A DNA stretch of 64,000 nt, taken from assembly GCF_900116365.1 (NCBI RefSeq), contig NZ_FPAG01000005.1:186001-250000 (forward strand). Reading direction: 5' to 3'. Source of the DNA: Zhouia amylolytica (GTDB lineage Bacteria; Bacteroidota; Bacteroidia; Flavobacteriales; Flavobacteriaceae). How positions within the stretch are numbered: the first letter of the stretch is position 1; the number at the start of each line of letters is the position of its first letter. The notes under the pieces are model-generated. The model saw only the letters and a program-made list of their open reading frames with translations, was not told where the DNA came from and searched no databases. The position numbers and the translations under genes were made by a program. This document shows positions 1 to 64,000 of the stretch, piece after piece.

Positions 1-1466
1 CTTATTATGATTGGGAAAATACTTATAAGATTGTTCGTGAACTTCAACCTAATGCTATGCTTTTTAGTGATGCAGGTCCCGATACCCGCTGGTGTGGTAC
101 AGAGGAAGGATGGGTAGGAGAAACCAATTGGAGTACCTTGAATAGAGATGAGGTTTGGCCCGGATTTCCTGATTATCATGAATTAAGATATGGCCATGAA
201 GATGGAACTCACTGGGTGCCTGCAGAGGTAGATGTATCTGTTCGTCCAGGCTGGTTTTATCATAGATCTGAAGATCACAAGGTAAAGACATTACCCGAAA
301 TGCTAGATATTTATTATAATTCTGTAGGTAGAAACGCAACTTTGCTTTTAAATTTTCCTGTGGATAAACGTGGTCTTATTCATGAAACAGATGTGAATGT
401 TGTAACAGAGTTAGCAGAATCACTGAAAGAAGATTTTAAAAATAATCTTGCCAAAAAAGCAAAAATTCAGGCTACCCAGATTCGAGGGGGATCAAGTCTA
501 TATAATCCGGAAAAATTAATTGACGGTCATAAAGATACCTATTGGACAACGGATGATAATGTAACTAAGGCTTCTGTAACCCTTAGTTATGATAAGTCTG
601 TTGAGTTTAATAGACTTCTGGTTCAAGAGCATATTGAATTAGGACAAAGAGTTCAAGAATTTAGTATTGAAGCGTATGTTGATAGTAGCTGGAAAAAATT
701 GGGAGATTATACAACAATTGGGTATAAACGAATTTTACGTTTACCAACTGTTAAGGCTAGTCAAATAAGAATAAGTATTAATAAGTCCAAGGCATGTCCT
801 GTGTTATCAAACCTTGAATTATATAAAGCTCCAAAAGTCTACACAAAACCTATTATAAAAAGAGATAAGCAAGGCATGGTAAGAATAGAAAATGCTGATA
901 ATGAATTGGATATATTCTATACTCTTGATGGAAATGAACCAGATAAAGGTTCACTAAAATACAATGGACCCTTTACCATAGAAAATAAAGCTATAATTAA
1001 AGCTGTATCTATAGACCCAATTACAAGTAAGCGAAGTCCTGTAGCAAGTAGATCTTTTGATATTGCTAGGAAAAAATGGAATATTCTCGAGATTGAAGAT
1101 GAAAATGCTTTAAAAGTAATGGATGGGGAAGAGAATACTTCATGGGGACAATCAGCTAATAAATTACCAATAGATTTAAAAATAGATTTAGGTGAAAATC
1201 AAAAAATCAGAGGGTTTAAGTACCTCCCAGATCAAAATCGTTGGTCGTCAGGAATTATTATTGATTATAAATTCTACACTTCTAATGATGGAGAAAATTG
1301 GGAGTTACAAAGTGTAGGAGAATTTTCTAATATAAAAAACAGTCCTATATGGCAAACCAAAACTTTTGAAGCGGTTAATGCACGTTATATAAAGTTAAGT
1401 GCACTAAGAAATACCGATGGAAATTTTAAAGCTGGATATGCAGAAATAAATATAATAACCGAATAA
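1..1466 (+). CDS. GH29 alpha-L-fucosidase, C-terminal part (5' end outside window)
   Basis: The reading frame is open from position 3 with no stop upstream of the first internal ATG (57), so the true start lies left of the window. The visible 487 residues begin in the TIM barrel. The motif SDAGPDTRW followed by CGTEEGW resembles GH29 subfamily B enzymes (1,3/1,4-fucosidases acting on Lewis-type structures), where a nearby Glu is the acid/base; the nucleophile Asp would be off-window. After the barrel come an F5/8-type (discoidin) carbohydrate-binding module (about 459-840), a chitobiase/hexosaminidase C-terminal-like beta domain (about 849-1076, with IFYTLDGNEP) and a second F5/8-like module (about 1089-1463). 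It is followed after 4 bp by another GH29 gene, so they are surely co-transcribed. Likely periplasmic or surface-exposed. Family call is firm; linkage specificity is inference. Confidence 0.88.
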   Translation, partial: YYDWENTYKIVRELQPNAMLFSDAGPDTRWCGTEEGWVGETNWSTLNRDEVWPGFPDYHELRYGHEDGTHWVPAEVDVSVRPGWFYHRSEDHKVKTLPEMLDIYYNSVGRNATLLLNFPVDKRGLIHETDVNVVTELAESLKEDFKNNLAKKAKIQATQIRGGSSLYNPEKLIDGHKDTYWTTDDNVTKASVTLSYDKSVEFNRLLVQEHIELGQRVQEFSIEAYVDSSWKKLGDYTTIGYKRILRLPTVKASQIRISINKSKACPVLSNLELYKAPKVYTKPIIKRDKQGMVRIENADNELDIFYTLDGNEPDKGSLKYNGPFTIENKAIIKAVSIDPITSKRSPVASRSFDIARKKWNILEIEDENALKVMDGEENTSWGQSANKLPIDLKIDLGENQKIRGFKYLPDQNRWSSGIIIDYKFYTSNDGENWELQSVGEFSNIKNSPIWQTKTFEAVNARYIKLSALRNTDGNFKAGYAEINIITE

Positions 1467-1470
1467 CCTC

Positions 1471-2964
1471 ATGAAAAGAATTAATTTTTTACTATTAGCG
1501 ATTACCGTCTTTTTATTTTGTAATATAAAATGTGGATATAGTCAGTCTCAGAAAATAGAACCAAACTGGAATTCAATTGATAGTAGGCCGGTACCGGGCT
1601 GGTTTGAAGATGCTAAATTCGGTATATTTATTCATTGGGGCCCTTATTCTGTTCCTGCTTGGAGTCCCAAGGGAACATACTCTGAATGGTATCAATATTG
1701 GTTAGAAAGTAAATCTTTATTTGGAAATGGTAATTTTACTGGTACAGAAGTATTTGACCATCACGTTAAAACTTATGGCCCTCATTTTAGCTATTATAAT
1801 TTTGGGGATATGTTTAAAGCTAGAGATTTTGATGCAGAAAAATGGGCTAAATTATTTGAGGATGCAGGAGCTAAATATATGGTGATTACCTCTAAGCACC
1901 ATGATGGTTTTACACTATGGCCAAGTAAAACCGCAAACAAAACATGGGGCTTTCCTTGGAATGCTATGGATATAGGGCCGAAAAGAGACCTTTTAAAGGA
2001 GTTAGAGGTTGCTGTGAAAAAGACAGATGTAAAGTTTGGGACCTATTATTCTTTATACGAATGGTTTAATCCACTATGGAAAGAGGATAAGGAAAAATTT
2101 GCCCTAGAACATACCCATCCTCAGTTTAAAGATTTAGTAGAAAATTATAAACCAGATTTAATATGGTCTGATGGAGATTGGGATATAAGTCCTGAAAAAT
2201 GGCATTCTCAGGAGTTGTTAGCATGGCTATTTAATGAATCCGCCGTTGGAGATAAAGTTGTTGTGAATGATCGTTGGGGTGATGGAGTGAGATTTAATCA
2301 TGGAGGGTACTATACTACAGAGTATCAATCTGAATTAGACGGTAGTAGACCATGGGAAGAGTGCCGTGGAATTGGCTTTTCTTTTGGTTATAATGCAAAT
2401 GAAGACGCTTGGGATTATGCTTCCGAAAGAACCTTAATTTATCTTTTACTCAATGTAGTAAGCAATGGAGGGAACTTACTTTTGGATATAGGTCCGGATG
2501 CTAATGGTAATATACCTCCAATTATGCAGGATCGATTATTAGCAATTGGTGAATGGTTAAAAGTTAATGGTGAGGCTATTTACGGTACCAGAAAATGGGA
2601 TCGAGCTTGTCAGTGGTCCAAAAAAGGAAAGAAAAATTGGAAACCGGAAGATGCTCATTATTTACCGGCAGATTATATTTTAAAACAAACCATTGATCCT
2701 GAACCGGGATATGCAGTAAGAGAAATATTTTTCACTAAAAAAGGATCTGATGTTTATGCCATAGTTCCTAAATGGCAAAAAGATTCATTAATAATAAGAG
2801 ATATGAAAGTTTCAGAAAATACTGAAATTACGCTTTTAGGAACCTCTATTAAAATTGATTATCAACAAAAAGGTAAAAATGTGATTTTAGAGGTGCCGAA
2901 CTTAAGTCCTGATGAATTGCCATGTAAATATGCTTACGTTTTTAAAATTTCCAGTTTAAGATAA
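1471..2964 (+). CDS. GH29 alpha-L-fucosidase
   Basis: Complete 497-residue secreted fucosidase that releases terminal L-fucose with retention. A signal peptide occupies roughly residues 1-24 (hydrophobic FLLLAITVFLFC, then YSQS). Family hallmarks are GIFIHWGPYSVPAW near the N-terminus, SKHHDGFTLWPS, and DLIWSDGDWD, where Asp234 fits the GH29 catalytic nucleophile. The LLLNVVSNGGNLLLDIGPD stretch is also typical of the family. Length matches a single catalytic domain plus a short C-terminal beta-sandwich, with no binding modules, unlike its upstream neighbour. Start ATG at 1471 lies 4 bp after the previous stop. Two different fucosidases side by side suggest action on different linkages of one fucosylated glycan (inference). 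Confidence 0.93.
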   Translation: MKRINFLLLAITVFLFCNIKCGYSQSQKIEPNWNSIDSRPVPGWFEDAKFGIFIHWGPYSVPAWSPKGTYSEWYQYWLESKSLFGNGNFTGTEVFDHHVKTYGPHFSYYNFGDMFKARDFDAEKWAKLFEDAGAKYMVITSKHHDGFTLWPSKTANKTWGFPWNAMDIGPKRDLLKELEVAVKKTDVKFGTYYSLYEWFNPLWKEDKEKFALEHTHPQFKDLVENYKPDLIWSDGDWDISPEKWHSQELLAWLFNESAVGDKVVVNDRWGDGVRFNHGGYYTTEYQSELDGSRPWEECRGIGFSFGYNANEDAWDYASERTLIYLLLNVVSNGGNLLLDIGPDANGNIPPIMQDRLLAIGEWLKVNGEAIYGTRKWDRACQWSKKGKKNWKPEDAHYLPADYILKQTIDPEPGYAVREIFFTKKGSDVYAIVPKWQKDSLIIRDMKVSENTEITLLGTSIKIDYQQKGKNVILEVPNLSPDELPCKYAYVFKISSLR

Positions 2965-2985
2965 GAATAATTAATTTCAAAAATC

Positions 2986-5052
2986 ATGAATAATATTAAA
3001 GAAAATATTGTTTTTTATTTAGTTCTCATTATTGGATTTATTGGATTTTCTCAAGGCAATGAAAAGGAATTCGATTCACGTGAAGGGTCTAGACAGGTAC
3101 ATCTTGATTTTCATACTTCTGAAAAATTACTTGATATTGGAAGTAGTTGGAATAAAAAAGATTGGCAAAGTACTTTGAAGGCTGGAAATGTTAATTCTAT
3201 AAACATTTTTGCAAAAGGACACCATGGTTGGACTTACTACAATACAAAAATTGGTAAGCGTCATCCAAATTTAAATTTTGATTTATTTGGAGCGCAATTA
3301 GAAGCTTGTCATGAAATAGGGGTTACAGCGCAGGCTTATATAACTGTAGGCTGGAATGTGCTAGATGCTCGCGAACATCCAGAATGGGTTTCTACGGGAA
3401 AGGATGGAAAGAATAATTTTGCGAATTTGGAGGCTAAAAGTAGGCCAGGAGAACCCTTTCCTTGGGGGTGGCCTACGATGTACCCAGAAGGGCCTTATAT
3501 GGAACATTTATTAAAGCATACAGAAGAAATAGCTAAGAATTATGATGTTGATGGTTTTTGGTTTGATATTATTCCTGTTGGAAGTATTAATTATAATGAA
3601 TATAGTAAAAAAGACATGGAAGCTAATGGTATAGACTGGAATGATGAAGAGGAAGCCTGGAATTATCACTGTAAAAAAATGCATAGGTTTTTTCAAAAGA
3701 CAAATGCTATAATAAAAAAATATAAGCCAAATGCAACTATTTATTACAACTGGACTACACCAATAAGTAATAAACGAATTGTGGATGAACAGTATCATCA
3801 ATACAATACTAAGCAAGACTTAGAAGATTTGCCTACGACTTGGGCTGGTTATGATGTTTTTCCAGTTAGAGCTAAATATTATGCTAATACAGGTAAGCCT
3901 ATTGTTGCAATGAGTGGCAAATTTCATTCCGCATGGGGCGAATTTGGAGGCTTTAAACATAAAGATGCTATTTTATATGAAGCAGCCAGTATGCTGTCAT
4001 ATGGTGCTATGGCTAATTTTGGGGATCAATTACATCCTACAGGTAAACTAGAAGAGGCAACTTATGACAATATTGGTTACGCTTATAAATATATTAAGAA
4101 GATTGAAGACTATAGTATGAATGCTAAACATTTAGCAAAGACTGCTATTTGGTTAAGTTTTACCGGACGTGATAATGACCTCACAAAAATGTTATTGGAG
4201 AAGCAGGTCAATTTTGTGGTGGCAAATAATTTAGAAGATTGGAGTGATTTGCAATTGATAATATTACATAGTGGGGTAAAATTAAATGAAGAAGAAACCA
4301 AAAGAATACAATCGTTTTTAGATAGTGGCGGAAAGTTGTTTGTAATGGAGAAAGGAGCTTTCGAAAATGGAAAATGGAAGTTTGATATTGGAGCCAATTA
4401 TTTGGGTAAGGCAACTGCTGATGTAGATTATACTTTGGTTTCAGATATTTTATCTGAAGATTTAGTACAATCACCATTTTTAAATCGTATCCCTGCAGTA
4501 AAAGTCGAGCCCAAGCCAAGTACAAAAGTCTTAGCCGAAATTTATGAGCCATATTTTAATAGAACTGTAGAGCATTGGACATCTCACGATAACACCCCTT
4601 ACAAGACAGAAGCAGCCACTCATCCAGCATTGATTAAGAACGGTAATATCGTTTGGACAGCACATCAATTGGAATACAATTATGGGAAAGAGGGATCAAG
4701 AGTACATAAACAACTTTTTTATAATGCATTAAAACTTTTATTAACAGATACCTATGTTGAGGTAAATATGCCAAGTTCTGGTCGAGTGAATCTATTACAT
4801 CAACCGCAAAATGATCGATATATAGTTCACTTAACCTATGCAACTCCACATCAAAGAGGGAGAGCAAAAGTAATAGAGGACTTAGTAACATTATACCACA
4901 TTCCTGTGCGAGTTAAGTTTGATAAAAGAATAAAAAAGGTATACACGGTAACTGACAAAGTGGAACTACCAGTAAAAAGGTTGGGTGACAGGTTGGAGGT
5001 AATTGTCCCAGAATTAACTTGTCATCAAGCGTTAGTGTTTGAATATGAATAA
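2986..5052 (+). CDS. putative glycoside hydrolase, GHL6/GH151-like (possible alpha-L-fucosidase)
   Basis: A 688-residue secreted protein with a signal peptide (about 1-24) and a TIM-barrel front half. The segment DVDGFWFDIIPVG at residues 187-199 puts Asp194 at the end of a beta strand in the position of a retaining nucleophile. Residues about 385-480 look like the beta-galactosidase trimerisation (GATase1-like) fold, followed by a C-terminal beta domain. This order fits the 'hypothetical glycosyl hydrolase 6' family, part of which is now GH151, a family of alpha-L-fucosidases. The location, 21 bp after a GH29 gene and before a GH20 gene, supports a fucosidase role. The family assignment is from memory of motifs and context, not a search; a beta-galactosidase-like activity is the main alternative. 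Confidence 0.6.
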   Translation: MNNIKENIVFYLVLIIGFIGFSQGNEKEFDSREGSRQVHLDFHTSEKLLDIGSSWNKKDWQSTLKAGNVNSINIFAKGHHGWTYYNTKIGKRHPNLNFDLFGAQLEACHEIGVTAQAYITVGWNVLDAREHPEWVSTGKDGKNNFANLEAKSRPGEPFPWGWPTMYPEGPYMEHLLKHTEEIAKNYDVDGFWFDIIPVGSINYNEYSKKDMEANGIDWNDEEEAWNYHCKKMHRFFQKTNAIIKKYKPNATIYYNWTTPISNKRIVDEQYHQYNTKQDLEDLPTTWAGYDVFPVRAKYYANTGKPIVAMSGKFHSAWGEFGGFKHKDAILYEAASMLSYGAMANFGDQLHPTGKLEEATYDNIGYAYKYIKKIEDYSMNAKHLAKTAIWLSFTGRDNDLTKMLLEKQVNFVVANNLEDWSDLQLIILHSGVKLNEEETKRIQSFLDSGGKLFVMEKGAFENGKWKFDIGANYLGKATADVDYTLVSDILSEDLVQSPFLNRIPAVKVEPKPSTKVLAEIYEPYFNRTVEHWTSHDNTPYKTEAATHPALIKNGNIVWTAHQLEYNYGKEGSRVHKQLFYNALKLLLTDTYVEVNMPSSGRVNLLHQPQNDRYIVHLTYATPHQRGRAKVIEDLVTLYHIPVRVKFDKRIKKVYTVTDKVELPVKRLGDRLEVIVPELTCHQALVFEYE

Positions 5053-5151
5053 AAATTGATTTATTGCAATTTAAATAATAACGATTTAAAAGTCTATCAT
5101 TTTTTACTTGGGTAGACTAGCTAATTGAAATTGATAATAATGATTGAAATA

Positions 5152-6753
5152 ATGAAAAGGTTAAAAATATTTTGGTTCTTGACATTGGTATTGACAGTTT
5201 TAAATGGATTTGCTCAATATGCTAAGGTGATACCTCAACCATTGGAGGTTGAATTTAATGAAGGGATTTTCAAAATAGCCTCTAATGTTAAAATAGTTAG
5301 AGGTGAGAACACCTTCAATGCTGAATATTTACAAAATCTTCTCAAGGAAGATTATGATTTAAATTTAAAAATTTCGCGTAAAGGGAATAAAGGAATCATA
5401 CTTGAAGTTGATAATTCACTTACGGAGCAGGTAGGGGAGGAAGGATACACTCTTAATGTTCAAGGGAATAAAATAGAATTAAAAGCACCAAATTCAAAAG
5501 GTATATTTTATGCGATTCAGACTCTTAGGCAGCTTATTAATAGTGAAGGAGAGGTAGCTAAGGTAAGAATCACCGATAAACCAAGGTTTAAATGGAGGGC
5601 ATTTATGTTGGATGAAGCTCGTTATTTTAAGGGCAAAAATCAAGTAAAGAAACTTCTCGATCAGATGGCAATTCTTAAAATGAATGTATTTCATTGGCAT
5701 TTAACTGATGATCAAGGCTGGAGAATAGAAATTAAAAAATACCCTAAACTTACCCAAGTTGGTGGTTTCCGAAGTAATAGTCAAATTGGAGGGTGGGATA
5801 GTGAAAAAAGGTCAAATGTTTCTCATGGAGGTTTCTATACCCAGGATGAAATAAAAGAAATTATTTCTTACGCCTCAGAACGTAACATAACTATTATACC
5901 AGAAATAGAAATGCCTGGACATGCCTCTGCCGCAATTGCGGCTTATCCATGGTTAGGTACTTTGGGAAAACTTAAGGAAGTACCGGTAGTTTTTGGCAAA
6001 CTTCCAGATTCATATAATGTTGCAGATCCTCGTGTTTACAAATTTTTAGAGGATATTTTACTAGAGGTAATGCATTTGTTTCCTGCAAAAACTATTCATA
6101 TTGGAGGAGATGAAGTAAAGTTTGAAGCATGGAAAGAAAATAAATTTGTTCAAAAGTTTATGGAAGATAATGAATTGAACAGTCCTACTGACCTTCAAAT
6201 TTTTTTCACGAATAAGATATCTAATTTATTGGAGAATTATAACCATCGCATGATGGGATGGAATGAAATTTTAGGAGGAAATGTTCATGAATGGCAAAAA
6301 AAAGAAGACATTGTTTCTAAAGAGCAGCTAGCCCCAAATACTATTGTTCATTTTTGGAAAGGAAATCTAGACATGGTGACAGATGCGGTTAAAAGGGGAT
6401 ATGATATTGTAAATTCATATCATGTCTATACTTATTTAGATTACAATTATAGTTATATCCCAATTGAAAAGTCATATGAATTTGATCCGATCCCAATTGG
6501 CTTGGATAAAAAGTATCATGAAAAGGTACTAGGTTTAGGATGCCAAATGTGGGGTGAGTGGATACCTACGGTTAAAGATATGGATCGAATGATTTTTCCG
6601 AGAATAGCGGCATATGCAGAAGTGGGATGGACGTCTAAAAAGCGTAAAAATTTTAAAGTTTTTATTGATAATCTAAATCCTATTTTACAAAAATGGAAAG
6701 AAGAGGGGATCAATTGTGCTGATAAATATAGGGAAGTAGACTTTAAAAAATAA
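5152..6753 (+). CDS. GH20 beta-N-acetylhexosaminidase
   Basis: Secreted enzyme removing terminal beta-GlcNAc or beta-GalNAc by substrate-assisted catalysis. I place the start at ATG 5152 because it gives a clean signal peptide (MKRLKIFWFLTLVLTVLNG, then FAQ); a longer frame opens at TTG 5125 and ATG 5140. The N-terminal GH20b-like alpha/beta domain covers about 25-145. The catalytic barrel shows FHWHLTDDQGWRIEIK, PEIEMPGHASAA and IHIGGDEV, with the Asp320-Glu321 pair as the catalytic residues. WGEWIP near the C-terminus supplies the usual Trp lining the sugar pocket. About 534 residues is normal for a minimal GH20. Last gene of the fucosidase cluster; a second, different GH20 lies at 60398-62443. 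Confidence 0.94.
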   Translation: MKRLKIFWFLTLVLTVLNGFAQYAKVIPQPLEVEFNEGIFKIASNVKIVRGENTFNAEYLQNLLKEDYDLNLKISRKGNKGIILEVDNSLTEQVGEEGYTLNVQGNKIELKAPNSKGIFYAIQTLRQLINSEGEVAKVRITDKPRFKWRAFMLDEARYFKGKNQVKKLLDQMAILKMNVFHWHLTDDQGWRIEIKKYPKLTQVGGFRSNSQIGGWDSEKRSNVSHGGFYTQDEIKEIISYASERNITIIPEIEMPGHASAAIAAYPWLGTLGKLKEVPVVFGKLPDSYNVADPRVYKFLEDILLEVMHLFPAKTIHIGGDEVKFEAWKENKFVQKFMEDNELNSPTDLQIFFTNKISNLLENYNHRMMGWNEILGGNVHEWQKKEDIVSKEQLAPNTIVHFWKGNLDMVTDAVKRGYDIVNSYHVYTYLDYNYSYIPIEKSYEFDPIPIGLDKKYHEKVLGLGCQMWGEWIPTVKDMDRMIFPRIAAYAEVGWTSKKRKNFKVFIDNLNPILQKWKEEGINCADKYREVDFKK

Positions 6754-6912
6754 TTAGTAGAGCTTAAAGGTGTTAAGTATACTGAAGGGGTGCCCTTAAT
6801 TGTAATATTATGGATTAGGTTGACTTTCATTTCATATGATCAATAGTGGTAAAACAAGTGCTGGGGAGCCATTATTATAATATCCATTGGTAATATTTTT
6901 TCTTATTAATAA

Positions 6913-7359
6913 AGAAATTTTAGGTTCAACCATCATGGCTATCCCAGAGTTGTGATATTACAAGCGGTTTATTTTAAATTGCGATTCACTTTGAGCTATC
7001 GGGATGTGGTAGAATTAATGGCAATAAGAGGAATGAAAGTAGATCGTTCTACGATTCAGCGATGGGTTTTAATGTTTTCGAAAGAAGTAGAGAGAAAAAT
7101 GCATAAAAGAAAACGTAGTATTAGTCATAGTTGGCGAATGGATGAAACCTATGTCAAGGTAGGAGGGATGTATCGCTATTTGTATAGATCAATATAGAAT
7201 AGTGGTAAACCCAGGGTAATTAATATTGATAAAAGTGGTGTTAATACCTCAGTTTTAAAAACATGGAATAATTGTAGTTGTACAGTGAAAAAGATAAAAA
7301 CCCATCAATGTAGGTGCCTGAATAATATACCTTTAGAGGTATCTTTATTAAAATTGTAG
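6913..7359 (+). pseudogene. IS6-family transposase remnant, internally deleted
   Basis: In one frame from just after the stop at 6910-6912 the sequence reads FNHHGYPRVVILQAVYFKLR, then a helix-turn-helix region (SYRDVVELMAIRGMKVDRST) and the start of the DDE domain (SWRMDETYVKVGGMYRYLYR), which is the IS6/IS26-type N-terminal half. A stop at 7195-7197 ends the open part. The same frame then continues with NSGKPRVINIDKSG and KTHQCRCLNNI, which match the later DDE region (an Asp in a PRVINIDKSG-like block, and the QC-LNNI block), and ends at 7359. A block of roughly 40-50 residues expected between YRSI and NSGKPRV is missing, as is the terminal Glu region, so the gene is dead. No convincing terminal inverted repeats were seen. 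Confidence 0.85.
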
Positions 7360-7501
7360 AAGTAATATTATCTTTGCGATTAAATGAAAGTCAAAAATAA
7401 CTTTTTGGCCTATTTTTTGATACTAGGTCAACTAATCGGTCAACAAATTATGATTTGCAGGTTGTTAAGTCAATAAAATTAGTACTTGCGAGATAGGTTC
7501 G

Positions 7502-7588
7502 AATCCTGCCGCAATCACTTTAAGCAGGAAACTACGCTTTATGCGTGGTTTTTTGTTTTTACGAAAAAAGTGAAATGGTTTTTATCTT
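7502..7588. repeat. 87-bp direct repeat, copy 1 (tRNA 3'-end-like plus terminator)
   Basis: The 87 bp here recur at 7674-7760, offset exactly 172 bp with no gaps and only about half a dozen mismatches. Copy 1 is preceded by GGTTCGAA, so that together with the repeat it reads like a T-arm and acceptor end of a tRNA (GGTTCGAATCCTGCCGCAATCA). No matching 5' acceptor strand, D-arm or anticodon arm lies upstream, so it is not a working tRNA. The repeat carries an intrinsic-terminator hairpin. Confidence 0.85.
7529..7554 (+). terminator. intrinsic terminator in repeat copy 1
   Basis: AAACTACGC (7529-7537), loop TTTAT, GCGTGGTTT, then a T run. The stem pairs over 9 bp with one G-T wobble, where copy 2 has a C-G pair instead, so the stem has been preserved despite the change. 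Confidence 0.75.
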
Positions 7589-7673
7589 TTTGAATAAAAC
7601 AAAAAATTAGAACAGCTTTAGCTGTTTGGGTTTCCTATTTACAAATGGGCATTGTACAGGGATCATTTATAAT

Positions 7674-7760
7674 AATCCTGCCGCAATCACTTTAAGCAGG
7701 AAACCACGCTTTATGCGTGGTTTTTTGCTTTTATGAAAAAATTGAAATGGTTATTATCTT
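7674..7760. repeat. 87-bp direct repeat, copy 2
   Basis: Second copy of the repeat at 7502-7588. It lacks the preceding GGTTCG, so the tRNA resemblance starts later. Its right end runs 7 bp into the stop-codon end of the minus-strand DUF6090 gene. Confidence 0.85.
7701..7726 (+). terminator. intrinsic terminator in repeat copy 2
   Basis: AAACCACGC, loop TTTAT, GCGTGGTTT forms a perfect 9-bp stem followed by T residues. It lies just downstream of the minus-strand gene ending at 7754 and, since AAA precedes the stem, could terminate in both directions. Confidence 0.75.
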
Positions 7761-8500
7761 TTAGATACCAGGTAAGCATCAATTTCATTATGTAGTGAAT
7801 TTGCTTCAGCTTTAAAATCATTTACAAACTTTTGTATTCTCTTTTTTCTGAATAAATAGATTCGCAACATATTTCTCCCTTTAACAGAAGATATTTGATC
7901 AATTAGCATTTTTCTTTGCTCAGCATCATTTTGAATAAATGGGAATTTTTCATCTAAATATGTCGTTTCAAAAGAAGGGTTATAATACCAGAACTCTGAT
8001 TCTTTCAAGGTATATTCCTCATCCCACGAAACGAAACTTAAATAGCGAATTGAAGTGGTTGTGTAATATTTGTTTATTTTAAAGAATAGATCTTCATCAA
8101 TATGTTTGGAGAACTTTTCAATATTTAATTTATGGAATGTTTCATCTACTATTTTTTTGTTGAGTAGAAATGGTTGGATTAATGTAACGAGTGAGTCTGT
8201 AGAAAGATCATCATACTTTAACCTTTCGAGCAAGACTCTTTTTCTATTTTGATGTTCTTCTAGAAAATTATTGTAATCATTAAAATTGATTTCATCCAGT
8301 TTCAGATCTGCTGTAAGGGATTGCAGGTATTCATATGCTGTTTCCCTTTCGATTCGATCAACATTCCAATTATTGATTTGAAGGGCAATCAGAATGCCAA
8401 TTACTACGAGAATTATTTCACCAATAGCATAGATTATATATTGACTAAGCTTATTTTCCGAAAGTAGTTTTTGTCTGATTCTTCTAAAGAGTTTAATCAT
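7754..8500 (-). CDS. DUF6090-type membrane protein
   Basis: A 248-residue protein with a basic N-terminus (IKLFRRIRQKLLSENKLSQY), one transmembrane helix at about 21-42 (YAIGEIILVVIGILIALQIN) and the NNWN motif directly after it, followed by a charged, helical, probably periplasmic part. This N-terminal pattern is the signature of a family found in many copies in Flavobacteriia and annotated as DUF6090; function unknown. Its stop codon lies within repeat copy 2. No partner gene is evident: it is isolated between the IS scar and the GntR regulator. Confidence 0.8.
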   Translation of the reverse strand: MIKLFRRIRQKLLSENKLSQYIIYAIGEIILVVIGILIALQINNWNVDRIERETAYEYLQSLTADLKLDEINFNDYNNFLEEHQNRKRVLLERLKYDDLSTDSLVTLIQPFLLNKKIVDETFHKLNIEKFSKHIDEDLFFKINKYYTTTSIRYLSFVSWDEEYTLKESEFWYYNPSFETTYLDEKFPFIQNDAEQRKMLIDQISSVKGRNMLRIYLFRKKRIQKFVNDFKAEANSLHNEIDAYLVSKR

Positions 8501-8829
8501 AATTAGATGTTGATTTTAGTCTAACAATACTCGTATATCAACTCCTTGTTGGACTAATTTTTCATAGATGCTTCTCTACAAATCTAATAGATTTATTAAT
8601 TCAATAAAATTATATTTCTATGTAATTATTTGATTTTCTGACGTTTTAATATTGATGTGTCCTTTGGGATGGCCTTTGAAATGATGAAGTGTGAAATTTT
8701 TTTGGACATCAAATAATCCGATAAGGAAAATTAAAAATCAATTCTTTCTTATTAATATTGTTGTATCCTTAATTTTTACAGTTAATTTTATCTCAGCGGT
8801 AATAGAGAGAAATCATTAAATAAATTGTT
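8501..8829. other. intergenic region with a 12-bp inverted repeat
   Basis: This divergent spacer should hold promoters for the DUF6090 gene and the GntR regulator. The only clear structure is TTAGTCTAACAA (8516-8527) paired with TTGTTGGACTAA (8546-8557), 12 bp with one G-T wobble and followed by TTTTT. It sits 15 bp upstream of the DUF6090 start codon. It could be a terminator for plus-strand read-through or an operator. I saw no clear TAnnTTTG element. Confidence 0.5.
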
Positions 8830-9579
8830 TTGAAATCCAACTTAGTTAAATATATCGACCATTCTTCGGATGTTCCCTTACATAAACAGATCGAAAAAGT
8901 ATTACGCATGTTAATTGATACTGGTGATTATGATCTGGGAAAGTTGTTACCAAGTGAAATTGAATTGAGTAATATGTTTGGGGTTTCCAGAAGTACGGTA
9001 CGACAATCATTTAATACGTTAGTGAATGAAGGATTGCTTGAACGTAAGCGTGGCAAAGGTACTGTTGTTGCACAGCACGGGAATATTATAACACAGCTTA
9101 ACGAGTGGATTTCTTTTTCGAAGGAGATGAAACGAAAAGGGATTGTGATTAAGAATTACCAGGTGCAATTCCAGGAAGTACCGTGTGACGAAGAATTAGC
9201 AGAGATCTTCGATGTACCAGTTGGCAGGAAGGTGAAAAAGTTGACCCGAGTGAAAGGTGATAAGTCAGTGCCTTTTGTGATGTTTGAGTCCTGGTTTCAT
9301 CCCAGAATTCCCATAACGGACGATCATGATTTCCTTAAACCTCTGAATGATATACTTGAAGAGGAATACTCCATTATCCCCATGCGTTCCTCTGAAGAAG
9401 TTCAGGCAATTATGGCGACCGAAGAACTGGCTGAGATATTACAAGTTGAAAAAGGAATGCCTTTATTATACAGGAAACGAATTGTTTATGATGCCGGGAT
9501 GCGGATCATTGAGTATAATAAATGCTATTACAGACACGATAAAATGAAATATAAAATCGATATCGTACGAAGTGTCTGA
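8830..9579 (+). CDS. GntR-family transcriptional regulator, HutC/UTRA subfamily
   Basis: A 249-residue regulator. Residues about 14-80 form the winged helix (VPLHKQIEKVLRMLIDTGDY, then LPSEIELSNMFGVSRSTVRQ and LERKRGKGTVV). Residues about 95-245 match a UTRA ligand-binding domain, the HutC subfamily arrangement used for sugar phosphates and similar effectors. The only start that keeps the full winged helix is TTG at 8830; no ATG fits. It is upstream of, and co-oriented with, the GH92 locus. Palindromes at the GH92 promoter (9697-9723) make it the likely local regulator (inference). The effector may be a mannose-derived phosphate, but nothing in the sequence proves this. Confidence 0.88.
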   Translation: MKSNLVKYIDHSSDVPLHKQIEKVLRMLIDTGDYDLGKLLPSEIELSNMFGVSRSTVRQSFNTLVNEGLLERKRGKGTVVAQHGNIITQLNEWISFSKEMKRKGIVIKNYQVQFQEVPCDEELAEIFDVPVGRKVKKLTRVKGDKSVPFVMFESWFHPRIPITDDHDFLKPLNDILEEEYSIIPMRSSEEVQAIMATEELAEILQVEKGMPLLYRKRIVYDAGMRIIEYNKCYYRHDKMKYKIDIVRSV

Positions 9580-9696
9580 TGGTTACCTGGTCCCGTGATA
9601 GGATTTAACCTCAATATAAGTCATAAATAAATAAAGACTCCACAATAATTCTTTAAAAATTTTAATTCAAAAAATAAAAGAATATGTTTTAATTAT

Positions 9697-9723
9697 TACA
9701 TTTGTACAAATGTCTGTACATTT
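9697..9723 (+). promoter_or_regulatory. GH92 operon promoter element with overlapping palindromes
   Basis: TACATTTG at 9697-9704 fits the Bacteroidota -7 element TAnnTTTG. Overlapping it is a perfect 12-bp palindrome ATTTGTACAAAT (9700-9711), and next to that an inverted repeat AAATGT-CTGT-ACATTT (9708-9723). No good TTG -33 element is visible at the usual distance. The start codon follows at 9737. Palindromes placed on and just after a -7 element fit a repressor site, most simply for the GntR regulator encoded upstream. Confidence 0.55.
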
Positions 9724-9736
9724 AAACAATTGAATT

Positions 9737-12700
9737 ATGTATAACAACGTCTTTGTTCTTATTCTAAGTATTTTATTTATGACTCTAAGTACGGCTCAAG
9801 AGCATATACTTTGGCAAATCGGTAAATCGGATAATAGCGCAAAGGAATTTGCCTTGGCTCCATCTTCTTATGAAAATTTTTTGGAACATGATTTTGGATG
9901 GGAGGATCGTTACTATCTGATAGGCTCTTCTAAAGAGCAGCAAGATTTTCCATATGTATTGCCAGGTGCGATCGATTACTGGGGTGGTACCTCGGGCTTG
10001 GCTGGTATTAGGCCACACGAAATTAATATGCTTTTCGGATTGAAGGATTCTCCAAAAAAAGGCAACTGCCAGCTGTTGTTTGATATTTTGGACTGTAGTG
10101 CTGAAGAAGCTCCTTATGTGAAAGTGACCATCAATGATAGATCCTGGAAATATCGATTAGCGAAAGGGAGTGGTGCGGATGTTTTAAAGGGTGAGCTATC
10201 TGGAGCTAAGGAGCAGCTTGTTAAAATAGAATTTGATGCAGGATTATTAAAAAAAGGGGGAAACAAAATACAGATTACCACGCTGGAAGGAAGTTGGCTG
10301 GTATTTGATCATATACGTTTATCGACCTCAGAACAGATGAAGTTGATGCAGCCTGAACATGCGTTTGTTCGGAATGTAGAACCGGCAGATTATGAGATCC
10401 AAAAAGCAGGGAAGCGTTTTCAGCCCTTGCTTATTGATGTGCAGCATTTGGAAGGTGCCGCTGAACTTTCAGTGAACCTTGATGGTAAAAGAGTTTTTAA
10501 GCAAACAGTGGAAATGGGGAGGTATGTTTTTGAGGTCCCTATGCCTGCTGTCGAAGCGTCAATTGTTAGTAACTATCAAATATATATTAACGGAATTCAG
10601 GTTGAGGGTGATAGCGTTCACAGAAATCCGAAGGAACTGGTTTCTCTTTCGGATTATGTGGACACTAAAATAGGTACAGGGCATTCCCGATGGATGATAG
10701 CTCCGGGCCCCTGGATGCCATTTGGAATGGTTAAGATCGGTCCGGATAATCAAAATGAAGGCTGGCAGGCCGGATACCAACCAACCTTCGAAAGTATTGG
10801 GACGTTTAGTCATATTCACGAATGGACCATGGCTGGTTTGGGTACCTTTCCCACTAATGGTCCCTTGATTACTAAAATGGGGAAACAAGGCGATCCTGAT
10901 AGTGGTTATCGTTCGCGTATTGATAAACATACAGAGCAGACCCCGTTGGGCTATTATTCTGCTTATTTGAGTGATTACGATATTAAAGCGGAGCTTACGG
11001 CCACTACCAGATGTAGTTTTCAGCGATATACTTACTCGAAAGATGATAACAATTCAAGAATTTTGGTCGATCTTAAGATACCGGGTGAGTATGGTTATGA
11101 TATCGAAGAGGCCTATTTTAAGAAAGTAAGTGATCATAAAATAATTGGATACAGCAAGCAGGTATCTCGTCATATTTGGGGAGAACAGTACTACCGCAAA
11201 ATAATGGTAGAAGGAGGCGATGAACCGAAGGAATGGGATGATATCGCTCAGAACTATACGATTCATTTTGTCATGGAGTTTGACCAGCCTATTAAAAGTT
11301 TTGGGGTTTGGATCGACGGCCCGGAAAAGGGAGAAATGGATATGTTGACCATAGAAAATGCCGAAGAATTTAAATCGGAAAATCCGGAAGGGATTGTTGC
11401 TTTTATCGGATTTGATACTTCAGAAAATGAGGTGGTTCAAACGAGAACCGGACTTTCTTATGTAAGTGTCGATAACGCGGCTTTAAATTTAGAAAAAGAG
11501 ATTACCGAGCCTTTCGATTGGGAATTTGAAAAAGTCAGACAACAGCAGCTAGCTGCCTGGAATGAACTTTTTAGCCGGATACAAATAAAGTCCCCTGACA
11601 GGGAAGAGAAAAGGAGGTTCTATTCAAATATGTACAGAGCTTTGGTAAGTCGCAATATATTCAGTGATGTAGATGGGAGTTGGGTAGATGCTTCAGAACA
11701 CATTCGAAAATTTGATGATCCGGAGGATGTAGCTTTAGGGTGTGATGCCTTTTGGAATACCTTTTGGAATTTAAACCAGTTTTGGAACCTGGTAACTCCT
11801 GAATGGAGTTCAAAATGGGTGAAATCGCAATTAGCTATGTATGATGCTAATGGCTGGTTAGCTAAAGGTCCTGCTGGTATGGAATATATACCTGTTATGG
11901 TAGCGGAACATGAGATACCTCTTATCGTGGGAGCTTATCAGATGGGAATACGCGATTTTGACGCAGAAAAAGCCATGGAGGCGGTCTATAAGATGCAAAC
12001 CACCAAAGGTCAACAGGTAGGAGGCGGATATGCCGGTAATAGAGACCTCGAGAGTTATTTACACTATAAATATGTGCCGTATAATAAAGGGAGGTTTTCT
12101 AATACCCTCGAGTATTCTTTTGATGATTATGCCGTCTCACAATTAGCCAAGGCCTTGGGTAAAAAGCAGGTATATGATGAGTTTATAGACAGGGCATATT
12201 GGTGGAAGAATGCTATTGATCCTGAAATAGGATTCGCCAGGTTAAGACATTCAGATGGTTCCTGGTTTAAAGATTTCGATCCAATCAGAACCGGGGGGAA
12301 TCATCAGTTTGTAGAAGGGAATGCCTGGCAACTTACATTTTTTGTGCCTCAGGATGTTCCGGCTTTAGCGCAACGCATCGGGGAAGATAATTTTGTTAAA
12401 CGCCTCGATGACGGATTTACGCTAAGTAGCAACTGGCGTTACAATGCGCCAAATGAATTGTACTGGGATTTTCCGGTTATACAAGGTAATCAGCAGTCGA
12501 TGCATTTTGCCTATTTATTTAATTGGGTCAAAAAACCATGGCTTACCCAAAAATGGAGTAGGGATATTATCGATCGTTTTTATGGTTATGGCGTATCCAA
12601 TGCTTATTTAGGGGATGAAGATCAAGGACAAATGAGTTCCTGGTTTATTATGTCTGCTTTAGGTCTTTTTCAAACGGATGGGGGTACGCGAGTAAATCCG

Positions 12701-12976
12701 ATCTATGAAATTGGGAGTCCGAGTTTTGAAGAGGTCACTATTGATCTGGGAGAACGCTATGGCAGAGGGAAAAATTTTACTATTAAGGCGAAAAATGTAT
12801 CTCGAACTAATAAGTATGTGCAAAGTGCCGTATTGAATGGATCGCAACTTGATAATTTCTGGTTTCCTTCCGCGGAATTGTTGAAAGGCGGAGTACTCGA
12901 ACTTCAAATGGGACCAGAGCCAAATAAGGGATGGGGTATTGGAGAAATGCCACCTTCAGACCATCCCGGAAATTAA
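9737..12976 (+). CDS. GH92 alpha-mannosidase with N-terminal PL4-domain-III-like module
   Basis: GH92 enzymes are calcium-dependent inverting exo-alpha-mannosidases. This 1079-residue protein has a signal peptide (1-20), then a beta-sandwich (about 22-200) opening with ILWQIGKSDNSAKEFALAPS, which resembles the PL4 domain III/CBM-like module. The GH92 part starts at about Asp306-Tyr307 (YVDTKIGTGHSRWMIAPGPW). Within it, FSHIHEWTMAGLG, EGNAWQ (Glu860, general-acid candidate) and GDEDQGQMSSWF (Asp960 and Asp962, base region) fit the catalytic set described for GH92. It is longer than the other two GH92 proteins here, which lack the N-terminal module. First gene of the mannoside operon. Linkage (alpha-1,2, -1,3, -1,4 or phosphodiester) cannot be read from sequence alone. 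Confidence 0.93.
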   Translation: MYNNVFVLILSILFMTLSTAQEHILWQIGKSDNSAKEFALAPSSYENFLEHDFGWEDRYYLIGSSKEQQDFPYVLPGAIDYWGGTSGLAGIRPHEINMLFGLKDSPKKGNCQLLFDILDCSAEEAPYVKVTINDRSWKYRLAKGSGADVLKGELSGAKEQLVKIEFDAGLLKKGGNKIQITTLEGSWLVFDHIRLSTSEQMKLMQPEHAFVRNVEPADYEIQKAGKRFQPLLIDVQHLEGAAELSVNLDGKRVFKQTVEMGRYVFEVPMPAVEASIVSNYQIYINGIQVEGDSVHRNPKELVSLSDYVDTKIGTGHSRWMIAPGPWMPFGMVKIGPDNQNEGWQAGYQPTFESIGTFSHIHEWTMAGLGTFPTNGPLITKMGKQGDPDSGYRSRIDKHTEQTPLGYYSAYLSDYDIKAELTATTRCSFQRYTYSKDDNNSRILVDLKIPGEYGYDIEEAYFKKVSDHKIIGYSKQVSRHIWGEQYYRKIMVEGGDEPKEWDDIAQNYTIHFVMEFDQPIKSFGVWIDGPEKGEMDMLTIENAEEFKSENPEGIVAFIGFDTSENEVVQTRTGLSYVSVDNAALNLEKEITEPFDWEFEKVRQQQLAAWNELFSRIQIKSPDREEKRRFYSNMYRALVSRNIFSDVDGSWVDASEHIRKFDDPEDVALGCDAFWNTFWNLNQFWNLVTPEWSSKWVKSQLAMYDANGWLAKGPAGMEYIPVMVAEHEIPLIVGAYQMGIRDFDAEKAMEAVYKMQTTKGQQVGGGYAGNRDLESYLHYKYVPYNKGRFSNTLEYSFDDYAVSQLAKALGKKQVYDEFIDRAYWWKNAIDPEIGFARLRHSDGSWFKDFDPIRTGGNHQFVEGNAWQLTFFVPQDVPALAQRIGEDNFVKRLDDGFTLSSNWRYNAPNELYWDFPVIQGNQQSMHFAYLFNWVKKPWLTQKWSRDIIDRFYGYGVSNAYLGDEDQGQMSSWFIMSALGLFQTDGGTRVNPIYEIGSPSFEEVTIDLGERYGRGKNFTIKAKNVSRTNKYVQSAVLNGSQLDNFWFPSAELLKGGVLELQMGPEPNKGWGIGEMPPSDHPGN

Positions 12977-13052
12977 GAAATGTTACAGATGAATTCTTAG
13001 TGAAATAGATAAATTAAAACCAAAACAAACAAAACTTTAGAAATTAAAACCT

Positions 13053-14111
13053 ATGAAAATCAAATTCTTATTATTACTGGGCTTCTTGTCTTTAAGTGGT
13101 TTAGCCCAAAAGCATCATAACGTTGAAAATATTATATTAATCTCTGTGGATGGTTTTAGATGGCAGGAGGTATTTAAAGGAGCGGACTCACTGTTAATAG
13201 AGGACAAGAAATTTTGGACAGATAATAAAGTAGAAAGAAGGCAAAAGTTACTGCCATTTTTTTGGAATGAAATTGCTGCAAAGGGACAGTTATATGGTAA
13301 CAGAGACCATGGTAATAAGGTAGATGTAAAAAACAAATACTGGTTTTCATATCCCGGAAGAAGTGAAACGCTGTGTGGGTATTACGACCCTAAGGTTAAT
13401 TCGAACGATTACCCGAATAACCCCAATGAAAATGTTTTGGAGTTTTTTAATAGTCATAAAGCATACAAAGGGAAAGTAATCACATTTGCTTCCTGGAATG
13501 CCCTGGGTAGAATTTTAAATCGCGATCGTAATGGGATGTTGGTGAATTTACCAGAAGAGGATGTTTTAGGAGCCAATAGTTCAGAGGCACAACAACTTAT
13601 TAATGAATTGCAGCATTTAATTCCAGATCATTATCCTGATTGCCGACCTGATGAATTAACTTATATAATGACGAAAGCGTATATCCAAAAGAACAAGCCA
13701 AAAGTGATTCATATTGATTTTTGTGATACCGATATCTATGGGCATAATGGTGAGTATAGTAAGTATTTAGATGCTGCACATCGTATTGATAAAATGATTG
13801 CCGATTTATGGAATACGCTTCAAAATGATCCGTTTTATAAAGATAAAACAGCTTTGTTAATTTTTCCGGATCATGGAAGAGGACTGGGTGATAAATGGAC
13901 AGATCACGGTACCGGAGCACCACATAGTAATGAAACCTGGTTTGCGGCTTTAGGTCCCGGAATACCAACATTGGGAGAAGTATCTGAAGAAAATCAAATA
14001 TATCAAGATCAGATTGCACAAACGGCTGCTCATATTTTAGGGATGACCTTTAAGGCCAATCACCCTGTTGGTGAACGTATAGAGGGGGTTTATTTATCTG
14101 CCAAGAAATAG
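13053..14111 (+). CDS. secreted alkaline-phosphatase-superfamily hydrolase
   Basis: A 352-residue protein with a signal peptide (1-19, cleaved near LAQ). The alkaline phosphatase/sulfatase-type metal site is visible: Asp33 in ILISVDGFRW, a candidate nucleophile Ser104 in YPGRSETLCGY, Asp227 and His231 in FCDTDIYGHNGEY, Asp273-His274 in FPDHGRG, and His285/His291 in TDHGTGAPH. The superfamily includes phosphodiesterases, phosphomonoesterases and phosphoglycerate mutase-like enzymes. It lies between two GH92 genes, 76 bp after the first and 104 bp before the second. That context suggests removal of a phosphate or phosphodiester from a mannose-rich glycan, such as phosphoethanolamine or mannose-1-phosphate (inference). 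It lacks the sulfatase C/S-x-P-x-R motif, so it is unlikely to be a sulfatase. Confidence 0.75.
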   Translation: MKIKFLLLLGFLSLSGLAQKHHNVENIILISVDGFRWQEVFKGADSLLIEDKKFWTDNKVERRQKLLPFFWNEIAAKGQLYGNRDHGNKVDVKNKYWFSYPGRSETLCGYYDPKVNSNDYPNNPNENVLEFFNSHKAYKGKVITFASWNALGRILNRDRNGMLVNLPEEDVLGANSSEAQQLINELQHLIPDHYPDCRPDELTYIMTKAYIQKNKPKVIHIDFCDTDIYGHNGEYSKYLDAAHRIDKMIADLWNTLQNDPFYKDKTALLIFPDHGRGLGDKWTDHGTGAPHSNETWFAALGPGIPTLGEVSEENQIYQDQIAQTAAHILGMTFKANHPVGERIEGVYLSAKK

Positions 14112-14215
14112 TTGCTGAAGAGGCCTCTATAGATTAACTAACTAAGCTTGTTAGCGTGTAGGCTTAAAAACGGTAGCGTTTTGCAGAGTGCTAAATAGGG
14201 ATATTATAGCAAAGA

Positions 14216-16660
14216 ATGAAATTAATTTACCAAGTTATGATGAGGTATATAATACATAGACGAACAGGGTTTGCAATTAGTTTAATCGTACTATCCTTAC
14301 TGGCTGTTAGCTGTGGCAAAAAGGAAAAAGTAACTGATTCTTTAGTACCATTGACGCACTATGTAGATCCGCAAATTGGATCGGTACATGGACGTTGGTT
14401 TTTTTATACTCCTGCGGCTCGTCCGTTCGGAATGGCTAAGTTAGCTCCGCATACGAATGCCTATGGGAGTGAAGGTGGTTGGGGTCCAACTGGATATGAT
14501 GACCGTCATACTTCAATCGAAGGTTTCGGACACTTCCATGAATTTCAGATAGGAGGTTTGGTATTTATGCCCACCGTGGGCTTGATAAAAACCGTTCCGG
14601 GAACCTTAGATAATCCCGATGCAGGATACCGCTCTCGTTTTGATAAACGCACGGAAAATGCGGAAACCGGATATTATCATGTAGTATTGCAGGATTATGA
14701 TGTGAAGGCCGAGATTACAGCCACAGAGAGAGTGGGGTACCATCGGTATACTTTTCCAAAAACTGATCAGGCTAACCTTATTATTGATATCGGACATAAA
14801 CAAGGAGAAAGCAGCGATGTTACGGATGCGATGGCTCAGTTGGTGAATACGAATGAGGTTGAAGGGTATATTGAAACATATCCCGAATATGCAAAGTTTT
14901 GTGATCCGGGCAAAAGGGTGAAAATGTATTTTGTTGCCCGACTTAGTGAAACCCCTATAAGTGTGGGGGCTTTTAACGATAGTATTCAAAATCCTGACCT
15001 TACGAAAACAACTGGAACCGAAAATGGTTTATTCCTTACGTTTTCTATGGATGAAGGAGAACAGCTGGAGGTACAGACTGGATTAAGTTATACGTCTATC
15101 GCGAATGCACGAAATAATCTAAATGCAGAAGCCACAGGGAAGTCGTTTAATGATGTTCGTATGGAATCTCAGGAAGCATGGAATGAAAAGTTGAATCATA
15201 TTGTTGTAGAAGGAGGAGCGGAAAATGATCGCATTAAGTTTTATACGGGTTTGTATCACGCCTTATTAGGTCGTGGATTGGCCAGTGATGTCAATGGAAA
15301 CTATCCGATGGTGAATGGGAAAATCGGACAAATACCTCTCGCTCCCGATGGTACTCCGGAATACAATCATTACAATACCGATGGGATTTGGGGAGGATTT
15401 TGGAACCTTAGTCAGCTATGGGCTTTAGCATATCCTGATTACTTTAAAGAATACATACAATCAAATATCGATTTTTATAAAGACAGAGGCTGGTTGCATG
15501 ACGGGGAGGCCGCAGGCGTTTATACCAATGGTGTACAAACAAATTTCCAAGGTTTGCTTATTGCTTCGGCTTATAATGTTGGCATTCGTGATTTTGATGT
15601 AAAAGCGGGATATGAAGCTGCTTTGAAAAATGAATTGGAGTATCACGGTCGAAATCTTGGTAATGGGAAATACGACCTTAGTTATTTTGTAAAGGATCGT
15701 TACGTACCTTATAAAGACACGATTATTTCTAATGGTTGGGTTTTTAATTTTGGTGCTTCACATACCTTAGAATATAGCTTTAGTTCTTATGCTGTGGCTC
15801 AGATGGCAAAGCAGTTACAAGACTCGTTAAATTATAGAAAACTTATAGATCAGGCAGCGTACTATAGAAATCTTTTCGATTCGGAAACAAAATTTATACG
15901 ACCGAAGCTTGAGAATGGAAGTTTTATTGAAGATTTTGATCCCATGAGAGGGTGGGATGGCTTCCAGGAAGGAAATGCATTTCAGTTTACCTGGTATGTG
16001 CCACACGATGTAAAAGGACTTATGGATTTGGTCGGGAAAGAACGCTTTAATGAGCGTCTCGAAAAGATGTTTATCGATGCCCAAAAAAGTATGTTTGGAG
16101 GAGGATCGGAAGAGATTCATAGTTTTTCCGGGGTAGAAAAGTTATATAATCACGGAAATCAGCCGTGTTTACACAATCCATGGCTTTTTAATTATTCTGG
16201 AAAACCCTGGCTTACACAGAAGTGGGTACGAACGATCTGTAATGAATTTTATGGTACTGAACCCCTGCATGGTTATGGTGTTGGACAAGATGAGGATCAA
16301 GGACAATTGGGTGCCTGGTATGTAATGGCATCCATGGGCTTATTTGATGTTCAGGGTCATTCCAATGCAAACCCTACCTATCAGTTCGGAACTCCACTTT
16401 TCGATAAGATTCGCATCAAATTAGATAGCACTTATTATGAGGGAGATGAACTGATTATAGAAACACTTAATCAGGGGAGTGATAATTTATATATACAGTC
16501 AGCATCTTTTAATGGAGAAAACTTTAATTCGAACTGGATGCTCCATGAAAAGTTGATGAACGGAGGTAAACTCATTTTTACATTAGGAAACCAACCAAAT
16601 AAAAGCTGGGGTACGGAATCGGTACCACCATCAATGTCAAATAAAAAAACTAGTAAATGA
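14216..16660 (+). CDS. GH92 alpha-mannosidase (lipoprotein)
   Basis: Second GH92 protein, 814 residues from ATG 14216; ATG 14237 or 14240 are possible shorter starts. A basic stretch and hydrophobic segment end in LLAVSCGK, a lipobox, so it is probably anchored in the outer membrane. GH92 signatures are HYVDPQIGSVHGRWFFYTP, FGHFHEFQIGG, EGNAFQ (Glu585, general-acid candidate; Phe replaces the Trp seen in the other two) and GQDEDQGQLGAWY (Asp692 and Asp694). The substrate-side motif at the front (FGHFHEFQIGG, against FSHIHEWTMAG in the other copies) differs clearly, which suggests a different linkage specificity. The next gene overlaps its stop by 4 bp, so the two are translationally coupled. 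Confidence 0.92.
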   Translation: MKLIYQVMMRYIIHRRTGFAISLIVLSLLAVSCGKKEKVTDSLVPLTHYVDPQIGSVHGRWFFYTPAARPFGMAKLAPHTNAYGSEGGWGPTGYDDRHTSIEGFGHFHEFQIGGLVFMPTVGLIKTVPGTLDNPDAGYRSRFDKRTENAETGYYHVVLQDYDVKAEITATERVGYHRYTFPKTDQANLIIDIGHKQGESSDVTDAMAQLVNTNEVEGYIETYPEYAKFCDPGKRVKMYFVARLSETPISVGAFNDSIQNPDLTKTTGTENGLFLTFSMDEGEQLEVQTGLSYTSIANARNNLNAEATGKSFNDVRMESQEAWNEKLNHIVVEGGAENDRIKFYTGLYHALLGRGLASDVNGNYPMVNGKIGQIPLAPDGTPEYNHYNTDGIWGGFWNLSQLWALAYPDYFKEYIQSNIDFYKDRGWLHDGEAAGVYTNGVQTNFQGLLIASAYNVGIRDFDVKAGYEAALKNELEYHGRNLGNGKYDLSYFVKDRYVPYKDTIISNGWVFNFGASHTLEYSFSSYAVAQMAKQLQDSLNYRKLIDQAAYYRNLFDSETKFIRPKLENGSFIEDFDPMRGWDGFQEGNAFQFTWYVPHDVKGLMDLVGKERFNERLEKMFIDAQKSMFGGGSEEIHSFSGVEKLYNHGNQPCLHNPWLFNYSGKPWLTQKWVRTICNEFYGTEPLHGYGVGQDEDQGQLGAWYVMASMGLFDVQGHSNANPTYQFGTPLFDKIRIKLDSTYYEGDELIIETLNQGSDNLYIQSASFNGENFNSNWMLHEKLMNGGKLIFTLGNQPNKSWGTESVPPSMSNKKTSK

Positions 16661-17964
16661 ACATTATGAAAAAGATCATTTTAAGCAGTCTCTTAATTAT
16701 CCTGACAGCATGTTCTTCAAATAAAGAAAACAAAGAATTGGCCGCTACGATTTTAGCAGATGAAGATTTTAAATCAGTAAAAGAACGAGCCCTGGAGGTG
16801 GTGAAAACCGGATTTAATGCCGGTGATGGTTATGGCGAAGTATGGATCAGAGATTACAATACTTTTATCGAACTGTCTGCGGAGGTATTTGATAAGGAAA
16901 CATTAAAGGAAAACTTGTTAGTATTTTTTAGATTACAAGGGGAAGATGGAAATATAATTGATGGATTTATTCCTAAAGAAAAGGCGGTAGCCACTGAAGG
17001 TGGTTATAAGTACATTTATTCGGATCTGGAACCCAATTATTGCGGTCATAAGAATACCGTAGAAACGGATCATGAGAGTTCGCTGGTTCAAGCTGTCTAT
17101 AAATATGTAATCAAGACCGGAGATCGTGAATTTATGAATGAGAAGGTGGGGGAGCTAACTGTTGCTGAGCGTATGGAAAAGTCCATGGAGTTTTTAATGA
17201 ATGAACGATGGAGCGATAAATACGGATTGATTTATGGAGCGACGACAGCCGATTGGGGAGATGTTCAGCATTCACATCCCTGGGGAGTTTTCATTACGGA
17301 TGATACACATTATTGTTTAGATATTTATGACAACGCCATGCTATTAATTGCTCTTGATAATATGATGGAGCTCATTCCTGCAACAAAAGCTAAGTGGGAA
17401 CCGATTCGAAAGGATATCGCGAAGAATACTATGGAGGTTTTATGGGATGAAAAAAACCAGAAGTTTATCCCTCATGTATATTTGGAAGGATCGCCTTATC
17501 CTGATGATTTTAATGAAAATGAAATTTACTATCACGGGGGAACTGCGGTAGCGATCGAAGCAGGTTTGTTAAATAAAAAGCAAATAAAAACTTCCCTAAA
17601 TAAAATGATTGCCAATGTAAAAGAATCCGGAGCAGGATCTATTGGCCTCACCATGTACCCACCATATCCTGAATGGGCTTTTGAAAATAAAGGAATGTAT
17701 CCTTACGGATATCAAAATGGCGGTGATTGGACCTGGTTTGGTGGTAGAATGATTCAGCAGTTAATCAACTATGGTTTTATTAAAGAAGCTTATCAGCAAA
17801 TGAAGCCGATGACGGAGCGCGTAGTAGTAAATGACGGATTTTACGAATGGTATACGGTTGATAATAAACCGGAAGGTTCCGGTACCTTCCGAGGGTCGGC
17901 CGGAGTTCTTTATATAGCTATTGAACAGTTTTATGACTGGGCCGAGCAAGTAGAAAATAAATAG
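16657..17964 (+). CDS. putative (alpha/alpha)6-barrel glycoside hydrolase, GH63/MGH1-like (lipoprotein)
   Basis: A 435-residue lipoprotein: hydrophobic LSSLLIILTACSS contains the lipobox. The start at 16657 overlaps the previous stop (ATGA); ATG 16666 is an alternative. The body has the look of an (alpha/alpha)6 toroid, with repeated helix pairs and acidic motifs: VWIRDYNTF, ETDHESSLVQAVYKYV, TADWGDV, YDNAMLLIALDNM, GGDWTWFGGRM and FRGSAGVLY. This resembles the amylo-alpha-1,6-glucosidase / GH63 / mannosylglycerate-hydrolase-like group. I considered GH125 (exo-alpha-1,6-mannosidase), which is also an (alpha/alpha)6 enzyme, but its hallmark motifs are absent. Operon position argues for an exo-acting enzyme on the same glycan as the GH92 proteins. 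Exact family uncertain. Confidence 0.6.
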   Translation: MNIMKKIILSSLLIILTACSSNKENKELAATILADEDFKSVKERALEVVKTGFNAGDGYGEVWIRDYNTFIELSAEVFDKETLKENLLVFFRLQGEDGNIIDGFIPKEKAVATEGGYKYIYSDLEPNYCGHKNTVETDHESSLVQAVYKYVIKTGDREFMNEKVGELTVAERMEKSMEFLMNERWSDKYGLIYGATTADWGDVQHSHPWGVFITDDTHYCLDIYDNAMLLIALDNMMELIPATKAKWEPIRKDIAKNTMEVLWDEKNQKFIPHVYLEGSPYPDDFNENEIYYHGGTAVAIEAGLLNKKQIKTSLNKMIANVKESGAGSIGLTMYPPYPEWAFENKGMYPYGYQNGGDWTWFGGRMIQQLINYGFIKEAYQQMKPMTERVVVNDGFYEWYTVDNKPEGSGTFRGSAGVLYIAIEQFYDWAEQVENK

Positions 17965-18013
17965 ATATTAATTGTACATAGTAAACCTTTAAGTATTTTT
18001 TTACACTGTTAAA

Positions 18014-18037
18014 TTGTTTAGACATTTAAACAACTGA
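18014..18037 (+). promoter_or_regulatory. inverted repeat upstream of the third GH92 gene
   Basis: TTGTTTA (18014-18020), six bases, TAAACAA (18027-18033) is a perfect 7-6-7 inverted repeat. The 16-mer ACATTTAAACAAYTGA is shared between 18022-18037 and 9718-9733, each upstream of a GH92 gene, 28 bp before the start codon here and 3 bp before it there. This suggests a common regulator site or conserved leader. Confidence 0.5.
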
Positions 18038-18065
18038 CGTGTTTTAATTAACCGATGAACCAATT

Positions 18066-20351
18066 ATGAGAACATTATTACTGATACTTAATCTTATATT
18101 ATTTATATCCCCTGGTTTTGGGCAACCGTCAAAATCTCCTTTGGAATATGTTGATGTGTTTATGGGGACTTCAAATTCCAGGTGGATGCTGGGACCCTAT
18201 GCAACCATGCCATTCGGAATGATACAATTGGGCCCGGACAATCAGGGAGACCAATGGATGGGCGGCTATGAATATGCCATCAATAGTGTGTCGGGTTTTA
18301 GCCATATTCATGCCTGGACCATGGCGGGTTTAAGAATGATGCCAACGACTGCAGACCTGGTATTAGAAGATCGACCGGTTGATGCTCCATATAAGGGAGC
18401 GAATGCAGGATATCATTCAAGGATACTTAAGGAAAGTGAAAAAGGATCGCCCGGGTATTATGAAGTTTATCTATACGATCATGATGTTAAAGCCGAAATG
18501 ACCGTGACCACGCGTTGTGGATTCCAGAAATATACGTTTCCCAGGAAAAAAGAATCAAGGGTATTGGTCGACCTGCTATTACCGTCGGAATACGGGTTGC
18601 AAATTAATGATGCAAGAATCACCAAGGTTAGTAATACGGAGATTGAGGGTTATGCGGACTGTTCAAGTGCAGGCTGGAATAACTACAAACTTCACTTTGT
18701 ATTACAGTTCAGTAAGCCATTCAAAAACATGAACGGATGGAATCAGGGAAAGGAGCAAGACGGTATCAAAGAAATATCCGGGAAAGACGACATTGGAGTG
18801 TATGTGGTTTATGAGACGGAAAAGGATGAAGAAATACTCGTGAAATCTGGTATTTCAATGGTGAGTATTGATCAGGCAAGATTGAATTTAAATACAGAAA
18901 TTAATACACCTTTTGGATGGGATTTTAACGCCGTAAAGGAAAATGCCAAAATGCAATGGGAGCATATATTAAATCGAATTAAGGTGTCGGGTAGTAATGA
19001 GGTTGATAAGGTTAAGTTCTATACTAATTTGTATAGAGTTTATGCCGCCAAACAAACCTGGAATGATGTAAACGGACTGTATGTGGATCCTTGTGAAAAT
19101 GTACAGCAATCACCTGATAGTGTTGCTATGTATGGAGGAGATGCTTTCTGGAATTCATTTTGGAACATTAATGGTTTACTCTCATTAATAACCCCGGATA
19201 TCAGTAAAAATTGGGTGTTGACTCAACTTGAATTATTTGAAAAGACCGGTTGGACCGGTAAGGGGCCAACGGGATTAGAATATTCCGGAATCATGGAAGG
19301 TTCTCACGAAATGGCTTTAATGCTTAGCGCTTACCAGAAAGGAATTTACACAGAAGATCCTGATAAGCTGTACCAGGCCATGAAAAAGAATGTAACCGTG
19401 AGTGGTGGACGTTATGAGTGTGGTGGATATGTAGGAAACCCCGGTTTAGATCATTATATCAATCATGGATATATGCCTTCGGATAAAGGAGTTACGAATA
19501 AAACGCTTGACTATGCTTTTGATGATTGGTGTGTCGCACAAATGGCCAGGGCTATAGGTAATAAAAAAGACTACAGGAGTTTTATGAAGCGTTCGAAAAA
19601 TTATAAAAACTCTTTTCATCCAACCTTAAAATTCGTAGTACCTAAAGACAGTAAGGGAAATTGGAAAGAAGATTTTAATCCTTTTGATAACTACAATTTC
19701 ATAGAAGGAAATAGCTGGCAATATACCCTGTATGTACCGCACGATATACCAGGCGTGGTTGAATTAGTGGGTAAGGATCTGTTTAACACCAGACTGGAAG
19801 AAGGGTTTGAAAAATCAAAAGAACACAAATACGCGGCCCATGCGCTGGATCGTACCGGTGGAAGAAAATCGGAATATTATATCAACCATGGTAACCAGGT
19901 AAATATGCAGGCGGCATGGCTGTTTAACTATTCGGGTAAACCCTGGTTAACCCAAAAGTATACCCGTGATATCATGGAGACCTATTATGGTTCTACCCCA
20001 TATCATGGTTGGGAAGGAGACGAAGATGAAGGGCAAATGGGAGCATGGTTTGTGATGAGTTCATTAGGATTGTTCGAAATGAATGGGGGTGGAGATAAAG
20101 AACCTATACTGGATTTGAGTAGTCCGTTGTTTGATAAAATGGTTGTTCAACTCGACAGTAACTACTACTCAGGGAAGGAGTTCGTTATTGAAGTTCGTAA
20201 TAATTCTAAGGAAAACCTGTACATCCAATCGGCTCAATTTAATGGGAAACAATTAGAATCATGTCAATTAAAATTCAAAGATGTTGTTGGAGGAGGAACC
20301 TTAGAATTACATATGGGTAAAAACCCAAATAAAAGCTGGGGCAAGTTATAA
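18066..20351 (+). CDS. GH92 alpha-mannosidase
   Basis: Third GH92 protein, 761 residues, with a signal peptide (about 1-19, ending GFGQ) and little more than the two-domain GH92 core. Motifs: EYVDVFMGTSNSRWMLGPYA, FSHIHAWTMAGLR, EGNSWQ (Glu547, general-acid candidate) and GDEDEGQMGAWF (Asp652 and Asp654). It is closer in motif wording to the first GH92 (9737) than to the lipoprotein copy at 14216. A 101-bp gap with its own inverted repeat precedes it, so it may start a second transcript that continues into the kinase/isomerase gene 15 bp downstream. Confidence 0.93.
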   Translation: MRTLLLILNLILFISPGFGQPSKSPLEYVDVFMGTSNSRWMLGPYATMPFGMIQLGPDNQGDQWMGGYEYAINSVSGFSHIHAWTMAGLRMMPTTADLVLEDRPVDAPYKGANAGYHSRILKESEKGSPGYYEVYLYDHDVKAEMTVTTRCGFQKYTFPRKKESRVLVDLLLPSEYGLQINDARITKVSNTEIEGYADCSSAGWNNYKLHFVLQFSKPFKNMNGWNQGKEQDGIKEISGKDDIGVYVVYETEKDEEILVKSGISMVSIDQARLNLNTEINTPFGWDFNAVKENAKMQWEHILNRIKVSGSNEVDKVKFYTNLYRVYAAKQTWNDVNGLYVDPCENVQQSPDSVAMYGGDAFWNSFWNINGLLSLITPDISKNWVLTQLELFEKTGWTGKGPTGLEYSGIMEGSHEMALMLSAYQKGIYTEDPDKLYQAMKKNVTVSGGRYECGGYVGNPGLDHYINHGYMPSDKGVTNKTLDYAFDDWCVAQMARAIGNKKDYRSFMKRSKNYKNSFHPTLKFVVPKDSKGNWKEDFNPFDNYNFIEGNSWQYTLYVPHDIPGVVELVGKDLFNTRLEEGFEKSKEHKYAAHALDRTGGRKSEYYINHGNQVNMQAAWLFNYSGKPWLTQKYTRDIMETYYGSTPYHGWEGDEDEGQMGAWFVMSSLGLFEMNGGGDKEPILDLSSPLFDKMVVQLDSNYYSGKEFVIEVRNNSKENLYIQSAQFNGKQLESCQLKFKDVVGGGTLELHMGKNPNKSWGKL

Positions 20352-20366
20352 AAACAGAATAAAAAA

Positions 20367-23060
20367 ATGGTTGTGAAGGATATAAAATATGCCATTGGAG
20401 TAGATATCGGGGGGTCGCATATAGCTGCAGCCGTGGTGGATGTTCAACACCGGAAAATAATTCCTGAAACCAAGGTGCATTCAAAATTGGATTCACACGA
20501 AGATGCAGGTATTATTTTGAGGGTTTGGCTTGAATGTATTAAGCAAAGTATTAAAAAATCAGAAGGGTTGCCCATAGGTGGTGTGGGGATTTCAATACCG
20601 GGGCCTGCTGACTATGATAAAGGAATTGTTCATATTCAAGGAGTGGATAAATACGATAAGTTATTTGCCATTAATATGAGGCATTTTCTAACGAATGAAT
20701 TGGCAGGTTTGCTGTTATATCCTGATAACGTCTTTTTTATTAATGACGCTGCCGGATTTTTATTGGGAGAGACCTGGTCTCAATATTTAACAGAAGAAAA
20801 AATTGCTGCGATTACACTAGGTACAGGAATCGGTTCTGGTTTTATGAAAGATGGATTGTTACTTTCTGACGACGATACGATCCCTGATCATGGAGAACTA
20901 TTCAACCTTCCGTATCAAAGTAAAACGGTAGAAGATTGGATTTCCACACGATGGTTTTTGCACCGTTATAAGGAGCAATGCGGATATGAAGCAGCCAATG
21001 TAAAAGAAATAGCAGATCAAGCAGCTACGGACTCCAATACCCGAATGATCTTTGAGGAATTTGGATCCAATCTCGGTACTGTTTTAAGTCCGGTTTTAGC
21101 CAAGTTTGGAACTGACTTATTAATACTTGGGGGAAATATTTCTAAAAGTTATCCTCTTTTTAAAGCAACATTTGAGGAGGAGTTGGGGGAAGTAACCCCG
21201 AGAATACATTTTGCAAAAGAAACTGAAAATGCAGCTATACTGGGGGCTGTAAAAAATATATTAGCAATGAATGAAATGGATTTTAACAAAAGAAACACAG
21301 CGCAATTTTTAATGCCCGTTAACAGGGAAGAAAAGCAGCTAGAGGGCTACGATGTTTTTCCATCTTTTGAAATTAGTGAGGGTACAGTATCACAAGGTTT
21401 TGAAAGTTTAGCAAGGGAACTCTCATTCTATAAAAAAGTGTGTATTGATGGTTATGTTGGGGTAGACTGGGATTACTTAATGGGTGGTTTATCTGAAGCG
21501 CTCAGGCAATTAGGGGTTAAAAACATTACTTACTCGATCGATGCAGCCTATAAGGATGCTGATGTAATTGATGCCATGATAGCACCATTTTTGGGTGGAG
21601 ATGATCCGGTCTTTGGAAGACTTTATGAAGGCGATCTGGAAGATTTCTTCCAAAGGGATAAGCTCGAGTCTTTGGTGGCTGATGACGATTGTTTATCGAT
21701 TGTATATGGTTCCGGGGCTTCATTGTGTAACTGGGATGCTAAACTGGTTTATGTTGATATTCCAAAGAATGAGATACAATACCGTTCGCGGGCAGGATGG
21801 GTCCGGAATATAGGAGCACAAAAACCGATTTCGGCAAAGCCTCAGTATAAAAGAATGTTTTTCGTTGACTGGCCGGTATTAAACAGGCATAAACAAAATC
21901 TCTTAAGTGCTATTGACTTTGTGGTAGACGGTCAGTTTTTAAATGATATATCCTGGTGCGCCGGAAGTACTTTACGGGCGGCACTAGCCGAAATGTCTAC
22001 ACATGCATTCAGGGCACGTCCGTGGTTTGAACCTGGTGTGTGGGGAGGCGACTGGATCAAGAATAATATTGACGGACTTTCTGATGAGGTGGTGAATTAC
22101 GCATGGTCTTTTGAACTTATTGTACCGGAGAATGGGATCGTGATCTCTAAAAAGGGTGTAAACCTCGAAGTGTCTTTTGACTTTTTGATGTACAATGATC
22201 ATCAGGCAATATTAGGAGATGCTGCAAAGACTTTTGGAACCGACTTTCCTATCAGGTTTGACTTCTTAGATACGTTTAATGGAGAGAATCTTTCATTACA
22301 GTGTCACCCAAAGCCTAACTTTATCAGTGAGCAATTCGGAGAAAAGTTTACGCAAGATGAAACTTATTATATTCTGGATGCAGCAGATGATGCGAATGTG
22401 TACCTTGGATTTAAGGAGGGAGTAAATAAGGATGAATTTCACCAGGCCTTGGTTAAAAGTCAGCAAGAGGGTAAAGAAGTTGAGGTCGAAAAATATGTGC
22501 AAATACATCCTGCTAAAAAACACGATTTATTTTTAATTCCACATGGTACGATCCATTGTTCTGGTATCAATAACCTGGTTCTTGAGATAAGCAGTACTCC
22601 TTATATTTATACTTTTAAAATGTATGATTGGATGCGTTTAGACCTCAATGGTCAACCGAGACCACTAAATATAGAAAGGGGAATGGCCAATCTTAATTTC
22701 GACTGTCAGGGTGATGTGGTAGAAGAAGAATATATTTCCAAACAAACGGTTACAGCCGAAGGTAAAGGGTGGAAAGAGGTGCAATTAAGTACGCATCCAC
22801 AACATTTCTATGAAGTGTATAGGATGGAATTTAATGATCAAATTCATGTTGAGGGTAACAATCAATGTCATATCTTGAGCCTGGTTGAAGGAAGTCAGGT
22901 AGAAGTAGTTACCGGAGATAGAAAAATGGTAGTGGCTTATGCCGAAACCTTTGTTATTCCATCCAATGCTGGTTCATACACCATTAATAACCTGGGGTCA
23001 AGTATTGCCAAGGTGGTGAAATCCTTTGTTAAACCTGAAGTTTGTAATTATGAATCTTAA
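20367..23060 (+). CDS. ROK sugar kinase fused to class I mannose-6-phosphate isomerase
   Basis: An 897-residue cytoplasmic fusion. Residues 1 to about 305 are a ROK kinase: phosphate-binding AIGVDIGGSHIAAAV with Asp13, catalytic FINDAAGF (Asp127) and adenosine motif TLGTGIGSGF. The usual ROK zinc motif CxCGxxGCxE is missing; PYQSKTVEDWIS stands in its place. Residues about 320-897 match the roughly 590-residue Bacteroidota/Firmicutes type of mannose-6-phosphate isomerase, which has an extra N-terminal domain (CIDGYVGVDWDYL) before the cupin. Metal ligands visible are Gln645 and His647 (LSLQCHPKPN), a Glu in DETYYIL, and His730 (PHGTIHCSG). The fusion would convert mannose to fructose 6-phosphate in one polypeptide (inference from domains and the GH92 context). 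The downstream transporter overlaps its 3' end. Confidence 0.92.
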   Translation: MVVKDIKYAIGVDIGGSHIAAAVVDVQHRKIIPETKVHSKLDSHEDAGIILRVWLECIKQSIKKSEGLPIGGVGISIPGPADYDKGIVHIQGVDKYDKLFAINMRHFLTNELAGLLLYPDNVFFINDAAGFLLGETWSQYLTEEKIAAITLGTGIGSGFMKDGLLLSDDDTIPDHGELFNLPYQSKTVEDWISTRWFLHRYKEQCGYEAANVKEIADQAATDSNTRMIFEEFGSNLGTVLSPVLAKFGTDLLILGGNISKSYPLFKATFEEELGEVTPRIHFAKETENAAILGAVKNILAMNEMDFNKRNTAQFLMPVNREEKQLEGYDVFPSFEISEGTVSQGFESLARELSFYKKVCIDGYVGVDWDYLMGGLSEALRQLGVKNITYSIDAAYKDADVIDAMIAPFLGGDDPVFGRLYEGDLEDFFQRDKLESLVADDDCLSIVYGSGASLCNWDAKLVYVDIPKNEIQYRSRAGWVRNIGAQKPISAKPQYKRMFFVDWPVLNRHKQNLLSAIDFVVDGQFLNDISWCAGSTLRAALAEMSTHAFRARPWFEPGVWGGDWIKNNIDGLSDEVVNYAWSFELIVPENGIVISKKGVNLEVSFDFLMYNDHQAILGDAAKTFGTDFPIRFDFLDTFNGENLSLQCHPKPNFISEQFGEKFTQDETYYILDAADDANVYLGFKEGVNKDEFHQALVKSQQEGKEVEVEKYVQIHPAKKHDLFLIPHGTIHCSGINNLVLEISSTPYIYTFKMYDWMRLDLNGQPRPLNIERGMANLNFDCQGDVVEEEYISKQTVTAEGKGWKEVQLSTHPQHFYEVYRMEFNDQIHVEGNNQCHILSLVEGSQVEVVTGDRKMVVAYAETFVIPSNAGSYTINNLGSSIAKVVKSFVKPEVCNYES

Positions 23061-24402
23061 GATTGTTTTTATTGCTTTTGCAGCGGCATTGGCCGGATTT
23101 CTATTCGGGTTTGATACGGCTGTAATTTCCGGAACGGTAGCATTGGTTAAAGCACAGTTTGATCTATCAGACGCGGGTATAGGTTGGTTTGTAAGCTCTG
23201 CCCTGGTAGGCGCTATTTCCGGAGTTGTTTTTTCCGGGTACCTGAGTGATAAGTACGGTAGGAAATTGATGCTTATCATTTCCGGACTACTATTCTTTAT
23301 TTCTGCCATGGGATGTGCCATATCAGGTTCTTTTACTGAACTGGTGTTGTATCGATTATTGGGAGGTGTTGCTTTTGGGATAGCCTCTATGGTCTCCCCT
23401 TTATATATCAGTGAGATTTCGCCGGCACATGTACGTGGAAAGCTTGTTTCCGTTTATCAATTGGCTATTACGGCAGGGATTTTAATCGCATATTTTAGTA
23501 ACTACTGGACCTCTGTTGTACACCAGGATAGTGGTATGGATGGTTTTGTTTTTGAATTTTTATACAAGGATGAGTACTGGCGTGGCATGTTTGCTAATGA
23601 AGTATTTCCGGTATTATTGTTCCTTGGGTGCTTATTGTTCATACCTCAGAGTCCGCGATGGCTGATGATTCATGGAAGTAAGGAAAAAGCTAAGCAAATT
23701 GCGGAGCGATATAAGATTGAATATGACCAGCCAGTACATAAAGAAGAAAAGGAGCAAATGAATTTCTTCCAGTTGATAAGAGGTGTTTATAAACGCCCGA
23801 TGTATATCGCCATTTTTTTAATGATTTTTTCACAGATATGCGGAATCAATGCGATCATCTATTACGGTCCTACAATTTTAAATGAAGCTGGATTTACCTT
23901 AGGCGATGCCTTGGGAGGGCAGGTAACTATAGGTTTTGTGAATGTGCTATTTACTTTTGTGGCTATATATACAATCGATAAATGGGGACGTAAACCGCTT
24001 TTGAGGTTCGGAGCTTTGGGCGTGATCCTATCACTGTTAATGATTAGTTTGATGTTCTTTATAGGAGGTAGTTTTGACAGTTATGTTATTGTGGGTATTT
24101 TGTTATTTATTGCCTGTTATGCATTTTCTTTAGGGCCAGTACAGTTTGTAGTGGCTTCAGAAATATTTCCAACGAGTATTCGGGGGAGGGCCCTGACTAT
24201 TAGCACACTTTTTCTTTGGGTTACAAATGCTATTGTAGGTCAGGTATTTCCAATGATATTGGCAGGATTTAATGCGCCATTAACGTTTTTACTCTTTGCT
24301 TTGGTTTGTATGCCCGGAATTTGGATCATAAAGAAATACATCCCTGAAACCAAGGGGAAATCTTTAGAGGAAATTGAAAGGTTCTGGAACGAAAAATTCT
24401 AA
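23050..24402 (+). CDS. MFS sugar:proton symporter (sugar porter family)
   Basis: About 450 residues and 12 predicted membrane segments. Sugar-porter signatures are present: GFLFGFDTAVISG in TM1, DKYGRKLM in the 2-3 loop, PQSPRWLM before the central loop, DKWGRKPLL in the 8-9 loop and PETKGKSLEEIE after TM12. I start at ATG 23050, which overlaps the upstream stop by 11 bp; the frame is open back to TTG 23026. Inner membrane. Coupling to the mannose kinase/isomerase makes mannose the likely substrate (inference); similar proteins carry xylose, glucose or galactose. Confidence 0.9.
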   Translation: MNLKIVFIAFAAALAGFLFGFDTAVISGTVALVKAQFDLSDAGIGWFVSSALVGAISGVVFSGYLSDKYGRKLMLIISGLLFFISAMGCAISGSFTELVLYRLLGGVAFGIASMVSPLYISEISPAHVRGKLVSVYQLAITAGILIAYFSNYWTSVVHQDSGMDGFVFEFLYKDEYWRGMFANEVFPVLLFLGCLLFIPQSPRWLMIHGSKEKAKQIAERYKIEYDQPVHKEEKEQMNFFQLIRGVYKRPMYIAIFLMIFSQICGINAIIYYGPTILNEAGFTLGDALGGQVTIGFVNVLFTFVAIYTIDKWGRKPLLRFGALGVILSLLMISLMFFIGGSFDSYVIVGILLFIACYAFSLGPVQFVVASEIFPTSIRGRALTISTLFLWVTNAIVGQVFPMILAGFNAPLTFLLFALVCMPGIWIIKKYIPETKGKSLEEIERFWNEKF

Positions 24403-24475
24403 GTTACTGATCGAACGTTTATATTTATGCTTTGAATTCATCGGGCTATGTATGATAGCCATGTAACCCAATAAA

Positions 24476-26560
24476 ATGAGAAAATTACATAGCATATTTA
24501 CTTCAGTACTAACGGCTTTAATTTTTTGTTATACCACTACGGCACAACACAAAATATTTGTTGCTAATGGAGGAGATGATTCGAACAAGGGGACCATCTC
24601 CAAACCATTGAAAACATTAGATCGGGCTTTTCAGCAGGTACTTGAATTTCGTGAAAAGGGATATGCTGAAGTTATTGAAATTTTTATCCGGGAGGGGCGA
24701 TATAATTTTCATCAAGCGATCAAACTAGATTCAAACTATTCTAATATTCGTATTTCGGCTTATAAGAATGAAGCGGTTAGCTTTTTCGGAGGAGTCTCCA
24801 TTCCTGTCAATGCCATCAAAAGTGTAAAATTAGATGGGGTACCGGATACTGTATTGGCTATAAACCTTAAAGCTTATGGTCTGGACGACTACGGTAATAT
24901 CAGGAGTGTAGGATTTGCAAGACCCTACGGGGCATCCTGGGCTGAGCTATTTGTCAACAAAAAACCGTTTCACCTTTCAAGGTGGCCTAATAAAGGGATG
25001 ATTCCTATAGAAGAAGTGCTCGATAAGGGTTCTGTTCCCAGGAATGATGATTTTAGTAACCTAGGAGGTAAGTTTCGTTACGATTCTTTAAGAGTAGATG
25101 CATGGAAGTATGAAAGTGACCCATGGATCGCTGGATATTTTATGTGGGGATATGCGGATGATATGGTTTCGGTAAAAGAAATTAATGATACAGAGCGTAC
25201 TATTACGACCAAGATCCCTACCCTTTATGGGTTTGGAGATCAAAAGCCCTGGCGTAAATGGTATGGGGTAAATATATTAAGGGAGTTAGATGCAAATGGG
25301 GAATATTACATTGATCGCTCTCGTGGTATGTTATATTTTAGAAGTAAAGAGGATGTTAAGCAAGTTGAAATTTCCGTTTTGGAGGACCCTTTTTTTCAAA
25401 TCGAGGGAGTGAAAAATGTAGCCGTTAAGGGGATTACCTTCGAGTGCTCCAGGGGCTTGGGTATTGCTATGGATGCAACTGAAAATGTAACTATCGAAAA
25501 TTGCGTGTTTAAGAACCTGGGGAGTCTTGGAATTACTGTTGGCCAGGGAATAACACCTTTTAAAAAGTATCGGCATGAAGGTACGGGAACGGCAACTTCC
25601 GGTCTAGTAGGGAGTCTGCAGCAGCATTTGTATGTAAACACTACTTTTAATCGTCTGGCAGGTACAAATAATATGATTAGGGGTTGTGTCTTTTACCAAT
25701 TGGGAGCCGGTGGGGTATCTTTAGGTGGTGGAGACAGGTTAAGTTTAGCACCCGGAAATAACATAGTGGAAAACTGTGAGTTCTATGATTTAAACAGAAT
25801 TGAGAAGTCTTACCGGCCGGCTGTTCACTTAACCGGTGTTGGAAATAAGGTACGTCATTGTGAAATGTACGACCTCCCGAGTATGGCTATTCTAATGCAT
25901 GGAAATAATCATCTTATTGAATACAATTACATCCATGATGTTTGTCTTGAAGTAGAAGATCAAGGAGCTGTTTATTATGGAAGGGATCCCTCAGAGAGAG
26001 GAAGTGTGATTCGGTATAATTATTTTAAAGATATTCCTGATCATTATAATACTTGTGCGGTTTATCATGATGATGGGGCTTGTGGCCTGAAGGTTCAATC
26101 TAATGTTTTTTATAAAGCCGGAAAATGGAATGTATTAATCGGTGGCGGATCTGATAATGCCTACATCAATAATTTATTTGTGGATACTAAATTTGGGATT
26201 CATATAGATAATCGCCTGGAAAACTGGTCAAAAGGCTTATTAGATGAGGAAGGGTTATATTATAAAAGATTAATGGCCGTACATTATGACCAGCCTCCAT
26301 ATAGCGAGGCTTATCCGGAGCTTTCCAGGTATTTTGAAGATAAGCCATCAATTCCTAAACGGAACATTTTAAAGGATAACAGTTTTGTTAATATGGAAGA
26401 AAGCATACTCGATGGTAATAAAGAGTGGCTGGACATGGATGCATCGAATGAGCTCATGAATCAGGAGTCTGTTCCCATTGATACATTTGAACAAGAAGTT
26501 TTTAAACTGGCAAAATTGAAGGGAATAGCCATTGATTCCATCGGTTTATATAAGAATTAG
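24476..26560 (+). CDS. secreted right-handed parallel beta-helix protein, possible GH141-like hydrolase
   Basis: A 694-residue protein with a signal peptide (about 1-23). KIFVANGGDDSNKGTISKPL at the N-terminus is the usual opening of pectate-lyase-like beta-helix proteins. Residues about 140-260 insert a beta-rich region with WAELFVNKKPFHLSRWPNKG, a motif I associate with GH141 and GH120 beta-helix hydrolases. Residues about 300-560 carry the repeated turns (VTIENCVFKNLG, NNIVENCEFYDL, NKVRHCEMYDL). Acidic residues at EDQGAVYYGRDP and YHDDGACG are candidates for catalysis. GH141 members include an alpha-L-fucosidase and a xylanase, so the substrate is open. Gap from the transporter is 73 bp and contains a small hairpin (24444-24460). 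Confidence 0.65.
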   Translation: MRKLHSIFTSVLTALIFCYTTTAQHKIFVANGGDDSNKGTISKPLKTLDRAFQQVLEFREKGYAEVIEIFIREGRYNFHQAIKLDSNYSNIRISAYKNEAVSFFGGVSIPVNAIKSVKLDGVPDTVLAINLKAYGLDDYGNIRSVGFARPYGASWAELFVNKKPFHLSRWPNKGMIPIEEVLDKGSVPRNDDFSNLGGKFRYDSLRVDAWKYESDPWIAGYFMWGYADDMVSVKEINDTERTITTKIPTLYGFGDQKPWRKWYGVNILRELDANGEYYIDRSRGMLYFRSKEDVKQVEISVLEDPFFQIEGVKNVAVKGITFECSRGLGIAMDATENVTIENCVFKNLGSLGITVGQGITPFKKYRHEGTGTATSGLVGSLQQHLYVNTTFNRLAGTNNMIRGCVFYQLGAGGVSLGGGDRLSLAPGNNIVENCEFYDLNRIEKSYRPAVHLTGVGNKVRHCEMYDLPSMAILMHGNNHLIEYNYIHDVCLEVEDQGAVYYGRDPSERGSVIRYNYFKDIPDHYNTCAVYHDDGACGLKVQSNVFYKAGKWNVLIGGGSDNAYINNLFVDTKFGIHIDNRLENWSKGLLDEEGLYYKRLMAVHYDQPPYSEAYPELSRYFEDKPSIPKRNILKDNSFVNMEESILDGNKEWLDMDASNELMNQESVPIDTFEQEVFKLAKLKGIAIDSIGLYKN

Positions 26561-26685
26561 GGGGAGTATCCTTCTTCATAAATAGAGCGGGGCGGGGTAT
26601 TCAATTGGCTATGGTTATATGAACCAATAGGAACCGGGAAGTTTATAAGTAATGGTAAAAAGAAATATAGATTTCATATAGTGAC

Positions 26686-27402
26686 TCAGGAAAGTTCTGC
26701 ATACTCCAATCGGTTGATGATCTCTGGGTAATCTGATTGTTTATGGGCATTGATAACATCTCTGCTTACCGGGTAGGCATTTAATTCGATGGATCTGAAT
26801 ATTTTGAATTCTTCTTTTAAAGAGTCTTGACGATTCATCAGAATCATATAGTCTTTGTCCTCCGGTGCAACACACATAGGCATTCGTTTAGCGCCGTTGT
26901 GGATTTTTTCAAACAGCGGATCGGCGGTGGTAGTAATAACGGAACAGGTGAGTATCCCTCCTTGATGTGTATAGATTCCTAACAGTCCGAACATTTCGTG
27001 ATTTGGTCTTTCGAAAAAGAAAGGGATGTTTTTACCTTGTGAGGGTTTGTGAGGTTCATAAAGTCCGTCTATGAGTATGAGGCATTTATTTTTTAACAGG
27101 GCTTCATCTTTCCAGCTGAAGTAGTTTTGAAAAAATTTATCATCACGGGTGTTAAGGGTTCCGCCAGTATATTTTTTCCAGTATGTTTCCAGGGAGTCTT
27201 TATAATGGGGAGGAGCAATACCCCAGGTAGCCAGTTGTATTATGTCAGGTTCTTCCTGTGTCATCACCATGACATTGGCATGAGAAAAACCATTAAGATG
27301 ATAGTAAACAGGTACGTGTTCTGGATTAAGCACATTTTCGGCATCGAAGAGTTCTGATATTTTCTGAGGGTTCTTTTGGCGTTGCGAAATATGGTAGCAC
27401 AT
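26686..27402 (-). CDS. yedK: SRAP-domain protein (HMCES/YedK-like)
   Basis: A 238-residue SOS-response-associated peptidase-type protein. The family crosslinks through Cys2 to abasic sites in single-stranded DNA and shields them. Here Met-Cys2-Tyr is kept, along with LNTRDD (active-site Asn), the Glu motif in IDGLYEPHK (usually GFYEW in other members) and KIHNGAKRMPM, holding the conserved His before the RMP motif. It lies 64 bp downstream of the S24 repressor on the same strand, so probably in one transcript with it, and opposite a polymerase cassette. This fits DNA-damage control. Confidence 0.92.
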   Translation of the reverse strand: MCYHISQRQKNPQKISELFDAENVLNPEHVPVYYHLNGFSHANVMVMTQEEPDIIQLATWGIAPPHYKDSLETYWKKYTGGTLNTRDDKFFQNYFSWKDEALLKNKCLILIDGLYEPHKPSQGKNIPFFFERPNHEMFGLLGIYTHQGGILTCSVITTTADPLFEKIHNGAKRMPMCVAPEDKDYMILMNRQDSLKEEFKIFRSIELNAYPVSRDVINAHKQSDYPEIINRLEYAELS

Positions 27403-27466
27403 AACCTTATGTTTTTCATAAAGTTATTAAGGAATTTTAATATTTGCAATCGTATTAATTTGTGAG

Positions 27467-28216
27467 TTATAACCTCGACTTAATAGCCTCAAACCCGGCC
27501 TTCATTTCTTGAGCCAGCTTATCGTAGGTATATTCAGGAACTTCAAAATTGGTGGTAATCTTACTCACTACCTGCCATACTTCTTGTATTTCGGAGGTAG
27601 GGCATTCAATGGGTGGATATTCTTTGTTTATAGAAATAAGCTGTGTATGCTCATTAGTAACGATCATTTTTTTAACGACTACGGTATCGGGGAGCACTAC
27701 TACATATAGGTTATCGGGTTTAATATCGGAAAGTCTTTCGGTTGCCCGGGCAATCACCCATTCTCCCTGGTGTAATACGGGATGCATACTATCTCCCTTT
27801 ACCTGAAAGGCTCTGTGCGTAGCATTGCGGTATTCAGGGAGTGGCAGATCGAAAGCAGGGAGGTTTTCATACCATTCTACATCCTGTAGATTATGTGCAT
27901 AGCCGGCTGATGCCTTTACGGGCACCATCATTACATTTTCCTGTTCTTCACTGTTAAGGGTTACTACTTTGGGTAAGGTATTGTCAGATGGATGGAGGTA
28001 TTTTTCATTGCTTTCACCAAAGAGCCAAAGCGGATTGATACGATATAATTGAAATAGTTTGGTGACGATTTCACCTGAAATCTTTGTTTTACCACGTTCT
28101 ATATCGGCGGTAGTACCACTGATACCCAAACATTCGGCAAAAGTCTGTTGCGTTAATTTTTGCTCTTGTCTGATACTTTTGAAGCGAATACTTGCTATGG
28201 GTAAATCTTTGATCAT
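27467..28216 (-). CDS. LexA-like repressor: HTH plus S24 self-cleaving peptidase
   Basis: A 249-residue protein. Residues about 8-66 are an XRE-type helix-turn-helix (IRQEQKLTQQTFAECLGISG). The C-terminal S24 peptidase has a candidate cleavage pair Ala104-Gly105 in KASAGYAHN, nucleophile Ser143 in VKGDSMHPVLHQGEW and general base Lys182 or Lys183 in TVVVKKM, the LexA/CI/UmuD layout. It is therefore expected to cleave itself when RecA is activated and to release its targets. It is divergent from a polymerase/nuclease operon across 102 bp that carry four identical-core palindromes (28239-28309), presumably its operators. A phage repressor is the alternative, but there are no phage genes nearby. 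Confidence 0.9.
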   Translation of the reverse strand: MIKDLPIASIRFKSIRQEQKLTQQTFAECLGISGTTADIERGKTKISGEIVTKLFQLYRINPLWLFGESNEKYLHPSDNTLPKVVTLNSEEQENVMMVPVKASAGYAHNLQDVEWYENLPAFDLPLPEYRNATHRAFQVKGDSMHPVLHQGEWVIARATERLSDIKPDNLYVVVLPDTVVVKKMIVTNEHTQLISINKEYPPIECPTSEIQEVWQVVSKITTNFEVPEYTYDKLAQEMKAGFEAIKSRL

Positions 28217-28220
28217 AAAA

Positions 28221-28311
28221 CAAATATAGCTCTTTCATGGAAATAATCCGTTTTTAACATGGATTATTTCCTAATAAATGGAAAAATTCCATAATTTTGG
28301 AAAAAATCCAA
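28221..28311. promoter_or_regulatory. divergent SOS-like promoter region with four GGA-N5-TCC operators
   Basis: Four 11-bp sites with AT-only spacers share GGA-N5-TCC: GGAAATAATCC (28239), GGATTATTTCC (28261), GGAAAAATTCC (28280) and GGAAAAAATCC (28299). Spacing between starts is 22, 19 and 19 bp. The third and fourth extend to TGGAAAAATTCCA and TTGGAAAAAATCCAA. TAATTTTG at 28292-28299 fits a -7 element for the polymerase operon and lies between sites three and four. On the minus strand TATATTTG (28228-28221) could be the repressor's -7 element, though that would leave almost no leader before its ATG at 28216. Confidence 0.75.
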
Positions 28312-28318
28312 TTTATTA

Positions 28319-29533
28319 ATGAGTCGCACAATATTACATCTTGATCTGGATACTTTCTTTGTATCTGTTGAGCGTTTGCTTGATAGTAGGTTAAAGCAGC
28401 GACCAATACTTGTAGGTGGGGTAAGCGATCGAGGTGTAGTGGCGGCTTGCAGTTACGAAACCCGATCTTTCGGGGTACATAGTGGAATGCCAATGCGCAT
28501 GGCTAAAGAATTGTGTCCTGAGGCAGTGATTATAAAGGGAAATGCAGGTGTGTACTCTAAGCATTCAGATGTGATTACTGATATAATTAAAGAAAAAGTT
28601 CCTTTGTTTGAGAAGGCGAGCATCGATGAATTTTATGCAGATCTTTCGGGGATGGACAAGTTTTTTGGCAGTTATAAGTATGCTTCGGAACTGCGGAGAA
28701 CTATTACAAAGGAAACCGGACTGCCTATATCGTTTGGTTTGTCGGTTAATAAAGTAGTATCGAAAGTAGCAACCGGAGAGGCCAAGCCAAACAATCAGCT
28801 AAAAATAGATTATGGCTTTGAAAAACCGTTTTTAGCGCCTTTGTCAATTAAGAAAATCCCCATGATAGGAGACAAGACTTATTTGACCTTGCGCAATCTT
28901 GGAATTAAACAAGTACAAACCCTTCAGGAGATGCCTAAAGAAATGCTTTATACGGTTTTGGGTAAAAACGGACTTACAATCTGGGATAGAGCCAGTGGGG
29001 TGGATACAACCCCGGTTATACCGTTTTGTGAACGAAAATCGATTTCTACTGAACGTACTTTTGATCGTGATACGACTGATGTACAGAAGCTTAGAACATT
29101 ACTGATCGCTATGACAGAGAATTTAGCCTATCAGTTGCGAAGAGGCGAAAAACTAACCGCCTGTGTAGCCGTTAAATTAAGATACTCTGATTTTCAAACG
29201 GTATCGAAACAGCTTAAAATACCTTATACCAGTGCTGACCATATTTTAATAGAGAAGGTGCTCGGACTCTTTAAACAACTCTATAACCGTAGAATGCTGG
29301 TACGACTTATAGGGATAAGGTTTAGTCATTTGGTACATGGTAATTACCAGATTAATCTGTTTGAAGATTCTGAAGAAGCTATTAATCTCTATCAGGCACT
29401 GGATAAAATCAGGCAACGGTATGGAGATAAGAGTGTATTGAGAGCAGCGGGTATGGGTGCCAGGACTATTGGTAGAATGCATAACCCTTTTAACGGACAG
29501 CCACCAACCATATTAGCACATAGAAAACAATAA
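28319..29533 (+). CDS. dinB: Y-family translesion DNA polymerase (DinB/UmuC-like)
   Basis: A 404-residue translesion polymerase. Catalytic acidic residues are in LHLDLDTFFVSVE (Asp8, Asp10) and SIDEFYADLSG (Asp103-Glu104). The thumb helix-hairpin-helix (IPMIGDKTYLTLRNLGIKQV) and little-finger domain follow. QINLF at residues 344-348 is a beta-clamp-binding QxxLF motif. The C-terminal tail (LDKIRQRYGDKSVLRAAGM) resembles UmuC/ImuB more than classical Pol IV. The start codon is 20 bp after the -7 element and just past the fourth operator. Its stop overlaps the next gene's ATG by one base (TAATG), so translation of polymerase and DnaE is coupled. Confidence 0.93.
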   Translation: MSRTILHLDLDTFFVSVERLLDSRLKQRPILVGGVSDRGVVAACSYETRSFGVHSGMPMRMAKELCPEAVIIKGNAGVYSKHSDVITDIIKEKVPLFEKASIDEFYADLSGMDKFFGSYKYASELRRTITKETGLPISFGLSVNKVVSKVATGEAKPNNQLKIDYGFEKPFLAPLSIKKIPMIGDKTYLTLRNLGIKQVQTLQEMPKEMLYTVLGKNGLTIWDRASGVDTTPVIPFCERKSISTERTFDRDTTDVQKLRTLLIAMTENLAYQLRRGEKLTACVAVKLRYSDFQTVSKQLKIPYTSADHILIEKVLGLFKQLYNRRMLVRLIGIRFSHLVHGNYQINLFEDSEEAINLYQALDKIRQRYGDKSVLRAAGMGARTIGRMHNPFNGQPPTILAHRKQ

Positions 29534-32487
29534 TGTATTTAAATTGTCATTCATATTATAGTTTGCGTTTTGGTACCTTTTCAGAAGTAGAGCTTTTGGA
29601 ACTGGCCAGAGAAAACCATGTAACTCAATTAGCGCTTACCGATATCAATAATACTTCGGCCTGCCTGAATTTTATTCGTAAAGCGGAATCGTATGGTATA
29701 AAGCCGCTTGTAGGTGTTGACTTTAGAAATGGAGTAGATCAGCAGTTTGTGGGTATAGCACGTAACAATCATGGGTTTAAACAGCTTAATGATTTGCTTT
29801 CGGCACATTTACATACAGAAAAGCTAATCCCGCAACAGGCACCTGAATTGTCAGACGTGTTTATCGTCTATCCTTTTGAAAAAGTATTGTTGAATGAAAT
29901 GGATACTTTTAAGCCTTATGAGTATATCGGTATTTCGGTAAAAGACCTTAGAAAATTACCATTCTCTAAATACATTACCTATAAAGACAGATTGGTAGTA
30001 CAGCAACCTGTTACCTTCAGAAATAAAAGAGATTATAATGCCCACCGCTTGTTACGTGCTATAGATAATAATACATTACTGAGTAAGCTTCAGGCTGAGG
30101 AACAGGCTAATGAAGATGAAAAGATGTACCCGGTAGAAAACCTTTATCAGGCGTTTAAAGAATACCCTTTTATTTTAGAAAATACAGACCAACTTTTAAA
30201 ACAGTGCAGTATTAATTTTGATTTTTCTGCCGGTAAGCAAAGTCAGAATCAACAAACATATACCGGAAGTAAAGAAGAGGATTACCTGCTTTTGGAAAAG
30301 CTTTGTTTGGCGCAGATGGATTATCGATATCCTGACGAGCAGGATGCTGCTATTGAACGAATGCGGAAAGAACTGGAGTTGATTCGTAAAATGGAGTATG
30401 TATCGTATTTTTTAATTAATTACGATATCATTAGTTATGCGAGATCGAAAGGATACTTCCATGTAGGTCGCGGTAGTGGAGCCAATAGTATAGTAGCATA
30501 TTTACTGGGAATAACAGATGTAGATCCATTGGAGCTCGATCTGTACTTTGAACGATTTATGAATTTGTTTCGAAGTACCCCGCCTGATTTTGATATTGAT
30601 TTTTCGTGGCGGGATCGCGAAGATGTTACCCGATATATTTTTGATCGCTTTCCGAATGTGGCTCTTATGGGGACCTATGTTACTTTTAAATACAAAGGGG
30701 TGGTTAGAGAACTGGGTAAAGTGTTTGGCTTGCCTAAAGAAGATATAGATCGTTTGAGCGATGGACAATTTAAATTAAATGAGCTCGATGAGTTATCGGA
30801 ACTGGTATTGCGTTATGGTACGCTTATAGAAGGAATGCCTAACTACATAAGCGTGCATTCGAGTGGAATACTAATAAGTGAATATTCGCTACAGCACTTT
30901 TGCGCTACATTTTTACCTCCAAAAGGTTTCGCTACCGTACAAATAGACATGCATATAGCTGAAGATGTGGGCTTGTATAAATACGATGTGTTGGGGCAGC
31001 GGGGATTGGCGAAAATAAAGGAGACGTTACAGATCATTGCATATAACCAGCCTGACAATAACACTTTTGACATCCATAATGTAAAGCAGTTTAAAACCGA
31101 TGTTAAGGTAAATACGATGTTGAGCAGGGGACAATGTATGGGGTGTTTTTATGTCGAATCGCCGGCAATGCGAATGCTTATTAGTAAACTTAAGGTCGAT
31201 AATTACCTGGGGCTGGTAGCGGCAAGCTCTATTATAAGACCGGGAGTATCGCAAAGTGGTATGATGCGTGAGTATATTCTACGTCATCATAAGCCGGAGC
31301 GTATTAAGCAAGCACATCCGGTACTACTGCAAATTATGCCGGATACTTATGGAGTAATGGTATATCAGGAGGATGTTATAAAGGTCGCTCACCATTTTGC
31401 AGGTTTAAGCCTTGGGGAAGCTGATGTGTTGAGAAGGGGAATGAGCGGAAAGTATCGCTCGAGGGATGAATTTAAAGCTGTTGAAGAAAAGTTTATAGAT
31501 AATTGCCGAAAGCGGGGGTATGATGATAAGGTGACCAAAGAGGTCTGGAAGCAAATAGAAAGTTTTGCAGGTTATGCTTTCGCAAAGGGGCATTCTGCCT
31601 CCTATGCTGTAGAGAGTTATCAGAGCTTATTTTTAAGGGCTTACTACCCACTGGAGTATATGGTTGCCGTACTTAATAATGGAGGTGGATTTTATCGCCC
31701 TGAAATTTATATTCATGAGGCTCGGATGTTGGGTGCGATCGTACATGCTCCTTGCATTAATAGAAGCAGTATGGAAAATAAAATATACGGGAAACATATT
31801 TATTTAGGGTTTGGTTATTTGAAGGATTTAGAGCAACGGAGTTGTATACGTATTTTAAAAGAACGTACACATGGAGCTTTTACGTCTTTAGAGGATTTTA
31901 TAGAACGGGTTACTATTAGTATTGATCAATTAAGTATTTTAATTCGCATAGGCGCTTTTCGATTTACCGGAGTTGACAAGTATGAACTACTCTGGAAGGC
32001 TCATTTTAGCCTGGGACATATACAACGGTTTGAAGACCAGTACCAGCTGTTTAAGGTGCGTCAAAATAATTATGAAGTTCCTGTATTACAAACCACAAAG
32101 CTGGAGGAAGCTTTTGAACAGATAGAACTTTTAGGTTTTACATTGTGCAGTCCGTTTGACCTACTGCTGGAGGAGCCAAAGAATAATAGAATTACCAACG
32201 ATTTTCAGCAGTATTTAAATAAGCATATCGATATATACGGATACCTGGTAACGACAAAGCGCAGTACTACCCAGAACGGGAATCAGATGTACTTTGCCAC
32301 CTTTATAGATCAGATAGGAGAAGTGTTTGATGTGGTGCTATTTCCTCAGATTGCTGCTAAAAATAAATTTAGGGGGAAAGGGATATATCGTATTTATGGT
32401 AAAGTGGTTAGTGAGTTTGGTTATTTGAGTTTAGAAGTAGTTAAAATGAAAAAAGAAGATTATATTCAAGATCCTCGTTTTCAGTAA
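29533..32487 (+). CDS. dnaE: DNA polymerase III alpha subunit, short DnaE (error-prone type)
   Basis: 984 residues, shorter than a replicative DnaE (about 1160 in E. coli) and in the range of damage-inducible DnaE2 proteins. It has an N-terminal PHP domain (CHSYYSLRFGTFSEVELLEL), polymerase motifs GRGSGANSIVAYLLGI and PPDFDIDFSW (Asp354 and Asp356 catalytic), the GMSGKYRSRDEF block, SFAGYAFAKGHSASYA helices, and a C-terminal OB-type region (DIYGYLVTTKRSTTQNGNQM). In the PHP start, HSYYSL replaces the usual HSEYSL, so metal-dependent proofreading may be weak. Joined to the Y-family polymerase by a one-base overlap, it forms a mutagenesis cassette like imuB-dnaE2 in other phyla (inference). This is probably not the cell's main alpha subunit. 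Confidence 0.93.
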   Translation: MYLNCHSYYSLRFGTFSEVELLELARENHVTQLALTDINNTSACLNFIRKAESYGIKPLVGVDFRNGVDQQFVGIARNNHGFKQLNDLLSAHLHTEKLIPQQAPELSDVFIVYPFEKVLLNEMDTFKPYEYIGISVKDLRKLPFSKYITYKDRLVVQQPVTFRNKRDYNAHRLLRAIDNNTLLSKLQAEEQANEDEKMYPVENLYQAFKEYPFILENTDQLLKQCSINFDFSAGKQSQNQQTYTGSKEEDYLLLEKLCLAQMDYRYPDEQDAAIERMRKELELIRKMEYVSYFLINYDIISYARSKGYFHVGRGSGANSIVAYLLGITDVDPLELDLYFERFMNLFRSTPPDFDIDFSWRDREDVTRYIFDRFPNVALMGTYVTFKYKGVVRELGKVFGLPKEDIDRLSDGQFKLNELDELSELVLRYGTLIEGMPNYISVHSSGILISEYSLQHFCATFLPPKGFATVQIDMHIAEDVGLYKYDVLGQRGLAKIKETLQIIAYNQPDNNTFDIHNVKQFKTDVKVNTMLSRGQCMGCFYVESPAMRMLISKLKVDNYLGLVAASSIIRPGVSQSGMMREYILRHHKPERIKQAHPVLLQIMPDTYGVMVYQEDVIKVAHHFAGLSLGEADVLRRGMSGKYRSRDEFKAVEEKFIDNCRKRGYDDKVTKEVWKQIESFAGYAFAKGHSASYAVESYQSLFLRAYYPLEYMVAVLNNGGGFYRPEIYIHEARMLGAIVHAPCINRSSMENKIYGKHIYLGFGYLKDLEQRSCIRILKERTHGAFTSLEDFIERVTISIDQLSILIRIGAFRFTGVDKYELLWKAHFSLGHIQRFEDQYQLFKVRQNNYEVPVLQTTKLEEAFEQIELLGFTLCSPFDLLLEEPKNNRITNDFQQYLNKHIDIYGYLVTTKRSTTQNGNQMYFATFIDQIGEVFDVVLFPQIAAKNKFRGKGIYRIYGKVVSEFGYLSLEVVKMKKEDYIQDPRFQ

Positions 32488-32499
32488 AAAGAAATTTTA

Positions 32500-33873
32500 A
32501 TGTACGCAATTATAGATGTAGAAACAACGGGTTTTGGGGGAGAAAATAACCGCATAACAGAAATAGCGGTGGTAATTCATAATGGAACTACATTAGTAGA
32601 TGAGTACCATACCCTGGTAAACCCGGAAATGCCTATTTCAAGAAATGTAATAGGTCTTACCGGCATAGACGACGGAATGGTACATGATGCCCCAAAATTT
32701 TCAGAGATAGCAGAAAAAATAGAGCAACTTACAGCGAATAAAATATTTGTAGCTCATAATGTGAATTTTGACTATAATGTAATCAGGAATGAATTTAAGA
32801 GACTTGGAATTGACTATAAAAGGAAACGCCTATGTACTGTGCGCCTCTCCCGACAAATATTTCCGGGGTTACGCTCGTATAGCCTGGGGAATTTATGCCG
32901 TAATTTAGAAATTCCTATTCAACAGAGACACCGGGCTAAGGGAGATACAGATGCTACCGTGATTTTATTACAAAAACTGCTTAAAAATGATCAGGATGGT
33001 ACCGTGGCACAGCATCTCAATCAACGTTCCAGAGAGGTTACCTTACCACCCCTTTTACCTAAAACTATTTTTGAAGAATTACCCGAAACCTCAGGCGTAT
33101 ACTATTTTTTGAATGATACAGGTAAAATTATATATGTGGGAAAGGCAGTCAATATTAAGAAAAGAGTATTGAGTCATTTTTATGATAAAAAAGCCAAGGA
33201 GTTAGCCTTGAGCAAGGAAACTGCCCATATAGAGTTTGAAGAAACAGGAAGCGAACTGTTAGCACTCATAGTAGAGTCCGTTAAGATTAAACACCATTTT
33301 CCAAAATATAACCGGGCTCAAAAACGCAGGAGTAAAGGATATGGAGTTTTTAGTTATACCGACAGGAAGGGTATTATACACCTGGCTTATAACCACCTGA
33401 AACTAGTTAAGCAGCCAATAAAGGTATTTTATTCCACAAGAGAGTGTGTAGCTTTTATGGAACAGCTTTGTGAAGCCTATAACCTTTGTCCTAAGTATAC
33501 CCAGTTGCAAAGTAATGTTAAGCATTGTTCTCATTATAAGTTGAACGAGTGTAAAGGTATTTGCAGGGAAGAGGAAGTTATCGATGAGTATAACAATAGG
33601 GTACAACAAGCGATAGCAGGAACAAAAACGAAAAGTACCGATTTCTTACTGATTGAAAAGGGGAGAACACCAAAGGAAAAGGCCGTTATATTAATAGAAG
33701 ATGAACACTATAGAGGGCATGGGTTTATACCTAATGACCAATGCTTAACTACCATAAATGATCTTGAAGCCTGGATTGAGCTGCAACCAAATAATCGGGA
33801 GATTGACCACTTTATAAAAGCTTATATGGATAAGGTAACGAACAAGGTTGAAATTGTTCAGTTGCCTTCGTAG
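32500..33873 (+). CDS. DEDDh exonuclease fused to GIY-YIG nuclease
   Basis: A 457-residue two-nuclease fusion. Residues 1 to about 165 form a DnaQ-type DEDDh 3'-5' exonuclease: IIDVETTGFG (Asp6, Glu8), VAHNVNFDYNVI, and HRAKGDTDATV (His and Asp). Residues about 195-280 form a GIY-YIG domain as in UvrC/Cho: SGVYYFLNDTG, IIYVGKAVNIKKRVLSHF, and the catalytic Glu in VESVKIKHHFPKYN. The C-terminal region contains a Cys cluster (YNLCPKYTQL, KHCSHYKLNECKGICREE), which may bind a metal; this fold element also follows the GIY-YIG domain in some UvrC-like proteins. Third gene of the polymerase operon, 12 bp after DnaE. It may supply proofreading and incision during damage repair. Confidence 0.9.
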   Translation: MYAIIDVETTGFGGENNRITEIAVVIHNGTTLVDEYHTLVNPEMPISRNVIGLTGIDDGMVHDAPKFSEIAEKIEQLTANKIFVAHNVNFDYNVIRNEFKRLGIDYKRKRLCTVRLSRQIFPGLRSYSLGNLCRNLEIPIQQRHRAKGDTDATVILLQKLLKNDQDGTVAQHLNQRSREVTLPPLLPKTIFEELPETSGVYYFLNDTGKIIYVGKAVNIKKRVLSHFYDKKAKELALSKETAHIEFEETGSELLALIVESVKIKHHFPKYNRAQKRRSKGYGVFSYTDRKGIIHLAYNHLKLVKQPIKVFYSTRECVAFMEQLCEAYNLCPKYTQLQSNVKHCSHYKLNECKGICREEEVIDEYNNRVQQAIAGTKTKSTDFLLIEKGRTPKEKAVILIEDEHYRGHGFIPNDQCLTTINDLEAWIELQPNNREIDHFIKAYMDKVTNKVEIVQLPS

Positions 33874-33951
33874 CTATTGAAGTTTTGGTTAAGGACAGGT
33901 GCGATACTAAATGAACCGTATGAAGAATATCTACAGTGCTTTGCTTGGTAA

Positions 33952-33974
33952 AGGCAAATTATTAGGATTTGCCT
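33952..33974. terminator. possible hairpin between convergent genes
   Basis: AGGCAAAT (33952-33959), loop TATTAGG, ATTTGCCT (33967-33974) is a perfect 8-bp stem where the exonuclease and serine-hydrolase genes converge. It overlaps the 3' end of the minus-strand gene. No strong T run follows on either strand, so termination is only possible. Confidence 0.35.
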
Positions 33975-35380
33975 AATGTTTTACAGCGTTCGATGTGATC
34001 TATCAATAGGGTGTTTCCCGGATTGAGCTTCAATGCCTTTTTATAAGCGATAATGGCTTCCTCATACCGTTCTAATTTTTCCAGATTTTGACCATTGATC
34101 TCAAAGACTTCCCAGTCATCAGGTAATTCCATTACCATAATATTACTTAACTGATGACTAATGGCATATTTACCTTTTCCAAAGAAGAACCGTTCGAGCC
34201 AGTAAATATTAAGGATGTTTCCAGGGTATTCTTCAGCCTTAAGTTGTTTATATGTAGCGACTAAATTCTTTGGGTTTCCTTGGTCTATAATATCTGCCAG
34301 TTCATAGGCAATGGTTCTTTCCGGGTGGTTTAACTGAAAATCAGGATAGAGGAGTTTTAGACCAATATCATCAACTAAATTCCCAGAGTTTGTTAGTATC
34401 ACTACACCAAACTTTGTTTCTTTATTAAAGCCCAGAAAAGATCGGTAACCTCCGGTGCCACCATTATGAAATAAAATTTGAGTATGCTGCTCCGGGTTAA
34501 ATACAAACCATCCGTCTTTGTAAAAAAGACGATCTTTCCCCAAATCTGTAATTCCAGTAGGAATGAGTTTGTTTATACTATTCGGGGTAAATAAAGAATT
34601 AAACTTTTGCTGATATTTTAAATAGTGAATGAGGTCTCTGGTACAGCTTATCAGTCCACCGGCATATCTGCTAGGACCTGTAAAGTTCCAATAACTATTT
34701 TGAGTACCCATATTGGTTGGTTGAGCAATAATGTTAATTATAGCTGACTGATGATTAAGATAGGTATTGGTCATGTCTGCTTTTAACAGTAGTCCGCCCA
34801 TGAGATCTTCAAATGTTCTGTTGGTAGATTTTTCTACGATTTTTCCCAAAATGCCATAACCCAGGTTCGAGTATCTCCAAACCTTTAAAGTATCTGCTTT
34901 TAAGCTTTGTAATTCAATGTTTAATAAGCTGTCTGAATACCCATTAAACGGATCAGACCAATCTTCAGGAGTGAATTGTGCCGACAAGCGGGGTATTCCG
35001 GCAATGTGATTTTGCAAGTCCGAAAGTTCGATTCGATCTAAATTTGAATTGTCAAGATCTGGAAAAAAATCTTTAATCGAAACACTCATAGATTCCTTTA
35101 AAGAAAGCTGAGCAAGGGTAGCCGTAAACGTTTTTGTGATAGATCCTATTTCATAAAGGGTTAAGCTGTCTGTTTTTACGTTTATCACTCCTTCTTCTAT
35201 GCTAAATGAATGATATTTAGTATCTCCATTAGGTAATAGAATACCGATGGATATGCTCGGATTAATTTCGAGTTTAATCCTCCTTTCTATTTCCTGATAT
35301 ACATCACTGGGTAAATCTTGTGCGGATAAAAAATTTGAAATTGTACAAATAAAAAAGTAAAATAAAAATTGTGTTTTCAT
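33962..35380 (-). CDS. serine hydrolase, beta-lactamase class C/penicillin-binding-protein-like
   Basis: A 472-residue protein with a signal peptide (about 1-20). The SxxK motif is Ser80-Ile-Thr-Lys83 in EIGSITKTFTA and the YSN motif is Tyr170-Ser-Asn. HNGGTGGYRS is the KTG-like third motif (HxGxxxG), typical of esterase or peptidase members rather than true beta-lactamases. Residues about 425-470 add a TPR-like helical tail (EEAIIAYKKALKLNPGN). Periplasmic. Substrate unknown: a D-aminopeptidase, esterase or cell-wall role are all possible. Neighbours give no clear pathway. Confidence 0.85.
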   Translation of the reverse strand: MKTQFLFYFFICTISNFLSAQDLPSDVYQEIERRIKLEINPSISIGILLPNGDTKYHSFSIEEGVINVKTDSLTLYEIGSITKTFTATLAQLSLKESMSVSIKDFFPDLDNSNLDRIELSDLQNHIAGIPRLSAQFTPEDWSDPFNGYSDSLLNIELQSLKADTLKVWRYSNLGYGILGKIVEKSTNRTFEDLMGGLLLKADMTNTYLNHQSAIINIIAQPTNMGTQNSYWNFTGPSRYAGGLISCTRDLIHYLKYQQKFNSLFTPNSINKLIPTGITDLGKDRLFYKDGWFVFNPEQHTQILFHNGGTGGYRSFLGFNKETKFGVVILTNSGNLVDDIGLKLLYPDFQLNHPERTIAYELADIIDQGNPKNLVATYKQLKAEEYPGNILNIYWLERFFFGKGKYAISHQLSNIMVMELPDDWEVFEINGQNLEKLERYEEAIIAYKKALKLNPGNTLLIDHIERCKTLGKS

Positions 35381-35410
35381 TTGGGGAATTTACGTATTAA
35401 TATCCTGTCG

Positions 35411-36112
35411 TTACTTATGATTTTTATGGATGTTTACTTTGTTCAAAAGACTATCAGTGTAATCAATGGTAGGGTTTGATCCGTTTTCAGCTTTTAAAAT
35501 TATTCTGCCGTCTTTTTTTGCATCACTAATTTTAGCAATGCTTAAATCTTTATCGGTTTCATGCCATAATACGATTCTATCCCGGATTCCTTGCTTGTCT
35601 TGTAAGTCTGCATTGATGGTCATAAATGCAATTTGAGGTGCAGCATAAAGATAGATGGCCTCACCACCATGAGCTCCTCCGTAATCCATGCCCAGTCCGA
35701 TACTGTTATCGCTGTCGCTGAATCCATACCCGGAACGTTCTTCACCTTTAGGGTCATTAAAAAACAGCGACCAACCTTCATTATTTGTTCTGTTGTAATA
35801 GTTACCACCCAGAAATAGTTTTCCATGCGGTCCTAAATGAATACGGTCCATTCCTTTATCATCTAAAAAGACCATTCCGTTTAAGGTGTCTTTTCGTACT
35901 CTGACTTCATTGGTAACTGGAAAACCGATTGCCATTCTTGGATTTCCTTCATTATCATGAATAACAATGCCTTTGGAATGTATAATTTCGTTCGATTTTA
36001 ATTCTTGATTTCTTGGATTAAGGTAGACCCAAATGATGGCAACAATCAACAGAAGAATGATAAGGGTTTGTATCTTTTGAACTTTTTTTAATGAATTAAT
36101 TTGTTGTTCCAT
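35411..36112 (-). CDS. single-pass membrane protein of unknown function
   Basis: 233 residues from ATG 36112; the frame opens at 36133 but that extension (MCLKNRT) adds nothing recognisable. Residues about 14-32 form one transmembrane helix (TLIILLLIVAIIWVYLN) after a short cytosolic helix. The remainder is beta-rich, with repeated units of the form G-I-V-I-x-D-x-x-G-N-x-R and MVFLDDKGMDRIHLGPHGKL, and would be periplasmic. I recognise no enzyme motif. It lies 30 bp upstream of the serine hydrolase on the same strand and may be transcribed with it. Confidence 0.65.
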   Translation of the reverse strand: MEQQINSLKKVQKIQTLIILLLIVAIIWVYLNPRNQELKSNEIIHSKGIVIHDNEGNPRMAIGFPVTNEVRVRKDTLNGMVFLDDKGMDRIHLGPHGKLFLGGNYYNRTNNEGWSLFFNDPKGEERSGYGFSDSDNSIGLGMDYGGAHGGEAIYLYAAPQIAFMTINADLQDKQGIRDRIVLWHETDKDLSIAKISDAKKDGRIILKAENGSNPTIDYTDSLLNKVNIHKNHK

Positions 36113-36172
36113 AGTTCTATTTTTTAAACACAATATTCAGGTAAAGGCTTTTATAAGCTCCATTGAATGACT

Positions 36173-36991
36173 TTATTCGAAAATTTTTTCAAAAGCATGA
36201 TATACGGCTTCATGTAAAGCATCTCCATGGGTTTTATCTGCTAAAAATTCAAAATACACCTTGGTGTTTTTTCCTCGCTCCGCTTTTATTTTCTCATAAA
36301 GAGTTTTGGCCGTACGTTCCATAACATCACCTTCCTTACCGACGGCAACATATATTGAATTCCCTGTTTTTACCTCAGAGGGTTTATAGTCGAGAAGTCT
36401 TTCGTTGTCCCACCAAAGACTCGGACTTATAATAATATAATTACTAAAAAGCTCCGGCTCTTTAAATAATATTTCCGTAGCGAGAAGTCCACCAAGGGAT
36501 TGCCCGATAAGTGTTTTGTTGTTTTCAGTGCGAAAATTAGCGTCTATAAAAGGCTGTAGTTCTTTCTTGATAAAATTGATAAAGTGAGCAGACTTCCCGG
36601 AGGTTGGAAATTCTTTTCTATCAATCTCCAGAGTAGATGGATAAGTAAAATCTCTTTTGCGATCTACATTACCAATGCCAACAACAATAGATTCCGGAAC
36701 CATTTCTATCCAGGAAAAAGAACCAAATTGAACAATACCGGCGATATGGATAAAGTCTTCGTCCTTGGAACCGTCGAGTAAATAAATAACAGGATATTTT
36801 TTTGATTGGTTCTCTTTATAGCTTGACGGCAAATAGATGTTTAAGGTTCGGGACTCATGTAATAGTTCCGATTCAATTTCTAAGGTCTTCCCGATAGAGA
36901 ATTCTTCTTCACTAAGTTGTTTTGGAATGGATTGGCTGAATGCAAGTGCTGCTGTAAAGAGCAGGATAAAACTTAAAATTTTATTTTTCAT
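36173..36991 (-). CDS. alpha/beta-hydrolase esterase, esterase D/enterochelin-esterase-like
   Basis: A 272-residue secreted hydrolase with signal peptide 1-20 (LLFTAALAFSQS). It has the Esterase-D family pattern: RTLNIYLPSSYKE, PVIYLLDGSKDEDF, nucleophile elbow LIGQSLGGLLA with Ser165, and catalytic His255 in ADKTHGDALH. The substrate may be an acyl or feruloyl ester or a siderophore ester. No TonB receptor lies next to it, which makes the siderophore reading weak. Confidence 0.85.
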   Translation of the reverse strand: MKNKILSFILLFTAALAFSQSIPKQLSEEEFSIGKTLEIESELLHESRTLNIYLPSSYKENQSKKYPVIYLLDGSKDEDFIHIAGIVQFGSFSWIEMVPESIVVGIGNVDRKRDFTYPSTLEIDRKEFPTSGKSAHFINFIKKELQPFIDANFRTENNKTLIGQSLGGLLATEILFKEPELFSNYIIISPSLWWDNERLLDYKPSEVKTGNSIYVAVGKEGDVMERTAKTLYEKIKAERGKNTKVYFEFLADKTHGDALHEAVYHAFEKIFE

Positions 36992-37057
36992 TAGCTTAAA
37001 TATGAGTAAGTAGTTAGATGAAAAAATTTATTGAAATTTAATCAACCTTATAGTTAT

Positions 37058-37924
37058 TTAATGTTTTTCGAATTTATAAATTCTGGGGTCACCATCAAAA
37101 GCGTCATTATTCGTAAGTCTCTTGGTGTTTTTATTTTTCAGGTGGTAAAGGTAGAGTTCCCAATTACCATCTTTATTACCACCGTAGTAAATACGTTCTC
37201 CATCAGAACTCCATCGGGCAATTAATTCGGTACCTTCACTATTGGTAATATTGGTTAACACCCCGGTTTTAAGGTTCTTTATAAAAATATCCTGGTTACC
37301 GGGATGATCTTTATCAGAGCTAAAGACCAGGTATTGTTGATCGGGTGATAAATCACCACGTTCGTCATTGGACTCATAGTTCGTTAAACGTGTAAGGGAA
37401 TTGGTCTTAAGTTGAATACTATAAATATCATTGTTTCCTGATTGATCATTGGTGAAAATGATCTGCTCTCCATTAAAATTCCAACTTGGATAACGGGAGT
37501 TTCCTGGAACATCTTTGGTAAGATTAACGGTTGTTTGGGTTTCGGAATCAAAAATAAAGATGTCAGACCGACATTGATAAAGTTGTTGCCTGCCATTTGA
37601 AGCATACAAAATGTTTTTATCGTCTAGCGTACAATTTTCAGGTTGTTCTAAAGAAGTTTCTTTTTGAGTTGAAATCTTAATTTTGTGTCTGGTTATGTTA
37701 TCGCCTACTTGCCTTAAAAATGATACTTCATTGTTGTTTATCCAGGTGCCAGCCCATTCTTCAGATGAAGAATTGGTGATTTGTTTTAGGGTTTGGTTTT
37801 CGACATGCATGACATAAATATCGGAGTTGCCCGACCTGCTTGATGAAAACAACAAGTATTTCTCCTGTGCTTTGCAATTCAATAGTGATAACACCATTAC
37901 CATAACTAACAATTGTTTGTTCAT
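37058..37924 (-). CDS. TolB-like PD40 beta-propeller protein
   Basis: 288 residues with a hydrophobic N-terminus ending in SLLNCKAQ, a probable lipobox. Four or five repeats of the PD40 type follow: KYLLFSSSRSGNSDIYVM, QIIFTNDQSGNNDIYSI, QYLVFSSDKDHPGNQDIFIK and RIYYGGNKDGNWELYLY. These form a beta-propeller like the C-terminal part of TolB, but the TolB N-terminal domain is missing. Likely a periplasmic or outer-membrane binding protein of unknown partner. Stand-alone, with 377 bp of non-coding sequence before it. Confidence 0.85.
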   Translation of the reverse strand: MNKQLLVMVMVLSLLNCKAQEKYLLFSSSRSGNSDIYVMHVENQTLKQITNSSSEEWAGTWINNNEVSFLRQVGDNITRHKIKISTQKETSLEQPENCTLDDKNILYASNGRQQLYQCRSDIFIFDSETQTTVNLTKDVPGNSRYPSWNFNGEQIIFTNDQSGNNDIYSIQLKTNSLTRLTNYESNDERGDLSPDQQYLVFSSDKDHPGNQDIFIKNLKTGVLTNITNSEGTELIARWSSDGERIYYGGNKDGNWELYLYHLKNKNTKRLTNNDAFDGDPRIYKFEKH

Positions 37925-38301
37925 TTTGTGATAGGTTGTTTTAAGGAGTAACCAAGATTAAATTCGCAATGCTAATTTTACTGGATGTTCGCATTGTAAA
38001 TTGCCAGGGTATCTCGTGATAAAAAGCTCATTTCTATAAAATTATAAGAAAGTGTTGATTATCAAAAGGGAAGGAGGATGTAATTCCAATAAATAATGAT
38101 TAGTAACTTGTTTTTAATAGATCAGAGATAATAGGATCTACCCTTAATTTTGATGAAAACAAATAGGAATATGATATAAGGGTGCGGAAGTTCTGCCTGT
38201 TGTTTGAGGTGTCCGAAAAACAGACTTTTATGGAAGCTATCTAAAAGTCTCAGGTCTCCTTTTAATACTACAGAGACCTGAAACCTTAAAATATTATTTA
38301 T
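37925..38301. other. intergenic region without a gene
   Basis: No open frame with coding character is seen. The left part should hold the promoter of the PD40 gene. The right part contains the hairpin at 38250-38281 described separately. Confidence 0.6.
38250..38281 (-). terminator. hairpin downstream of the amidohydrolase gene
   Basis: TCAGGTCTC (38250-38258) pairs with GAGACCTGA (38273-38281), a perfect 9-bp stem with a 14-base loop, 20 bp after the minus-strand stop. On the minus strand it is followed by GACTTTTAG, a short U tract, so a weak intrinsic terminator is plausible. Confidence 0.5.
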
Positions 38302-39636
38302 TTAGTAAACAATGTTTCCTTTATAAATCAATGACTGTACAGGCGACATTCGAGAAACTACCTCTGCAGAGCAACTGGCATCAACTAAAATAACATTTGC
38401 TTCATCTCCTGCTTTAGGCCACTGTTGCGCTCCGTTGTCATCCAGTGGAATTGGACCTGCGGTAGCTAATTTTAACATTCTTGATAGCCCAAATTCGGAT
38501 ACCTGACCGTATAACTGAGCAGCTATATTTGCCTTGTAGAGTACACTTCCAGTACCGAACGTGTTCCAGTGGTCTACAATACTATCATTACCAGTCATGA
38601 CTTCAACTCCGTATTTTGTTAAAGTCGGAATAGGCATGATAAGCCATCCAAATGGAATCGTAGAGACAATACCTATCTGTGCGGCTGCCAGTTTTTCTGC
38701 GACCTCCTGTTGTTTTGATTTATCTAATTTTCCTAAAACAAAGCAGTGGCTTAGGTAAGTTTTACCTTTAAGGTTCGGGTTCTCATTTACCTTGTCAATC
38801 AGATATTCTACCGTTTTTAATCCAGATTCACCTGTTTCATGTAAGTGGATGTCGATCCCTTTGTTATGATCCAAAGCTAATTGTACCGTAAAATCTACTG
38901 TTTTTTCAATTGCTCCATCAATACTGTAAGGATCGAGGCCACCAATAAAATCAATATCGGTCTGTGCAGCATCTTTCATAAATGGGACCGTATCAGTATA
39001 ATAAACACCATGTTGTGGAAATGCTACCAGTTCGGCTCCGAATCCTTCTTCTTTATGGGCTAAAGCCTTTTGAAGGTTTTTAAGAGATTGTAACCTGGAG
39101 GTAGGCTCTATATTCACATGACTCCTTGCAAATGCACTCCCTTTCGATTGTAATAACGCTATAATTTTTTCGGCCTTATAGGTAGAGTCTTTGAGCATTT
39201 CTGGTAACATTTGCTGTTCTAATGCGATCATTCCTTTAACACCACCTTTTCTTCTGACTGCCTGCCATTTATCACCATAATAAGTTTTATCAAGATGAAT
39301 ATGCATGTCTTTAAAAGAAGGAAGCATGAGCATGCCTTTAGCATCGATGCTATCAGCATCTGATTTATTGGCGCCAACACTTTCAATTTTTCCATTAGCA
39401 ATTACTACTGAGAATAAATCAGTTTTGGTGGCAATAACATCTCCATCTTCGTAAACGAACCCGGTCTCTAACCGTACATTCTTAAGGGTATAACGACTGG
39501 TAGTCTTGGGGTTTTTAAGTACGCCACTTTCAACTTTAGATTGTCCTTTTACCAATGCCGGGGTCAGGGATAATCCTGCCAGACCTAATGCTGAGTTTCT
39601 AAGAAAATCTTTCCTTGATATATTGGCATTTTTCAT
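38302..39636 (-). CDS. amidohydrolase, cytosine-deaminase-like, with Tat-type signal
   Basis: A 444-residue metal-dependent amidohydrolase. The N-terminus ISRKDFLRNSALGLAGLSL resembles a twin-arginine signal (RK instead of RR), so it is probably exported folded. Metal ligands are His112 and His114 in KDMHIHLDKT, the His of DIHLHETGESG, LSHCFVL and the Asp of MTGNDSIVDHW. HIHLDKT and the overall order are closest to cytosine deaminase/atrazine-hydrolase-like enzymes. The substrate is unknown. The AraC-type regulator encoded 85 bp upstream on the same strand probably controls it. Confidence 0.85.
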   Translation of the reverse strand: MKNANISRKDFLRNSALGLAGLSLTPALVKGQSKVESGVLKNPKTTSRYTLKNVRLETGFVYEDGDVIATKTDLFSVVIANGKIESVGANKSDADSIDAKGMLMLPSFKDMHIHLDKTYYGDKWQAVRRKGGVKGMIALEQQMLPEMLKDSTYKAEKIIALLQSKGSAFARSHVNIEPTSRLQSLKNLQKALAHKEEGFGAELVAFPQHGVYYTDTVPFMKDAAQTDIDFIGGLDPYSIDGAIEKTVDFTVQLALDHNKGIDIHLHETGESGLKTVEYLIDKVNENPNLKGKTYLSHCFVLGKLDKSKQQEVAEKLAAAQIGIVSTIPFGWLIMPIPTLTKYGVEVMTGNDSIVDHWNTFGTGSVLYKANIAAQLYGQVSEFGLSRMLKLATAGPIPLDDNGAQQWPKAGDEANVILVDASCSAEVVSRMSPVQSLIYKGNIVY

Positions 39637-39721
39637 AATTCTATTTTTTCTTTGATGGGGGTAAAGGTACGTTACACCCTTACGTATTTAGGTGTAATAT
39701 TTAGATGGTCAATTGTAAAAT

Positions 39722-40579
39722 TTATAAATTTTCGCGAAATCTACTCGGGGTTATTCCAGTTTGACTTTTAAAGAAGTTTGAAAAATATGCATGATCTGTA
39801 AATCCTAGTCTGAAAGCTATCTCTTTAATAGAAAGTGTAGTACTTTGTAATAACCTTTTGGCCTCGGTAATTACGCGTTGCTGAATGAGTGTTGTAGCGG
39901 ATACTTTTAAATGCTTTTTACAAAGAATGTTTAAATAATTAGCGGAAACGTTTAGCTTTTCTGCATAGAATGCTACAAATTTATGTTCTTTAAAAAATTC
40001 ATCAATAAGCAAATTGAATTTGGCAAGTCGCGGATTGGTTTGGTAAACTTTAAATTCTGTAAAAGTGTATTCAGCTTCTCTACTAACTATAGCTGCGATT
40101 ACTGCTGCACGTGCACTAATTAGCTGTACCAAAGACTGAGGTTGCTTCAACTCGTTTTTAATGGCGATAAATTCATACCGTAATAGCTTAAATGCCTGTT
40201 CACTTAATTGTATCACCGGATGATTCTGATAGTTTGTAAATGAGAACCTGAAATATGGTGAGAAATGTTCAAAGAATGATTTCTCTACCATTAATTGATA
40301 GGCAATCGTTTCCTTTTGAATTTCCCATTTATGCATTTGTCCTGGAAACAATACGTGAATTTCATGATCACCTATAGGATAATCCAGCGAATCGATGTTA
40401 TGTATTCCATTCCCTTGATCGAAAAGAATAATAATAAAGAAATCGTGCTTGTGAGGCTTGTCAATTGATCTCGCCCCATGAAGCTCGTTAAATATTATTT
40501 CCTCACGTCCGGCAATTTGCCCTTTACGGAATCCTTCGATACTGATTAAAGGTGCATCATCTCTTTTCTTCATAGGCAT
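39722..40579 (-). CDS. AraC-family transcriptional regulator
   Basis: A 285-residue regulator: N-terminal cupin-type sensing domain (residues about 25-165, with DKPHKHDFFIIILFDQGNG) and a C-terminal pair of helix-turn-helices (about 185-285, with FYAEKLNVSANYLN and IKEIAFRLGFTDHAYFSNFF). The FSNFFKSQTGITPSRFRE end is the classic AraC signature. ATG 40573 is an alternative start. Adjacent to and co-directional with the amidohydrolase gene. Confidence 0.92.
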   Translation of the reverse strand: MPMKKRDDAPLISIEGFRKGQIAGREEIIFNELHGARSIDKPHKHDFFIIILFDQGNGIHNIDSLDYPIGDHEIHVLFPGQMHKWEIQKETIAYQLMVEKSFFEHFSPYFRFSFTNYQNHPVIQLSEQAFKLLRYEFIAIKNELKQPQSLVQLISARAAVIAAIVSREAEYTFTEFKVYQTNPRLAKFNLLIDEFFKEHKFVAFYAEKLNVSANYLNILCKKHLKVSATTLIQQRVITEAKRLLQSTTLSIKEIAFRLGFTDHAYFSNFFKSQTGITPSRFRENL

Positions 40580-40857
40580 TCAATCTATTTTACCACCGTA
40601 AAAAACGGAGATGTAATATAGTCATTAAATGTATTATGATTAAAGTTGATTTGTGAAATTTATAATTCAGGCCGTCTGATAAAAACTTTTGTAGTTTGCC
40701 AGATGATGTTAGTTGTATTATCTAAGGAGTAGTTGAAAACATCGGTAGGAGATAGAGAAATTATATGCTTTTTAATATGACAATTATCATAAGATCCCTC
40801 ATGCCAAAACTTCAAATTTGATTTTCAAAAAGAAAGAAATAAATAGAAGGATAAAAA

Positions 40858-42633
40858 ATGCATGATTTTCATATCCCGGTTATGGGATTGGCTTATACAA
40901 TTGATAGCCCCGTGAGAGTAGCTAATTATGGTATAGATTCGGTTGTTTCCATTATTGATGATGAATTAATGGAATCCATGAGGGCTTATTATAGCAAAAG
41001 ATTTAAGCTTCCTTATCAGGCCATTACAAAGAAAATGACAGATTACAGAGCGCGAAGGATTTCTGTTTATCTGAATTTACTAGATAGTATCGTAAAGAAG
41101 AAGTTTGAAATCTTTAAACAAGAATTGCTTCAGGATCGCACTTCACTAGAGAAGTATTTGAAAATGATAGCACCCAAGGCTGAAATACGCCTTGATATTA
41201 AAAAGTGGTTAAATCAGGGAAATAATCTTGAAAATGAACTTAAAAGTATCTTTGATAAATGGTTATGCCCTGGTAAAATTGATGTCAATATAATGACCAA
41301 GGTCGACAGAGAAAATTATGTCGGTAATAAAAAGTTAGGGGTTGAGTTTAATGATGCCCATGCAGCATTGAGAGGTTTTGCCACCAGTAGTTTGGAATCT
41401 TCTGTGGTTTTTTCGGCTGGGATGAATCCAAGACTTTACAGCTATCTTGCTACTTTTAGTGATTTCTATCCGGATAAAAATGGTTATTTAAAAAAGAAAA
41501 TAATTCTAAAAGTAAGTGATTATAGATCAGCTTTAATTCAAGGTCAATTTCTGGCTAAAAAAGGACTGTGGGTGTCTGAATTCAGAATAGAATCAGGATT
41601 GAATTGCGGAGGCCATGCCTTTGCCAGTGATGGAAATTTGTTAGGACCTGTATTAGAGGAATTCAAACAAAGAAAAGTCGAACTTCAAAATCAGCTGCAC
41701 GAGAGTCTGATTAAAACACTGGAAATGGATGGGAAGTTTGTGCCTGAAGCCCCTATGAACTTAAAAATTAGTGTCCAGGGAGGCGTGGGAACTTCAGAGG
41801 AACATCAGTTTTTAACAGATTATTTTAAGGTCGATTCTGTAGGGTGGGGTTCTCCTTTTTTACTGGTTCCGGAAGCCACACTGGTTGATACAGAAACAAG
41901 AGAATTGTTGATGAAAGCTAAAGAGGAAGAATTATACCTCAGTAATATATCGCCACTTGGAGTTCCATTTAATACAGTGAGAAATACAACAAATGAGCAT
42001 CTTAAACAGAAAAGAATAGAAAATAGTAAAGCTGGTAGCTCGTGCCCAAAAAAGCACCTTGCCTTAAACTATGAATATGCAAATAAGGGACAATGCACAG
42101 CGTCCCGAAAATTTCAACAGCGTAAACTCAATGAGTTATTGTCCGAAAACCTCAATCCGGAAGAAATAGCCAATAAAAAAAGAGCGATTACCGAAAAATC
42201 TTGTTTGTGTGTGGGATTGGCAAATCCTGCATACATCGATTGTGAAATCCCGGTAAAGCAGGAAGCTCAGGGTGTCGTTGTATGTCCAGGTCCCAATATG
42301 GCTTATTTTAACAAAGAGGTGAGCTTATTGGATATGATTGGACATATTTATGGAAAGCATGATTTATTAAAAAACGTTAATCGTCCAAATATGTTTGTGA
42401 AAGAATTGATGCTTAATTTTAATTATTTCGAAAAGGAGTTAAAAAAGAATGTAAATGGTCAATCTGTCTTAAACCAAAAGAAAATGAGACTGTTTAAAGT
42501 AAATCTGTTAAAAGGAATTGAGTACTACCAATCATTATTTAATGCTAAGAAAGTTTTTGATAATAGCGAAGGGAATAACTGGATGAAGGAGTTAAATGAG
42601 ATTAAATTTAAGTTAGAGGAAACTTCACTATAA
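40858..42633 (+). CDS. conserved protein of unknown function, possible FMN/TIM-barrel fold
   Basis: A 591-residue cytosolic-looking protein (no signal or membrane segment) that I do not recognise. The start is supported by AGAAGGA 9 bp before the ATG, an unusually good ribosome-binding site for this window. The opening IPVMGLAYTIDSPVRVANYG and the later ESGLNCGGHAF faintly resemble flavin TIM-barrel oxidoreductases such as nitronate monooxygenase. Between residues about 395 and 455 there is a cysteine-rich stretch (SSCPKKHLAL, NKGQCTASRKF, EKSCLCVGLAN) that could hold an iron-sulfur cluster or zinc. The C-terminal 110 residues are helical and charged. A terminator follows at 42712, so it is a single-gene unit. 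Confidence 0.75.
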   Translation: MHDFHIPVMGLAYTIDSPVRVANYGIDSVVSIIDDELMESMRAYYSKRFKLPYQAITKKMTDYRARRISVYLNLLDSIVKKKFEIFKQELLQDRTSLEKYLKMIAPKAEIRLDIKKWLNQGNNLENELKSIFDKWLCPGKIDVNIMTKVDRENYVGNKKLGVEFNDAHAALRGFATSSLESSVVFSAGMNPRLYSYLATFSDFYPDKNGYLKKKIILKVSDYRSALIQGQFLAKKGLWVSEFRIESGLNCGGHAFASDGNLLGPVLEEFKQRKVELQNQLHESLIKTLEMDGKFVPEAPMNLKISVQGGVGTSEEHQFLTDYFKVDSVGWGSPFLLVPEATLVDTETRELLMKAKEEELYLSNISPLGVPFNTVRNTTNEHLKQKRIENSKAGSSCPKKHLALNYEYANKGQCTASRKFQQRKLNELLSENLNPEEIANKKRAITEKSCLCVGLANPAYIDCEIPVKQEAQGVVVCPGPNMAYFNKEVSLLDMIGHIYGKHDLLKNVNRPNMFVKELMLNFNYFEKELKKNVNGQSVLNQKKMRLFKVNLLKGIEYYQSLFNAKKVFDNSEGNNWMKELNEIKFKLEETSL

Positions 42634-42711
42634 CAAAGTCTTGTTAATCATAATATTGAATTTGAAAACTGCTGCTGAAACCTAATAAGTAGTAGTAGTT
42701 AAGTGAAAAAT

Positions 42712-42745
42712 AAAAAAGGGAGTATCGAAAATGGCTTCCTTTTTT
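42712..42745 (+). terminator. intrinsic terminator after the 591-residue gene
   Basis: AAAAAAGGGAG (42712-42722), loop, CTTCCTTTTTT (42735-42745): an 11-bp stem with one G-T pair ending in a T run, flanked by A residues, so it can work in both directions and serve the minus-strand gene at 42813 too. Confidence 0.8.
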
Positions 42746-42812
42746 AATGTTAATTAAGTTCTTAAAGCATATTCTTTCAACAGAGAAAGAGCGACAAGGA
42801 TTCATTGCTTAA

Positions 42813-43502
42813 TTATTTCATAAACGATCGGGTACTTATTTTTTTAAATTTTTTATTTAGGTCATTAATATGTTCTCTATGCGCAACTAATCGGGATAAA
42901 GAGGTTTCGAAAGTTCTGGTTTGATTTAAATTGGGGAATGATAGCGTGCCTTTGGCAATGCAATATGTGAGCATTACATTAAAATAGTTAAAGATCAATA
43001 TGATTTTCTGAATGTTATCGGTCTCAATGGTATTGAACCCTATTCGTCTTCCTGTGCGTTCATTAATTATATAGCTCGTTCCTCTTATTTTGAGGTCCTT
43101 TTCTTTGAACTCATCATAACGATCGATCAAATCTAAAATTCCTTCGAGATATTGATGTATGATATAATTGGTTCTTTGCCTTCCGCTCATGTTATTGTCT
43201 ATGACAAAAACATAATCAAATAAGGTGCCTCCATGTATTTTTATAACTCCAGAGGTGGGTTTCTCCGAAAGAAAAAGATTTGAGTGGTAAGTCAATTTTC
43301 CATTTTCTTTAAGGGAAGGAACATCAAAAAAAGGAGCAATTATGGTTAGAACCATTGGAAACGTGAATAAACCAATTAAATAGATACCCGTTGCCCATGA
43401 AAGGTAGCACAAGATCATAATGACCGTAAGTGCACCAAGAGCAATGAATAATTGAATTTGATTTTGTTTGTTTTTTGACTTTGAATAAAATCGGTGTTCC
43501 AA
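42813..43502 (-). CDS. small integral membrane protein, unknown function
   Basis: 229 residues. Two transmembrane helices at about 16-34 (IQLFIALGALTVIMILCYL) and 38-56 (GIYLIGLFTFPMVLTIIAP) after a basic N-terminus, then a cytosolic or periplasmic domain of about 160 residues with GGTLFDYVFVIDNN, a helical segment and a basic C-terminus. No family is recognised. It stands alone between a terminator and the large MG2/plug gene on the same strand. Confidence 0.65.
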   Translation of the reverse strand: MEHRFYSKSKNKQNQIQLFIALGALTVIMILCYLSWATGIYLIGLFTFPMVLTIIAPFFDVPSLKENGKLTYHSNLFLSEKPTSGVIKIHGGTLFDYVFVIDNNMSGRQRTNYIIHQYLEGILDLIDRYDEFKEKDLKIRGTSYIINERTGRRIGFNTIETDNIQKIILIFNYFNVMLTYCIAKGTLSFPNLNQTRTFETSLSRLVAHREHINDLNKKFKKISTRSFMK

Positions 43503-43737
43503 AATATAAATAAATCTATGAGTGGTACTTATTAATTGCCTTATTGATTATCGGGTATTTTACACTATAAGAGCTTCAAAATTATAAAGAAAAATAACGA
43601 ATTGCCTAATGTTATGAACTTTGTTTTAAGGAGTAGAATTATCCACCTTGGTAACATGTCTACTTAGTATTTTATAGGATAATATATTAAAACCAAGGAG
43701 TTGAAAGTGAATTTGGAAATTGAGCGACTCTTTTAGA

Positions 43738-46470
43738 TCAAGGAATTTTAGAAATAACCTCGTACGGAAGTTCTCGATAACCTATACGTCCATCTTCTGT
43801 GATCATTTCTACAATAATGAGGTGTTTACCAGTTATATCTCCATTAAAAAAATCTATAGTTTTGGTTTCACCGGGTTGTATAGAAATACTTGGATTCCAG
43901 TAAATCAATGATCGATAATCACCAATATCAGATTCCTTTTCGGAAAAAGTAGTGTACTTAGGGGTATAATATTCCTTAACCGTGTCAAATACCTTAATGG
44001 AAGAATGAATGGTACCGGGTTGAGGCTTTCGGGATGCATAAATACCCTTACCTTCTTTAGTCACAATAGAGATTATGTGCCCCAATGGAGGTGCCTCTAA
44101 AGGATTGGTTTCAGGAAATACTTTTAAGAAATGTGATTTAAAGAATTTGGCATATTTAATTAATTCGATCCGTTCAATAATATCTGGAGATATATGTGGA
44201 ACATTGTCATATTCATGTTTTTCAAGTAATCTGCCATCAGCCATAAGAAGCGTAGGTTCCCCACGTCCGCCGCGAATATGAGCAAGCATGAATCCATCCG
44301 AAAAATTCTCAACTTCTATTTGATCTCCATAGTTAAAGAGTAGAATGCTATAAAGTCCGTAAGACCATTTTTTTTCTTTCTTTTTGATTTCGTTACCTGA
44401 TATTATCACATCCGGAGCCCCATATTTTTTATTCAATTTAAGCTGTAGTGGAGTTAATCTGCGTTCAGAGACCACGACTTCTTCTAATGCTGTAACATCA
44501 TTTGGAAGGTTCATAGCCTGGTATGATATATTTCTTTGCCTGTATAATGTTTTAGCTGCTTTTATCGTAAAACCTGTTTCGCTAAAATCCGGCTTATGAT
44601 TAAACGATATAGCTGGAGGATCAGTAGTATTTAATACAATGTTGTAATTGGAATTTCCTGTGGAATCCTTCGCGCTCAGAAGAATTCTCATTTCACGATT
44701 GGAGGTGTTGTAAAGAGGGAATTCGAACCTTCCGATACTATCAGTTACAGCGTTATAAAAGGAAGGGTTCTTCCCAAAAGTTATGAGACTAACGTTTATG
44801 TTTTTAGGAGATGATTTATGGTTATTAGAAATTACGTGCCCGTTAACCGAAATATTATTTTCCGGCCGGAAGAACCGCTGTGTAGTTTTCTGTACAGGAT
44901 ATTTATAATTACGCCATCCCTGAGTTAACAATAAGGCATCAAGATCCTCAATTCGATTAGATTCATTTCCTCTAAAATAAAAATCAGGTTCTTCAATGGC
45001 TCCTCGAAGTTCTGAACTTAATAAAAAATAAGATCGGATGCTCTCGAATTTTGTAATATTCCAGAGCTTTTTATTAATGACCAATACAGACATATCAGCT
45101 TTTGAAGCTATGGTTTCGTTTTGAGAACGTTTAACCTTTATATTTAATGGTTCTCTTTGTGTATATAAACTTTTATCAGACTTCAGACTAAAATTTAATC
45201 GATGCTTACTTGTGCTGTTGAAAAATAATCGTTCAGAAACAGGCCGCATTGACTTATCCATTAAGGTAAACACAAGAATGCCTTCCGGGAGTTTTTCAGC
45301 TAAGAAATCCTTCGTCAAATAACCATTTTTTAAAGGACCTTCGATTAAATAGTAATCGACTCCCCGACAGGAGATTTTAATATGAATATAATCGGTGGTC
45401 TTCAGGCTCGAAAATACATTCAGTCTTATATGCTTATTAATTCTGGATATTGATAATATTGAACCTTTTGCCATGACAGGAGGTAGTGCATAGATTCTGT
45501 CGTTTTGAATATCTTTAGATAGTATTTTGGCATGATAAGTTCTGTTAGAATCCGGTTGAAAAGAAACGACCCCCATACCTAGGTGATTACTGTCAAAACT
45601 GCAAATTAATTGTTCACTTTGATCATAAATCCCCCCCTTTACAAAGATTCCTTTTCCGCTAACATCTATGGCTTTGAAGCCTACTTTATTATGGACGCCG
45701 TGAATAAGACGGCCACCCTCCGGAAAAAACTGTAGATCAATTGAGTTTTTAAGAACGATCGATTCTTTTTGTCTTATTCCCATTTCATTGATAGAGACGC
45801 TTATCCAATCGGGACGACTGTTAATCTCATGCTCAAATTGATAATACGGTTCCTTTTTTGCTTTTATTTTGAATGAATCCTGTCCATTTTCCCACTTTAA
45901 ATGAACCATTAGATTTTCTGATTTTGATTTGGAGGTACTTTCCGGAAGTAGCCTGCCTTTCAATAGATAATTGTTTGAATTGTCTTCTACGATTAAAAGG
46001 GAGTCTATGAGTTTGTTTGTATTATCTTTTGTGTTAGAAATCAGGTTGATATAAGATTCGTAAATAAAGTCTTTACCAAAATTTCTATTCCACCGGGTAT
46101 AAGCTCTAATAAGATAACGACCATCTGAGAGGTTCTCATTTAATAGGAAGGATCCGTATCCTATTCCCATTGATAATTTTAATTTTTTTTGATCGATGAT
46201 CTGACCCTCAGCATCAATTAATTCTACATAAAGTAAACTACTATATATTTCATTCGTGTGATGTTTGGCATCTGTAACAATAGCTTTAAACCATATTTCT
46301 TCATCTATCGCATAGACTTTTGAGGACAGTTGAAGGTATACTTTCTCTGGCGATGCTAAATCAAGAGAATTTTTAAAGGCTTGCGAATATAAAAAATAAG
46401 GAATTAGCACAGCCAGCAAACTAAATAGCTTAGTCACTTTAGATAATTTATATTTTGGTAAAGGAAACAA
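43738..46470 (-). CDS. MG2-like and TonB-plug-domain surface protein
   Basis: A 910-residue exported protein (signal peptide about 1-30). Residues about 38-145 form an alpha-2-macroglobulin MG2-type domain (PEKVYLQLSSKVYAIDEEIW and DGRYLIRAYTRW). Several beta-sandwich domains follow, including a carboxypeptidase-regulatory-like segment around 525-620. A TonB-receptor plug-like domain sits at about 660-800 (LEEVVVSERRLTP and EPTLLMADGRLLEKHEYD), without any downstream beta barrel. This architecture is common in Bacteroidota and its function is not established. A role at the outer membrane, perhaps with a TonB receptor elsewhere, is inference. Confidence 0.8.
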   Translation of the reverse strand: MFPLPKYKLSKVTKLFSLLAVLIPYFLYSQAFKNSLDLASPEKVYLQLSSKVYAIDEEIWFKAIVTDAKHHTNEIYSSLLYVELIDAEGQIIDQKKLKLSMGIGYGSFLLNENLSDGRYLIRAYTRWNRNFGKDFIYESYINLISNTKDNTNKLIDSLLIVEDNSNNYLLKGRLLPESTSKSKSENLMVHLKWENGQDSFKIKAKKEPYYQFEHEINSRPDWISVSINEMGIRQKESIVLKNSIDLQFFPEGGRLIHGVHNKVGFKAIDVSGKGIFVKGGIYDQSEQLICSFDSNHLGMGVVSFQPDSNRTYHAKILSKDIQNDRIYALPPVMAKGSILSISRINKHIRLNVFSSLKTTDYIHIKISCRGVDYYLIEGPLKNGYLTKDFLAEKLPEGILVFTLMDKSMRPVSERLFFNSTSKHRLNFSLKSDKSLYTQREPLNIKVKRSQNETIASKADMSVLVINKKLWNITKFESIRSYFLLSSELRGAIEEPDFYFRGNESNRIEDLDALLLTQGWRNYKYPVQKTTQRFFRPENNISVNGHVISNNHKSSPKNINVSLITFGKNPSFYNAVTDSIGRFEFPLYNTSNREMRILLSAKDSTGNSNYNIVLNTTDPPAISFNHKPDFSETGFTIKAAKTLYRQRNISYQAMNLPNDVTALEEVVVSERRLTPLQLKLNKKYGAPDVIISGNEIKKKEKKWSYGLYSILLFNYGDQIEVENFSDGFMLAHIRGGRGEPTLLMADGRLLEKHEYDNVPHISPDIIERIELIKYAKFFKSHFLKVFPETNPLEAPPLGHIISIVTKEGKGIYASRKPQPGTIHSSIKVFDTVKEYYTPKYTTFSEKESDIGDYRSLIYWNPSISIQPGETKTIDFFNGDITGKHLIIVEMITEDGRIGYRELPYEVISKIP

Positions 46471-46924
46471 CTGTGATTTTTAATCGCTTTACTTTAAAGG
46501 TAGTATAATTTCAATTTATAATCATCCAGGTTTAACTTTTAAATTTGATATTGACATATGGAGGAATCAAATTATTAGTTAATTGAGCGATTAAGGAATG
46601 AAAAGTACCACCCTTTTGAAACAAGGTTAATGCAGTAAAACCAGTCAAATACTGACTAATTTTATTTTAAAACTTTCGTTTAAGTAAAAATTGGGTTGAC
46701 TCTTAATTCAGAAATCGAAAGGTTTACAGAATATTTTAAATTGATTTATCTATTTGTAATATTTTGTTATTCAGTTTGTTGTTTTTATTTAGGATAGCGA
46801 TATAGACTCTGATGTTTTAAAAACTTAAAATACTATAGGTTGAATTTTTTTTCCTCATAATAAAAATAATATTTTTATAGCATTACACAGATAATTTAAA
46901 ATTAACACCAACTCAAATTTTGAA
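46471..46924. other. intergenic region, divergent promoters expected
   Basis: 454 bp between the divergent genes at 43738-46470 and 46925-49747. Very AT-rich. I see no gene, no clear TAnnTTTG element and no copy of the TATGTA-N-TACATA operator found downstream. The only small structure is AGTCA-N5-TGACT at 46643-46657. Confidence 0.6.
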
Positions 46925-49747
46925 ATGCTTACACGAAGACTTTTTATTGGAATAGTTGCTTTTCTTTTATTACCATTATCAATATTAGCGCAGACTGACT
47001 GGTTAATCAACAACAACTCATACAGGACACAAGTTTATGAGAATAAACAGGTGAATGAGCTTGAAATATCTAACGGCCTGGTAAAGCGTGTGTTTAGATT
47101 ACAACCCAATGCTGCTACTATAAAATTAGAAAATGTTAGTAGTGGAGAATCATTTTTGAGAGGAGTGAAACCAGAGGCAAGAGTAACTATTAATGGAATT
47201 AAATATGATGTTGGAGGCTTGAAAGGACAGCCTAATTATGCTTTTTTAAATCCGGAATGGCTCAATGATATGACATCAGATCCTTCCTCCATGCAATTTG
47301 TTGGATACGAAATCAGTGAACCAAAAGCTCCATTTGAGTGGAGACAAGTACGGTATGCAAGAAATAGTAATACCCCATGGCCACCTAAAGGCATTCATTT
47401 GAGGATGGATTATGAATTACCCGGTTATGAAGGTTTGATAAAAGGGAATGGGCTTCTTCCGAGTGATTTTTCCAGACCCTTAAAGTATCAGACGGATTTT
47501 AGAACATTAGATGACTCATGGAGTGTTTTTTACTCCAATTCTCATGAGCGGTCATCTTTTCAAAATGAAGGTAAAATTGGAGAAATTTACACCCCGGCTA
47601 ATACGGCTGTTTATGCAGAAAGAGCGGTTGATCCATCTACAAGAATTATTGAGGCTACTTTTAATTTAGGTACCGATAAATCGATGGAGTTTGGTCCGGG
47701 TATTACCCTGGTATGGCCTGATAAAACGGTAAAATTTTATATACGTCCAGGCGGTAATACCTATGATGATGGAATTGCTATGTTTGGCTTATGGGATGGT
47801 GAAAAGTCACATAAGGCTGCCGGTGGTCGTCAGTCATTGGATATTAGTATGCCGTGGAGTCTGAGATATCGTATTACTGATGACAAGATTTATTGTGAAG
47901 CTAAGCGAAAAGGGGGATCGTGGATTTCAGTTGCGGAACTTGATGTGTTTGAAAGTATGCCTCAAAAAGTTCGAATTGGAAAGACGAATGGAAAGGGAGA
48001 AGATCTCGACGCTGAAAATAATGAAGGTGAATTGGTGCGTTTACAAGTGATGGATTATGCAGCTTATGGGGAAGTTTCAGAGGTTGTAAATAATGACCTT
48101 AGTAAAGAAGATTTGAAGCTTTCTGTTCATTATGAGGTTTATGATGGCCTTCCGGTAATCGCTAAATGGATTAGTATCGAAAACCTGGGAGATAAAGATA
48201 TTACAGTTAATAAATTTACCAGTGAGATTATAGCGGCAGTTGAATACGCTTCACAAGTAGAGGACAGGGAATATGAAATTCCAGAACCGAATATTCATGT
48301 AGAAACCGATTATGCTTTTGCAAGTATGTCTGTAAAGGATGCCAATCATCATGCCGTAAGATGGACCACGGATCCGGATTATGAAACCCAGGTGAACTAT
48401 TTAAGGAAAACCCCTTGTTTACTGGATGTTGGTCCTGAATTAGGTCCTGATCAATTAGTAAAGAAAGGAGAAACCTTTACTTCTTTCCGTACGTTTGTAC
48501 TTCTTCATGACTCTTACGATAGAGAACGACAAGGTTTGGCATTAAGAAAGATGTATCGAACTTTAGCACCGTGGACGACTGAAAATCCATTAATGATGCA
48601 TGCTAGATTTGCCGATTGGGACAGGGTTAAAAAGGCCATAGATCAGGCTGCAGAAGTCGGTTTTGAGATGGTGATATTAACCTTTGGAAGTGGATTCAAT
48701 ATTGAAGACGACAGTGAAGAGTATTTAAATAAAATGAAGAAATATGCCGATTATGCGAAAAGTAAAGGCATTGAAATTGGCGGATATTCACTGCTCGCTT
48801 CAAGACGTGTTGGGGGTGGAAATGACGTGGTTATGCCACCGGGGGAACGACCTACCTTCGGAAACTCTCCTTGCCTTGAGAGTACATGGGGACAGACGTA
48901 TTTTGAAAAATTATATAAGTTTTATGAATCTTCAGGGTTTGCATTGTTAGAACATGATGGGTCTTACCCGGGTGATATCTGTACTTCTCATCAACATCCA
49001 GGTCACAAGGGTTTGGAGGACTCACGATGGAACCAATATCGGAGGATAGCTGAGTTCTATCAATGGTGCCGTTCTAAAGGGATTTACCTGAATATCCCGG
49101 ATTTTTATTATATGGCTGGTGGAAATAAATGTGCAATGGGATACCGCGAAGTAAATTGGAGCTTGCCAAGAGAACAACAGCTAATTCATGCACGTCAGAA
49201 CATCTTTGATGGCACCTGGGAGAAAACCTCCTCTATGGGGTGGATGTTTGTGCCATTAACCGAATATCACGGTGGAGGAGCTGCAGCAACGATAGAACCT
49301 TTAAATGAGCATTTGGATCACTATGAAATGATGATGGCAAATAACCTGGGAGCAGGAGTACAGGCGTGTTACAGAGGACCTCGATTATACGACACTCCGG
49401 CTACTGAACAAATGGTAAAAAAAATGGTTAACTGGTATAAAAAGCATAGAGAAGTTTTGGAAGGAGATTTAATTCATTTAAAAAGAGCCAATGGCTATGA
49501 TCTTGATTATTGGTTGAATGTGAATCCCGAAGGTGAAGAGAAAGGACTTCTTATGGTATTTAATCCTACGAATAAGGTTATTACAAAGCATATAAATGTA
49601 CCATTGTATTATACCGGAATTAAAGATAGAGCTGCTATCGAAATGAAAGGAGGCTATAAAACCAAAGTTAAATTAAACAGAGACTATAGCATGGATATTT
49701 CAGTTCAGGTTCCGGCAAATGATTATAGCTATATCATTATAAAATAG
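46925..49747 (+). CDS. large secreted TIM-barrel glycoside hydrolase, alpha-galactosidase (clan GH-D)-like
   Basis: A 940-residue protein with a signal peptide (about 1-22). The N-terminal half is a beta-sandwich of the type that precedes GH36-like barrels, with an inserted jelly roll at about 190-370 that may bind carbohydrate. The barrel runs from about 555 (MHARFADWDRVKKAIDQAAE) through MVILTFGSGFN, GGYSLLASRRVGGG, ALLEHDGSYPGD with Asp678 as nucleophile candidate, and LNIPDFYYMAGGNK. A short beta domain ends the protein. The general plan is that of GH27/GH36-type alpha-galactosidases or alpha-N-acetylgalactosaminidases, but the motifs are not close enough for a firm family. It lies upstream of the sialic acid genes without sharing their operator, so membership in that regulon is uncertain. 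Confidence 0.6.
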   Translation: MLTRRLFIGIVAFLLLPLSILAQTDWLINNNSYRTQVYENKQVNELEISNGLVKRVFRLQPNAATIKLENVSSGESFLRGVKPEARVTINGIKYDVGGLKGQPNYAFLNPEWLNDMTSDPSSMQFVGYEISEPKAPFEWRQVRYARNSNTPWPPKGIHLRMDYELPGYEGLIKGNGLLPSDFSRPLKYQTDFRTLDDSWSVFYSNSHERSSFQNEGKIGEIYTPANTAVYAERAVDPSTRIIEATFNLGTDKSMEFGPGITLVWPDKTVKFYIRPGGNTYDDGIAMFGLWDGEKSHKAAGGRQSLDISMPWSLRYRITDDKIYCEAKRKGGSWISVAELDVFESMPQKVRIGKTNGKGEDLDAENNEGELVRLQVMDYAAYGEVSEVVNNDLSKEDLKLSVHYEVYDGLPVIAKWISIENLGDKDITVNKFTSEIIAAVEYASQVEDREYEIPEPNIHVETDYAFASMSVKDANHHAVRWTTDPDYETQVNYLRKTPCLLDVGPELGPDQLVKKGETFTSFRTFVLLHDSYDRERQGLALRKMYRTLAPWTTENPLMMHARFADWDRVKKAIDQAAEVGFEMVILTFGSGFNIEDDSEEYLNKMKKYADYAKSKGIEIGGYSLLASRRVGGGNDVVMPPGERPTFGNSPCLESTWGQTYFEKLYKFYESSGFALLEHDGSYPGDICTSHQHPGHKGLEDSRWNQYRRIAEFYQWCRSKGIYLNIPDFYYMAGGNKCAMGYREVNWSLPREQQLIHARQNIFDGTWEKTSSMGWMFVPLTEYHGGGAAATIEPLNEHLDHYEMMMANNLGAGVQACYRGPRLYDTPATEQMVKKMVNWYKKHREVLEGDLIHLKRANGYDLDYWLNVNPEGEEKGLLMVFNPTNKVITKHINVPLYYTGIKDRAAIEMKGGYKTKVKLNRDYSMDISVQVPANDYSYIIIK

Positions 49748-50075
49748 CCAATAGTCAACTACGTAAATAGAATACTGATTTAGCTTGATTATGATTTAAT
49801 AGTTATACATAAAAGGAGGTCATGATGTTTTCGTATCATTAGATTATTTTTATTGCTCAGGCTTGCAGCTTTTTGAAAGCATCCATTGACCTGATTCAAA
49901 ACTATCGTTTTAATACTTCATCAGGACTATACATGGGTATAGTCCACTATTACGAGCATTTTTTACTTTATCTTCAAATGACTTCATTAAACACGAATCT
50001 TTAAATTTTTTATGAAAAATTATGATAAATAATAAATTTTAATACTTTTGTATATGTAATACATAATACATTAAA
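49748..50075. other. intergenic region upstream of nanA
   Basis: 328 bp with no gene. The right end holds the nanA promoter and operator. I see no hairpin that would terminate the upstream gene. Confidence 0.6.
50043..50065 (+). promoter_or_regulatory. nanA promoter -7 element and operator palindrome
   Basis: TACTTTTG (50043-50050) fits TAnnTTTG. Two bases later TATGTA-A-TACATA (50053-50065) is a perfect 6-1-6 palindrome covering the expected transcription start. The ATG of nanA is at 50076. The -33 TTG is not recognisable. The same palindrome occurs before susC and, with one mismatch, before the epimerase gene. Confidence 0.75.
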
Positions 50076-50990
50076 ATGAATTTGATAGCTGCTACCTATG
50101 CTCCGATGCATAGCGATTTAAGTTTAAACCTTGAGGTTATTGAGGGATATGGAGACTTTTTAAAATTTAATAATATAAAGGGAGCCTTTATTAATGGCTC
50201 TACTGGAGACTTTGTTTCGTTGAGCACCAATGAACGTAAGAATATCATGAAGGCATGGAGTGCCCATAGGAGTGAAGGCTTTCAGGTGATTAATCACGTT
50301 GGTCATACTTCACTTCTTGAAGCTGTTGAACTAGCCCGACATTCAGCCGGTCTTGCTGACGGTATAGCAGTAATTGCGCCTTATTATTTTAAGGTACGTA
50401 CTTTAGATCAATTGGTTCAATATTGTAAAGAAGTAGCTGCAGCAGCTCCTCAACTTCCATTTTACTACTATCATATTCCGGTATTATCCGGAACTTATTT
50501 TAAAATGCACGATTTTGTTCAACTGGCTTATGAGGAAATTCCAAATTTCAGAGGGGTCAAGTTTACGCATAATGACTTTGTTGATTTTCAGCAGTGCTTA
50601 CAGTATAAGCGTAAAGAGGGCAAGGACCTGGAACTTTTTTTCGGTATAGATGAGATGTTTGTAAATAGCCTGAGTCTGGGAGGGCAAGGCTGGGTGGGAA
50701 GCACATATAATCATTTGGCACCTTTGTATACCGATATATATAGAGTGTTTGAATTAAAAGACTATCAACGAGCTAATGAGCTGCAGAACATGGCTGTTCA
50801 ATTCGTTCAGATCTTGGATGGATACGGAGGATTCAATGGTGCGGGTAAAAGCTTTATGAAGCTTTTGGGGGTAGATTGTGGCCCAAGCAGATTTCCGCAT
50901 GCAACACTGTCTGAAAAGGATTTAAAAAATGCACAGCTTAAAATGGAGGAATATGGATTGACAGCTCCAAACTTCTCTAAGTATAACTAA
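50076..50990 (+). CDS. nanA: N-acetylneuraminate lyase
   Basis: A 304-residue class I aldolase of the DapA/NAL family that cleaves N-acetylneuraminate to N-acetylmannosamine and pyruvate. Visible active-site parts: NGSTGDF (carboxylate-binding GST motif), YYYHIP with Tyr132, and GVKFTHND with Schiff-base Lys162. The Thr in KFTHND is typical of sialate lyases rather than dihydrodipicolinate synthase. Cytoplasmic. It is the first gene of a unit with susC and susD, directly under the palindromic operator. Product ManNAc is handled by the epimerase encoded at 56844. Confidence 0.93.
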   Translation: MNLIAATYAPMHSDLSLNLEVIEGYGDFLKFNNIKGAFINGSTGDFVSLSTNERKNIMKAWSAHRSEGFQVINHVGHTSLLEAVELARHSAGLADGIAVIAPYYFKVRTLDQLVQYCKEVAAAAPQLPFYYYHIPVLSGTYFKMHDFVQLAYEEIPNFRGVKFTHNDFVDFQQCLQYKRKEGKDLELFFGIDEMFVNSLSLGGQGWVGSTYNHLAPLYTDIYRVFELKDYQRANELQNMAVQFVQILDGYGGFNGAGKSFMKLLGVDCGPSRFPHATLSEKDLKNAQLKMEEYGLTAPNFSKYN

Positions 50991-51005
50991 AAATTTTTAT
51001 AAATA

Positions 51006-51018
51006 TATGTAGTACATA
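51006..51018 (+). promoter_or_regulatory. operator palindrome upstream of susC
   Basis: TATGTA-G-TACATA, a perfect 6-1-6 palindrome, followed by ATACA as at nanA. It is 15 bp after the nanA stop and 54 bp before the susC ATG. No TAnnTTTG element is seen at the matching position, so this may be a roadblock or auxiliary site within the nanA-susC-susD transcript, or serve a promoter I cannot recognise. Confidence 0.65.
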
Positions 51019-51071
51019 ATACAATTTAATTGCTAACCATCATTAATTATTTATTAACCAAACAATTTTTT

Positions 51072-54000
51072 ATGAATTATTTTTTGAGACAAATTAAGGT
51101 AAAGATTCTGTCCTTAGAAAAAGTCTTTCGGACTAAGGGGCGCGGGATTTTCTGTTTCGCAATGTTGTTGGTGACAGGAATTTATGCACAACAAAAAGAA
51201 TTGAAAGGATCTGTAGTAGATGAGAATGGTACGCCGCTTCCTGGAGCAACCATCCTTATTAAGGGAACGACGAATGGAACTCAAACAGATTTTGACGGAA
51301 ATTTTATTATTCAGGCAAGCCAGGATGACATTTTAGTCATAAGCTATGTGGGGTACACCACACAATCAATTAAAGTAGGAGTTAAAACCGAATTTAACGT
51401 AACCCTGGCGGCAGACACCTCTACTTTAGACGAAGTGGTGGTTACAGGGTATTCTACCCAAAAAAGGAATACCATGGCAACCTCGGTTTCTAAATTAGAT
51501 ACCCAGGTGTTAGAAAGTGCGTCAGTTTCTAACGCAGCTACCGCATTACAAGGTACGGTTGCTGGATTAAGGGTAACACAGACCACGGGTCAGCCAGGTG
51601 CAACTCCTGCCATTCAGTTGAGAGGAGGTACCGCTTTTGGAGGCGGGGGTAATCCGTTGATTTTAATCGATGGAGTACCGGGCTCATTTTTCGCTCTTAA
51701 CGCTGATGATATTGAGTCTATCGAAGTATTAAAAGATGCTGCTTCAACTGCTATTTATGGTGCTAGAGCTGCAAACGGAGTAATCCTGGTTACAACCAAG
51801 AAGGGTAAAGAAGGTAGATCGAGTATTACTTATAGACATAAATACTCAATTAATAAACTGAGAACAGGTTTCGATTATTTGAGTGCTAAAGATTATATTA
51901 CTTACAACAGACAGGCTATTTTAAATTACCAGCGAATTTATCCTGGGGGTTTTCAGCAGTTTTTAGATGGAGCCCAGGGAATGGGGATCGGTAATAATAC
52001 TACAGATTCACCGTTCACAACTCAAATTTTAACGGATAGTAACAGGTATCTTTTAAATTATCCGGGGTGGCAAACAGTAGCCGATCCGGTAGATCCTACA
52101 CGTACTTTATTGTTTCAGGCTAATGATATGTCTGAGTTGTTTTTCCAGGATAGTTCTATAAGCGACCATACCCTTTCATTTGATGGAGGAAACGATAAAG
52201 GAACTTATTATTTGAGTTTAGGATATTTGGATAATGAAGGACTTGTTTTTGGTTCCGGATTCGAAAGGTATTCAGGTACTTTTAATGGCTCATATAAGGT
52301 ATTGGATAATGTTAAGGTATCTTCAAACGTTCTTTATGCACATTCTAAATATAATGGCACATACCTTAACAATGATAATTGGGTATTTCAGAGAGCGGCA
52401 GGACAGCCACCTACATCAAGAATTTATAATAATAATCCTGATGGTAGTTTAAGCAATGAATATAATCCGGGAACTAATGTTAGTTTCGGAAACCCATTAT
52501 ATTATAAGGATAAGTTCATTAGAGAAAATTTAGAGCAACGCTTAACGGCTTCAGTTAACCTGGATTGGGATATATATGAAGATTTAAGGTTTACCTTGAG
52601 AGGAAGTCATTTTACGATAAATAATTCAAACGAATCATTCAATAAGGCCTATCTTAATGCAGGTTCTCTGAATACGGTGAGAGAAGCTTCAGCCAGTCAT
52701 AGTCGTACCATGAGAAATCAACTAACGGCAATGTTCAACTATAAAAAGACCTTTGGCGAAAATCATAATGTAGACGCGATTCTGGGTGCTGAATATTTTA
52801 AAGAAAATTTCTTTAATTTTAATGCAAGGAACCGTTTATCTCCCACCGATTTAATTGTCACGATGAATGCCGGAGCCGAGGCGGCGGGTGTTCCTTCTTC
52901 TTATAAAACCTATTATTCAATTGTATCAACCTTCGGTCAGGTAAATTATGACTACGATAACCGATTACTTCTCGGGTTGACCTTCAGACGAGATGGTGCT
53001 TCCAGATTAGGGAATGATAAATACGGTTTCTTCCCGGGTGCATCCTTAGGATGGAATTTACATAATGAGCCCTTCCTTAAAGATTCCAAAATAGGTGAAG
53101 TGGTGAGTACCTTAAAACCAAGAGTAAGTTATGGGGTGAATGGTAATGTAGATAATTTTGGAAACTTCTCAGTTTTCGGAACTTATAGTGATACCGGAAC
53201 TTATAACGGGCAGACCGGATATGCAAATACATCACTGCCACTTCTGGACTTGAGATGGGAGCGTTCTACAACCCTTAATATGGGATTCGATTTAGGGTTT
53301 TTCAATAATCGAATCAGTCTATTGGCAGATTATTACATAAAAGATGTAAAGGATAAGTTAGCCGGATTAACCCTGCCGCTATGGACTGGCTTTAGCAGTA
53401 TAACTACAAACAACGGTACCTTGAGGAATAAAGGTTTAGAGCTTGAACTTAATGCCAGAGTGTTAGATGGTCAGGATCTAAAGTGGAACCTGGGTGCAAC
53501 CTTTTTTACACAAAAGAGTTTTGCTCATAAGTTACCTGAGAATGATAATGAGAAGAACAGACAAGGCGGAACACAGATCTGGGATCCGAACAAAGGAGAG
53601 CTTGTATGGGTTGGTGGTCTTCAGGAAGGCGAGCGCGTAGGATACGATGTAGTTGTTGGGTATGTACAAGAATATGTATATGCCAATCAGGAAGAGGTTG
53701 ATGAGCATGCCACCAGGGAAGATGCATTCCTGCGAAACCCTACACAGCGTTATCCCGGCGATGTGGCCTGGAAGGATGTCAATGGTGATAATGTAATTAA
53801 TTCATACGATAGAGAGGTATTGGGAAGAACAACACCTGATTTTATTGGAGGATTTACTTCAGACCTGTCTTATAAGAATTTTAACTTATTCGTAAAGACA
53901 GATTTTGCAACCGGTCATATCATTCAGAATGACTTACGTGTTAGAGGAATGTCGCAGGTACAGGGTAACCAGAATTCACCAGTGGAAGTTTTAAACTCAT

Positions 54001-54311
54001 GGACTCCGGAAAATACACAAACCAACGTACCTAGATATGATTTTACGGATCCCCAGGCTAATCATAAAAGAGGCTCAAGCAGGTATTGGGAAAAAGGAGA
54101 TTACTTCGCTCTTCGTGAAGTAACTTTAAGCTACAACGTTCCAACTACAGTTTTTGACAATTTTATTAAAAACTTAAGACTGTATGCAACCGGATCCAAT
54201 TTGGCCTATATCAGTGGTTATTCCGGAGCAGCACCTGAAAGTGGAGGTTTTGACACCGGTAGATTTCCATTACCAAGAACTTTTACCTTGGGATTAAACG
54301 TAACATTTTAA
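51072..54311 (+). CDS. SusC-like TonB-dependent outer-membrane transporter
   Basis: About 1079 residues from ATG 51072; the frame is open from TTG 51030, but 51072 gives the better export signal (hydrophobic GIFCFAMLLVTGIYAQ). A carboxypeptidase-regulatory-like domain comes first (ELKGSVVDENGTPLPGATIL, TDFDGNF), then the plug (DEVVVTGYSTQKRNTMATSV and YGARAANGVILVTTKKG), then a 22-strand barrel ending in LPRTFTLGLNVTF with the terminal Phe needed for insertion. It would import sialic acid or sialylated oligosaccharides across the outer membrane with the SusD protein encoded 12 bp downstream. Substrate is inferred from the neighbouring lyase, sialidase and epimerase. Confidence 0.95.
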   Translation: MNYFLRQIKVKILSLEKVFRTKGRGIFCFAMLLVTGIYAQQKELKGSVVDENGTPLPGATILIKGTTNGTQTDFDGNFIIQASQDDILVISYVGYTTQSIKVGVKTEFNVTLAADTSTLDEVVVTGYSTQKRNTMATSVSKLDTQVLESASVSNAATALQGTVAGLRVTQTTGQPGATPAIQLRGGTAFGGGGNPLILIDGVPGSFFALNADDIESIEVLKDAASTAIYGARAANGVILVTTKKGKEGRSSITYRHKYSINKLRTGFDYLSAKDYITYNRQAILNYQRIYPGGFQQFLDGAQGMGIGNNTTDSPFTTQILTDSNRYLLNYPGWQTVADPVDPTRTLLFQANDMSELFFQDSSISDHTLSFDGGNDKGTYYLSLGYLDNEGLVFGSGFERYSGTFNGSYKVLDNVKVSSNVLYAHSKYNGTYLNNDNWVFQRAAGQPPTSRIYNNNPDGSLSNEYNPGTNVSFGNPLYYKDKFIRENLEQRLTASVNLDWDIYEDLRFTLRGSHFTINNSNESFNKAYLNAGSLNTVREASASHSRTMRNQLTAMFNYKKTFGENHNVDAILGAEYFKENFFNFNARNRLSPTDLIVTMNAGAEAAGVPSSYKTYYSIVSTFGQVNYDYDNRLLLGLTFRRDGASRLGNDKYGFFPGASLGWNLHNEPFLKDSKIGEVVSTLKPRVSYGVNGNVDNFGNFSVFGTYSDTGTYNGQTGYANTSLPLLDLRWERSTTLNMGFDLGFFNNRISLLADYYIKDVKDKLAGLTLPLWTGFSSITTNNGTLRNKGLELELNARVLDGQDLKWNLGATFFTQKSFAHKLPENDNEKNRQGGTQIWDPNKGELVWVGGLQEGERVGYDVVVGYVQEYVYANQEEVDEHATREDAFLRNPTQRYPGDVAWKDVNGDNVINSYDREVLGRTTPDFIGGFTSDLSYKNFNLFVKTDFATGHIIQNDLRVRGMSQVQGNQNSPVEVLNSWTPENTQTNVPRYDFTDPQANHKRGSSRYWEKGDYFALREVTLSYNVPTTVFDNFIKNLRLYATGSNLAYISGYSGAAPESGGFDTGRFPLPRTFTLGLNVTF

Positions 54312-54323
54312 AAATAATTAACC

Positions 54324-55829
54324 ATGAAAAAGTATATATTCATAATAACGGCTGTAATGCTTTTCACTTCTTGTGAAAAAGAAATTGAATTAGAGCCAAT
54401 AAGTGATCTTACCTACAATGGATTTTGGGATACTGAAGAAGCCGCTAGAGCTGCACAATCAGGAATTTATTCAACGTTCAGAGGAGGGGCTTCTACTTTT
54501 TGGGTAATGGGAGAAGTTCGTAGCGACTTTTATGGGGGGCGAACTTTTGAGTCACCCAGTAATTTAAATTTGATCAATCAGATTATAAATACCACCCAGG
54601 TACCTTTTGCTAATTGGGCTGGGTTTTATAGTCATATTCACAGGATAAATGATTTTCTGTATAATATTGAGAATGTTCCATTCGCCAGTGAAATCGATAA
54701 AAGACATTTGAAAGGTCAGGTATACGGTATTCGGGCTTTTTATTACTACACCATGTTGAAAACATGGGGAGGTGTACCTATTACTACAGAACCATTACTT
54801 TCTGTTAATCCCGATGAGTTAAGCAAGCCAAGAGCTTCTCAGGAAGAGTTAATGGCTCAGATTAAAGCAGATATTCAAAGTTCTTTAGATGCATTTGGTT
54901 CTGATAATTCCTTCTGGCAGGGAAGTAATGTCTATTGGTCTAAAGCAGCCACCTTAGCATTGAAAGGTGATGTATACATTTGGTCTGGAACCCTTCTTAA
55001 TGGAGGAAGTACGGATTACACTGAAGCAAAAAATGCACTCCAACAAATTGGGAGTATGGGCTTTGCTCTTGAATCTGGCTTTGAAGATATGTTCAGTGTA
55101 GCTAATGAAGCTAACGACGAATTTATCTTTGCTATCGATTACCAGCAGGATCAGGCTGGGAATTTTTACACTGGCTTGTTTACCGGACGTTCCACCGAAA
55201 TTAATCAAACCTGGGATGATCGCGGGAATTCATATGCTGATTTTGTAGCCAATGGAGGGAACCGTTATGGACCTTCAGAAAAGTTATTGCTGGCCTTAGA
55301 TGATACTTTGGATACGCGTAGAGACGCCACTTTTACAAGACTTTACTCAAATGATGCAGGAAATTATTATCCATATCAGTTGGTAGACGAATACAGTGCC
55401 TCTATTTTATCTAAATTTTTAGGAGAGGTAGTAGCAGGAGTTCGAATTTCAACGAATAATGTTCCTGTATACAGATATGCTGATGTTTTGTTGTTGCTGG
55501 CCGAGGCTAAAAACCGCCTGGGTGAAGATCCATCTGCAGAAATTAATGCCGTAAGACAACGTGCATATGGTGAAAATTACGATGCATTAACTCACGCTTA
55601 CGTTAATGGTTCTCAAGATGATAATACAAAAGCCATCCTCGATGAGCGATTAAAAGAGTTTGTGGGAGAAGGAAAGAGATGGTGGGACCTAAGAAGGGCC
55701 GGTGGTAGTTATATTTTTGATGAGGTAGAAACTTTGCCGGCTTCAGAAGCTTATAAACTTTTACTGCCGATAACACCTGATATGATCGGAAGAAACCCTG
55801 CTTTAGAACAAACCCCTGGATATGAATAA
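54324..55829 (+). CDS. SusD-like surface glycan-binding lipoprotein
   Basis: 501 residues, lipoprotein signal MKKYIFIITAVMLFTSCEKE with the acylated Cys at position 17. It is a RagB/SusD protein with a TPR-rich N-terminal part (KRHLKGQVYGIRAFYYYTML and NVYWSKAATLALKGDVYIWS) and the characteristic C-terminal block (RLKEFVGEGKRWWDLRRAGG, then LLLPITPDMIGRNPALEQT). It caps the SusC barrel at the cell surface and binds the incoming glycan. Followed by a strong terminator that closes the nanA-susC-susD unit. Confidence 0.95.
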   Translation: MKKYIFIITAVMLFTSCEKEIELEPISDLTYNGFWDTEEAARAAQSGIYSTFRGGASTFWVMGEVRSDFYGGRTFESPSNLNLINQIINTTQVPFANWAGFYSHIHRINDFLYNIENVPFASEIDKRHLKGQVYGIRAFYYYTMLKTWGGVPITTEPLLSVNPDELSKPRASQEELMAQIKADIQSSLDAFGSDNSFWQGSNVYWSKAATLALKGDVYIWSGTLLNGGSTDYTEAKNALQQIGSMGFALESGFEDMFSVANEANDEFIFAIDYQQDQAGNFYTGLFTGRSTEINQTWDDRGNSYADFVANGGNRYGPSEKLLLALDDTLDTRRDATFTRLYSNDAGNYYPYQLVDEYSASILSKFLGEVVAGVRISTNNVPVYRYADVLLLLAEAKNRLGEDPSAEINAVRQRAYGENYDALTHAYVNGSQDDNTKAILDERLKEFVGEGKRWWDLRRAGGSYIFDEVETLPASEAYKLLLPITPDMIGRNPALEQTPGYE

Positions 55830-55883
55830 CATGCGAAGTTTATTTACACAGAGTTAGTTTAGTTTTTTATTAATTTGGTTGAG

Positions 55884-55916
55884 AAGGAGGCTGATATTTT
55901 ATCAGTCTCCTTTTTT
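55884..55916 (+). terminator. strong intrinsic terminator after susD
   Basis: AAGGAGGCTGATA, loop TTT, TATCAGTCTCCTT, then TTTT: a 13-bp stem with one G-T pair, preceded by A residues, so it can end transcripts from both the susD side and the convergent regulator gene. Confidence 0.92.
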
Positions 55917-55942
55917 ATTGGAAATATTTAAGCTTTTATTAG

Positions 55943-56668
55943 TTACATATGCTTATCGTGAAACACCCTGTCAAAATGAGGTTCAAGGTGACGTCGCATA
56001 GCATTTCTGAAAGTCTCAGGAGTACCAACTTTTAAATTGTCTAGCAACATACGATGCGTAACAAATTGTCCGGAAGAATATTCATAACGCCCGTTATTCA
56101 TAAACTCATCTTGCTGGTATAGGTATTCAAAAACAGGTAGTAATAGATCCTGAAATCGTTGTAAAGTGGTGTTTTTTGATATTTGATAAAGTTTGGCATG
56201 AAATGCTATTTCTTTATCAAGTGAAAAAACAGTCTTGTCATAACTGGTTGCTTCCTCTTCTTCAACAATACGCTCTAACTCTTCAAGATCTTCTTCCGTT
56301 TTATATTGAAAAAGAAAATCAGCCATGCCCATTTCTAAAATTAACCGAAGTTCAAAAAGACTTTTTAAGGTCTTATTTCCAAGTAAATTCGGATCCAGGA
56401 TTCTTTCAAAATTATTGATGATATCAGGTTCTTTGAAAGTCATTCCCTTGTGTTTCTTGGATTCAATAAATCCCAGGGTTCGTAAGCGAAGTAAGGCTTC
56501 TCTAACCACAGTGCGACTAACGCCTAATGATGCTGCCAGATCAAGTTCCTTCGTAATGGGGTCTCCAGGTTTAAGGTTATTCTCCTTAAAGTACTGCATC
56601 AAACGAAGCTCAACTTTGTCAACAAGAGAAAGGGTGTCAATGGGCTGTATTTTATCTGATTTTTTCAT
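55943..56668 (-). CDS. GntR/FadR-family regulator with FCD domain (probable sialic acid regulator)
   Basis: 241 residues. Winged helix at about 12-80 (VELRLMQYFKENNLKPGD, LAASLGVSRTVVREALLRLR), then an all-helical FCD effector domain (about 95-235) with the His/Asp metal-site pattern (FHAKLY, HRMLLDNL and RNAMRRHLEPHF). NanR of enterobacteria belongs to the same FadR/FCD class and responds to sialic acid. Placement between the two sialic acid transcription units, convergent with one and divergent from the other, together with the repeated TATGTA-N-TACATA sites, supports that role here (inference). Confidence 0.88.
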   Translation of the reverse strand: MKKSDKIQPIDTLSLVDKVELRLMQYFKENNLKPGDPITKELDLAASLGVSRTVVREALLRLRTLGFIESKKHKGMTFKEPDIINNFERILDPNLLGNKTLKSLFELRLILEMGMADFLFQYKTEEDLEELERIVEEEEATSYDKTVFSLDKEIAFHAKLYQISKNTTLQRFQDLLLPVFEYLYQQDEFMNNGRYEYSSGQFVTHRMLLDNLKVGTPETFRNAMRRHLEPHFDRVFHDKHM

Positions 56669-56720
56669 GATTCAAACCTTATCACATTAAAATTGTACTG
56701 TTTTGTTTAGGGAAACATAG

Positions 56721-56749
56721 CAAAAATAGTATTGTTACTATAAGTACAA
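56721..56749 (-). promoter_or_regulatory. promoter of the FadR-type regulator
   Basis: On the minus strand TTG (56749-56747), 18 bp spacer, TATTTTTG (56728-56721): a textbook Bacteroidota TTG-N18-TAnnTTTG promoter, about 55 bp upstream of the ATG at 56668. No copy of the 13-bp palindrome overlaps it, so autoregulation is not evident. Confidence 0.7.
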
Positions 56750-56790
56750 TAAGATTCACTAAACTTTTATGTATTTAACAAATTTAATGC

Positions 56791-56835
56791 TTGATTATTA
56801 AAAGAATATATTATTTTTGTTTTATGTCATACATA
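56791..56835 (+). promoter_or_regulatory. promoter and operator of the epimerase-sialidase operon
   Basis: TTG at 56791-56793, 18-bp spacer, TATTTTTG at 56812-56819, then three bases and TATGTC-A-TACATA (56823-56835), matching the nanA operator at 12 of 13 positions. The geometry copies that at nanA: -7 element, 2-3 bp, palindrome, about 10 bp, ATG (56844). Confidence 0.8.
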
Positions 56836-56843
56836 ATAAAGAT

Positions 56844-58016
56844 ATGAAATATTCTGAACATTATAAAAATACACTTTTAAATGACGTAATACCTTTTTGG
56901 GAACGACATTCTGTCGATCATAAATTTGGAGGTTATTTTACCTGTCTTGATCAGAATGGAAAGGTTTACGATACCGATAAATTTATTTGGTTGCAAGGTC
57001 GGCAGGCCTGGATGTTTTCTATGTTATTCAATAATGTGGAAGCTAAAGAAGATTGGTTGAAAGTAGCTGAATCTGGTGTTTCTTTTCTTAAAGAGAAAGC
57101 AATGGATACAGATGGGAACTTCTATTTTGCAACTACCCAGGACGGTAGACCACTAGTGCAACCCTACAATATTTTTTCGGATTGTTTTGCAGCCATGGCT
57201 TTTGCTCAGTATGCCAAAGCTTCAAAAGATGAAGGCTATAAAGAGTTAGCCAGAAACACGTATCTTAATATTTTAAAAAAGAAAGATGATCCGAAAGGAA
57301 AGTACGAAAAAAGGACAGGTGTAAGGCCCCTTAAAGGGTTTTCCTTACCCATGATTTTATCTAATTTAGTGTTGGAGTTGGAAGATGTGTTAAGTCAAAA
57401 AGAGGTGGAGGAGACCATTGATTTTAGTGTAAATGAAGTCATGAATGTATTCCTCCAAAAGGATTCCGGCCTGATTCATGAAAACGTAAATCCAGATGGT
57501 TCTTTTTCTGATAATTTTGAGGGAAGATTGCTTAACCCCGGACATGGAATTGAAGCCATGTGGTTCATGATTGATATCGGAAGTAGAAATGGTGATACTC
57601 AATTAATTAATAAAGCAGTACAAACCATTATAACCATATTGGAGTATAGTTGGGATAAAGTGTTTGGTGGAATTTATTACTTTATGGATGTAAAAGGAAA
57701 CCCGCCACAACAACTGGAATGGGATCAGAAATTATGGTGGGTCCATTTGGAAACTTTAGTGGCACTGGCAAAAGCATATGAGCATACAGGAGACCAAAGA
57801 GTTTTAGATTGGTATGAAAAGGTACATAACTATGCCTGGTCCCATTTTGCGGATCCCGATAATGGTGAGTGGTTTGGTTATCTTAATAGAGCAGGAAAAC
57901 CATTACTAACCCTTAAAGGAGGGAAATGGAAAGGATGTTTCCACGTTCCCAGGGCTATGTTTCAATGCTGGAAAACTTTCGAAAAAATAGAACAATCAAC
58001 TAACTTTAAATTCTAA
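56844..58016 (+). CDS. N-acylglucosamine 2-epimerase
   Basis: 390 residues from ATG 56844; an in-frame TTG at 56817 is rejected because it lies inside the -7 element. AGE-family (alpha/alpha)6 barrel: [45 protein letters not shown] (catalytic His region) and [14 protein letters not shown] (second catalytic His). It interconverts ManNAc and GlcNAc, taking the lyase product into amino-sugar catabolism without a separate ManNAc kinase, a route known in Bacteroides. Cytoplasmic. First gene of a tightly packed operon: the sialidase starts 7 bp after it. Confidence 0.9.
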
Positions 58017-58023
58017 TTAAATA

Positions 58024-59628
58024 ATGAAGTTTACATATATTTTATTAACGGCAGTATTAATTGCCTTTACCTCTTGTGATAGCAATCAAAAATCAAAGGA
58101 AATAGCGGAAGCGGTAAAGCCCTCAGAAGTAAGTCAATTTGTTTTACCGGTCTTGGTTAATAAAGAGAAAAACAAAATATTCAAATTCAGTTTAACTGTT
58201 GACGAACAAAAAATAACGGATGAACTAGCTCCGGTTAAATCGATATTGGTAAACTTTGAAGGAACAACAGACTTAAAGAATATTGGTGAAGCTTCTGTCT
58301 ATCATGCTAATACGGAGAGTTTTAAAGAAGCTACTTTACTTTCTTCAGTATCTGAAATATCTAAAGAAGTTAGTTTTCAGGGAGTCTTAGATCTGGAACC
58401 GGGAAATAATTATTTCTGGTTGTCTGTGAAATTAAATGGAACTCCCGAACTAAGTAATAAAATTAAAGCTATTCCGGAAACCATGGTATTTAACAATGGT
58501 GGTGTTCTTAATCTTTTAAATGAACCTGCTCCAGCCCAGCGTTTGGGAGTAGCGATAAGAAATAAATTCGATGATGATGTTGATACGTATAGGATTCCAG
58601 GGTTAGCTACTACTAAAGACGGAACATTGATAGCTGTATATGATATTAGATATAACAGTGCCGTCGATCTTCAGGAAGATGTGGATGTGGGAATGAGCAG
58701 AAGCACCGACGGCGGACAAACATGGGAACCGATGAAGGTGATTATGGATATGGGAGAATATGGTGGTTTGCCCCAAGATGAAAACGGAATTGGAGATCCT
58801 GCGGTATTGGTGGATGAAAATACAGGCACTATATGGGTTGCGGCCTTATGGTTGCATGGAAATAAAGATAAAAGAGCCTGGTGGGCATCGGATCAGGGAA
58901 TGACTCCGGAAGAAACCGGCCAGTTTATGTTAGTAAAAAGTGAAGATGACGGGCTAACCTGGTCAGAACCTATAAACATAACACAACAAATTAAAAACCC
59001 TGATTGGAAACTGTTCTTTAATGGTCCTGGAATGGGAATTACCATGAAAGATGGAACATTGGTTTTCCCTGCCCAATTTAAAGATAAAGAGGCCATTCCT
59101 CATTCTACGATTATTTACAGTAAAGATAGGGGTGAAACCTGGAAAGTGGGTACAGGCGCAAAATCTGAGACTACAGAAGCCCAGGTGGTTCAGCTTACCG
59201 ATGGAAGTTTGATGTTGAATATGAGAGATGATAGAAACAGAGCGAATAGAAAAGATCCTCAGAACGGACGCTCTGTGGCAATTACAACCGATTTAGGTGC
59301 TACCTGGACCGAACATAGCACCTCGCGAAAAGCGTTGATAGAACCTAATTGTATGGCCAGCATTATTACTACAGAAGTGAAGGATAAAGGACATGTTTTA
59401 TTCTTTTCAAATCCTGATTCAAAAACGAAGAGAGACCATATCACAATAAAAACAAGTTTTGATGATGGTATGACATGGCCGGAAGAATATCAGATTGAAT
59501 TGTATGAAGAATCAAATTATGGTTATTCATGCCTAACCAAAATTGATGAAGACTATTTAGGAATCTTGTATGAGGGCAGCGGAGATTTATATTTTCAAAA
59601 AATAGCCATAGAAGAACTTATAAAATAA
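58024..59628 (+). CDS. GH33 exo-alpha-sialidase (lipoprotein)
   Basis: 534 residues with a lipoprotein signal (LLTAVLIAFTSCDSN). Residues about 35-165 are the beta-sandwich found in front of Bacteroidota sialidases. The six-bladed propeller then shows the FRIP-like YRIPGLATTKDG (Arg of the triad), VYDIRYN (Asp acid/base) and at least four Asp boxes: STDGGQTWEP, EDDGLTWSEP, KDRGETWKVG and FDDGMTWPEE. It releases terminal sialic acid at the cell surface or in the periplasm, supplying the lyase. The SYGYSCLTKID-like stretch near the end (YGYSCL) fits the nucleophile-Tyr region. Confidence 0.95.
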   Translation: MKFTYILLTAVLIAFTSCDSNQKSKEIAEAVKPSEVSQFVLPVLVNKEKNKIFKFSLTVDEQKITDELAPVKSILVNFEGTTDLKNIGEASVYHANTESFKEATLLSSVSEISKEVSFQGVLDLEPGNNYFWLSVKLNGTPELSNKIKAIPETMVFNNGGVLNLLNEPAPAQRLGVAIRNKFDDDVDTYRIPGLATTKDGTLIAVYDIRYNSAVDLQEDVDVGMSRSTDGGQTWEPMKVIMDMGEYGGLPQDENGIGDPAVLVDENTGTIWVAALWLHGNKDKRAWWASDQGMTPEETGQFMLVKSEDDGLTWSEPINITQQIKNPDWKLFFNGPGMGITMKDGTLVFPAQFKDKEAIPHSTIIYSKDRGETWKVGTGAKSETTEAQVVQLTDGSLMLNMRDDRNRANRKDPQNGRSVAITTDLGATWTEHSTSRKALIEPNCMASIITTEVKDKGHVLFFSNPDSKTKRDHITIKTSFDDGMTWPEEYQIELYEESNYGYSCLTKIDEDYLGILYEGSGDLYFQKIAIEELIK

Positions 59629-59634
59629 ACGAAA

Positions 59635-60396
59635 ATGAGACCTTTTGTATTAGCCGAAACGAATTGGAAACAAGTAAAAGACCAGAATTTTGAAGTTGCC
59701 ATTTTACCATGGGGAGCTACAGAGGCACATAACTATCATTTGCCTTATGGAACCGATAATATGTTGGCGGAATCTGTAACAATAGAAGCAGCTTCAAAAG
59801 CCTGGAATCAGGGAGCAAAACCTATAGTGCTCCCAGTAGTTCCTTTCGGAGTCAATACAGGACAGCTCGATGTTTCCCTTTGCATTAATATGAATCCTAG
59901 CACTCAATATGCAGTTTTAAGAGATATCGTACAGGTGTTGCATTTGCAAAAGATTCAAAAACTTGTCATCGTTAATGCTCATGGAGGTAATAATTTTAAA
60001 CAAATGATTCGGGAATTAAGTGTTGAATTTCCCGATGTTTTTGTATGTGCATTAAACTGGTGGCATGCGGGCAATGCGAAGGCTTATTTTGATGACCCGG
60101 GTGATCATGCAGGAGAACTGGAAACCGCAATGATATTGCATTTATTTCCTGAGTTAGTATTGCCCCTTGAAGAAGCGGGTAAGGGTGAAGCAAAACAATT
60201 TACCATTAAGGCCCTGAGAGAAGGTTGGGTAACTACGCAACGCAAATGGACTTCCGTAACCAAAGATACCGGGGTAGGGAACCCTGAAAAAGCGACTGCA
60301 GCAAAAGGAGCTGCTTATTTTAAGGCAACGAGTGATGCTATCGCTGAATTTCTTATAGACCTAAATGATACAGCCCTAAATAACCTTTACAAATAA
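59635..60396 (+). CDS. creatininase-family metallohydrolase
   Basis: 253 residues, no signal peptide, so cytoplasmic. It has the creatininase/MftE fold signature: LPWGATEAHNYHLPYGTDN with Glu30, His32 and Asp41 as metal ligands, VNAHGGNN, and DHAGELETA with the second His/Glu pair. Members hydrolyse cyclic amides or small C-N bonds (creatinine, formamidopyrimidines, the mycofactocin precursor). Here it sits 6 bp after the sialidase stop and 1 bp before GH20, deep in the sialic acid operon. A step on a modified sialic acid, such as a lactam or N-acyl form, is conceivable but unproven. Confidence 0.85.
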   Translation: MRPFVLAETNWKQVKDQNFEVAILPWGATEAHNYHLPYGTDNMLAESVTIEAASKAWNQGAKPIVLPVVPFGVNTGQLDVSLCINMNPSTQYAVLRDIVQVLHLQKIQKLVIVNAHGGNNFKQMIRELSVEFPDVFVCALNWWHAGNAKAYFDDPGDHAGELETAMILHLFPELVLPLEEAGKGEAKQFTIKALREGWVTTQRKWTSVTKDTGVGNPEKATAAKGAAYFKATSDAIAEFLIDLNDTALNNLYK

Positions 60397-60397
60397 T

Positions 60398-62443
60398 ATG
60401 AAAAAACTATTTCTCACTTTATTTGCCTCCCTTCTTACTTTTAGTCTTTCAACAGAACTAAAAGGACAAAACATAAATTTTGAAACAAACTACTCGGCAG
60501 AAGAACTTCATGCAGCTCCGGTTAAATTAATACCATACCCTCAAGAAGTTGTCTGGGGACTGGAGATGGTTAATTTTTTGAGCTTCAAAGTAACTTCAGA
60601 AAACACATTAAACAAAAATATTACTTCTGAGCTTGAACGCATCTGCAGTGAGTATGGTATTGAAAATTCTAAACATTCTAAAGTAACAATCAAATTTATT
60701 TCAGATGAGGAGGTACCCCTGGAAGGTTATGAATTAAACGTAGAAAAAAATAAAATAACCATTAAAACATCTGGCGATGCAGGTGCATTTTATGCATTGC
60801 AAACCTTGCGTCAGCTTATTTCCAATGATAAAGGAAAATCGAGAATTCAGCTTTGTAACATTAAAGATCAACCCGCATTTCCCATCAGGGGTTATATGGT
60901 TGATGTTGGGAGAAACTTCCAAAGTATAGAATTGCTTAAAACACAGCTTGATGTGATGGCAAATTATAAACTCAATACCTTTCACTGGCACTTAACAGAC
61001 CGACCTGCCTGGAGAATTGAAAGTAAAGCTTATCCCGAATTAACCGGAGCCGAAAATCATCGCCCTACCAGAGACCCTGGAGCATTTTATACCTATGAGG
61101 AAATCAGAGCGCTAATTTTATATGCAAAAGATAAGCACATACAGGTAATACCGGAAATTGATATGCCAGGGCATAGCGATTCTTTTGTTACAGCTACGGG
61201 TCACAAAATGGAATCTCCTGAAGGCATGAAAATTCTCGAAAAGGTGTTGAATGAGTTTTTTGATGAAGTTCCTAAAGAACTTTGCCCTGTTATTCATATC
61301 GGTTCAGATGAGGTGAGAATAGAGAATCCTGAAGTGTTTATCACCAAAATGGTAGCGATCTGTGAGGCTAATGAGCGTGAAGTGATCATCTGGAATCCCG
61401 GACTTCCGGCCAATGATAATGTAATAAGACAAACCTGGAAGCCAGATCACATAGAAGAAAAGACCTATAAAGAAATAGATTCATGGAATAACTACATTAA
61501 TAATGGAGACCCATTTGTTCACATATCAAAACTATTTTTCAAACCTATAGGAAAAGGTTCAACGAATAAGGTACAAGGGGGAATTTTATGTATGTGGCAT
61601 GATGTTAATCTTGATAAAGAGGATGATTTTATTAGATTTAATCCGCTGTATCCATCAATGTTAACCTATGCATGGAAAACATGGACCCATGATGTCAAAA
61701 CGGCTTCTAAAGAATACTTAACCAAAATACCCCTTTCAGGAACCTCAGAACATACCTATTTTCAAGCTTTTGAAAAATATCTTATACAACACAAAGAAAA
61801 ATATTTTGCAAATAAACCTTTTCAATATGTGGAGCAATCTCAAAACCAATGGAAATTGATGAAGTTTGCGGATTCCCTTGCAATAGAAATGACTATGAAT
61901 TCCATTCGTGAAAAATTTGATCAAAAGGATCGTTATAAACTAGCTAATGGTAATACCATTTATGTTAAAGATAGATTTAAGCTTGGAGGTTATTATCCCG
62001 ATGCTCAACCCGGAGAAACCTGTTTTGCATTATCCTACATCTACGCAGAAGGAGAGAAAGAAATCTCGGTTTGGGTAGGTTTTGAAACTCCTTTTAGAGC
62101 CAATAGAGTTTATGGAGGTATGCCCGATCAGGGGGCATGGGATGCTCATGGAGGGGATGTATGGATTAATGGAGAAAACCTTCCGGCTCCTGAGTGGAAG
62201 AACCCTGGTTGGAAACCGTCCAAAACATCAGGATGGGGGAATGCAGACGATCAGGAAATTACCTGGAAAGACGAAGAGTTGTATTGGACAAGGGAACCTG
62301 TTATGGTTCCTTTAAAGAAAGGCTGGAATGAAATTCTGATAAAGGTTCCGGGAACTAATGCATATCAGAACTGGATGTTCACCTTTGCGCCGTTAGAAGA
62401 AAATATCGTAGTAAATCCATTTAAAGCGATTAATGGAAAATAA
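60398..62443 (+). CDS. GH20 beta-N-acetylhexosaminidase with C-terminal beta module
   Basis: 681 residues, signal peptide about 1-23 (LFASLLTFSLSTELKGQ). N-terminal GH20b domain to about 160, then the barrel: FHWHLTDRPAWRIESKAYPE, PEIDMPGHSDSF and IHIGSDEVRI, with the Asp304-Glu305 catalytic pair. The usual GGDE reads GSDE here. Residues about 510-680 add a beta-sandwich rich in aromatic residues (GDVWINGENLPAPEW and MVPLKKGWNEILIKV), perhaps for substrate binding. It would act after the sialidase exposes inner hexosamines. It differs from the shorter GH20 at 5152. Its stop overlaps the lrgA start by 11 bp. Confidence 0.92.
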   Translation: MKKLFLTLFASLLTFSLSTELKGQNINFETNYSAEELHAAPVKLIPYPQEVVWGLEMVNFLSFKVTSENTLNKNITSELERICSEYGIENSKHSKVTIKFISDEEVPLEGYELNVEKNKITIKTSGDAGAFYALQTLRQLISNDKGKSRIQLCNIKDQPAFPIRGYMVDVGRNFQSIELLKTQLDVMANYKLNTFHWHLTDRPAWRIESKAYPELTGAENHRPTRDPGAFYTYEEIRALILYAKDKHIQVIPEIDMPGHSDSFVTATGHKMESPEGMKILEKVLNEFFDEVPKELCPVIHIGSDEVRIENPEVFITKMVAICEANEREVIIWNPGLPANDNVIRQTWKPDHIEEKTYKEIDSWNNYINNGDPFVHISKLFFKPIGKGSTNKVQGGILCMWHDVNLDKEDDFIRFNPLYPSMLTYAWKTWTHDVKTASKEYLTKIPLSGTSEHTYFQAFEKYLIQHKEKYFANKPFQYVEQSQNQWKLMKFADSLAIEMTMNSIREKFDQKDRYKLANGNTIYVKDRFKLGGYYPDAQPGETCFALSYIYAEGEKEISVWVGFETPFRANRVYGGMPDQGAWDAHGGDVWINGENLPAPEWKNPGWKPSKTSGWGNADDQEITWKDEELYWTREPVMVPLKKGWNEILIKVPGTNAYQNWMFTFAPLEENIVVNPFKAINGK

Positions 62444-62786
62444 AAACAAGTTAATATCTGTAATCCTGATCATTTTATTTCTCCTATTAGGAGAATTGGT
62501 TAAAATGGTATTCAACCTACCGATTCCCGGCAGTATTATAGGTATGGTGTTAATCTTTATGGTTTTAAAATTAAAATGGATCAGATTAGAACAGGTAAAA
62601 CCTACCTCAGATTTTTTACTTAAATATTTGTCGTTGTTCTATGTTCCATATGGGGTTGGTTTAGTTACACAATACAAGTTTTTAAATGGGAAATTAACAG
62701 AAATTATCATTGCATTAGTCCTTAGCACTTTTCTCGCTATGTACATTACTATGAAACTTTTTAAAGTATTTGAAAAGAATGAGTAA
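62433..62786 (+). CDS. lrgA: LrgA/CidA-family membrane protein
   Basis: 117 residues, four transmembrane helices. FNLPIPGSIIGMVLIFMVL is the LrgA/CidA signature loop. The family was first described as holin-like, but LrgA/LrgB-type pairs (PftAB of Bacillus subtilis) are facilitated pyruvate transporters. The gene overlaps the 3' end of GH20 by 11 bp and lrgB by 8 bp, so it is certainly part of the sialic acid operon. Since sialate lyase yields pyruvate, a transport role fits better than lysis control (inference). Confidence 0.9.
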   Translation: MENKNKLISVILIILFLLLGELVKMVFNLPIPGSIIGMVLIFMVLKLKWIRLEQVKPTSDFLLKYLSLFYVPYGVGLVTQYKFLNGKLTEIIIALVLSTFLAMYITMKLFKVFEKNE

Positions 62787-63471
62787 CTATGTTGAGCTTC
62801 CAATAGTAGGAATTTTTATTACACTCATGGGTTTTTATGCATCCAGGCAGTTGATTAAAAAGTATTCCTTTTTGTCCTCAGGATTAGTACTATGGACCGT
62901 GCTTTTCATCTTGGGTACGCTTTATGTTCTTGACATCAATTTTGATGCTTATTGGAATGGAGGCTCCTGGGTGAGTATGCTGTTGGGGCCGTCGGTTATT
63001 GCATTGGGAGTTTCATTATATGAACATTCGAATAAATTGTGGAAACAATTAAAACCGTTTCTGATAAGCGTAGTCACCGGTGGAATTATAGGGATTGTTT
63101 CTGTAGTTCTGTTGTTGTTGCAATTTAAAGTCCAACCGGAAATCATTAAGTCCATTGCACCCAAATCAATAACAAGTCCAATTGCCATAGAGGTCGCTCA
63201 ATCCATAAAGGGGATTCCAGAGGTCACTGCTGGAATTGTAATTTTCACGGGTATTTTAGGCAGTGTTTTTGGTCCGGTTTTTTTGAAAATCATTGGAAAC
63301 AAAAATAATAGCGCAATGGGAGTCGCTTTAGGGACAACTGCACATGGCATTGGTACAGCCAAAGCATATGAATTAAGTAATGTTTCAGGAGTATATGGCG
63401 GACTCGCAATGTGTGTTAACGGAGTGATATCAGCTGTAATGATCCCATATATTGTTGAATTGATGATGTAA
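62779..63471 (+). CDS. lrgB: LrgB-family membrane protein
   Basis: 230 residues from ATG 62779 (in-frame TTG 62770 rejected: it lies further inside lrgA). Several transmembrane helices and the conserved LrgB blocks PKSITSPIAIEVAQSIKGIP, TGILGSVFGPVFLKIIG and GTTAHGIGTAKAYELS are present. It works with LrgA as a two-part inner-membrane transporter. No other inner-membrane carrier for sialic acid is seen between 46925 and 64000, so LrgAB might move pyruvate or possibly take part in sialic acid uptake. Confidence 0.9.
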   Translation: MSNYVELPIVGIFITLMGFYASRQLIKKYSFLSSGLVLWTVLFILGTLYVLDINFDAYWNGGSWVSMLLGPSVIALGVSLYEHSNKLWKQLKPFLISVVTGGIIGIVSVVLLLLQFKVQPEIIKSIAPKSITSPIAIEVAQSIKGIPEVTAGIVIFTGILGSVFGPVFLKIIGNKNNSAMGVALGTTAHGIGTAKAYELSNVSGVYGGLAMCVNGVISAVMIPYIVELMM

Positions 63472-63477
63472 ATATTC

Positions 63478-64000
63478 ATGTTAAAAAGTATGAAAATGAA
63501 AAATAGTATATGTCTTCTAATCTGTATATTATCCATATCCTTCACCTTTGGTCAGGGAGCCAAAAAATTACAGGTAGAAGAACTTCAGGGTTTTTCTAAA
63601 CTGAAAACGAAGCATTCCTCTTTGGGATATGCAGGAATGCTAGGTGGAGTGTATAATGATATTTACATCGCAGCAGGAGGCGCTAATTTTCCCGATGGAA
63701 TGCCATGGGAAGGTGGTGATAAAAAATGGTACGATCATATTTATTATTATAAAGACCAACAGTGGAATTTATCTAAAGTAAAACTACCTGTGCCATTGGC
63801 TTATGCAGGTTGCGTATCTACCGAAAAAGGTGTTGTATGCATTGGAGGAGATAATAGCAAAGGAATTGTAAGTCAGGTACTTCTTTTAAAATACAATAAT
63901 GTTCTGGAAGAAATTACCGTTGAAGAAATTCAACAATTACCAGAGCCACTAGCCTATGCGACAGCTGTACATGCGGAGGGATATATATACCTTATTGGAG
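63478..64000 (+). CDS. NanM/YjhT-like Kelch sialate mutarotase, N-terminal part (cut by window end)
   Basis: Open frame from ATG 63478 to the end of the window, 174 codons, with no stop. ATG 63490 and 63496 are alternative starts that give a clean signal peptide (CLLICILSISFTFGQG). The sequence is a Kelch beta-propeller: YIAAGGANFPDGMPWEGGDK is the typical opening of the cyclically permuted mutarotase family that includes NanM, the periplasmic N-acetylneuraminate epimerase. Later blades show GVVCIGGDNSKG and GYIYLIG. It would speed up conversion of the alpha sialic acid released by the sialidase to the beta form. Starts 6 bp after lrgB, so same operon. Confidence 0.85.
   Translation, partial: MLKSMKMKNSICLLICILSISFTFGQGAKKLQVEELQGFSKLKTKHSSLGYAGMLGGVYNDIYIAAGGANFPDGMPWEGGDKKWYDHIYYYKDQQWNLSKVKLPVPLAYAGCVSTEKGVVCIGGDNSKGIVSQVLLLKYNNVLEEITVEEIQQLPEPLAYATAVHAEGYIYLIG

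Follow-up and report, generated by a model that had tools for sequence, protein, structure and literature searches.

The genome of Zhouia amylolytica contains a gene for an S24 repressor and an operon for a translesion polymerase that are transcribed away from each other, and four copies of the palindrome GGA-N5-TCC are located in the short gap between them. The locus raises the question of which protein reads these palindromes and how far its control extends, and whether they represent a new kind of SOS box, as the initial annotation had suggested. We have analysed the locus within a window of 64,000 nucleotides (the whole stretch of DNA under study), within its genome and within the Flavobacteriaceae.

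Four palindromes in a divergent promoter

The S24 gene (hereafter lexA) and dinB are separated by exactly 102 bp (28217-28318). This gap, the starts of the four palindromes within it (Table 1) and their start-to-start spacings of 22, 19 and 19 bp are all as initially annotated. Over the whole window GGA-N5-TCC is found 14 times where 12.4 are expected, and since the motif is thus not enriched window-wide, the signal lies in the clustering. The probability of four or more sites in 102 bp is 6e-9 (Poisson, at the window's own rate), and when the 102-bp sequence was shuffled 50,000 times with its dinucleotides preserved, two sites arose in 14 cases and three or more in none. All four sites had been placed on a single face of the DNA. 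The helical-turn positions (0, 2.10, 3.90 and 5.71 for operators 1 to 4) uphold this approximately for operators 1-3, which are within about 0.1 turn of a common face, but not for operator 4, which is about 0.3 turn off.

Bacteroidetes promoters are of the -33/-7 type, and TAnnTTTG is their -7 consensus. An element of this type, TAATTTTG, is situated between operators 3 and 4, where the initial annotation had seen it, and has one base in common with operator 4, which would cover the likely transcription start of dinB. A second -7-like element, TATATTTG, is directed towards lexA and was absent from that annotation.

Table 1. Positions of the features of the lexA/dinB locus (window coordinates) and of the canonical-domain LexA loci of other genomes (coordinates of the respective locus)
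Feature	Position	Strand	Remark
SRAP (SOS response associated peptidase) gene	26686..27402	-	64 bp downstream of lexA, same strand; Pfam
lexA (S24 gene; non-canonical LexA, HTH_3 + Peptidase_S24, 249 aa)	27467..28216	-	Pfam
lexA -7-like element TATATTTG	28221-28228	-	faces lexA
Operator 1, GGAAATAATCC	28239..28249	.	ends 10 bp before the lexA -7 element, lexA direction
Operator 2, GGATTATTTCC	28261..28271	.	
Operator 3, GGAAAAATTCC	28280..28290	.	end immediately precedes the dinB -7 element
dinB-operon -7 element TAATTTTG	28292-28299	+	Bacteroidetes-type TAnnTTTG
Operator 4, GGAAAAAATCC	28299..28309	.	has one base, the last of the dinB -7 element, in common with that element
dinB (Y-family DNA polymerase IV)	28319..29533	+	Pfam
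dnaE-type DNA polymerase III alpha, 984 aa	29533..32487	+	overlaps dinB stop codon; Pfam
DnaQ-type exonuclease fused to GIY-YIG domain	32500..33873	+	Pfam
Canonical-domain LexA, L149	800-1396	-	divergent from dinB-dnaE
Canonical-domain LexA, L167			divergent from dinB-dnaE
Canonical-domain LexA, L168	1501-2100	+	divergent from dinB-dnaE

The repressor and its cassette

Pfam searches bear out the identities first given to the repressor, dinB, dnaE and exonuclease genes. The repressor matches PF01381 (HTH_3, N-terminal) with 28.9 bits (cut-off 23) and PF00717 (Peptidase_S24, C-terminal) with 50.1 bits (cut-off 23.3), and shows no match to PF01726, the winged helix of LexA_DNA_bind. TIGR00498 scores only 21 bits on it against a cut-off of 111, and a PDB sequence search gave no match at E 0.001. 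Alignment with relatives reveals that the Ala104-Gly105 cleavage site and the Ser143/Lys182 dyad are intact. A search of the genome with the repressor returned one copy.

The SRAP gene is probably co-transcribed with lexA; the 64-bp gap between the two contains no GGA-N5-TCC box. No relative of the repressor is present in the sole available congener (G001), whose closest dinB match reaches 36% identity; the cassette thus seems to be an accessory element in this genus. Elsewhere in the window, an 897-aa reading frame (20367-23060, + strand) adjoins a sugar transporter and, as read from its translation, combines a part resembling ROK-type sugar kinases with a part resembling mannose-6-phosphate isomerases.

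The box follows the repressor

The initial annotation had staked its reading on conservation of the motif upstream of orthologous cassettes, and the motif does recur at orthologous promoters in the clade of the repressor. Two to four GGA-N5-TCC boxes are present upstream of the repressor gene in all 14 box-clade loci, namely the window and 13 others whose repressors are 45-50% identical to that of the window, and within 250 bp upstream in none of 24 more distant relatives. A palindrome search without a preset motif gave the same partition: GGA-N5-TCC ranks first in the box group (14/14 loci, 49 instances) and is not among the top palindrome classes of the 24 other relatives. The arrangement of the boxes recurs as well, with one pair spaced by 18-19 bp and another by 21-23 bp (in Nonlabens also 43 bp), and at eight further clade loci an exact TATATTTG follows the final box at a distance of 8-9 bp. 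In a tree built without the published reference WP_075324850.1, a single supported clade, of 15 rows, unites the box-bearing loci, and its only member lacking a box over 250 bp is L026, from a Saprospiraceae MAG. The recognition-helix region reads [TI]ADIERG[KR] in all box-bearing rows and differs outside them, L026 being the nearest.

The divergent neighbour is dinB in the window and in L043, SRAP followed by dinB-dnaE in Nonlabens, a radical SAM protein in L037-L039, a DUF4130 protein in L040 and a Na/H exchanger in L036. Since the neighbour varies from locus to locus, the box follows the repressor and not the polymerase.

The initial annotation had also proposed a scan of the family, and this reveals a clear excess. 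In 297 of the 299 Flavobacteriaceae genomes, paired boxes (two boxes 6-13 bp apart) number 434, against 74 for a control in which the pattern is read backwards and codon use is not preserved; genomes with three or more number 75, against 1 in the control. The comparison as a whole independently confirms GGA-N5-TCC as the SOS box for a large share of the Flavobacteriaceae.

Repressor relatives of about 30% identity (L045, L046, L049-L052 and L054), several of which are located beside dnaE and/or a GIY-YIG exonuclease gene, carry neither GGA nor CTAA boxes upstream of the S24 gene; TGTAG/CTACA words recur around the -7 element, and these are perhaps another diverged box. Distant relatives of the repressor (25-30% identity) are also carried by the Elizabethkingia phage TCUEAP3 (OK632026.1, 589-1302) and by five Bacteroidota plasmids, which agrees with the proposal that non-canonical LexA originated in phages (PMC8565304).

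Probable operators of a non-canonical LexA

Because the sites recur with the repressor's own clade, at orthologous promoters and with recurrent spacing, it is very probable that the S24 repressor uses them as its operators. We hold with high confidence that the cluster serves a non-canonical LexA of the HTH_3-S24 type found in Flavobacteriaceae, which would repress both divergent promoters until DNA damage occurs. Dimers of the S24 protein would bind the GGA-N5-TCC palindromes, most likely one palindrome per dimer, and the bound repressor would block its own promoter (probably together with the SRAP gene) and that of dinB-dnaE-exonuclease. Control of both promoters is suggested by the position of the lexA-side box just upstream of its -7 element, and by that of boxes 3 and 4, which flank the dinB -7 element. 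In some relatives, where a TTG is located 18-19 bp upstream, the box nearest to lexA falls in the -33/-7 spacer. Such positions point to occlusion of the polymerase as the likely mode of repression. Upon damage, RecA filaments would cause the repressor to cut itself between Ala104 and Gly105, and this would switch on the genes for translesion synthesis and repair. For the window's protein, RecA-triggered cleavage may be presumed from the conserved residues and from induction data on a relative: in S. agarivorans, mitomycin C induces the repressor and other predicted targets, though not recA (PMC8565304).

The boxes might instead serve another regulator that co-regulates the divergent promoter, and not the adjacent S24 protein. 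Binding by the window's own S24 protein is a prediction, and at least one box-bearing genome (G022) encodes a second, diverged S24 relative (L064) besides that of L041. However, the distribution of the box matches the clade to which the neighbouring S24 gene belongs, and the box is present at the S24 promoter even where the neighbour is other than dinB (L037-L039, Nonlabens SRAP, L036), while the search of the window's genome gave a single repressor copy. Moreover, the S24 protein of S. agarivorans binds the box specifically by EMSA, as tested with dyad and spacer mutants (PMC8565304), so that, by analogy with this relative, for which both binding and damage induction are known, the window's own protein is likely to bind its boxes. 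We therefore consider a different regulator very improbable.

A genuinely new SOS box with a new regulator, as initially suggested on the grounds that the box is unlike those of E. coli and Bacillus, is ruled out by the literature. GGA-N5-TCC has been reported as the box of the Bacteroidetes non-canonical LexA, with a GGA group found chiefly in Flavobacteriaceae (Sanchez-Osuna et al. 2021, PMC8565304). The same study found the motif upstream of dinB in Bacteroidetes, gave the name non-canonical LexA to the HTH_3-S24 proteins, reported multiple boxes in one promoter, and listed SRAP, the GIY-YIG exonuclease, dinB-dnaE and the repressor itself as predicted targets. The motif with its spacer length, the architecture of the regulator and the target operon are thus all on record, and novelty has hardly any probability left. 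The idea that the palindromes arose by chance in AT-rich intergenic DNA deserves equally little credence: the pattern is indeed not enriched over window or genome, but more than two sites never arose in the shuffles, and the number and spacing of the sites recur across genera.

One clear promoter with the exact box

With the four sites taken as operators of the non-canonical LexA, the extent of its regulon can be considered. Boxes with an AT spacer number 73 in the window's genome against 63 for the reversed pattern, which is no clear excess. Among 72 GGA-W5-TCC places scored, 50 are inside reading frames of at least 200 codons. The remaining 22 include three boxes of the lexA/dinB promoter and five matches in a non-coding repeat or its variants; the others are mostly without a nearby gene start. 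A single site in L087, 34 bp away from a putative start, and two more in L017 and L018, at 88-174 bp from such starts, are weak candidates. Further paired boxes are present at C8:196573, C16:71307 and C17:94948, with mixed spacers that are not AT-only. The lexA/dinB promoter is the only clear case of AT-spacer boxes, for exact boxes, where degenerate ones could be missed. A large regulon of exact boxes was accordingly not found in this genome.

The non-coding repeat is about 110 bp long and contains ATGGATTTAATCC, most copies being bounded by CCCGTCGG and CGACGGG. It occupies at least five genomic places, some near tRNA genes, with copies in L072, L074 (two), L075 and L101 around position 1201 (in L074 also 1589), and it explains several of the GGA-N5-TCC matches.

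The initial annotation had proposed to look for the motif at recA, uvrA or other repair genes. With one mismatch allowed, no box was found within 300 bp of recA or of a second dinB, nor was any found within 250 bp of two UDG-family genes. This is not a defining failure, because recA, the UDG operon and further Y-family polymerases are regulated in some species only (PMC8565304). The published regulon size is 8.90 +/- 3.27 operons in families with large regulons, and small regulons occur in some lineages (PMC8565304); the window's genome suggests how small such a regulon may possibly become.

A canonical-domain LexA at the same cassette

In two genomes of one flavobacterial genus other than that of the window (G018 and G261), dinB-dnaE is divergent from a LexA of 199-200 aa, and the dinB is 64-66% identical to that of the window. 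These LexA proteins match PF01726 with 47.8 and 45.9 bits (cut-off 23.7), TIGR00498 scores 96 bits on the G018 protein (cut-off 111), and the LexA/dinB promoter of both genomes contains the palindrome TTGTTCTA-N8-TAGAACAA. A relative of this LexA with 53-54% identity, also carrying PF01726, is present in G090 (L169), not beside dinB within the stretch examined. The Bacteroidetes phylum had been reported to be without identified LexA homologues (PMC8565304), which makes the G018 and G261 proteins less ordinary than the window's locus. A LexA of this kind beside the dinB-dnaE cassette of a different genus is relevant to the question of how one SOS regulator comes to replace another. We see an even chance that dinB-dnaE is a module whose SOS regulator has been swapped within the family, between HTH_3-S24 proteins with the GGA box, diverged S24 proteins and the canonical-domain LexA of G018 and G261 with its own palindrome, the GGA system of the window's genome being a single-promoter regulon.

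Comparison with known systems

The canonical LexA of E. coli and Bacillus is likewise an autoregulated, self-cleaving S24 repressor of translesion polymerases. However, it has the winged-helix domain PF01726, which the window's protein lacks, and it recognizes other boxes. The window also resembles a group of HTH_3-S24 repressors with another box, which control dinB and related cassettes; relatives outside the window's clade, at about 25-41% identity, are without the GGA box. The closest likeness is with the published GGA group, as represented by S. agarivorans. Both belong to the Flavobacteriaceae and share the box sequence and spacer length, an HTH_3-S24 repressor with Ala-Gly cleavage site and Ser/Lys dyad, several boxes in the repressor's own promoter, and dinB-dnaE and the GIY-YIG exonuclease as targets with SRAP close by. 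Motif, domains and cassette would place the window's repressor in the published GGA cluster. The window's genome differs from that group in having the exact box at essentially one divergent promoter. The locus is a further ordinary example of the known flavobacterial SOS boxes, to which it adds a clear four-site divergent promoter.
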